The notes beneath the pieces are model-generated. The model did no database searches and was not told where the DNA came from. It saw only the letters and a program-made list of their open reading frames with translations. Positions 1 to 32,360 of a stretch of 32,360 nt of DNA are shown here, piece by piece (within the stretch, counting starts at the first letter, position 1; every line of letters starts with the position of its first letter). The position numbers were made by a program, and so were the translations under genes. This DNA is from Candidatus Magasanikiibacteriota bacterium (lineage in GTDB: Bacteria; Patescibacteriota; Patescibacteriia; Magasanikbacterales; JACTTX01): contig JACTTX010000003.1 in the NCBI GenBank assembly GCA_015661005.1, positions 1-32,360 on the forward strand, written 5' to 3'.

Positions 1-186
1 CTTGGCCAGCGGTTCTTCCTGAAGTCCAACGAACCGTTTAAGCAAAAGGATAATCTTGCACCGCGTCGGCGTCTCGGCGTCCACATGAATCGTGACCGAG
101 ACCTTTGATGCCAAACGGGGCGCCGTGAGCCCCATCAGACACCGCGCCGGAAGCATCTTAATATCTCCGATTGGCCCCGGTTGCAT
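1..186 (-). CDS. Unknown protein, N-terminal 62 residues (runs off window)
   Basis: An open frame on the minus strand starts at ATG 184-186 and stays open to the window edge (62 codons, beginning MQPGPIGDIKMLPARCLMGL). It is too short for the ORF track. The start is supported by a strong Shine-Dalgarno sequence, AAGGAGGG, four bases upstream. I do not recognise the family. The visible part has alternating hydrophobic stretches (VSVTIHV, KIILLLKRF) and no obvious signal peptide. It lies downstream of nrdJ on the same strand, separated by a likely terminator, so it is probably a separate unit. It belongs to the SD-led class of genes seen in this window, unlike nrdJ. The rest of the gene is needed to name it. 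Confidence 0.6.
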   Translation of the reverse strand, partial: MQPGPIGDIKMLPARCLMGLTAPRLASKVSVTIHVDAETPTRCKIILLLKRFVGLQEEPLAK

Positions 187-301
187 CTTTCCCTCCTTGT
201 TTTTGAGGACGCTTTATTGACCTCGCGCCACTGCGTTCTATGAACACTTACACGTCGGCGCGCCATCCGTTACACGCCGTCAAAAATTTTATCCCAGTAA
301 C

Positions 302-326
302 AAAACGCCCCGACTTTATCAGAGCG
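302..326 (-). terminator. Intrinsic terminator after nrdJ
   Basis: Read on the minus strand, an 8-bp stem with two G-U pairs (CGCTCTGA / TCGGGGCG) is followed by TTTTGTT, about 20 bases after the nrdJ stop codon. It is a moderate-strength intrinsic terminator. Confidence 0.5.
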
Positions 327-346
327 CCAGTTACTCCGTTTCTAAA

Positions 347-3300
347 TTACGAGCATCCCATGGAATTCCCGCAGTTCAAACATTTATAACACGATCCATT
401 CCTGACCGTGATATGCCCGCAGGTGTCGCAAGCCGGAGCGTCGCCCATCATTTCTTCCAGTTGAGCGTCAACGGCGGTTTTTCCAGAAGCGGCGACTGAC
501 GCCGTTTTAATTTCCATCGTGGCGGACGCTTCTTTAATAAACGGCGCCGCTTTCAAGACATCCTGAAAACTATCCGCCCGCGTTTCTGTTGGCGCCACTT
601 GCACAATATCCGTGCGTCCCAAATATTCCATAGCCAGCACGCGGAAAATATAATCAATGACCGACGTGCACATTTTCACGTTCGGATGATTGGTAAAACC
701 GGACGGCTCAAAGCGCGTGAAGGTGAATTTCTCCACGAACTTTTCCAGCGGCACGCCGTATTGAAGCCCCAAAGAAATGGAAACGGCAAAACAATTCAAG
801 AGTGAACGGAAAGCCGCGCCTTCTCTGAACATATCAATGAAAATTTCACCTAAGGCGCCATTCGGATATTCACCGGTGCGGATATATACTTGTTGATTGC
901 CAATTTTAGCTTCCACCGTAATGCCGGTGCGCTTGGCCGGTAACTGCCGCCGCACGCCGTACTCGGCACCGTTTGAAATCGCGGCTGGCGCTGCGGCCGC
1001 AACCATTACCTGTTCCCGGTTATTTGTTATTTGTTCTTTATTTTCCATTTTAGAAGTGTCCCCTTTAGAACTGTCCCCATTCTTTTTGTTATCTGACTTT
1101 GTTGAAAGCGGCTGTGACAATTTGCATCCATCGCGGTAAAGAGCGACGGCTTTTAATCCCAGACGCCACGATTCCATATACGCATCTTTCACGTCGTCCA
1201 CCGTTACCTCATTCGGCATGTTGATGGTTTTGGAGATGGCGCCGCTCAAAAATGGTTGCACCGCCGCCATCATCCGAATGTGCCCCAAGTGATGAATGAA
1301 GCGCTGACCTTTCTTGCCGCACCGATTGGCACAGTCAAAAACGGAGTAATGTTCCGACTTCAAATACGGCGCGCCTTCAATGGTCATGGCGCCGCAAACA
1401 AATTCATTGGCCGCTTCAATCTCTGTGTCCGTGAAGCCCAGCGCTTTCAATAAATTAAAATTGAAATCATTGTATTGCGCCGCGGTCAGGCCGAGCCGCT
1501 TCATCACTTCTTCACCAAGCGTCCAGACGTTAAAAGCAAACGGTATTTCAAAAACACCGGCCAAATTTTTCTCCACCACTTCCAAATCCTTCTCCGTGAA
1601 GCCCTTGGCCTTTAAACTTTCATGATTGATGTGCGGCGCGTTTTTCAAAGTGGCGCGGCCTTTGACATATTCCACAATTTCTTTAATTTGCATTTCATTA
1701 TATCCAAGCGTGCGCAAAGCCGTCGGCAATGACTCATTCACAATCTTCATATAACCGCCGCCGGCAAGTTTTTTGAATTTCACCAAGGCAAAATCGGGTT
1801 CCACACCGGTGGTGGCGCAATCCATCAAAAGTCCAATCGTGCCGGTGGGCGCCAGCAATGTTGTCTGCGCATTGCGGTAACCATACCTTTCACCAAGCAC
1901 CACCGCCTCATCCCACGATTCCTGCGCCGCTTTAAGGAGATACGATGGACAAACATTTTGATCAAGACCAACCGGCAGAACTTCCAATTTTTCATATTCC
2001 GTTGGCGCGGTGTTGTAGACGGCGCGGCGGTGATTGCGCATCACTCGCAACATCTCTTCTTTGTTCTCATTGTACTTTGGAAACATTCCCAAATGTCCGG
2101 CCATTTCCGCGGACGTGGCATAGGAAACACCGGTCATAATGGCGGTGACGGCGCCGGCAATGGCGCGTGCTGGCGGCGAGTCATAAGCAATGCCGGAAGC
2201 CATCAGCACTCCACTTCCCAAATTAGCGTAACCCAAACCAAGTGTGCGAAAATCATAACTCATCTGGCCGATTTCTTTGCTTGGGTACTGGGCCATCAAC
2301 ACGGAAATTTCCAAAGTGATGGTCCAAATGCGGACGGCGTGGCGGAAGTCATCAACTTTGAAAGTCAAAGTGTTGGCGTCAAAAAAATGTTGAAGATTCA
2401 AAGACATTAAGTTGCAAGCGGTATTGTCCAAAAACATGTATTCAGAGCATGGATTACTGGCGTTGATTCGACCGGACTTCGGACAAGTGTGCCACTCGTT
2501 AATGATGGTGTCGGTTTGAATGCCGGGATCGGCACAGCTCCAAGCCGCATAAGCAATTTTCTGCCAAAGATCGCGGGCTTTGAAGGTCTTGCAAACGCGA
2601 TCGTCAGTGCGCCATTTCAGATTCCAATCACCGTCTTCCAAAACAGCGCGAAAAAAACTGTTCGGTATGCGCACGGAGTTGTTGGAATTTTGTCCGGAGA
2701 CGGTGAGATAGGCCTCGCCTTCATAGTCAGATGGATAACCGCCAACAATTAAAGCCGCCACCTTTTTCTCTTCTTCCACTTTCCAATTCACAAAGGCCTC
2801 AATATCCGGATGATCAATATCCAAACAAACCATCTTGGCGGCGCGGCGGGTGGTGCCGCCGGACTTGATGGCGCCGGCGGCGCGATCGCCGATTTTCAAA
2901 AACGACATTAATCCGGAAGAGCGGCCGCCGCCCGAGAGCGGCTCGCCATTGCCGCGCAAAGAGGAAAAGTTGGTGCCGGTGCCGGAACCATATTTAAACA
3001 ATCGCGCTTCTCTGACCCAGAGATCCATAATGCCGCCTTCATTCACCAAATCATCTTTGATGGATTGGATGAAGCAGTTATGCACGACGACGCCATTGGC
3101 GGCAAATTTTTCTGTAGAAGTTTGAATGTCAAAAACCTCTTGCACATCAAGCGGCTCAAAAGCAATAACGGTTTCTTCAGAAATATTTTTTTTATTTTTA
3201 CCGTCAACCGTTTCATTTAGTTCTCTCAACTTTGTCATTTTTCTTTTGGAAGCAAACCCAACCTGCTCTTCAAATTTCTTTCTTTCTGAAGCGTACGCAA

Positions 3301-4762
3301 TGATGACGTGATTCAGAACACCGCGATTTTCTCTTCTATCCCGACACTCGCTGATACGCGAATAAATTCCCAGACCGGATAAAAGCAGGTGCACTTCATG
3401 AGCTAATTTTGCCGATGTCGTTGCTAAACAGACATCACCGGAATTTCTCCCGTCATCTTTGCGTATTCTTACCGCGCCATCGGCTTGAAATAATCCTCTA
3501 AGAAATGCCCGCTGTGCTTCCGGCGTAGCCGCAAAAATTTTCTTCGGCACGCCCACATTTCTACTACCTAAACCAAGTTCAAAGACCTGACGAAATTCTA
3601 TCGTTTCTTTAAAATCGTGTTTGACAATTTTATATTCAGGACTGATGTTGGGCTTAGCGGTAACAGTGTAGGCGCCAAAAACATCCTCAAATAATCGCGC
3701 GATTCTGACAAATTCATCTTCCGTAGCGGCAACTACTCCAAAAAGAGTGGTCTTATTATAGGTGCCGGCATAACCATCGCCAACATGGAAACCGACCAAC
3801 TCTGCTTGCGCAGTTGTAACCATTTCTTTTTCTTTCAAAAAACTATAAGCGCCAACCTCTTGTTTAGTTACAAATAAAACTTTTTTATTTAATGTCTCCT
3901 CTGCCGGAAGCCAAGAATACCAACCACCTTCCTTCTCTCTTTCTTTTGAAGCCATGACCAAATGATCAGCGGTCAAATCAACATACTGGCCATTGCTCAA
4001 TTTCATTCTGAATACTTGTCTCTTGCCATTTTTTTTAACGGCTAAAATTTTTGCCCAATTATTGCCGTCATAAACTAACAGATCCGTTCGGTTGTTTTGA
4101 ACGACTTCACTGATGGTCAACCATCCTTCGCTTGTTAAAAGTTTGGTGTCACCAACGACGCACGCATGGGGCTGTGGATGCGTATATGCGTCCGCGGCGC
4201 GAGTGAGCACGCCGGTTCCCGGATCAACATAATAATGTCCTTGCGACTGGCTGTTGATGCCATAAGCCCAATTCAAACCAGTGTTAAAAAATTGCGGGGA
4301 GTTCGGGACGCCCATTTGATGGAGCATCATATAAACACTCTCATCATAATAAGCGGCCGCATCTTCCGTGGTGGCAAAGTATCCGTACTTCTCTCCCCAA
4401 TATCGCCAGCATCCCACCATTCTATGCACGACTTGTTTCACGCTGTGTTCGGACCCAAGCGCCGGTTGACCGTCCGCCGTGCGTTTAGGCGTGCCGTCTT
4501 CATTGGTTTGCGGCACGCCGGTTTTACGAAAATATTTTTGCGCCAAAATATCCGTGGCCACTTGCGACCAAAAAATCGGCACTTCCACATCATTCATTTC
4601 AAAAACAACGGTCCCGTCCGTGTTGCGGATAATTGAAGACCGTTTTTCATATTGTACGCTGGCAAAGGGATCGGCGCCGACCTTGGTAAAAATACGAGGA
4701 ATGGCCAAACCTTTAAGAGCCGTGCTCTGGGCGACGGCAAACCCGGTTTGCAGTTCGGACAT
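347..4762 (-). CDS. nrdJ: Adenosylcobalamin-dependent (class II) ribonucleoside-diphosphate reductase, with intein
   Basis: This enzyme reduces ribonucleotides to deoxyribonucleotides using adenosylcobalamin to generate the thiyl radical, so it works with or without oxygen. The precursor is 1471 aa; residues 201-562 are an intein, leaving a mature protein of 1109 aa. Family signatures outside the intein include CFIQSIKDDLVNEGG just after the splice point, FKYGSGTGTNFSSLRG, the active-site segment NPCSEYMFLDNTACNLMSL and GTIGLLMDCATTG. The C-terminus carries a cysteine-rich zinc-ribbon-like tail (CDTCGH...CYKCLNCG) typical of this NrdJ subfamily. A low-complexity linker before the tail region contains a repeat-derived stretch, GDSSKGDTSK. 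The start at ATG 4760-4762 has no visible SD. Two NrdR-box-like sites lie in the leader, which fits nucleotide-responsive control. No cobalamin genes or recognisable cobalamin riboswitch were seen, so the cofactor may be imported. Confidence 0.95.
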   Translation of the reverse strand: MSELQTGFAVAQSTALKGLAIPRIFTKVGADPFASVQYEKRSSIIRNTDGTVVFEMNDVEVPIFWSQVATDILAQKYFRKTGVPQTNEDGTPKRTADGQPALGSEHSVKQVVHRMVGCWRYWGEKYGYFATTEDAAAYYDESVYMMLHQMGVPNSPQFFNTGLNWAYGINSQSQGHYYVDPGTGVLTRAADAYTHPQPHACVVGDTKLLTSEGWLTISEVVQNNRTDLLVYDGNNWAKILAVKKNGKRQVFRMKLSNGQYVDLTADHLVMASKEREKEGGWYSWLPAEETLNKKVLFVTKQEVGAYSFLKEKEMVTTAQAELVGFHVGDGYAGTYNKTTLFGVVAATEDEFVRIARLFEDVFGAYTVTAKPNISPEYKIVKHDFKETIEFRQVFELGLGSRNVGVPKKIFAATPEAQRAFLRGLFQADGAVRIRKDDGRNSGDVCLATTSAKLAHEVHLLLSGLGIYSRISECRDRRENRGVLNHVIIAYASERKKFEEQVGFASKRKMTKLRELNETVDGKNKKNISEETVIAFEPLDVQEVFDIQTSTEKFAANGVVVHNCFIQSIKDDLVNEGGIMDLWVREARLFKYGSGTGTNFSSLRGNGEPLSGGGRSSGLMSFLKIGDRAAGAIKSGGTTRRAAKMVCLDIDHPDIEAFVNWKVEEEKKVAALIVGGYPSDYEGEAYLTVSGQNSNNSVRIPNSFFRAVLEDGDWNLKWRTDDRVCKTFKARDLWQKIAYAAWSCADPGIQTDTIINEWHTCPKSGRINASNPCSEYMFLDNTACNLMSLNLQHFFDANTLTFKVDDFRHAVRIWTITLEISVLMAQYPSKEIGQMSYDFRTLGLGYANLGSGVLMASGIAYDSPPARAIAGAVTAIMTGVSYATSAEMAGHLGMFPKYNENKEEMLRVMRNHRRAVYNTAPTEYEKLEVLPVGLDQNVCPSYLLKAAQESWDEAVVLGERYGYRNAQTTLLAPTGTIGLLMDCATTGVEPDFALVKFKKLAGGGYMKIVNESLPTALRTLGYNEMQIKEIVEYVKGRATLKNAPHINHESLKAKGFTEKDLEVVEKNLAGVFEIPFAFNVWTLGEEVMKRLGLTAAQYNDFNFNLLKALGFTDTEIEAANEFVCGAMTIEGAPYLKSEHYSVFDCANRCGKKGQRFIHHLGHIRMMAAVQPFLSGAISKTINMPNEVTVDDVKDAYMESWRLGLKAVALYRDGCKLSQPLSTKSDNKKNGDSSKGDTSKMENKEQITNNREQVMVAAAAPAAISNGAEYGVRRQLPAKRTGITVEAKIGNQQVYIRTGEYPNGALGEIFIDMFREGAAFRSLLNCFAVSISLGLQYGVPLEKFVEKFTFTRFEPSGFTNHPNVKMCTSVIDYIFRVLAMEYLGRTDIVQVAPTETRADSFQDVLKAAPFIKEASATMEIKTASVAASGKTAVDAQLEEMMGDAPACDTCGHITVRNGSCYKCLNCGNSMGCS
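1049..1078 (-). repeat. Tandem GGGGACAGTTCTAAA-family copies inside nrdJ
   Basis: Two adjacent 15-bp copies (TTTAGAAGTGTCCCC and TTTAGAACTGTCCCC on the plus strand) differ at one base. On the coding strand they are read in frame as GDSSK and GDTSK within the low-complexity linker of NrdJ. The same word forms the palindrome in the rpoB-rpoC gap and is related to the palindrome at 5030-5057. Confidence 0.8.
3077..4162 (-). mobile_element. LAGLIDADG-type intein within NrdJ
   Basis: The 362-residue insert begins with Cys (CVVGDTKLLTSEGWLTISEV, block A) and ends VVVHN, directly followed by the extein residue Cys563 (CFIQS), so all splice-junction residues are present. Block B is recognisable as LTADHLVMA. 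Two LAGLIDADG-like helices, LVGFHVGDGYAG and FLRGLFQADGAV, indicate a homing endonuclease with its acidic residues retained, so the element may still be mobile. The extein join is PQPHA|CFIQS, a highly conserved part of the reductase. The DNA of the insert is visibly more AT-rich than the surrounding gene, consistent with horizontal origin. It should self-excise after translation. Confidence 0.93.
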
Positions 4763-4850
4763 AAGGTGCTGATGATGGCGGAGAGCCGCCGTTTTTTGAC
4801 GATTTAAAAGCCACGCGGCGGACCGGCGTTTTTCATTAAAATTACGCGAT

Positions 4851-4898
4851 CCACTACATCTTGTGGTTCAAACCGTTCTGAACCACTAGATATTGTGC
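4851..4898 (-). promoter_or_regulatory. Pair of NrdR-box-like sites upstream of nrdJ
   Basis: Two 16-bp near-palindromes, CCACTACATCTTGTGG (4851-4866) and CCACTAGATATTGTGC (4883-4898), match 12 and 13 of 16 positions of the NrdR-box consensus ACACWATATATWGTGT as I recall it. Their starts are exactly 32 bp apart, the three-helical-turn spacing usual for NrdR box pairs. A further inverted repeat, GTGGTTCA...TGAACCAC, links the two. They lie downstream of the predicted promoter, where bound NrdR could block elongation or initiation. NrdR itself is not in the window. Confidence 0.65.
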
Positions 4899-4919
4899 GT
4901 GGCATTCTGAGCAAGGAGA

Positions 4920-4948
4920 AGTATAGCAAGCCGTTTTTAGCCCGGCAA
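4920..4948 (-). promoter_or_regulatory. nrdJ promoter
   Basis: Minus-strand TTGCCG, a 17-bp spacer, then TATACT. The predicted transcript starts near 4912, leaving a leader of about 150 bases that contains the NrdR-like boxes and a GGCGG/CCGCC hairpin next to the start codon. Confidence 0.6.
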
Positions 4949-5029
4949 GTTTCCCCTGCGACCCGTTTTTACCGCGTTTTTGCGTACGTTTTTCGCTCCC
5001 TTATTTTGAGACGCCAAGGTTATCCACAC

Positions 5030-5057
5030 GGGGACAGTTACCTCGGTAACTGTCCCC
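5030..5057. repeat. REP-like palindrome, GGGGACAGTTACC family
   Basis: A perfect 13-bp inverted repeat (GGGGACAGTTACC / GGTAACTGTCCCC) with a 2-base loop lies between the divergent nrdJ promoter and the Nudix-like gene's promoter. The outer ten bases match the repeats at 1049-1078 and 14779-14832, while the inner bases differ but still pair. Confidence 0.8.
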
Positions 5058-5060
5058 AAT

Positions 5061-5089
5061 TTGACAACACCGACGGCTTCCATTAAAGT
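5061..5089 (+). promoter_or_regulatory. Promoter of the Nudix-like gene
   Basis: TTGACA, 17-bp spacer, TAAAGT. Downstream the leader has a GGAGGAA...TTCCTCC hairpin followed by CGCTTTTTTG, which could be an attenuator, and then the SD of the gene at 5187. Confidence 0.65.
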
Positions 5090-5186
5090 GGGTTTGGAGG
5101 AAAGAATCCGTGCTTCCTCCGAAGCGCTTTTTTGTACCCGTGAAGCCCTACCAAAAGTTTAAACCCAAACCATTAGGAGGTTTTCC

Positions 5187-5753
5187 GTGAATACTCCCGC
5201 CGTCTCTCGTTTTTCCGCCAAAAAAACCCGTCCGGATATCTTGTCGCCAAAATTCGCGGCCGTGCGTCGTTTGTTCAAAGCGGCCACGGCAATGAGTGAA
5301 CATGTTGTCGTTGTGCCAATCAATACCGACGACAATGTTTTCATGCGCCGCACCGCCAAGAAATCCGCGTCAAATATGACGGCGCTCCCCGCCGCCAACA
5401 CCAATTTCGTTCTTCCCCATGGCGTCCTGCGCGTCGGCGAGGATATTTTTGAGGCCGGCCGACGCGTCCTCGCCGTTCAGATGGGCCTCACCGCCCTGTC
5501 ATGGCGCCGGATTGCCCACTTCGGGGACCATTGCTATCAGTGCAGTATCGTGGTGGCGCGAAAAGTTGAACTTGACCCCGCGGAAATCGCTTGGGCAACC
5601 GTGGATGAAAACGATCTCGTTCCCGTCACTCTTCGTTACCCGCCGTCTTTTCCGGCGTCGGAACTTCTCTCGCAACTTGCAAGCGGCGTCACACCACTCA
5701 TCTCCGGTTTCGGGATCGCGCTCTGGCTGGCAACGTATATGCACATGACCTAA
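5187..5753 (+). CDS. Nudix-fold-like protein with degenerate Nudix box
   Basis: A 188-aa protein starting at GTG, chosen because AGGAGG sits six bases upstream. Residues 79-101 (HGVLRVGEDIFEAGRRVLAV...GL) follow the spacing of the Nudix box (GX5EX7REUXEEXGU), but the catalytic RE and EE positions read RV and VQ, so hydrolase activity is doubtful. The following segment, with HCYQCSIVVARKVELDPAEIAWATVDENDLVP, resembles the later strands and the helix of a Nudix domain. The last 20 residues are hydrophobic (VTPLISGFGIALWLATYM) and might anchor it. It has its own promoter and terminator, so it is monocistronic. The Nudix assignment is from pattern only; it could instead be an unrelated lineage-specific protein. 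Confidence 0.55.
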   Translation: MNTPAVSRFSAKKTRPDILSPKFAAVRRLFKAATAMSEHVVVVPINTDDNVFMRRTAKKSASNMTALPAANTNFVLPHGVLRVGEDIFEAGRRVLAVQMGLTALSWRRIAHFGDHCYQCSIVVARKVELDPAEIAWATVDENDLVPVTLRYPPSFPASELLSQLASGVTPLISGFGIALWLATYMHMT

Positions 5754-5798
5754 TCAACGCCAATCCCTGACCAAAAAACACGATCAAACAAAACGAAG

Positions 5799-5828
5799 GA
5801 GGGCAACACGAACGTGCTGCCCTCTTTT
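5799..5828 (+). terminator. Intrinsic terminator after the Nudix-like gene
   Basis: Stem GAGGGCA / TGCCCTC with an inner CACG/CGTG stem, followed by TTTT. Confidence 0.8.
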
Positions 5829-5863
5829 ATGTTGTCTCCTTTTATGTTGACCGCCTGTCCTCA

Positions 5864-6472
5864 TTAGAAAATCGTGAGGAGGGCGGCGGTGCCGACCGGC
5901 ACGATCAGGTTGTCATGGCGGCGGCTCGCTAGCTCCAGCGCCGCAATGTAAAACGGCGCGCGAATGAGCATGGCGGCGGTGAAACTCACGTCCTGCCCGG
6001 AAAGCAGAAACGCGAGCGCCAGTGTCAGCACGTTGCTGGCCACCAAACAGGCGAACGCGCCCGAGAGCGTCTTGCCATTCCGGAGACGCACGTGGCCCCA
6101 GTGCAGACCGACAATCCGCGCCACCGGATCGGCGGCCACGGAAATGATGGCCAGGAGCGCCACTGATTTTGGAAAAAACTCCACGGCCAGATAAATCCCG
6201 ACCGCCAATTCCCCAAAACCGGTGATGCCGTTCTTCTCATGAGGCCGCATCAGTTCTCCGTAGTGCCGGATCACCCACGCTCGAAACGGCGCGTGAATGA
6301 ACTTCCAGAGTTCAATCGTGATCACCACGATTACGAATCCGCGGCCGAGAGCGCGCACTTCCATAACGCTCAAGCCGTAGAATCCGTAAAACCCAATCAC
6401 GAATGCGGCGACCCCCCAATGGATCGTCGCGCGAAAAAAACTGTCTCGTTCTTCCTGCGTCCATTTCGCCAC
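5864..6472 (-). CDS. Polytopic lipid kinase-like protein (SEC59/DGK1/VTE5 type)
   Basis: A 202-aa membrane protein with five to six hydrophobic segments. The central motif AADPVARIVGLHWGHVRLRNGKTLSGAFACLVASN and the late ELASRRHDNLIVP segment match the arrangement seen in CTP-dependent dolichol, diacylglycerol and phytol kinases (D-x-x-A...G...K-T/S-x-x-G, then E...DN...P). The likely reaction is phosphorylation of an isoprenoid alcohol or diacylglycerol in the membrane. The substrate cannot be told from sequence. Start: GTG at 6470-6472 with AAGGAGG upstream. Its promoter overlaps the divergent promoter of the RibD-like gene. It could instead belong to a related CDP-lipid family, but the motif pair favours the kinase group. 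Confidence 0.7.
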   Translation of the reverse strand: MAKWTQEERDSFFRATIHWGVAAFVIGFYGFYGLSVMEVRALGRGFVIVVITIELWKFIHAPFRAWVIRHYGELMRPHEKNGITGFGELAVGIYLAVEFFPKSVALLAIISVAADPVARIVGLHWGHVRLRNGKTLSGAFACLVASNVLTLALAFLLSGQDVSFTAAMLIRAPFYIAALELASRRHDNLIVPVGTAALLTIF

Positions 6473-6498
6473 GATCCCCTCCTTAGTTGGTTCGTTTG

Positions 6499-6542
6499 GT
6501 TATACCATCGCGCTTGCGCTTGGTCAATGATGGTGTTATTAT
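6499..6542. promoter_or_regulatory. Overlapping divergent promoters
   Basis: On the minus strand TTGACC (6522-6527), 17-bp spacer, TATAAC (6499-6504) drives the lipid kinase-like gene. On the plus strand TTGCGC (6514-6519), 17 bp, TATTAT (6537-6542) drives the RibD-like gene. The two footprints overlap, so the promoters should compete. The plus-strand leader contains a CGCAC/GTGCG hairpin. Confidence 0.65.
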
Positions 6543-6592
6543 TTTCTCGCACCTAACGTGCGCTGTGTATGGAAACCCCCAAGGGAGAAAAT

Positions 6593-7531
6593 ATGAACGT
6601 TGACAGCGGGCAGTCTGAAAAGCAAAGGGAGATCACCATGATGCTCCTTGAAGACGGCCGGGGTGAGTTTCCAGATTTGCACACGCTGGAATTGCCGCCG
6701 GAACTCTTGCGTCTTTACGGCACCGGTCTGGAATTCGTCCGGTCGCCGGAAGGGATGACGGTCCCGCTCACGTTCGTGAACTTCGTCGTGAGCAAGGAAG
6801 GAATCTACAATCTCAAGGACCGGCCGGGCGGCGGCGCCATCTCCGGAGGAAACCGCGCCGACGCTTTCGGGATGGCCATCTTCCGCGCGGCGGCTGATGC
6901 GGTGATGGTTGGCTCGGGTACGGTGAACGGCGAACCAAAGCACCTGTGGAATCTGGACTTCATCTTTGACAAGTTCCCACAGATGCAGGGACTTGAAGAA
7001 CTACGCGCCGCGTTTCATCGCTTTCGCAAAGGATTGGCCAAGAAGGACAAGAACCCGCCAACTTTCTTCATGACCAACTCCGGAGACGTGAATCTTGATG
7101 CCGTCGTTTTTCACGATGAAACGACCAGCACATATATCGTCACCGGTGCGCAAGGTGCGGAGAACTTGGCCAGGAAATATCCGGATCTCGCCTCGCGTCG
7201 GCCAAAAGTTCTGGTCTACGGGATGGAGACACTGGATGAACCGGCAATGATGACGGATTTGCGGGGCCGTTTCAACATCAAGCACCTCCTTCATGAAGGT
7301 GGTCCAAGGGTTGTGAACGCGCTCATGCAAAAAGGGCTCGTTCACCAGTTCTTCCTAACGCAGATGAAGCAATCGCCCGCAGGCAACCTGTCGCCGGAAA
7401 ACGCGCAGTACCTGTTCTCCACACAGGATCACACCATCCCGCCGGAAGCAAAGATCGTCACCACGCGCCGTGACGCCACCGGCAACGCTACCCTCTACAA
7501 CTTGGATTTCCGCGCCGTCAAGCAACTCTGA
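6593..7531 (+). CDS. RibD C-terminal / DHFR-fold reductase-like protein
   Basis: A 312-aa protein. The track begins at 6569, but ATG 6593 (MNVDSGQ) is preferred because GGGAG precedes it at proper spacing. Hallmarks of the RibD_C (PF01872) family are GGGAISGGNRADAFGMAIFRAAADAVMVG (dinucleotide-binding region) and LLHEGGPRVVNALMQKGLV near the C-terminus. Family members reduce the ribosyl side chain of a riboflavin precursor or act as NAD(P)H-dependent dihydrofolate reductase-like enzymes. No riboflavin genes are nearby, so a stand-alone reductase role is more likely than classic riboflavin synthesis. It has its own promoter and a downstream hairpin. The long N-terminal extension before the core is unusual. 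Confidence 0.78.
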   Translation: MNVDSGQSEKQREITMMLLEDGRGEFPDLHTLELPPELLRLYGTGLEFVRSPEGMTVPLTFVNFVVSKEGIYNLKDRPGGGAISGGNRADAFGMAIFRAAADAVMVGSGTVNGEPKHLWNLDFIFDKFPQMQGLEELRAAFHRFRKGLAKKDKNPPTFFMTNSGDVNLDAVVFHDETTSTYIVTGAQGAENLARKYPDLASRRPKVLVYGMETLDEPAMMTDLRGRFNIKHLLHEGGPRVVNALMQKGLVHQFFLTQMKQSPAGNLSPENAQYLFSTQDHTIPPEAKIVTTRRDATGNATLYNLDFRAVKQL

Positions 7532-7544
7532 CCGGCGCGCGCAC

Positions 7545-7580
7545 AGCAAGGACTTCCGCTTTTCACGGAAGTCCTTTGCT
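7545..7580. terminator. Terminator hairpin between convergent RibD-like gene and ruvC
   Basis: A 14-bp stem, AGCAAGGACTTCCG pairing with CGGAAGTCCTTTGCT, with one bulge and a short loop, lies between the convergent genes. Its U-tract is weak on both strands, but the stem is strong. Confidence 0.6.
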
Positions 7581-7594
7581 TTGATCCCAAATTT

Positions 7595-8083
7595 TTACTT
7601 CGTTTTTTTCTCCCATCGCGCCCGCGAGCCGCCAGTTAAAGCCACGGCCAAGGCATCAGCGGCATCATCTGATTTTAGCGGCGCCTTCAAACCAAAAATG
7701 ATCTGCACCATTTTTTGCACTTGTTTTTTATCAGCGTTGCCGTTCCCGGCAATGGTCTGCTTTACTTCCGCCGGTTTGACTTCCACAATCGGCAAACCGG
7801 CCTGCGCCGCCGCCAAAATAATAACACCGCGGCCGTGCGCCACTTGAATCGCGGTTTTTACATTTTTGGCAAAAAATAATTCTTCCACCGCCACAACTTC
7901 CGGATGAAATTTTTTTATCAAACGCCGCAACTCATCAGATAAGACCAAAAGCCGCTCGGCAAACGACATTACTGATTTTGTTTCCACGCATCCAAATTCT
8001 ATAGCACGCACACCCGAACCGGCAATTTCAACAATAGCCCAGCCCATTCTCCCAAAACCCGGATCAATCCCAAGAACTTTCAT
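7595..8083 (-). CDS. ruvC: Holliday junction resolvase RuvC
   Basis: A 162-aa endonuclease that cuts Holliday junctions symmetrically with RuvAB. All four acidic catalytic residues are visible: D7 in GIDPGFGRMG, E67 in VAVEELFFAKN, and D140 and D143 in KSDDAADALAVAL. The length is normal for the family. It starts at ATG 8081-8083 with no SD. It follows yebC with a 17-bp gap, the common yebC-ruvC order, and is the last gene of the minus-strand cluster starting at rpoB. The convergent hairpin at 7545-7580 would end its transcript. RuvA and RuvB are not in the window. Confidence 0.97.
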   Translation of the reverse strand: MKVLGIDPGFGRMGWAIVEIAGSGVRAIEFGCVETKSVMSFAERLLVLSDELRRLIKKFHPEVVAVEELFFAKNVKTAIQVAHGRGVIILAAAQAGLPIVEVKPAEVKQTIAGNGNADKKQVQKMVQIIFGLKAPLKSDDAADALAVALTGGSRARWEKKTK

Positions 8084-8100
8084 ATTTTTTGTCTTTCACT

Positions 8101-8829
8101 TCAGGCCTCATTGCTCCAAACATTTTGCACATCATCATGATTTTCAAGCGCATCATACAAAACTTCTAACTTTTCCAGCGCTACCGCATCTTCCACTTTC
8201 ACCGTTTCTTTCGGCCGCCACTCAATGCCGGAATATTCGGCCGCGATTCCCAATTTCATCACCGCTTCCAAAACAATTTTCAAACCGGCAACCGTCGTGA
8301 CCACCGTCAATCCATTGTCTTCAGAAATAATATCTTGCGCACCGGCGTCAATCAAAATCAGTTCAATTTCATCCAAAGATTTTTTAACAAACTCATCCAT
8401 GCTTATACGCACGATTCCTACCCGTTCAAACATCCACTGCACCGCTCCCGGGCCGGCCAGAGTACCACCGTGCTTGGAAAGAAGATGCCTTATTTCCGCG
8501 GCCGTGCGATTATTATTATCGGTCAGCGCTTCAATTAAAAAAGCCACGCCGCTCGGACCATACGCTTCAAAAAGGACGGCATCCAATTGCGCGCCGTCAA
8601 CGCCGCCGCTACCCTTTTGAATGGCGCGCTCCACATTGTCCCCTGGCACATTGGCGGCGTGCGCCTGATCAATGGCCGTGGCTAATTTGAAATTGGTGGA
8701 AATGTCCGCGCCACCCTCTTTGGTAGCCACGGTAATGGCGCGAGCGAGTTTGGTAAAAATCACCGCCCGTTTTTTATCAACGGCGTTTTTTCGTGTTTGA
8801 ATGTTGGCCCATTTGGAATGACGAGCCAT
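8101..8829 (-). CDS. yebC: YebC/PmpR family protein
   Basis: A 242-aa protein starting MARHSKWANIQTRKNAVDKKRA, the YebC N-terminal signature, with GPSGVAFLIEALTDNNNRTAAEIRH and the late EWRPKETVKV motif. Family members are described as transcription regulators and, more recently, as factors that help ribosomes through difficult sequences such as proline runs. That second role would complement EF-P, also encoded in this window. There is no SD; the start codon sits next to the hairpin element at 8839-8890. It is adjacent to ruvC as in many bacteria. Confidence 0.97.
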   Translation of the reverse strand: MARHSKWANIQTRKNAVDKKRAVIFTKLARAITVATKEGGADISTNFKLATAIDQAHAANVPGDNVERAIQKGSGGVDGAQLDAVLFEAYGPSGVAFLIEALTDNNNRTAAEIRHLLSKHGGTLAGPGAVQWMFERVGIVRISMDEFVKKSLDEIELILIDAGAQDIISEDNGLTVVTTVAGLKIVLEAVMKLGIAAEYSGIEWRPKETVKVEDAVALEKLEVLYDALENHDDVQNVWSNEA

Positions 8830-8838
8830 AGTTGGTTA

Positions 8839-8890
8839 AATAGACAGTGCAATTGACGTGTTCTCCAATCAAGAACGCCAACTGTCTATT
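8839..8890 (-). repeat. Bulged-tip hairpin element, copy 1
   Basis: The whole gap between the glycosyltransferase stop and the yebC start is an imperfect hairpin. Outer arms AATAGACAGT / ACTGTCTATT pair perfectly. The tip on the coding strand reads GTTCTTGATTGGAGAACACG and is shared with copies at 18304 and 23637. A four-base bulge interrupts the outer stem. Confidence 0.75.
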
Positions 8891-8900
8891 CTCTACTGCT

Positions 8901-10163
8901 CTATCTTTGTACCGCTCTTTCGAGCGCTGCCATCACTTTCACTTGCGCGACTTTTATATCCACCTCTCGCCCGGCCACGGCCACACCTTCACGTCCCAGT
9001 CGCTCGCGTTCCTCCCCGCTTAATTGTTTCATCTTCAAGATGGCCTTGCCAAGCTCCAGACGATTTCCGAACGGCGCCAAAAAACCGTTTTCATTTTCAT
9101 GAATCACCTCTGGCAAACCGCCAATTGAATAACCAACCACCGGCAACCCTGAAGACATCGCTTCCGTGAGCGACATTCCCAAACACGCCCGCTCGGTGGT
9201 GGAGGCATCGCAGTATATGTCCGCGGTCTTATAAAGATCAATTAAATCCTGCTCCGAAAGTTTCTGAAAAACTTTAAGCCGATCGCTCATACCGTAATCC
9301 GCCGCTCGCGCTAAAAGCCAATTTGGATTCCCGGCGCCGCAAAGCGCAATAAAGATATCGCGACCTTGTTCCCGTAAAAGATGCACGGCGTCAATAATAT
9401 GATCATGACCTTTGCGCGGCGTATAAGCGCCGACCGCGAGCACAATAAAGGCCTCTGGCGGCAAGCCGAATTTTTCACGCATCTTTTGTTTGACGCCCGA
9501 ACCGCCGCCGGTATAAAGACCAACATCAATGCCCGGATAAATAACTTCAACCTTCTCTGGCGGCGCATAAAGGAGCGAGCCGTTTGAGCAAAACCAACTG
9601 CAAGTAAGCACAACCTCGGGCAAGGACAAAAAGTACCGCCAATAATTTCCCAAGGTCGCGGCGATATTTTCCCCGCGGGAGTTGGAAAGCCAGTGCACTT
9701 CCGCGTAGGGCGCGAGCACAAAAGGAATACCATGCTCTCGGGCTAAATGCGCCGCCATAAATGACTTGACGAGCGCCGCCTGACCCAAAATCAAATCCGG
9801 TTGAAATTTTTTAATCAGATGACCCAGCCAAACGCCGTAAGATGAATACATTATTCCTTCTTTAGTCAGCCCAAAAAAACGGGCATAAGCGCGATGCAAG
9901 CGAAAATACAATCGCGGATCAGCAAAAAACCATTTCAACAAAAATAAAATTTTTTTGAACTTATTCGGACGGCTTGCGAATTCAAAAAAATATTCTCCGC
10001 CCGCGCCCAAATCGTCCTCGTGATCATGACGGTGGACAAAAGTAATGGCAATTTTGTGTCCGGAACGCGCCCACTCCCGGGCCCAAAGCATGGTAAGTTT
10101 TGGGATGCCGGCATAAGGCGGCGGCAGTGATTCGCCAACGGTACCGGTAATCAGAATCTTCAT
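8901..10163 (-). CDS. Glycosyltransferase, GT4-like (GT-B fold)
   Basis: A 420-aa retaining glycosyltransferase-like protein. The N-terminus MKILITGTVGESLPPPYAGIPK is a typical GT-B donor/acceptor lobe start. The C-terminal half has PEKVEVIYPGIDVGLY, FIVLAVGAYTPRKGHD and the E-X7-E nucleotide-sugar motif ERACLGMSLTEAMSSGLPVV, followed by GGLPEVIHENENGFL. It probably transfers a sugar to a cell-surface or glycolipid acceptor in the cytoplasm or at the membrane; the substrate is unknown. ATG 10161-10163 has no SD and overlaps a short upstream frame by ATGA. It lies downstream of rpoC and a methyltransferase, an unusual position for a surface-glycan gene. Confidence 0.88.
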   Translation of the reverse strand: MKILITGTVGESLPPPYAGIPKLTMLWAREWARSGHKIAITFVHRHDHEDDLGAGGEYFFEFASRPNKFKKILFLLKWFFADPRLYFRLHRAYARFFGLTKEGIMYSSYGVWLGHLIKKFQPDLILGQAALVKSFMAAHLAREHGIPFVLAPYAEVHWLSNSRGENIAATLGNYWRYFLSLPEVVLTCSWFCSNGSLLYAPPEKVEVIYPGIDVGLYTGGGSGVKQKMREKFGLPPEAFIVLAVGAYTPRKGHDHIIDAVHLLREQGRDIFIALCGAGNPNWLLARAADYGMSDRLKVFQKLSEQDLIDLYKTADIYCDASTTERACLGMSLTEAMSSGLPVVGYSIGGLPEVIHENENGFLAPFGNRLELGKAILKMKQLSGEERERLGREGVAVAGREVDIKVAQVKVMAALERAVQR

Positions 10164-10225
10164 ACTAAACTTTTAACGGCCTCACATATGGTCTTTACAA
10201 CGTGTGCCAATTCTTCATTTTTCAA
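10160..10225 (-). CDS. Possible 21-aa ORF before the glycosyltransferase
   Basis: In the 72-bp gap between methyltransferase and glycosyltransferase, a TTG-initiated frame (MKNEELAHVVKTICEAVKSLV) ends in a TGA overlapping the next ATG (ATGA). The residue pattern is coding-like and the frame is open upstream into the methyltransferase end, so it may be a frameshifted tail of that gene rather than a separate peptide. Confidence 0.25.
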   Translation of the reverse strand: MKNEELAHVVKTICEAVKSLV

Positions 10226-10235
10226 ACAGGAACCA

Positions 10236-11021
10236 TCATACGGCGCGAGCAACAATCATCATGTTCCATTTTTCCGGCGATGGCGGCGCTTCCGTGTTGC
10301 CAAATTCATGCGCCGCCAAAAGCGCCAAACCATTCTGCTCCAAAAAATAAGTTAGCTCCGGCACCATCCAATACCGGACGCGATGTCGCTCCGACCAGTC
10401 CGAAATAACTTTCTCTCCCTCTTTAATCGCCACTGTAAATTCAATCTCCAAAAGATCATCGTTCACGAGTTGAACGGTTTTCGCGCGGCGCACAATTTGA
10501 CGCTGACCATCCTGAAACTCGACCACCCGATCAGTTGGCGGATCTTTAAAAATCGCGGGCGCAAACCAACAATCAAAAACAAAGATGCCACCCGGGCGCA
10601 GAGCGGCACGCACGCATCTTAAAGTGGCTACTAAATCTTCATTCTTCGCGCAATAGCCAATGATGTTAAACATCGCGATCGCCGCGTCAAACCGACCCGT
10701 ACCCAAAGCATCGGTACCAGGTACATTAAAAGAACGCATGTCAGCAACTTCAACTTGAATGTTTGTTGCGTTCCCCGCTGAAATTTTTTCTTTGGCCATG
10801 GCAATCATCTCGGTGCTTTGATCAATCCCAAAAATCTTATAGCCGTGTTTGGCCAAAAGTAATTCGTGTCCAAGCGTTCCGCATCCAATACTTAAAATTG
10901 AATGAACGCTACCTTCAACAAACCGCTTCAACAAAATTTCCAACGTTGCTACCTCCCCCGTGTAATCTTTTTGACCATAAAAAAGATCGTAGTAATTAGC
11001 GTAGAGCGAAGCAAACGCCAT
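10236..11021 (-). CDS. Class I SAM-dependent methyltransferase
   Basis: A 261-aa protein starting at ATG 11019-11021 (MAFASLYANYYDLFYGQ), one base after the rpoC TGA; the track's longer start overlaps rpoC and is less likely. Motif I is ILSIGCGTLGHELLLA, the acidic residue binding the ribose of SAM is in KIFGIDQSTEMIAMA, and later segments (FDAAIAMFNIIGY, LRPGGIFVFDCWF) complete a Rossmann methyltransferase domain. The N-terminal YANYYDLFYGQKDY resembles small-molecule or glycan methyltransferases. Its one-base spacing to rpoC implies translational coupling. The substrate is unknown; the next gene is a glycosyltransferase, so a glycan or lipid substrate is plausible but only inferred. Confidence 0.87.
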   Translation of the reverse strand: MAFASLYANYYDLFYGQKDYTGEVATLEILLKRFVEGSVHSILSIGCGTLGHELLLAKHGYKIFGIDQSTEMIAMAKEKISAGNATNIQVEVADMRSFNVPGTDALGTGRFDAAIAMFNIIGYCAKNEDLVATLRCVRAALRPGGIFVFDCWFAPAIFKDPPTDRVVEFQDGQRQIVRRAKTVQLVNDDLLEIEFTVAIKEGEKVISDWSERHRVRYWMVPELTYFLEQNGLALLAAHEFGNTEAPPSPEKWNMMIVARAV

Positions 11022-11022
11022 A

Positions 11023-14000
11023 TCATGCCGCCTCCACCACAGCCGGAACATCCGTAACCGGCGTCGTCATCAAACCCATCCGACTATCGTATCCGGTGCC
11101 GGCCGGAATGAGCCGCCCAATAATGACGTTCTCTTTGAGACCGTCCAAGAAATCAATCTTGCCGGTAACGGCGGCGTTGATGAGCACGCGCGCCGTTTCC
11201 ATAAACGACGCCGCCGAGAGGAAACTTTGAGTGGAGAGCGCCACCTTAGAAATTCCCAAGAAAAGTTCCTGACCAACCGCCGGCTTCTCACCTTTCTTCA
11301 AAATTTTGTTGGCCGTTGCCACCTGCGCTTTCTCCACCACTTCCCCGGGCAAAAGTTCCGTGTCGCCGGATTCCGTCACCAGCATGCGCGAAAAAAGCTG
11401 GCGAATAATCGTTTCAATATGTTTGTCGTTTAATTTCTGTCCTTGCGAAGAATAGATGTCCTGAATTTCTTTCAAGATATATTTCTGCACCGCTTCTTTG
11501 CCTTTGAGGGCAAAGAGTTCCGTCAAATCAACGTGGCCTTCGGTCATCATATCGCCGGGGTTCACCAAGTCCCCTTCTTTGACGGTAATTTTATATCCCA
11601 ACGGGATGATGTATTCTTTTTCCGTTCCGTCCATGGCCTTCACTTTCACGATTTTCTGCCCACGCCGTCCTTCAAAAATTTTCTTGCCGGTCGGTGATTC
11701 AATCACGCGCCCCTCGGCCGATTCAATCGTGCAGACACCGGCGATTTCCGAGACAAATGATTTTTTCTTGGGGGCGCGCGCTTCAAACAATTCTTCCACG
11801 CGCGGGAGCCCCTTGGTGATATCCGTTCCGGCCACGCCGCCGGTATGGAAAGTACGCATGGTGAGCTGGGTGCCGGGTTCGCCAATGGACTGGGCGGCAA
11901 TGATGCCAACAGCCGTTCCCATTTTTACCAGTTTGTTGTGACCCAATTCAAAACCATAGCATTTCTGGCAAACGCCTTTAGGCATCAAACATTTTAACAC
12001 CGAACGGACATGGATTTCCGTGAGCTTGGCATTGGCAATTTCCCGCGCCGCCGCTTCCGTAATCAATTCTCCGGCCGCCACGATCGGTTTTCGTTTGCCC
12101 GGCGCCTTGATGTCCGCCAGAGCGAATCTTCCGACCACGCGCTCGGATAATTTTTCACCCATAACTTGCGAGTCCTCTTCCGTGATAATTGCGCCTTCCG
12201 TATCACCGCAATCCTCTTTCAAAACAACCACATCCTGCGCCACATCCACCAAACGCCGCGTCAAATAACCGGCGTTGGCCGTGCGCAAAGCCGTATCGGA
12301 CAAACCTTTGCGCGTGCCGTGCGAGGAGATAAAAAATTCCAGCACATCAAAGCCCTCTTTAAAGTTGCCTTTGACCGGCAATTCAATAATTTCACCGGAC
12401 GGGCTGGAAACCAATCCTTTCATACCGATAACTTGCGTCAACTGCCCCCACGATCCGCGCGCGCCGGATTCAATCATAGCAAAGACCGGGCCCAAAGGAT
12501 CCAATGTTTGACGATTTTGCGCCACGATACGATCCTTGATTTCCGTCCAAGTGTCAATAATTTTTGTATGCCGTTCACTTTGCGTCAGCAATCCTTCTTC
12601 ATACTGCTCTTCAATCTCTTCCACGCGCTTGTCGCCTTCACCTAAGAGTTCGGTTTTGCCGGTCAAAGACGGAAAATCATCCATGCCCAAAGAATATCCG
12701 GACTTGGTAACATACTTGAAGCCCAAGTTTTTGATGGCATCAAGCAAATGCGCCGTTTCCACTTCCCCATAAAATTCCAACGACAAGCGGATAATTTCCC
12801 CAAGTTTTTTTACGTTGATTTGTTCATTGTAAAAGGGAATTTTTTCCGGCATGATTTCATTAAAGAAGATGCGGCCAACCGTTGTTTCCAAGAGCGCGCC
12901 GTCCGGACCTTTGGCCTCGGCCCGACCGTCTCCCGGCCGCACTTTTATTTTTTCCTGCAAAGTAATGCGACGGAGTTTGTACGCCAATTTTGCTTCCTGA
13001 AATGAACCGAAAGTTTTAACCAATCCATCGGCGCGATCGCGAATGGTGGAGATGTAAAAACATCCGAGGGCCACGTCTTGTTTGGGCGTGGCCACCGGCG
13101 TGCCGGTAGCCGGCTTCAAAAGTCCGCGCTCCGCGGCCATCAACTCCTCCGCTTCTTTCTTGGCCTGTTCGGTCAACAAAACATGGACGGCCATTTGATC
13201 ACCGTCAAAGTCAGCGTTGAAGGCCGTGCAAACCATGGGGTGAATACGAATCGCCTTGCCTTCAATCAATCGCGGTTTGAAGGCCTGAATGCCCAAGCGG
13301 TGAAGAGTAGGCGCGCGATTCAAAAGCACACGCGTATTCTGCGTGATGCCCTCCAGAATATCCCACACTTCATCACGTTCGGATTCCACAATGCGCGAGG
13401 CGCTACGGATATTGTGAGCGAGACCTTGTTTGATAATCTCACTCATCACAAACGGCTTAAAAAGTTCCAAAGCCATCCGTTTTGGCAGACCGCACTCATC
13501 CATATTCAAGTTCGGCCCCACAACAATGACTGAACGGCCAGAATAGTCCGTGCGTTTGCCCAGCAAATTTTGACGGAAACGTCCTTGTTTACCTTTCAAA
13601 ATATCGGCAATGGAACGCAACTGGCGCTTTTGGCCGGTTGAAGCCGTTACGGTTTTGGAGCGACGGGCATTGTTGTCAATCAAAGCGTCCACCGCTTCCT
13701 GCAACATCCGCTTTTCATTGCGCACAATAACTTCCGGCGCATTGAGCTCCAACAATTTTTTCAAACGATTATTGCGGTTGATGACGCGGCGATAAAGATC
13801 ATTCAAATCCGAAGTGGCAAAACGTCCGCCGTCCAAGGCCACCATCGGCCGCAAATCCGGCGGAATGACCGGAATGACATTCAGCATCATCCACTCCGGC
13901 TTAACGCCATTCATTTTCAAACTCTTCAAAAGTTTGGCGCGACGCACCAAGCGATCATGCTTGGCGCCCTTGGCTTCCTCAATTTCCGTCTTCAAAGCGA

Positions 14001-14772
14001 CCATGGTTTTTTCCAAATCCAACCGCCCGAGCAATTGGCGCACGGCTTCCCCGCCGATGCCGGCGTCAAAAACGTGCCCAAAGCGCATAGACATATCCTG
14101 ATACTGCTGTTCAGAAATAATTTTCATCGGCACGAGTTCCTTCAACTCATGCTCCACTTGCACAAATTCCTCTTCCAAGGTCTTCAGACGTTTTTCCATT
14201 TCCGCTTTGGATTTTTCCACGCCTTTATTATCACCTTTGGCGACGGCATTATCCGCTTTTTGTTTGCCTTCATTTTCAATTTGTTTGTGTTTGCTCTTGT
14301 ACTCTTGGCGCAACTGATCCAATGTTGCCGCTTTCAAACCATCATCAACATCCGTGATGATGAAATTGGTGAAGTAAATGACTTTTTCCAACGCCTGCAC
14401 GGATAAATCCAACACGATCCCGATCTTTGAAGGAATGGAACGCAAAAACCAAATGTGCGCCACCGGGGTGGCTAATTCAATATGACCCATGCGTTCGCGG
14501 CGCACCAATGAATGCGTCACTTCCACGCCGCACTTGTCGCAAACAATTCCTTTGTAGCGAATTTTTTTGTACTTGCCGCAATAACATTCCCAGTCCTTGG
14601 TCGGACCGAAAATTTCTTCGGCAAAAAGTCCGCTCTTTTCCGGTTTCTGCGTGCGATAGTTGACGGTTTCCGGCTTGGTCACTTCACCGTAAGACCAATG
14701 ACGGATTGTTTCCGGCGAAGCGACGCGCAAGCGAATCGCGTCAAAGTCAATTATTTTTGTTGGTTCATGCAT
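11023..14772 (-). CDS. rpoC: DNA-directed RNA polymerase subunit beta'
   Basis: A 1249-aa catalytic subunit of RNA polymerase. Visible hallmarks: N-terminal zinc-binding domain CYCGKYKKIRYKGIVCDKCG, the Mg-binding active site FNADFDGDQMAVHVLL, and the second zinc site with CLMPKGVCQKCYG, followed by AAQSIGEPGTQLTMRTFHTGG in the trigger-loop region. Start: ATG 14770-14772 (MHEPTKIIDFDAIRLRVASPETI) fits the family N-terminus; the longer TTG start in the track (14814) merely translates the palindromic repeat as RTVPIRTVPIN. No SD is visible. It follows rpoB with a gap consisting almost wholly of that repeat, and it is followed by a methyltransferase gene after one base. Confidence 0.98.
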   Translation of the reverse strand: MHEPTKIIDFDAIRLRVASPETIRHWSYGEVTKPETVNYRTQKPEKSGLFAEEIFGPTKDWECYCGKYKKIRYKGIVCDKCGVEVTHSLVRRERMGHIELATPVAHIWFLRSIPSKIGIVLDLSVQALEKVIYFTNFIITDVDDGLKAATLDQLRQEYKSKHKQIENEGKQKADNAVAKGDNKGVEKSKAEMEKRLKTLEEEFVQVEHELKELVPMKIISEQQYQDMSMRFGHVFDAGIGGEAVRQLLGRLDLEKTMVALKTEIEEAKGAKHDRLVRRAKLLKSLKMNGVKPEWMMLNVIPVIPPDLRPMVALDGGRFATSDLNDLYRRVINRNNRLKKLLELNAPEVIVRNEKRMLQEAVDALIDNNARRSKTVTASTGQKRQLRSIADILKGKQGRFRQNLLGKRTDYSGRSVIVVGPNLNMDECGLPKRMALELFKPFVMSEIIKQGLAHNIRSASRIVESERDEVWDILEGITQNTRVLLNRAPTLHRLGIQAFKPRLIEGKAIRIHPMVCTAFNADFDGDQMAVHVLLTEQAKKEAEELMAAERGLLKPATGTPVATPKQDVALGCFYISTIRDRADGLVKTFGSFQEAKLAYKLRRITLQEKIKVRPGDGRAEAKGPDGALLETTVGRIFFNEIMPEKIPFYNEQINVKKLGEIIRLSLEFYGEVETAHLLDAIKNLGFKYVTKSGYSLGMDDFPSLTGKTELLGEGDKRVEEIEEQYEEGLLTQSERHTKIIDTWTEIKDRIVAQNRQTLDPLGPVFAMIESGARGSWGQLTQVIGMKGLVSSPSGEIIELPVKGNFKEGFDVLEFFISSHGTRKGLSDTALRTANAGYLTRRLVDVAQDVVVLKEDCGDTEGAIITEEDSQVMGEKLSERVVGRFALADIKAPGKRKPIVAAGELITEAAAREIANAKLTEIHVRSVLKCLMPKGVCQKCYGFELGHNKLVKMGTAVGIIAAQSIGEPGTQLTMRTFHTGGVAGTDITKGLPRVEELFEARAPKKKSFVSEIAGVCTIESAEGRVIESPTGKKIFEGRRGQKIVKVKAMDGTEKEYIIPLGYKITVKEGDLVNPGDMMTEGHVDLTELFALKGKEAVQKYILKEIQDIYSSQGQKLNDKHIETIIRQLFSRMLVTESGDTELLPGEVVEKAQVATANKILKKGEKPAVGQELFLGISKVALSTQSFLSAASFMETARVLINAAVTGKIDFLDGLKENVIIGRLIPAGTGYDSRMGLMTTPVTDVPAVVEAA

Positions 14773-14778
14773 ATTGAT

Positions 14779-14832
14779 GGGGACAGTTCTAATGGGGACA
14801 GTTCTAAATGCCAAGCATTTAGAACTGTCCCC
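14779..14832. repeat. GGGGACAGTT palindrome filling the rpoB-rpoC gap
   Basis: An 18-bp perfect inverted repeat (GGGGACAGTTCTAAATGC / its complement) with loop CAA spans 14794-14832, preceded by one extra direct copy GGGGACAGTTCTA (14779-14791). On the rpoBC mRNA this forms a very stable hairpin just upstream of the rpoC start. Confidence 0.88.
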
Positions 14833-14841
14833 CTTGATTCT

Positions 14842-17800
14842 TTATTCATCCGGCAATGGTTCTTTAAATCTTGGCGGCGGGGCTTTGGTTTCTTCTTTCA
14901 CATCAACTGCCACGATGGTGAGCACACCATCCTCATTGCGCTTCAGAAGCTCCACGTCCAAAGACAGACCTTTAAGTTCACGAGTGAGCACATGGAACGA
15001 TTCCGGGATATTAATCTTGGTGATCGGTTCACCTTTGATGATGGCCTCATAGGCCTTGGCGCGGCCCGGGACGTCGTCGGATTTAATGGTTAGAATTTCC
15101 TGAAGCGTATGCGCGGCGCCATAGGCCTCAAGCGCCCACACTTCCATTTCACCAAAACGCTGGCCGCCAAATTGTGCCTTGCCGCCCAACGGCTGTTGGG
15201 TGATCAAAGAGTACGGCCCGATGGAGCGTTGGTGAATCTTGTCCTCAACCATGTGGTTCAACTTCAAAATATAGGTGTAACCAACCGTAACTTTCCGATC
15301 AAACGCTTCACCGGTGCGACCGTCATATAATTGCACCTGACCTTCAACCGGAAAACCGGCTTTTTCCAACTCCCCTTTGATTTGCTCTTCCGTAACGCCG
15401 TTTAACACCGGTGTTGCCGCTTTATATCCCAAAGCATTGGCCGCCAATCCCAAATGCGTTTCCAAAATCTGGCCCAAATTCATACGCGATATAACGCCGA
15501 GCGGCGAGAGAATAACGTCAACCGGCGTGCCATCTTCCAAAAACGGCATATCTTCAATGGGCACGACGCGCGAGCAGACGCCTTTGTTGCCGTGGCGCCC
15601 CGCGACCTTGTCTCCGACTTGAATCTTTCGCATATCCGCCACCGAGACCTGAATCGTCTTGATGACGCCCGGCGGCAACTTGTCTCCGGCTTCGGCCGAG
15701 AAAATTTTAATATCCACCACTTTGCCGTGCTCCCCATGCTCTAAATATTTTGAAGAGTCGCGAACATCGCGCGCTTTTTCTCCAAAAATGGCGCGCAACA
15801 ATTTTTCTTCCGCCGACAATTCCGTTTCACCCTTAGGCGTAATCTTGCCGACCAAAATATCCCCGGACTGCACTTCCGCGCCAATCCGGACCACGCCTTC
15901 CGAATCCAAATTTTTCAGTTTTTCTTCCGAGACGTTGGGGATGTCCGCGGTCACCACTTCCGGCCCGAGCTTTGTTTCCCGAACATCAGTGGAATAATCT
16001 TCAATGTGAATGGATGAGAAGCGATCATTGTGCACCAGCCGTTCGGAAAGAATCACCGCGTCTTCAAAGTTGTATCCATCCCAAATCATGTAGGCCACCA
16101 AAATATTTTGTCCGAGCGCCAACTCTCCGCCTTGGGTGGACGGGCCGTCAGCCAGCGGCTGTCCTTTTTTAACTTTCTCCCCGCGGTTCACAATCGGCCG
16201 CTGGTTGATGGCCGTGGATCCGTTGGAGCGTAAAAATTTATTCAAGCGGTAATTGTAAGTTTTCCCGCTTTTGCCGGAGAGCGCGATTTTCCCGCCATCC
16301 ATTTCCGTAATCTCCCCATCTTCTTCAGCCAAAATAACGTGGCCGGAATTGTGGGCGGCCAAGGCCTCCACTCCGGTGCCGACGATAGGCGCTTCCGGAT
16401 TGATGCAGGGTACGGCTTGACGTTGCATATTGGTGCCCATCAAAGCGCGGGTGGCGTCATCGTGTTCCAAAAAGGGAATGAGGGAAGTGGCGATGGAAAT
16501 AACTTGATTGGACGCCACGTCAATGTATTCAATGTCTTCCACGTCCGCGGAACTCGGGTGGCCAAACTTGCGCACCGGCGCTTTTTCACCGGTGAAATAA
16601 CCGTTCAGATCCACCGGCACCGTGGAAGAAGCGGTGATGGTTTTTTCTTCCTGAAAAGCGTTCAAGTACACGATTTCCGATCCGACGCGCGGCTTGACCG
16701 GAATTATTTCCCAACCCGCCGTTTCCAATTTTTTAGCCATTGCCTCATCCACGGCAACGCCGCGAGCGCCAATAATTTCTCCCGATGATTTGTGAGTTAT
16801 GTCCTCACGCAAAATTTCACCAACAGTGAATTTTGATTTGTTCGGAACTTCCCGCAAAACTTTTCTATACGGCGTTTCCAAAAATCCAAACTCATTGACG
16901 CGAGCATAAGAAGAAAGGTGACCGACGAGTCCGATGTTCGGACCTTCCGGCGTGGCAATTGGACAAATGCGGCCGTAGTGTGTCGGGTGGACATCGCGCA
17001 CATCAAAACCGGCGCGATCACGGGAAAGTCCGCCCGGGCCAAGAGCCGAAAGGCGGCGCTTGTGTTCCAACTCCGAAAGCGGATTGATTTGATCCATGAA
17101 CTGGGAAAGCTGGGACGACATGAAAAATTCTCGGACCGCGCCAATGACCGGCCGAGCATTGATCAGTTTGTTTGGTGAAAGCGTGGTGACGTCATAGGTT
17201 GACATCCGGTCTTTCACAATGCGCTCCATCCGCGCCAAGCCCACGCGAAAACGATTTTGCACCAACTCACCCACGGCGCGAATGCGGCGGTTGCCCAAGT
17301 GATCAATGTCATCCGGATCTTCTTGCGTTACATTCAAACGAATGACTTCCTTAATGATGCGCAAAACATCTTCCTTTTTAAGAACACGATGCTCTTTGGA
17401 ATTCAAATCCGCTTCCGCTTCCGGAATGCCAAAACGCTGATTGAATTTATACCGGCCGACGCGTCCCAAATCATAACGATCAAAATTGAAAAACATGGCG
17501 TGAATCAGCTGACGGGCATTATCCGCCGTGGCCAGATCCCCGGGACGAATGCGTCTGTACACTTCAATCAACGCCTCCTCTTCATTGGTAGAAGCGTCTT
17601 TGGCCAGCGTCATTTCCACATAATCAATTTGCGGATGAGTGTTCACTTCTTTCATCAGTTCACGCATTTCATCCGTGTTCACATAACCGAAAGCCCGCAG
17701 AAGCGTGGCCGCGGAGACCTTGCGCTTGCGGTCAACTTTAACCCACAGCACATTATTCAAATCCGTTTCAATTTCAATCCACGCTCCGCGATTCGGAATA

Positions 17801-18282
17801 ATCTTGGCCCCGTAATAACGGCGCCCGCGCGCCGCTTCCGAAGTAAAAAATGCGCCCGGCGAACGAATCAGTTGAGAAACAATCACCCGTTCAATCCCGT
17901 TCACAATAAAAGTTCCGCGCGGCGTCATGATTGGAAAATCACCAAGGTACACTTCCTGATCTTTAACGTCACCAGTGCGCTTATTCACCAGACGCGCATT
18001 GACGCGCAAAGGCGCTTCAAAAGAAATATTTTTTTCTCGACTCGTCACTTCATCAAATTTTGGTTCGTCCAAATAATAATCCAAAAAAGAAAGTTCCAAA
18101 TCCCGGCCGGTGAAATCCGTGATCGGCGAAACCTCGTCAAAAAGTTCGCGAATGCCTTTTTTGAAAAACCAATCGTAAGCATTTTTCTGCACCTCAATCA
18201 AGTCCGGGACCGGCGCCGTATCCCGCAAGCTAGTGAAATATTTTCGTTCGGCGATGATCGTGGGTTGGCGTTTGAAAATCAT
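14842..18282 (-). CDS. rpoB: DNA-directed RNA polymerase subunit beta
   Basis: A 1146-aa polymerase subunit. Start: ATG 18280-18282 ([16 protein letters not shown]) is preferred; the track start at 18336 only translates a hairpin repeat. The rifampicin-pocket region is [10 protein letters not shown]...[14 protein letters not shown] with the Asp, His and Ser positions of sensitive enzymes retained. Other signatures: [57 protein letters not shown] and, near the C-terminus, [24 protein letters not shown]. No rplJ-rplL genes lie upstream, unlike the usual bacterial arrangement; instead there is a structured leader and a divergent promoter. No SD is visible before the start. Confidence 0.98.
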   Translation of the reverse strand: [1146 protein letters not shown]

Positions 18283-18514
18283 ATTTATAGAAGTGGGGAT
18301 TGGAGAACGGTGATTTGTGAATGGCGTGTTCTTCAATCAAGAACGCCATTCACAAATCACCGTTCTCTGTTCTCCAAGGCAACAATAAAATCCCTGCCTC
18401 GACAATTGTCGAGGAGGGTCAGTGACTTTATTACTCCTTTAGAGAGGAATGCAAGGTGGGCATGAAGTCCTTGCACACAGAATTCCGCTTAAACAACGGA
18501 AATCCGTGATAGGT
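18283..18514 (-). promoter_or_regulatory. Structured rpoB 5' leader
   Basis: About 230 bases between the predicted transcription start and the rpoB ATG hold at least three hairpins: GCAAGG...CCTTGC (18451-18474), the perfect palindrome CCTCGACAATTGTCGAGG (18397-18414), and the long bulged-tip element at 18304-18366. No ORF is credible here. The density of hairpins suggests control of polymerase subunit expression, which is inferred. Confidence 0.5.
18304..18366 (-). repeat. Bulged-tip hairpin element, copy 2
   Basis: A stem of 28 pairs interrupted only by a 2-base bulge. The 21-bp lower stem (AGAACGGTGATTTGTGAATGG and complement) is perfect; the tip on the rpoB-sense strand is GTTCTTGATTGAAGAACACG, nearly identical to copies 1 and 3. 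Confidence 0.85.
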
Positions 18515-18520
18515 GGCAAC

Positions 18521-18549
18521 AGTGTAGCGTGCATAAAAAGTTTTGTCAA
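18521..18549 (-). promoter_or_regulatory. rpoBC promoter
   Basis: Minus-strand TTGACA, 17-bp spacer, TACACT. It lies back-to-back with the promoter of the large candidate RNA, about 75 bp away. Confidence 0.75.
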
Positions 18550-18624
18550 ATGTCAAATCATGTTAAATTTGTGCGCGATTCTGCTAATTTAAGCAAAAAA
18601 ATCAATTTCTGCGCCTTTTAGCAC

Positions 18625-18653
18625 TTGACAGACCTGTGGATATCTGTTATAGT
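18625..18653 (+). promoter_or_regulatory. Strong promoter of the large candidate RNA
   Basis: TTGACA, 17-bp spacer, TATAGT, with an extended -10 TG one base before it (TGTTATAGT). This is the closest match to the sigma70 consensus in the window. Predicted start is near 18660. Confidence 0.85.
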
Positions 18654-19296
18654 GCTGGGTTCTTAACAATGTCTTGCCTCTCGAGGAGGGACAAGGAGGA
18701 GAGAAAACGGTGTTGCGTACCTCGCTTTAGCGGGGGGTAATCCCCAGCTAAAGGGGGGATTCACGCGGCATCGTCGGTGTTTTTGGGAGGATTCGTTGGG
18801 CTTCGGCTCAACAACCCCTTTCAAACTCACCACGCGTGGTCGTCGGCGCTTGCGCTGACAAAGACCTGCATCTCGCCTCCGGATCCGTCCTCAAGAAATT
18901 GAGGACACGAATCTGGGGGCGGCGGGTCGAGTGCTTGTCCGTCCCCTATTCACAATTTGATCTCCAATCATCCAAAGTGAAGTTATTGCCGAATGACTTT
19001 GCTTTGGACGATTGGCAGATCATAGTGAGACGCCGTTTATGCCGGACTTGAGTGTCGGCTTCCGGGTGGATCAAGTATCTGCCAACCGTTCTTCTTCTTC
19101 GCCCGAACGCAACGCGCGTGCGGGCATTCACAGGCCACATTGGCCAGGAAGGAAGGTGGGGGATGACGTAGCTAAGCACACCCCCAAACTTACGATTGCG
19201 AAAAAAAACGAGCCGGCTAGTGCCCCGGTGCAACAATTTGGCACGAACCCGCCCTTTTGCGGCGAAAGATCCCCCTTAGGGGAACAAGGAGGAAAA

Positions 19297-19332
19297 ATGG
19301 TGGCAAGCCGCCGCTTGCTCTACCGCCTGTAG
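19297..19332 (+). CDS. Possible 11-aa mini-ORF within the large RNA
   Basis: AAGGAGG, four A residues, then ATG opens MVASRRLLYRL and stops at TAG. The codons also form the stem GCAAGC/GCTTGC. The identical 12-mer GGAGGAAAAATG recurs at 19583-19594. It may be a real leader peptide or just a purine-rich RNA motif. Confidence 0.25.
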   Translation: MVASRRLLYRL

Positions 19333-19591
19333 GCCTGAACGGCCACCAGGCGGCCACAACCAAAAAAGTGTGAGGACGCGGCGACCGCGTTCTCCAACAG
19401 TCGGGGTACAACAGCACTCAATTGGTCCCACAAGGATCAAGGACTTCGGTCCAAAAGAGTGTGTACACCGACGGAGGGAACAAAACATCGTTCCCTTCCA
19501 CTCTTAACTCATTTCCAAGAAGTGGTTTGAGAGTGGAACTTCCGAGGTACTTCTACGCAAGAGCTACCTCTACTCAAAACGAGGAGGAAAA

Positions 19592-19609
19592 ATGAATCGT
19601 TTAACCTAA
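19592..19609 (+). CDS. Possible 5-aa mini-ORF within the large RNA
   Basis: GAGGAGG, four A residues, ATG, then MNRLT and TAA. Same initiation context as the mini-ORF at 19297; translation is not demonstrated. Confidence 0.2.
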   Translation: MNRLT

Positions 19610-19833
19610 CCAGCGACGGCGCGCTGGTGTCACAAACAAATACGGGAGGAATCGCCAATTGCCTCCCGTCGCTTTCCCGGGTCACCTCGGTTGAGATGAC
19701 ATGAGAAAGCGATCGTTCCTTCAAACGGCTAAAGAGCGGAGTCCCGTGACTGCCACCCAAGTGATCTTTTCATTATCACGCCGCAGTCACGGCTCCACTT
19801 GTTGGCCGTTTCCAATAAATTTTTACCCACTCA

Positions 19834-19864
19834 AACAAACGCGCCGTCAGCGCGTTTGTTTTTT
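19834..19864 (+). terminator. Intrinsic terminator of the large candidate RNA
   Basis: Perfect 11-bp stem AACAAACGCGC / GCGCGTTTGTT, loop CGTCA, then a run of T residues. Confidence 0.92.
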
Positions 19865-19957
19865 AATCACACTCATATCGTTTGACAACCAGGGTTTGGT
19901 CTTACTGCAATTATAGTAACTATCTACCACAGTTATGTTTAATTTCCGTTCCACGCT

Positions 19958-20054
19958 ATGACAAAAACTTTTACTCTATTTGTTTACCAATCCAACGCGG
20001 AACCACTACGTCCGTGAGCTTGGTCGCATTATTGATGTTGATCCCACCAACTGA
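19958..20054 (+). pseudogene. Possible decayed coding remnant
   Basis: An ATG frame reads MTKTFTLFVYQSNAEPLRP and stops; after a one-base frame shift the next frame continues HYVRELGRIIDVDPTN to a TGA. The residue composition looks protein-like in both pieces, suggesting a frameshifted fragment, but I recognise no family. The rest of 19865-20093 shows nothing I can name. Confidence 0.25.
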
Positions 20055-20093
20055 TTGAAGAACAAATGTGAGCAAATTTCTTGGCAAGCACGT

Positions 20094-21041
20094 TTAATTT
20101 TTTCGTTGCCTGCTTCGGTTTTTTAGGTATCGCTCAATGGCTTCTTTTGAAGTTAGCCAATCCCTGTCTTCCTTGTGGGCTTCAAGTTTACCTTGTCTTG
20201 CCAGCAAATTTAGATATTTTGCTGAAAAAGGCGTGCTTTTAGATATTTCAGTCAGTGATGCAAATTTTTCCTGTTTTTGAGTTGCTGGAGTCAATGTTTT
20301 TAGGTAGATATCAAGAGAGCGCTCTATTGATTGAGCGATAAATTTTACCAGCGGTTCGTATTTACCGCTGTCAGCTTTATCTAATACATCATAATATTTT
20401 TTGCGATCATTCTTTAAAATAATGACAAGCGGATAGCCAGCCTTCATTAGTAGTAAATTCATAGTAAGTCGCGCGGTTCTACCGTTGCCGTCAAAAAATG
20501 GATGAATGTGCACTAATTTGTGATGCAGTAACGCAGACAGTTCAATGACGCTAATTTTGTTTCTTTGTAAATTAAGCCAACCGATTAAATCTCGCATTTT
20601 TTGCGGCACCTGCAAGGCATCCGGAGGGGTGTGTTTAGCTCCGCCAATAATCACCTTGGCGTTTCTATATCTCCCCGCCCACTCTTTATCCGTTTCTTGA
20701 ATAATAATTTGATGCAAATTTCGTATTAGCATTTCAGAAATAGTGTGTTTTTTATCTTTATCTACCAAATCATACAAATATTCCAGCGCAGCTTGGTGGT
20801 CTTTGGCCTCTAGGTGATCTTTTAAAGGTTTGCCTTTTATAGTCACGCCTTCATTGATGACCAAAAAAGTCTCTTTTAAGGTTAAAGAGTTGCCTTCAAT
20901 AGCGTTTGAATTGTAGGTCATTTCTATCTGGAATTTTTCTCGTAGTTTTTGCACCGCTGATTTTGGCAGGGGGCGGAGCTTATTGAGTTTGGTCAGTTTC
21001 TCCTCCAAACGATTTTTTATGATCGGCGATAGGTAAGTCAT
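20094..21041 (-). CDS. Fic family protein (class II, N-terminal inhibitory helix)
   Basis: A 315-aa protein. The catalytic Fic loop HPFFDGNGRTAR (residues 180-191) is intact, as in enzymes that transfer AMP or another nucleotide part onto hydroxyl side chains. The N-terminal helix has the inhibitory pattern S-x-x-x-E-G (S45-NAI-E49-G50 in YNSNAIEGNSLT), placing it in the self-inhibited class. The C-terminal 60 residues (SLTEISKSTPFSAKYLNLLARQGKLEAHKEDRDWLTSKEAIERYL) look like a winged or MerR-like helix-turn-helix, suggesting DNA binding. It stands alone with its own promoter and an operator-like palindrome. AT-rich DNA compared with neighbours hints at acquisition. Target protein unknown. 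Confidence 0.93.
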   Translation of the reverse strand: MTYLSPIIKNRLEEKLTKLNKLRPLPKSAVQKLREKFQIEMTYNSNAIEGNSLTLKETFLVINEGVTIKGKPLKDHLEAKDHQAALEYLYDLVDKDKKHTISEMLIRNLHQIIIQETDKEWAGRYRNAKVIIGGAKHTPPDALQVPQKMRDLIGWLNLQRNKISVIELSALLHHKLVHIHPFFDGNGRTARLTMNLLLMKAGYPLVIILKNDRKKYYDVLDKADSGKYEPLVKFIAQSIERSLDIYLKTLTPATQKQEKFASLTEISKSTPFSAKYLNLLARQGKLEAHKEDRDWLTSKEAIERYLKNRSRQRKN

Positions 21042-21049
21042 AGCAAATA

Positions 21050-21104
21050 CTTAATATGGTTTAGTTAATTATTTACAGTATACCATATTAAGAAAACTGG
21101 TCAA
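21050..21104 (-). promoter_or_regulatory. fic promoter with overlapping palindromic operator
   Basis: Minus-strand TTGACC (21099-21104), 16-bp spacer, TATACT (21077-21082). A perfect inverted repeat CTTAATATGG / CCATATTAAG (21050-21059 and 21083-21092) places one arm in the promoter spacer and the other in the early transcript, suiting repression by a dimer, possibly the Fic protein's own C-terminal HTH. Confidence 0.65.
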
Positions 21105-21158
21105 GATTTTGAATTTTAGGCGGATGGCTGAGGATGAATGCCCCGAAGCCCAAATTCC

Positions 21159-21257
21159 TTATGTTTTAGGTTTGTGGTATTCCCTGTTTAATTCAAAACC
21201 TTTATTTATTTCCGCTTCAACTTCTTTTATTAGTGTAAAAATTCCGTTGCCCCTACT
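21159..21257 (-). pseudogene. Possible 3' remnant of a small gene
   Basis: On the minus strand a start-less frame reads GNGIFTLIKEVEAEINKGFELNREYHKPKT to a TAA. The composition is protein-like and there is an in-frame stop immediately upstream, so this is probably the tail of a lost gene. Family unknown. The remainder of the 21105-21331 gap holds only the ftsK -10 element. Confidence 0.3.
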
Positions 21258-21314
21258 TTAATCCATGGCCAAGGCGACTGTCAAACACCGCTGGAAAGGC
21301 CTGTGACTCTTTGA

Positions 21315-21320
21315 TATAAT
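21315..21320 (+). promoter_or_regulatory. ftsK -10 element
   Basis: A perfect TATAAT lies 11 bases before the GTG start of ftsK; the -35 region is weak. The transcript should begin only a few bases before the start codon, implying a leaderless or nearly leaderless mRNA. Confidence 0.6.
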
Positions 21321-21331
21321 AATCGCGGCCT

Positions 21332-23638
21332 GTGTCTAACAAACATAAAAAGCGCGATCGTGAACAAAAACCAACGCCAACCGTCAATCCGCAAATCAAA
21401 CGCGGAGTGGTGGTAATTTTTTTGTTCGTGCTGGCCATTTTATCCGTTCTCTCATTTCTCAACTTGGCCGGCATTGTCGGAACTTTTTTTGAGGATCTGC
21501 TCTCTTGGCTCTTTGGCGTTTTACGTTATGTCGTGCCGGTGATTTTAATCTGGCTCGCCGTTATGATCATGCGCCACCATAAAGAATCCGAACACCGTCC
21601 AACTTACATCATTGGCTTTATACTCTTGGCGCTCACTTTGAGCGGCCTTATTCATCTGCGTTTGCCGCTTGAACAAAATATTTCGGCGGCGCTTCAAGGA
21701 GAAAGCGGCGGTTTAGTTGGCGTGGCTCTTTCCTATCCGCTTCTTTTCTTAATGGGATTTTGGGGCGCGATAACTATTCTCGGCGCGCTTTTGATTGTGT
21801 CCTTAATTTTGATTTCCAGCGCTTCCATTTCCAAACTAATGGAACTGGCTCGCGGCGTGCGCGGAAAACTGGCCGCTCTGCGGCCAATAAAAGTTCATGG
21901 CGCGTATGAAGATACTCGCGGTTTTGAATCGCGGGAAATTGATCCGGACGCTGATGAAGACGCCAAAGAAGAAAAAAACGTCGGCGCGGAAGAAGAGGAG
22001 ACGGAGGATGAATCCGAGGAGCCGCTTGATGATGAAATTGAAGAGGAAGACAAAGAAAAATTGATTGACGGCAAACAGATGCCGCTCCCAAAACCAAAAG
22101 TGAAACGGCATTGGCGTTTGCCCGGCATTGAGTTGCTCATCACTTCCAAGTCCAAACCAACGGCCGGAGACGTCAAAGCCAATTCTCAACTTATTCATGA
22201 CACGCTTTCGCAATTTGGCATTGAAGTGGATATGGGAGAAATCCGTGTTGGACCAACCGTAACACAATACGCTTTGAAACCATCGCGCGGAGTGAAACTT
22301 TCCCGCATCACGGCTCTGCATAATGATTTGGCCTTGGCCTTGGCCGCTCATCCCATCAGAATTGAAGCGCCCATTCCCGGGAAGCCGTATGTCGGCATTG
22401 AAGTTCCCAACCAGCGGGTGGCGCTCGTTACTTTGCGGGAACTTTTGGAATCCGATGAATTTAAAAATCGCGAAACGGGAATGTCCATTGCCTTGGGCAA
22501 AGACGTGGCCGGAAAAGTTTGGTTTGCGGATTTGCCGCGCATGCCGCATCTCTTAATTGCTGGCGCCACCGGTTCTGGAAAAACGGTTTGCATCAACACC
22601 ATTATTTTGAGTTTGCTTTATCAAAATACGCCGGAACAGTTGCGTTTCATTATGGTGGATCCCAAACGCGTGGAGCTTCCTTTATATAACGGCATTCCGC
22701 ATTTGCTGACGCCGGTCATTACGGATGTGCCGCGGACCGTGAATGCTTTGAAGTGGACTATTGGAGAAATGGATCGCCGTTTTGAATTGCTGGCCAAAGC
22801 CGGTCGGCGCGATGTCGGATCGTACAATCGGATCGCTGACGATCCTCTGCCGTATTTGGTTTTTGTGATTGATGAGCTGGCGGATCTGATGGCCACCTCG
22901 GCCGCGGAAGTGGAAGCCGGAATTATTCGTTTGGCGCAAATGGCGCGCGCTGTTGGCATTCACTTGGTGGTGGCCACGCAACGGCCGTCCGTTGATGTCA
23001 TCACCGGTCTGATGAAAGCCAACATTCCGACGCGCATCGCGTTTTCCGTTGCTTCCATTATTGACTCGCGCACAATTTTGGATGCAAGCGGCGCGGAAAA
23101 ATTATTGGGACGCGGCGATATGCTCTTTTCCACCGCTGAACTTTCCAAACCAAGACGTCTTCAAGGGGCGTTTGTATCAGAGGAGGAAATGAAACGAGTG
23201 GTGGAATTTCTCAAAACTGATGACGCGCCGGAATATAATGAGGCCGTGGTGGAAGTGCAGTTCGGCGCCTCAACCAGCGTTTTCGGTCCGGCCGCTCACA
23301 ATGATCGCGATCCGCTTTTTGAGGAAGCCAAAAAAGTTGTCATTGAATCCGGCAAAGCCAGCACATCTCTTTTGCAGAGACGTTTGAAATTGGGCTATGC
23401 CCGCGCCGCCCGAATCATAGATGAGTTGGAGGCGGTCGGCGTGGTGGGCAAAGGTGAAGGCGCCAAGCCGCGGGAAATCTTGGCTCTCAAGGGGCAAAAT
23501 GGTATGATGACCCCCGGAGGGGTCTCTCCTGAAGAACTCGCCAACGACGGCGCGGCGGATTTGGCTTACGCCGAAGCGTCGGGTGATGAGATTGAAGACG
23601 ACGGCGTGCCGGAGGATATAGAATTTCAAAAAAATTGA
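21332..23638 (+). CDS. ftsK: DNA translocase FtsK/SpoIIIE
   Basis: A 768-aa membrane-anchored ATPase that pumps chromosome DNA through the closing septum. Residues about 23-162 contain four hydrophobic segments. A charged, very acidic linker follows (EEEETEDESEEPLDDEIEEEDKE). The motor domain has Walker A GATGSGKT at about 411-418 and Walker B FVIDELADL at about 511-519, plus VVATQRPSVDVITGLMKANIP. The C-terminal winged-helix gamma domain (STSLLQRRLKLGYARAARIIDELEAVGVV) would read KOPS-like sequences. GTG start, no SD, likely leaderless. The stop codon overlaps the first bases of the bulged-tip hairpin. Followed in the same direction by a RodZ-like gene. Confidence 0.96.
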   Translation: MSNKHKKRDREQKPTPTVNPQIKRGVVVIFLFVLAILSVLSFLNLAGIVGTFFEDLLSWLFGVLRYVVPVILIWLAVMIMRHHKESEHRPTYIIGFILLALTLSGLIHLRLPLEQNISAALQGESGGLVGVALSYPLLFLMGFWGAITILGALLIVSLILISSASISKLMELARGVRGKLAALRPIKVHGAYEDTRGFESREIDPDADEDAKEEKNVGAEEEETEDESEEPLDDEIEEEDKEKLIDGKQMPLPKPKVKRHWRLPGIELLITSKSKPTAGDVKANSQLIHDTLSQFGIEVDMGEIRVGPTVTQYALKPSRGVKLSRITALHNDLALALAAHPIRIEAPIPGKPYVGIEVPNQRVALVTLRELLESDEFKNRETGMSIALGKDVAGKVWFADLPRMPHLLIAGATGSGKTVCINTIILSLLYQNTPEQLRFIMVDPKRVELPLYNGIPHLLTPVITDVPRTVNALKWTIGEMDRRFELLAKAGRRDVGSYNRIADDPLPYLVFVIDELADLMATSAAEVEAGIIRLAQMARAVGIHLVVATQRPSVDVITGLMKANIPTRIAFSVASIIDSRTILDASGAEKLLGRGDMLFSTAELSKPRRLQGAFVSEEEMKRVVEFLKTDDAPEYNEAVVEVQFGASTSVFGPAAHNDRDPLFEEAKKVVIESGKASTSLLQRRLKLGYARAARIIDELEAVGVVGKGEGAKPREILALKGQNGMMTPGGVSPEELANDGAADLAYAEASGDEIEDDGVPEDIEFQKN

Positions 23639-23697
23639 ATATTGAACGGCCAATAGCGTTCTTGTTTGGAGAACACGCTATTTGCCGTTCAATATTC
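23637..23697 (+). repeat. Bulged-tip hairpin element, copy 3
   Basis: Lower stem GAATATTGAACGG.. pairs with ..CCGTTCAATATTC (19 of 20 pairs). The tip on the gene-sense strand, GTTCTTGTTTGGAGAACACG, matches copies 1 and 2. It fills the ftsK to RodZ-like gap. Confidence 0.85.
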
Positions 23698-23713
23698 CAC
23701 CAAGCGCGATCCT

Positions 23714-24421
23714 ATGACAACATTCACTTCCAAACAATTGGAAGCGCCAATGGCGGTCTGTCATCGTTTGAAAGAAGCCCGCACCAGCCGCGGCGTTACT
23801 TTGGATGTGCTCGCCGCCAAAACGCGAATCGCGAAAAAATATTTACAGGCCTTGGAAGAATGCCGTTATGAAGCTTTGCCTTCCGGCGTTTATCAAAAAC
23901 ATTTTTTGAAACTTTACACCAAGACGCTCGGAATTGACGCCGGTGAATTTGTGCATCAATATGAAATGGAGGTCGGGGATCAACTGCCCACACCAAACGC
24001 TCTGACCGCCGCGGTGGAACCGCGCGCCATGGCTAATGTGCCGGGAATTGTAAAGACACTGGCGCTCTCCGTTCTGTCGCTCGCCCTCCTTGGTTATCTC
24101 GGTTTCCAAATCACCAACATTGTCCGGTCGCCAAAATTGGAATTGCGTTCACCGGCGGACGGACTCATAACTACGGTGGCGTCAATTGTGGTGGAAGGAC
24201 AATCAGACAAAGAGGCACAGTTGGAAATCAATGGTGAACAGGTGGTCTCGGATCAAGGCGGCGCCTTCCGCCAGTTGGTGGACTTGCAAGAAGGCGTGAA
24301 TACCATTACCATAAAGGCCACCAAGAAACACGGCCGCACCACGGAGTTGCAGAGAAAAGTTCTGTTTGAGGTGCCGCAAGGCACGGTGGAAAAAGTTTCC
24401 ATTGGTGTCATCGGGCCGTAG
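23714..24421 (+). CDS. RodZ-like HTH, membrane-anchored protein
   Basis: A 235-aa protein. ATG 23714 (MTTFTSKQ) is preferred; the track start at 23666 lies inside the hairpin repeat. Residues about 15-75 form a helix-turn-helix of the RodZ/HTH_25 type (RLKEARTSRGVTLDVLAAKTRIAKKYLQALEECRYEALPSGVYQKHFLK). One transmembrane helix follows (VKTLALSVLSLALLGYLGFQI), then an outside beta-rich domain (LELRSPADGLITTVASIVVEGQSD...GVNTITIKATKKHG) similar to glucodextranase-B/Ig-like repeats. RodZ links the cytoskeleton to wall growth; here the outside domain differs from classic RodZ, so the cell-shape role is inferred. Position between ftsK and recA, with its own downstream terminator. Confidence 0.8.
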   Translation: MTTFTSKQLEAPMAVCHRLKEARTSRGVTLDVLAAKTRIAKKYLQALEECRYEALPSGVYQKHFLKLYTKTLGIDAGEFVHQYEMEVGDQLPTPNALTAAVEPRAMANVPGIVKTLALSVLSLALLGYLGFQITNIVRSPKLELRSPADGLITTVASIVVEGQSDKEAQLEINGEQVVSDQGGAFRQLVDLQEGVNTITIKATKKHGRTTELQRKVLFEVPQGTVEKVSIGVIGP

Positions 24422-24442
24422 CACTTTAAGAATTCAGCTGAT

Positions 24443-24468
24443 GAGCGGGGCCAAGGCCTCGCTCTTTT
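24443..24468 (+). terminator. Intrinsic terminator after the RodZ-like gene
   Basis: Ten-pair stem GAGCGGGGCC / GGCCTCGCTC (one G-T pair), loop AA, then TTTT. Confidence 0.88.
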
Positions 24469-24552
24469 ATAAACTTACTAATCGGATAAACGCGATGGTC
24501 TGCTCGCCCGTGACGACCCCGTGATCATCGTGCCAGTCCGAATTAAAAAAAT

Positions 24553-25650
24553 ATGTCTAAAGAAAAATCTTACGTCTCGGAAAAATTACGGGCCGCGGAA
24601 GAAGCCATCAATCAAATTCGCGAACGCTTTGGCGAGGGCTCCATCATGAAATTCGGCGAGGCCAAAGCCATGATCGTTGACGCGGTCTCCACCGGCTGTC
24701 TCTCCTTGGACATTGCGCTTGGTGTTGGCGGCGTGCCGCGCGGACGCGTCATTGAAATTTTTGGTCCGGAAGCGTCCGGTAAAACAACTTTGGCCCAACA
24801 CATTGTGGCGGAAGTGCAGAAACTTGGTGGCATTGCGGCTTTTGTGGATGCGGAGCATGCCTTGGATCCTGATTACGCGCGCAAAATCGGCGTGAACGTC
24901 AATGATCTTTTTATCTCTCAACCGGACACCGGCGAGCAGGCCTTGGAGATTGTGGAAACATTGGTGCGTTCCAATGCCGTTGATGTGGTGGTGATTGACT
25001 CGGTGGCGGCCTTGGTCCCCAAAGCGGAAATTGAAGGTGATATGGGGGAACCGCAAATGGGTTTGCAAGCGCGGCTGATGTCCCAGGCCCTCCGGAAATT
25101 GACCGCGATTGTCAGCAAGACCAAAACGATTGTCATCTTCATCAACCAAACGCGGATGAAGATTGGCGTCTTCTTTGGTAATCCGGAAACAACCACCGGC
25201 GGCACGGCTTTGAAATTTTATTCCTCCATGCGCATTGAAGTGCGTCGCGCCGCGCAAATTAAACTGGCGGAAAAAGTTATTGGCAATCGCGTCAAAGTAA
25301 AAATTGTGAAAAACAAAGTGGCGGCGCCGTTCCGCACCACGGAGTTTGACATCATGTACAATGAAGGTATTTCCGTGGCCGGTGACACCATTGACACGGC
25401 CGTTTTGTACGGCGTTTTAAAGAAGAGCGGCAATACTTATGTTTGGGGTGAGGAAAAATTGGGCGTCGGCCGAGAAAACGCCAAACAATTTTTGCGCGAA
25501 CACCCGAGCATCATGACGGAAATAAAAAAAGCCACGTTAGATGAAGTTCACAAACGGGAAAATGTTGAGCGCGAAAGCACTTTGGTCACCGTGGCCGCGG
25601 CGGCGGACAATGCGCCGTCCGATGAAGACGTGCCGGTGTTTGAAGGTTGA
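24553..25650 (+). CDS. recA: Recombinase RecA
   Basis: A 365-aa recombinase that forms filaments on single-stranded DNA and drives strand exchange. Walker A is GPEASGKTT at residues 71-79, the Walker B region is [19 protein letters not shown], and loop L2 is [26 protein letters not shown]. The tail is short and acidic ([11 protein letters not shown]), typical of RecA. ATG 24553 has no SD. I see no LexA-type operator in the 130-bp upstream region, and no lexA in the window, so SOS control is not supported. A strong terminator follows, making recA monocistronic. Confidence 0.98.
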
Positions 25651-25691
25651 GTTTGACTTTGGCGACCGATCTGGCGCTGACGCTGAAATTG

Positions 25692-25730
25692 AAAGGGCGG
25701 CTCGGAAATATCGGGCCGCCTTTCTTTGTT
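25692..25730 (+). terminator. Intrinsic terminator after recA
   Basis: Stem AAAGGGCGGC / GCCGCCTTT with one bulged G, followed by TTTCTTTGTTT. Confidence 0.8.
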
Positions 25731-25763
25731 TAGGCGGGTCTGTATAACTTCTTTACATTCCTA

Positions 25764-25803
25764 TTGATAAGAAAACATGCATCAACTATACTGGCGATAT
25801 AGT
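25764..25803 (+). promoter_or_regulatory. Toxin-antitoxin promoter and operator-like palindrome
   Basis: TTGATA (25764-25769), 17-bp spacer, TATACT (25787-25792). Over the -10 lies the palindrome ACTATA-CTGGCGA-TATAGT (25785-25803). A second inverted repeat, TTAAC/GTTAA, follows shortly after. This is the arrangement expected if the HTH antitoxin represses its own operon. Confidence 0.6.
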
Positions 25804-25902
25804 CGTATTAACCATAACGTTAAAGAATATGATGGATTAGTTTGGGATATGATCCAACGTTTAGAGAAAAAGGTCGGAAAAATTACTGATTCATCAAATT
25901 AA
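25777..25902 (+). CDS. Possible 41-aa ORF upstream of the antitoxin gene
   Basis: ATG 25777 opens a 41-codon frame (MHQLYWRYSRINHNVKEYDG...) ending at a TAA four bases before the antitoxin ATG. It is below the ORF-track cut-off and I recognise no family. The best promoter lies inside the frame, so the predicted mRNA would begin after this ATG; the frame is then either expressed from elsewhere, a remnant, or chance. No SD precedes it. Confidence 0.3.
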   Translation: MHQLYWRYSRINHNVKEYDGLVWDMIQRLEKKVGKITDSSN

Positions 25903-25906
25903 AACT

Positions 25907-26689
25907 ATGCTTGCTAAATTTATTCGAGAACAACGCAAAAGGCGCAACTTGACGCAAGAGTTTTTGGGGTCTGCGCTTAAAATTTCCCGCCCGACTTATA
26001 TGCAAATTGAGCAGGGCGAGCGAGATTTAACTATTACCGAAGCCAAGAAATTGGCAGAGGTTTTTGATATTTCATTTGAAAATTTTTTGGAGGGAAAAGA
26101 AGATGCAAAAGTATTTGTAAAGATTGATGGCAAAAAGAAACAAAAACAAGAAGCCGGGGGCGAAATTCGCATCAGCGTCCCGCAAGAGAAGGCGGAAAAG
26201 TTTGAACAGACGCTTTTGTATATTCTGGCAAAAATCGGCGGTAAGCCGAATATTGGGCAGGCCGTACTCTATAAGCTGTTGTATTTTATTGATTTTGACT
26301 ATTACGAAAAGTTTGAGGAGCAACTGATTGGCGCAAAATACATCAAAAATCATTATGGCCCAACTCCCGTGATGTTTGCCAAGTTTATTGAGCGTCTGGA
26401 AAAAAAAGGCAAGGTGGAGAAGATCAAGAGCAAGTTTTATAAGCATGAGCAAACCAAGTATCTTGTCAACCCAAATGAACCGCTTAATTTATCCGCCCTT
26501 TCAGCTCAGGAGCTTGCTCATATTGATTGGGAAATCGACCGTCTTGGTAATCTAACCGCGACGCAAATTTCCGCTTTGTCTCATCTTGATACGCCGTGGG
26601 TTTCGGCAAAAGACAGAGAGCCGCTGGAATACGAGCATGTATTCTACCGACCTGAAGAAACCTCCGTAAGAGAATATGAGCCACTTTGA
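25907..26689 (+). CDS. Antitoxin with XRE-type HTH and SocA/Panacea (DUF4065) domain
   Basis: A 260-aa protein. Residues 1-60 are an XRE-like helix-turn-helix (IREQRKRRNLTQEFLGSALKISRPTYMQIEQGERDLTITEAKKLAEVF). Residues about 95-245 match the DUF4065/SocA/Panacea domain, with IGQAVLYKLLYFIDFDYYEKF, IKNHYGPTPVMFAKFIERL and the late SHLDTPWVSAKDREPLEYEHVFYR. Panacea domains neutralise many unrelated toxins. The downstream toxin gene overlaps by 14 bases, so the two are translationally coupled. The HTH together with a palindrome over the promoter suggests autorepression. The DNA is AT-richer than the surrounding housekeeping genes. Confidence 0.9.
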   Translation: MLAKFIREQRKRRNLTQEFLGSALKISRPTYMQIEQGERDLTITEAKKLAEVFDISFENFLEGKEDAKVFVKIDGKKKQKQEAGGEIRISVPQEKAEKFEQTLLYILAKIGGKPNIGQAVLYKLLYFIDFDYYEKFEEQLIGAKYIKNHYGPTPVMFAKFIERLEKKGKVEKIKSKFYKHEQTKYLVNPNEPLNLSALSAQELAHIDWEIDRLGNLTATQISALSHLDTPWVSAKDREPLEYEHVFYRPEETSVREYEPL

Positions 26690-27017
26690 TGCTCTTGCAG
26701 AATTTGAAAAAGAATTTAAGCGGCTTTTCAAGAAATACGGAACGCTTGATGATGATTTGGAAAAATTCAAAAAAATTCTGATGATCACTCCAACCGGTAT
26801 TGGAAAAAATTTTGTCACCGTTTATTCCTCGCAAACCGTAAAAATTGTAAAAGCGCGTATGGCCTGCCGCGCGCTTCGCGATCGATCGCTCCGTATCGTT
26901 TATTCCTATTTTGAACAAGAACAACTTGTTGAATTTATCGAACTCTATTTCAAGGGCGACAAAGAGAATGAGGATCGTGATAGAATTAAAGAGTACCTAA
27001 GCAATCATCAAAACTAA
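26676..27017 (+). CDS. RelE/ParE superfamily (Gp49/HigB-like) toxin
   Basis: A 113-aa protein beginning inside the antitoxin gene (14-base overlap). The pattern FEKEFKRLFKKYGTLDDDLEKFKKIL, then KARMACRALRDRSLRIVYSYFEQEQLVEFIELYFKGDKENEDRDRIKEYL is typical of RelE-fold toxins, where the basic and aromatic residues of the central strands cleave or bind mRNA at the ribosome. The family includes mRNA-cutting and gyrase-poisoning members, so the target is not certain. Its partner is the HTH-SocA protein just upstream. Confidence 0.82.
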   Translation: MSHFDALAEFEKEFKRLFKKYGTLDDDLEKFKKILMITPTGIGKNFVTVYSSQTVKIVKARMACRALRDRSLRIVYSYFEQEQLVEFIELYFKGDKENEDRDRIKEYLSNHQN

Positions 27018-27157
27018 CCCCGCCCGCCACCCAAATTGAGGTTCCGCCGCCCGAAAAATCCGCTGGGGGGTCCAGCAGGCGGATAAAGCGAAGTTGTATT
27101 GAAACCGAATCAAGCCAACAAATTATAGAACGCCGGAAAGAGCTCGAACGGGAGCTT

Positions 27158-27970
27158 ATGGATATGCCCAAGGAAACCCAGAGTGATTTTACTCTTGATT
27201 ATGTCCGTGATGCCATTTTCCCTAAGGATACTGAAAATATGTCTCCGAAATATGATTTAGACAAAATCAAATTCGCAACCGATGGGCCGACTTTTGAAAA
27301 AGCGGTTGATTTATATGAGAAAGGAAAGGTAACGCAGTTTAAGGAAGGGATTGGTGCTTATTCGGCTGTCGTAATGGGCACAAAGCCGTATCGTGTTTCA
27401 GTTGAGGCGCGCCGGTATGATTATGGACATTGCGAATGTTATCTCGGCCAGAACGACACGCTTTGCAAGCACATGGTGGCTGTGGCAATTTATGTGGTGA
27501 TGGGCGGCAAAAAAATGAGTGACGAAGATAAACGACTCGTATCTCAAGCTGTTTGTAGTGGTGAGTTGGGAGAATTAAGCAAGAGTGAGTTAGCGGCAAC
27601 GAAGAAGGCAATCACCGCTGGCCTGCGGTATATCAAATCATACGAGGGCCCGTCTCGTATTTGGTTTTCGTATCAAAGTTCTCTCTCTGAAGGGTGCAAT
27701 CGTTTATCAAAAATTGTTTCCGAGTTGCCGGTAAGCGAGCAAACTGCAAAAGTTCTGGTTGATATGCTTTTGCGGCTTGATGACAGGTTGTGTCGTGGCG
27801 GCGTTGATGATTCTGATGGCACTGTTGGTGGGTTTATTGAAGAGACCGTGCAGGTGCTTAAAGAATACACAAAACTCAATCCTTCTTGCATTGAAGCGCT
27901 CAACGAACTAAAAGGTAAAGAAACCTGTTTTGACTGGGAGGAACCGCTTTTGGAATTCGTTAAGAATTGA
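27158..27970 (+). CDS. SWIM zinc-finger protein
   Basis: A 270-aa protein with a SWIM zinc-binding motif, C92-x-C94...C103-x-H105 (HCECYLGQNDTLCKHM), a module found in DNA-linked and nucleic-acid-binding proteins. The rest (helical C-terminal part with VLVDMLLRLDDRL and FIEETVQVLKEY) is not recognised. The start is uncertain: the same frame is open back to 26990 and its upstream part (RRIKRSCIETESSQQ, IIERRKELERELMDM) looks coding, but no ATG, GTG or TTG is available there and no SD precedes ATG 27158. The gene may use a rare start, or have lost its 5' end. It follows the toxin gene on the same strand. Confidence 0.75.
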   Translation: MDMPKETQSDFTLDYVRDAIFPKDTENMSPKYDLDKIKFATDGPTFEKAVDLYEKGKVTQFKEGIGAYSAVVMGTKPYRVSVEARRYDYGHCECYLGQNDTLCKHMVAVAIYVVMGGKKMSDEDKRLVSQAVCSGELGELSKSELAATKKAITAGLRYIKSYEGPSRIWFSYQSSLSEGCNRLSKIVSELPVSEQTAKVLVDMLLRLDDRLCRGGVDDSDGTVGGFIEETVQVLKEYTKLNPSCIEALNELKGKETCFDWEEPLLEFVKN

Positions 27971-27982
27971 TATAGTGATGTT

Positions 27983-28231
27983 GGAATAGCGAGAGTCGGT
28001 ATTTACCGGCGAAAGCCGGTAACAGGGTTGTGTAATGAGTCCGCCATCCGCCTTTGTGCGGTGGATTCGCCCGAAAGGACGAAGGGTGCGGTGAAAAGCA
28101 ATTCTGGCTTACGGGTGTACCGAGAGCTTGGCCGAGCATCACTGGGCACAATCGAGGGCCGCGGGGCGCAAGAGGGATTCATCTCTCCCGCTCGCTGTTC
28201 CCGCAAAAAACTCCCAGCATGGGAGTTTTTT
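27983..28231 (+). ncRNA. Candidate structured RNA, about 250 nt
   Basis: Between the SWIM gene and the SHOCT gene lies a stretch without a credible ORF. A TATAGT -10 (27971-27976) with a poor -35 could start it. Stems include TTACCGGC-GAAA-GCCGGTAA (28014-28019 centre), ATCCGCC/GGTGGAT, GTCC/GGAC around CCC-GAAA-GGA, and it ends in the terminator AAAAAACTCCCA-GCA-TGGGAGTTTTTT. No tmRNA, RNase P, SRP or riboswitch class is recognised. Resemblance of part of it to a hammerhead ribozyme was examined and rejected. Confidence 0.5.
28205..28231 (+). terminator. Intrinsic terminator of the 250-nt candidate RNA
   Basis: Twelve-bp stem AAAAAACTCCCA / TGGGAGTTTTTT with loop GCA; works in either direction. 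Confidence 0.88.
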
Positions 28232-28261
28232 GCTACAGCTCGTCAAAATGTATTAATGCTG

Positions 28262-28290
28262 TTCAATTTGGGGAAAAAATTCGTTACAAT
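28262..28290 (+). promoter_or_regulatory. Promoter of the SHOCT-domain gene
   Basis: TTCAAT, 17-bp spacer, TACAAT. The -10 ends six bases before the ATG, so the mRNA is predicted to start at the initiation codon (leaderless). Confidence 0.65.
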
Positions 28291-28296
28291 AAAAAC

Positions 28297-28986
28297 ATGA
28301 AAAAACTTACCGCTATAATTTCTGTTTTTGGATTAACCTTTGTTGTTGTCGGCATGGCCAATGCCCAGATGATGGGCAGTTTTTCCAATTCTGCGGCTGA
28401 CTGGAATGAAGTCGTTGAGCACATCACCCGCGAAGAACAAGAGGGCAAAAAGCTTTGGAATAAACTGCAAGCCAAAGATATTGTTTGCGAGAATTTGGAC
28501 GATGAGCAGTTTGGAGTTCTCGGCGAATACTTTATGGGGCAAATGACCGGAGATTCGCACGCCGCCATGAATGCCATGATGATCCAGACGCACGGCGAAG
28601 ACGGCGAGGAGCAGATTCACATCGTCATGGGCAAGCGTCTTTCAGGGTGCGATACATCGGTGGCTTTTCCGGCGGAAAGCCTCGGCTGGATGCCAATGAT
28701 GAATATGATGTGGGGAGGATGGTCGTCTCCTTTTGGCAGTAATAATTCAACAAACAATATAATGAATTTGGGATTCGGGCCTTTTGGCGGTTTCGGCTGG
28801 ATTTTTATGGTTCTTTGGTGGGTTCTGATAATCGTCGGCATTGTCGCGCTTATCAAATGGCTCACAAGAGGGTCGCGCGGCATTCACAATCGTGAAAAAT
28901 CCGCGCTTGAAATTTTGCAGGAACGATGTGCTAAGGGCGAGATTAACAAGCAGGAGTTCGAGGAAAAGAAAAAGGATTTAAGCTGA
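28297..28986 (+). CDS. Exported membrane protein with C-terminal SHOCT domain
   Basis: A 229-aa protein starting at ATG 28297 (MKKLTAIISVFGLTFVVVGMANAQ), a classic signal peptide with likely cleavage after ANA. An outside domain of about 100 residues follows (EEQEGKKLWNKLQAKDIVCENLDDEQFGVLGEYFMGQM...), methionine-rich, with two cysteines. Residues about 165-190 are a transmembrane helix (FGWIFMVLWWVLIIVGIVALIKWL). The last 35 residues are a SHOCT module (SALEILQERCAKGEINKQEFEEKKKDL), a short helical domain often found at the ends of membrane proteins. The longer track start (28054) runs through the upstream RNA and is rejected. Function unknown; Met-rich outer domains can bind metals, which is only a guess. 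Confidence 0.85.
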   Translation: MKKLTAIISVFGLTFVVVGMANAQMMGSFSNSAADWNEVVEHITREEQEGKKLWNKLQAKDIVCENLDDEQFGVLGEYFMGQMTGDSHAAMNAMMIQTHGEDGEEQIHIVMGKRLSGCDTSVAFPAESLGWMPMMNMMWGGWSSPFGSNNSTNNIMNLGFGPFGGFGWIFMVLWWVLIIVGIVALIKWLTRGSRGIHNREKSALEILQERCAKGEINKQEFEEKKKDLS

Positions 28987-28993
28987 CCAGCCT

Positions 28994-29116
28994 ATGAAAA
29001 TCGGCATTATCTTGTAATCCAATAATCCGGAGCATAATTGGAACACGTTTCGTTTCGGCATCACTTCACTCAAGGCCAATTATGATGTGACCATTCCGCG
29101 CAAAAAATTTTTTTAA
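28994..29116 (+). pseudogene. DsrE-like gene remnant with in-frame stop
   Basis: Eight bases after the SHOCT gene, one frame reads MKIGIIL, TAA, then SNNPEHNWNTFRFGITSLKANYDVT and on to a TAA at 29114-29116. This matches the N-terminus of DsrE/DsrF-type small sulfur-relay-like proteins (hydrophobic strand, then N-x-P-E...W-N-x-F-R-F). The frame is preserved apart from the single ochre codon at position 8, and the remaining two thirds of a normal gene are missing, so it is a truncated remnant. Its 3' end overlaps the convergent efp stop by a few bases. Confidence 0.6.
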
Positions 29117-29676
29117 TTCTGCCGCTCCACGTATTCTCCGGTATCAGTATTCACCACTACCATTTCTCCTTCTTTGATAAAAATCGGGACTTGTGTTTTG
29201 AGCCCATTCTCCAAAACGACTTCTTTAGTCACGTTGCCGCCGGCGGTGTCACCTTTCACGGCCGGCGGCGCTTCTGTCACTTTATAGGCAATTTTCCGCG
29301 GCAGTTCCACGGCCACGGGCGCGCCCTGATAAAAAAGCACCATCACTTCCAATCCTTCTTTCAAAAATTTGACGTCATCGCCTAAAACATCGGCGCCAAT
29401 CTGCGACTGCTCATAACTGGTATTGTCCATGAAATTATAAAATTGGCCGTCGCTGAAAAGATACTGCATATTTTTCCGCTCCACCTCCACGATTTCCACA
29501 CTCTCCACGGCTTTGAAAGTATTTTCCAACGCCTTGCCGGTGGCCACATTTTTAAGACGAGTGCGCGTGAAAGCTGACCCCTTCCCGGGATTGACGTGCT
29601 GAAATTCCGTAACGACATAAAGTCCGTCTTTAAAACGGATGACAATGCCTTTTTTGAGATCAGATGTTGAGGCCAT
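29113..29676 (-). CDS. efp: Translation elongation factor P
   Basis: A 187-aa factor that rescues ribosomes stalled at polyproline. Start: ATG 29674-29676 (MASTSDLKKGIVIRF); the track's longer start runs through an inverted repeat. Domain I carries the modification loop NPGKGSAF with Lys32 at the tip, matching the class modified by EpmA on lysine. Domains II and III (YEQSQIGADVLGDDVKFLKEGLEVMVLFYQG, then LENGLKTQVPIFIKEGEMVVVNTDTGEYVERQ) are complete. No SD. An EpmA-like enzyme is encoded 1.5 kb away on the same strand. The promoter is not clear; a long inverted repeat lies directly upstream. Confidence 0.96.
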   Translation of the reverse strand: MASTSDLKKGIVIRFKDGLYVVTEFQHVNPGKGSAFTRTRLKNVATGKALENTFKAVESVEIVEVERKNMQYLFSDGQFYNFMDNTSYEQSQIGADVLGDDVKFLKEGLEVMVLFYQGAPVAVELPRKIAYKVTEAPPAVKGDTAGGNVTKEVVLENGLKTQVPIFIKEGEMVVVNTDTGEYVERQN

Positions 29677-29710
29677 ACGGAAGAAGCTGGAAGCTTGAGA
29701 CTGAGGGCTG

Positions 29711-29846
29711 GAATGTATAAATGTTATCAAGGGTGTGAATATCTGTTTGTTAGACATGGGTTTGCGCCACCTTAGTGTTATCTTCAGAGACGGCGCGGGA
29801 CCCGTGTCGAACAAACAGATATTCACACCCGCAAACATTCCGGTCT
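29711..29846. repeat. Long inverted repeat upstream of efp
   Basis: Arms of 31 bp (29731-29761 and 29800-29830, beginning GGGTGTGAATATCTGTTTGT) match at 29 positions. Inner stem GCGCC/GGCGC encloses a loop of about 23 bases; outer short arms GAATGT / ACATTC extend it. The predicted hairpin covers about 130 bases of the efp leader. Confidence 0.8.
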
Positions 29847-29916
29847 CCATCTTCCACATTCAACATTCTATATTCTATTTTCCTTCCGGTCAAGGCGCTC
29901 TTCACGCGCTTCATGC

Positions 29917-29952
29917 TAAAAACAAAGAAGACCACCGGTTGGGGCGATCTTC
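29917..29952 (-). terminator. Intrinsic terminator after the sigma factor gene
   Basis: Minus-strand stem GAAGATC / GGTCTTC (one G-T pair) with a GC-rich loop, followed by TTTGTTTTTA. It begins at the sigma factor stop codon. Confidence 0.65.
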
Positions 29953-31043
29953 TATCGTTTGTCTCCTTTCTTAAGACGATAATCTTTTCCGTAACGTTGA
30001 ATTTTTCGGAGCCGTTGAAGCGTTGCTGGCCCTTCGTCAAAAGACATGACGAAATGAAGGAGCTCGCCAAAAGTGTTGAGCTTCGGAACGGATGCCCATC
30101 GCGCGCAGATGAGAACCGGCATTTGGTTCAGCACGCGCAATTCACTTTGCTGGATGGCTTGCCGACTCACCCTGAAAAATCGGCCAACCTCGGTCTGCAA
30201 AAGCGGGTTAAGTTCGGGGACGCCCCAAAGAGCCCGCATGTACTTGGCGTCTTTTTCACCAACGCAATCCAGCGCCGCGTCAATCATCCGAATGGCGCGC
30301 TTCAGATCATGACCGGCTTCCGCCATTTCCGATGGTGACCAGTGCAAACTTTCGGCCGTTGTTTTTCCGTCTGATGAAGCATCGCCATCCCGTTCCGCGA
30401 GCGGGAAGGTGTGGCCAAAAGCGAACCCTATCGCCAACCGGATGGTTCCCTTTGATAGGGGTCTGCTTGCAAACGGATTGGTCTCCTTTCTAAAGGCCGC
30501 AAGAATTTCTATCTCCATCGGTGATCGTCCCAGTTCACGCCGAAGACGCTCATGGACGCGTTCAAGAACATCCGTGGCGACATGAACATAATCCGGCATT
30601 TTGAACGGAAAACGACTACTCATGGCGCAGGCGGCGCGGAACATCCTGCGCCGGACATGCGTCATAATAAAAGTCGCCAGTGAGCCGCGCGACGGATCAA
30701 AACGCGGCAGAAGCCAAAACAAGGCAATCATGCCGACCTGTACCAAATCATCCTTTGAAACGTTGAATCGCCGGAAACGAGCCGCCATCTTCACAATTAT
30801 TTTTAAGTTGTGGAGGAGCAAGGCATCGCCCGCTTCTTCGGCGGCACGGCGCGATTTAGGATCTGTGCTTGGCGCACACATCTGTCGAAAGAGCGCCGCC
30901 GTTTCTTCAGGAGTTAGTATGATGTGGCCAAGAAGTGGTTTGAAAAACAAATCAAATCCACTGGCCTGACCGCGGCTCTGACGCGCCTCTTGCAGAGCCA
31001 GTGTTTGTGCGGCCGCCACGCGGCCGCGGAAGGAACTGCTCAT
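29952..31043 (-). CDS. Sigma-70 family RNA polymerase sigma factor, divergent
   Basis: A 363-aa protein. Start: ATG 31041-31043 (MSSSFRGRVAAAQ), because AAAGGAGGAGAC precedes it closely; the track start is 11 codons earlier. Region 2 is clear: ALLLHNLKIIVKMAARFRRFNVSKDDLVQVGMIALFWLLPRFDPSRGSLATFIMTHVRRRM, covering core binding and the -10 recognition helix. A region 3-like segment (HERLRRELGRSPMEIEILAAF) follows. Region 4 is weak (VGRFFRVSRQAIQQSELRVLNQM), suggesting altered -35 recognition. An N-terminal TPEETAALFRQM resembles region 1.2. It has its own TTGACA promoter and terminator. Not the housekeeping factor by appearance; the regulon is unknown, and no anti-sigma gene is adjacent. Confidence 0.8.
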   Translation of the reverse strand: MSSSFRGRVAAAQTLALQEARQSRGQASGFDLFFKPLLGHIILTPEETAALFRQMCAPSTDPKSRRAAEEAGDALLLHNLKIIVKMAARFRRFNVSKDDLVQVGMIALFWLLPRFDPSRGSLATFIMTHVRRRMFRAACAMSSRFPFKMPDYVHVATDVLERVHERLRRELGRSPMEIEILAAFRKETNPFASRPLSKGTIRLAIGFAFGHTFPLAERDGDASSDGKTTAESLHWSPSEMAEAGHDLKRAIRMIDAALDCVGEKDAKYMRALWGVPELNPLLQTEVGRFFRVSRQAIQQSELRVLNQMPVLICARWASVPKLNTFGELLHFVMSFDEGPATLQRLRKIQRYGKDYRLKKGDKR

Positions 31044-31088
31044 TGTCTCCTCCTTTGACCGCTCTGCTGTCACCATGACAGCCCGCTC

Positions 31089-31117
31089 AATTTATGTTGT
31101 TTTCCGTTTATTGTCAA
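31089..31117 (-). promoter_or_regulatory. Promoter of the sigma factor gene
   Basis: Minus-strand TTGACA, 17-bp spacer, TAAATT, giving a leader of about 40 bases that ends in a strong SD. Confidence 0.7.
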
Positions 31118-31136
31118 GAAGAAAGAAGATGTGTTT

Positions 31137-32153
31137 TTATGCTCCAAAAAGTTCTCCGGTGGAATTAAAAATTACCTCATCAATTTTTTGTTTATTCAAA
31201 AGCAACATCACCAGCCGATCAACACCAAAAGCAATACCACCCGTTGGCGGAAAACCGGAGCGCAAAGCGTTCAAAAAATCGCGATCAATTTCAAAAACTT
31301 TTTTACCGAGGGCGCGGCGCAAATCTTGTTCCTCTCGCAAACGTCTTTCTTGTTCATCCGCATCCCGCAATTCCGTAAAAGCGTTACCAAGTTCCATACC
31401 GCCGACGTACACTTCAAATCTTTGCGCGTAATGTGGATCTTGAACGCATTTTTCGGAAAGCGCCGCCATTTGAACGGGATAATCGTACAAAAAAACCGGC
31501 CGCTCGCCAATGGAGAGCGCCGGTTCAATCTCCGTCAAAAAAATTCTAAAAAAGGCGTCATCAAAAGTATCATCATCTTTGGCATCGTATCCTTTTTCCC
31601 GCGCCAGCATAATCATTTTCCCGCGATCCAAAAAATCATCCAAATTAACGTCGGCATACTTTTGCCATGCCGCTCTCATGGACAGGCGTGTCCACGGTGG
31701 CATCAGATCAATCGTCCGACCGGCGTAATTTATTTGCGGACCCAAACCTAAAACGCGCGCCACTTCAAAAACCATTTCCTCAACATCTTTCATCACATCA
31801 AAATAATCCGCCTTGATGCGATACCACTCAATCATGGTGAACTCGGGATTATGCGTGCCGCCAAGCGGCTCATTGTTTCTAAAGACCTTTCCTAAACAAT
31901 AAATTTTTTCCAAACCCCCAGCCAACAATTTTTTCATGGCATACTCCGGCGACGTGGTGAGATAGGCCGGAAACTCATGGCCTTGTTCATCCCACAAAAC
32001 TGTCTCAAAGGGATTCAAATACGGTTCCATCCCCGGACACTTCACCAAAGTTGGTGTTTCCACTTCCAAAAAATCGCGGATATTAAAAAAATCGCGAATG
32101 GCGGAAATAATTTTGGCGCGTTTTTTCAAGATGTCCCGAGAAATAATTGTCAT
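31137..32153 (-). CDS. epmA: EF-P lysyltransferase, EpmA/GenX/PoxA-like
   Basis: A 338-aa class II aminoacyl-tRNA-synthetase-like protein. Motif 1 region FLEVETPTLVKCPGMEPYLNPF, motif 2 FRNNEPLGGTHNPEFTMIEWY and motif 3 PPTGGIAFGVDRLVMLLL are intact and lysyl-type. It lacks the N-terminal OB-fold anticodon-binding domain of LysS, and its length matches EpmA, which activates (beta-)lysine and attaches it to a lysine of EF-P. The neighbouring EF-P has the right PGKG loop. EpmB, the lysine 2,3-aminomutase, is not in the window. Start: ATG 32151-32153; the track start (32183) lies in the terminator U-tract of rpsR. No SD. A truncated lysS is the alternative but is less likely. Confidence 0.88.
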   Translation of the reverse strand: MTIISRDILKKRAKIISAIRDFFNIRDFLEVETPTLVKCPGMEPYLNPFETVLWDEQGHEFPAYLTTSPEYAMKKLLAGGLEKIYCLGKVFRNNEPLGGTHNPEFTMIEWYRIKADYFDVMKDVEEMVFEVARVLGLGPQINYAGRTIDLMPPWTRLSMRAAWQKYADVNLDDFLDRGKMIMLAREKGYDAKDDDTFDDAFFRIFLTEIEPALSIGERPVFLYDYPVQMAALSEKCVQDPHYAQRFEVYVGGMELGNAFTELRDADEQERRLREEQDLRRALGKKVFEIDRDFLNALRSGFPPTGGIAFGVDRLVMLLLNKQKIDEVIFNSTGELFGA

Positions 32154-32181
32154 ATCGGCCTCATCGTAACACATTTGAAAC

Positions 32182-32211
32182 AAAAAGGAAGCCCCGCCCG
32201 GGGCTTCCTTT
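32182..32211 (-). terminator. Intrinsic terminator after rpsR
   Basis: Minus-strand stem AAGGAAGCCCC / GGGGCTTCCTT, 11 bp, 4-base loop, followed by TTTTTG. It separates rpsR from epmA. Confidence 0.9.
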
Positions 32212-32246
32212 GAACGATAACGATGGAGAAATTTTACGGAGGATTT

Positions 32247-32360
32247 TTACTTGTGCACCGGCACGTACGGCACCATGCCGAGCGTTCGGGCGCGCTTAAT
32301 GGCTTTGGCCATCTTGCGCTGGGTCGGATCGCTCGCTCCCGCATTCCCGCCGTCGAGCGT
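32247..32360 (-). CDS. rpsR: Ribosomal protein bS18, C-terminal part
   Basis: The last 37 residues of a minus-strand gene that enters from the window edge: DPTQRKMAKAIKRARTLGMVPYVPVHK. The KAIKRARTLGMVPY segment is the conserved C-terminal helix and tail of bS18, a small-subunit platform protein. The ORF is below the track cut-off. It ends in TAA and is followed by a strong terminator. The segment before the match (TLDGGNAGAS) is not typical of bS18 but may belong to a variable part. Confidence 0.85.
   Translation of the reverse strand, partial: TLDGGNAGASDPTQRKMAKAIKRARTLGMVPYVPVHK

Follow-up and report, generated by a model that had tools for sequence, protein, structure and literature searches.

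Our analysis showed that three intergenic hairpins on a contig of a Candidatus Magasanikiibacteriota bacterium belong to a family with two tip versions that occupies about 75 loci of the genome (a hand count from covariance-model matches). For this family we established copy number, fixed size, an invariant tip, a compensated stem, a hidden stem consensus, nesting, sense orientation and stop-codon proximity. The explanation that we favour on the sequence data, with a probability of about 0.5, is a mobile hairpin family, REP/RHE-like, nesting and specific to its lineage. Copies that were retained would be sense-strand RNA hairpins at 3' ends and in intercistronic gaps. Copies would spread as DNA by some mechanism, often putting one hairpin into the tip of another; those that persist would be transcribed, with selection acting on the hairpin of the mRNA strand. 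The conserved tip and the fixed A-U and C-G pairs may be contacted by a protein, probably one that processes RNA or protects mRNA ends, and the hairpin could then signal processing or stability at 3' ends or between cistrons, along the lines suggested for REPs and for hairpin elements of organelles. The original prediction had named an RNA signal or a mobile hairpin as possibilities. We found evidence for both, with multi-copy stems at unrelated sites and nesting pointing to spread, and orientation and strand-asymmetric mismatches pointing to sense-strand RNA; since these signs coexist, the two roles are not exclusive.

The three hairpins of the window

The window, i.e. the whole stretch of 32,360 nt that was analysed, is contig C1 of an 870,457-bp genome in 44 contigs (97.85% complete). 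Its three hairpins and the features closest to them are as follows.

8838..8891, minus strand: hairpin copy 1, tip A with a shortened stem (covariance-model score 44.2 bits, fold z -3.24)
8857..8876, minus strand: tip A of copy 1, GTTCTTGATTGGAGAACACG, with a 2-nt AC bulge (exact match, folding)
14842..18282, minus strand: rpoB, directly downstream of copy 2 (RpoB match, home-made gene call)
18301..18369, minus strand: hairpin copy 2, tip A (covariance-model score 84.6 bits, fold z -12.4)
18325..18344, minus strand: tip A of copy 2, GTTCTTGATTGAAGAACACG (exact match)
23633..23701, plus strand: hairpin copy 3, tip A (covariance-model score 72.4 bits, fold z -8.6)
23658..23677, plus strand: tip A of copy 3, GTTCTTGTTTGGAGAACACG (exact match)

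As originally predicted, the three hairpins have one tip in common, exact in 3/3, and RNA folding gives each of them an identical 2-base bulge (AC). The prediction that the tip lies on the coding strand of the local genes also held, all three copies being sense to both neighbouring genes. Copy 1 has a stem of 10 bp with an asymmetric internal loop (8839-8890) and lies between the ORFs 8101-8829 and 8901-10163, to both of which it is sense. Copy 2, with 23 perfect pairs below the tip (18303-18367), is located about 20 nt upstream of rpoB, the product of which has its best match (75% identity) in a Candidatus Magasanikbacteria RpoB, which places the host in Patescibacteria. The stem of copy 3 contains a single mismatch (23637-23697), and its left arm starts inside the stop codon that ends ORF 21407-23638. 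The tip motif has 6 matches in the window at up to 3 mismatches, compared to 0.25 expected, and a search of the window against Rfam 15 gave no match at or above the gathering score.

Copy number and phylogenetic range

Tip copies were counted in genome-wide searches. With up to 3 mismatches allowed, tip A (GTTCTTGWTTGRAGAACACG) is matched 48 times, 41 times exactly, compared to none for a reversed-pattern control, far from what chance would give. A sister version, tip B (GTTCTTGTTCTAAGCAACACG), has 34 matches, of which 27 are exact. Stems of at least 19 bp are present in 64 of the 78 copies with tip A or B, and a covariance model made from 40 tip-A hairpins gave 122 genome matches, many of which represent one place on both strands. 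A census on six contigs, 314 kb in total, recorded 40 long inverted repeats. About 28 of these have one of the two tips or something close to it; the others mostly belong to a different family, built on GGGGACA (about 9 of the 40), or to a near variant of it.

Among the genomes examined, the hairpin family is confined to one uncultured Patescibacteria species, whose nearest relatives are Magasanikbacteria. Allowing up to 1 mismatch, we did not find the tip in the 85 other genomes of the order; it was also absent from GTDB contigs and IMG/VR. Across 380 further genomes from the class, the covariance model gave a single weak match (E 7e-5). Stretches from 17 relatives are likewise devoid of a shared-tip family, the hairpins there being mostly A/T-rich and terminator-like. 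At the orthologous rpoB loci of six relatives, long inverted repeats are scarce, rpoB itself lacks them, and the 5' gaps are highly diverged. No second genome of the host's own family turned up among the relatives searched, and in a limited literature search we did not find a hairpin-repeat family of this kind described in Patescibacteria. The family is unusually clean, in that tip and bulge are conserved, the stems covary massively, and the copies nest and are strand-biased; it provides a test case for the spread of palindromic repeats and their possible conversion into RNA signals.

Stem anatomy and covariation

The element is about 70 nt long and consists of the tip with its 2-nt bulge on a stem of 21-26 bp. 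In tip-A copies, pairing then ends, falling from 97% Watson-Crick at position -21 to 35% at -27. The lower stems had been described as unrelated in sequence yet paired; the pairing is as described, but the stems are not unrelated, since fixed positions are common to the 64 full-length copies. An A is found at -6 in 64/64 and at -19 in 63/64, and a C at -1 in 63/64, giving a hidden consensus of A-U pairs at -6 and -19 and a C-G pair at -1; in addition, T-4 and A-5 are almost always present, and G-16 usually is. The remaining stem pairs use all four Watson-Crick types. Given this hidden consensus and the fixed length, the lower stems are best called divergent.

Their divergence is compensated. 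Among the 40 tip-A hairpins, 95.3% of cells are paired and 24 of 31 stem pairs are double-changed, with 308 double-changed cells compared to 88 +/- 8 after shuffling and 45-60 with a slid register. The claim of selection or generation of the hairpins at the level of structure is thus strongly supported. The T-A pair beside the bulge is swapped to A-T in two copies (GATCTTG..AACTCG), an exchange that pins down where the bulge lies.

Orientation and placement

In gaps between co-directional genes, tip A reads with the genes in 28 cases and against them in 4, and tip B in 23 and 2, respectively (p 1.9e-5 for each, with the copies not all independent), i.e. 51:6 for the two pooled; the gene positions are home-made gene calls, and these counts depend on the gene caller. 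The genome-wide copies thus have, for both tips, the paired stems and the orientation bias whose lack would, in the original prediction, have pointed to chance. Elements whose stem occurs once in the searched DNA are gene-sense in 14 of 14 cases by hand count. Where one contig has genes in both directions, tip orientation goes with the genes (5:2 vs 1:8, p 0.035), and on contigs C1, C3 and C33 it flips with them within 2-8 kb. GC skew is weak as a replication marker and did not cleanly separate the direction of transcription from that of replication. Among mismatches read on the tip strand, G.A is the commonest, and there are 30 G.T as against 16 A.C (p 0.054), as expected if the tip strand is the one that folds. 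The hairpins also lie closer to the upstream gene, at a median of 36 nt after its stop codon vs 75 nt before the downstream start (p 0.012), and about 1 in 78 copies is inside an ORF. This copy, a full hairpin with an exact tip, sits in frame in a holB-like ORF (L035 position ~1000; C41:2319-2387). Alignment with relatives, which are very diverged and variable in length in this region, gave no clean insertion.

Stable hairpins near stop codons might be intrinsic transcription terminators with a conserved loop. This is extremely improbable here, because the T fraction 3' of the hairpins is 0.21 vs 0.25 genome-wide, with at least 5 T in 10 nt in only 4 of 64 copies, and many copies lie between co-directional genes. 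With no T-run 3' of the 64 hairpins, we rejected this identity.

The main rival to the explanation that we favour is a purely selfish miniature element moved via folded single-stranded DNA by a hairpin-recognising enzyme, such as an HUH/Y1 transposase or a tyrosine recombinase. The tip and the fixed pairs would then be enzyme contacts, and orientation would reflect the exposed strand. Nesting, multi-copy stems, a fixed stem length and the polarity of the conserved pairs all fit such an element, and enzymes of both kinds are encoded in the genome, namely two Y1 transposases and two generic tyrosine recombinases. A further point in its favour is a group of hairpins of similar design, family D (see below), which shows no orientation bias (6:4), a result that we count against the sense-RNA explanation. 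Nevertheless, when we examined the two Y1 genes for a RAYT/Y1 association, their flanks held GGGGACA repeats, which are a different hairpin family; tip-A and tip-B hairpins lack target duplications and a GTAG/CGTC tag, and their 51:6 bias tracks the genes over the short distances given above. We hold the purely selfish element to be somewhat unlikely.

Nesting and family D

Many copies sit in the split tip of an outer hairpin, and the same stem families are found at unrelated flanks. Family D comprises 14 copies (L207-L220) with a conserved core, GACATGGGTTTGCGCCACCTTA..GGCGCGGGACCCGTGTC, that has tandem GA/GA and a conserved T.G wobble, on a variable, well-paired base. This constant top over a variable paired base is a design like that of the tip-A and tip-B hairpins. 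Five family D copies have a tip-A hairpin in the loop, and one without it is located in the window.

29731..29830, plus strand: family D hairpin with no tip-A hairpin in its loop (core GACATGGGTTTGCGCCACCTTA..GGCGCGGGACCCGTGTC with tandem GA/GA)

In three of the D+A composites, the cores are 93-96% identical over 139 nt, and the basal arms have only 8-12 of 20 bases in common, yet are paired. Either the base may be remade or exchanged as copies move, or the cores may have been homogenised by gene conversion. Because near-identical cores are combined with differing paired bases, the origin of the paired stems is directly testable in a sister genome.

These composites bear on two further explanations. 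In the first, the family would be a functional RNA regulon with no recent mobility, made up of old hairpins that were kept for binding one protein or RNase and diverged slowly by compensated changes. The continuum of stems with compensated differences, the invariant tip and the sense bias agree with this scenario, but the same-order relatives have no such family, and near-identical nested composites occur at several sites, which indicates recent copying; we consider it distinctly unlikely. In the second, each insertion would create a new stem by duplicating target DNA in inverted form, through template switching or fold-back priming, so that pairing would reflect origin and not selection. The divergent but paired basal arms of the three composites are consistent with this idea, as is the large number of stems for which a search of half the genome gave no second copy. 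Gene conversion of the cores, or insertion into the tips of pre-existing hairpins, fits the composites equally well, however, and the hidden consensus of the tip-A and tip-B stems is not expected from arbitrary target DNA, making this explanation very unlikely.

A more far-reaching version of the mobile, transcribed hairpin that we favour would have a recently spread element turned into a shared mRNA processing or stability code. Dozens of mRNAs, the rpoB and holB regions included, would be recognised by one host protein through their bulged tips and fixed stem pairs, as a genome-wide RNA regulon, and the basal stems would be rebuilt or exchanged during moves. Judged from sequence, we regard this as rather unlikely.

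Comparison with known elements

Like REP, BIME and REPIN sequences, the hairpins are species-specific, high-copy, intergenic and palindromic, with complementary changes in their stems. REPs are described as lying mainly downstream of coding regions, and as plausibly transcribed; one end carries a GTAG or CGTC tag, and the stem measures 5-13 bp (PMC3733652). In the family described here, in contrast, the stems have 21-26 bp and the conserved part is the bulged tip. GTAG was found near the base of 5/64 hairpins and CGTC of 0/64. With the tag missing and the stem too long for the published definition (PMC3733652), we rejected membership of the GTAG/CGTC REP superfamily. In the RHE of sponge mitochondria, the stem is conserved and the loop variable (PMC2800124), whereas our family has the reverse arrangement of a constant tip and a variable stem. 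It resembles both the sponge RHE and the double-hairpin elements carried by Allomyces mtDNA in being multi-copy and intergenic, with nested or double forms and independent invasions per lineage.

Two further systems share some of these features. The Rickettsia palindromic elements are palindromic repeats able to sit in frame inside genes, as the copy in the holB-like ORF does; by contrast, our family is rarely within an ORF, and the alignment of that copy with relatives gave no clean insertion. Integron attC sites act as one strand that folds; they lie close to stop codons and have a covarying stem, bulged bases and some conserved positions, features that recur in our hairpins. However, conservation is at the base in attC and at the tip here, the neighbours of our hairpins are housekeeping genes such as rpoB, and no cassette array was seen.

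Two other candidates were discarded. A MITE or other insertion-sequence derivative with target-site duplication was rejected, as direct repeats of at least 4 nt flank 0/64 copies. A reverse transcriptase as mobiliser was also rejected, the genome having a single short RT ORF that is unconnected to the hairpins. This ORF (L263, C44:51058-51324), identified by eye, looks like part of a diversity-generating retroelement.

Neighbouring repeats

The GGGGACA hairpins, REP-like but distinct from the families above, have GGGGACAG/GGGGACAC at the base and a variable top, often GGGGACAGTTCTAAA..; they are present at 14794-14832 and 5019-5068 of the window and in L050, as well as close to a gene for a Y1 transposase. 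Many hairpins have purine-rich mosaic repeats (GGAAGCTGGAGACTGG-like) beside them, with pyrimidine-rich counterparts on the opposite side; examples are the flanks of L017, L021, L027 and L036 and window positions 29685-29715. Finally, a Patescibacteria relative has two perfect palindromes (L069 positions 1315 and 1960), built on CCGTCTGAATGTGATATA and CCGTCTCAATATGATAT, which we take to resemble the Neisseria DNA-uptake word.
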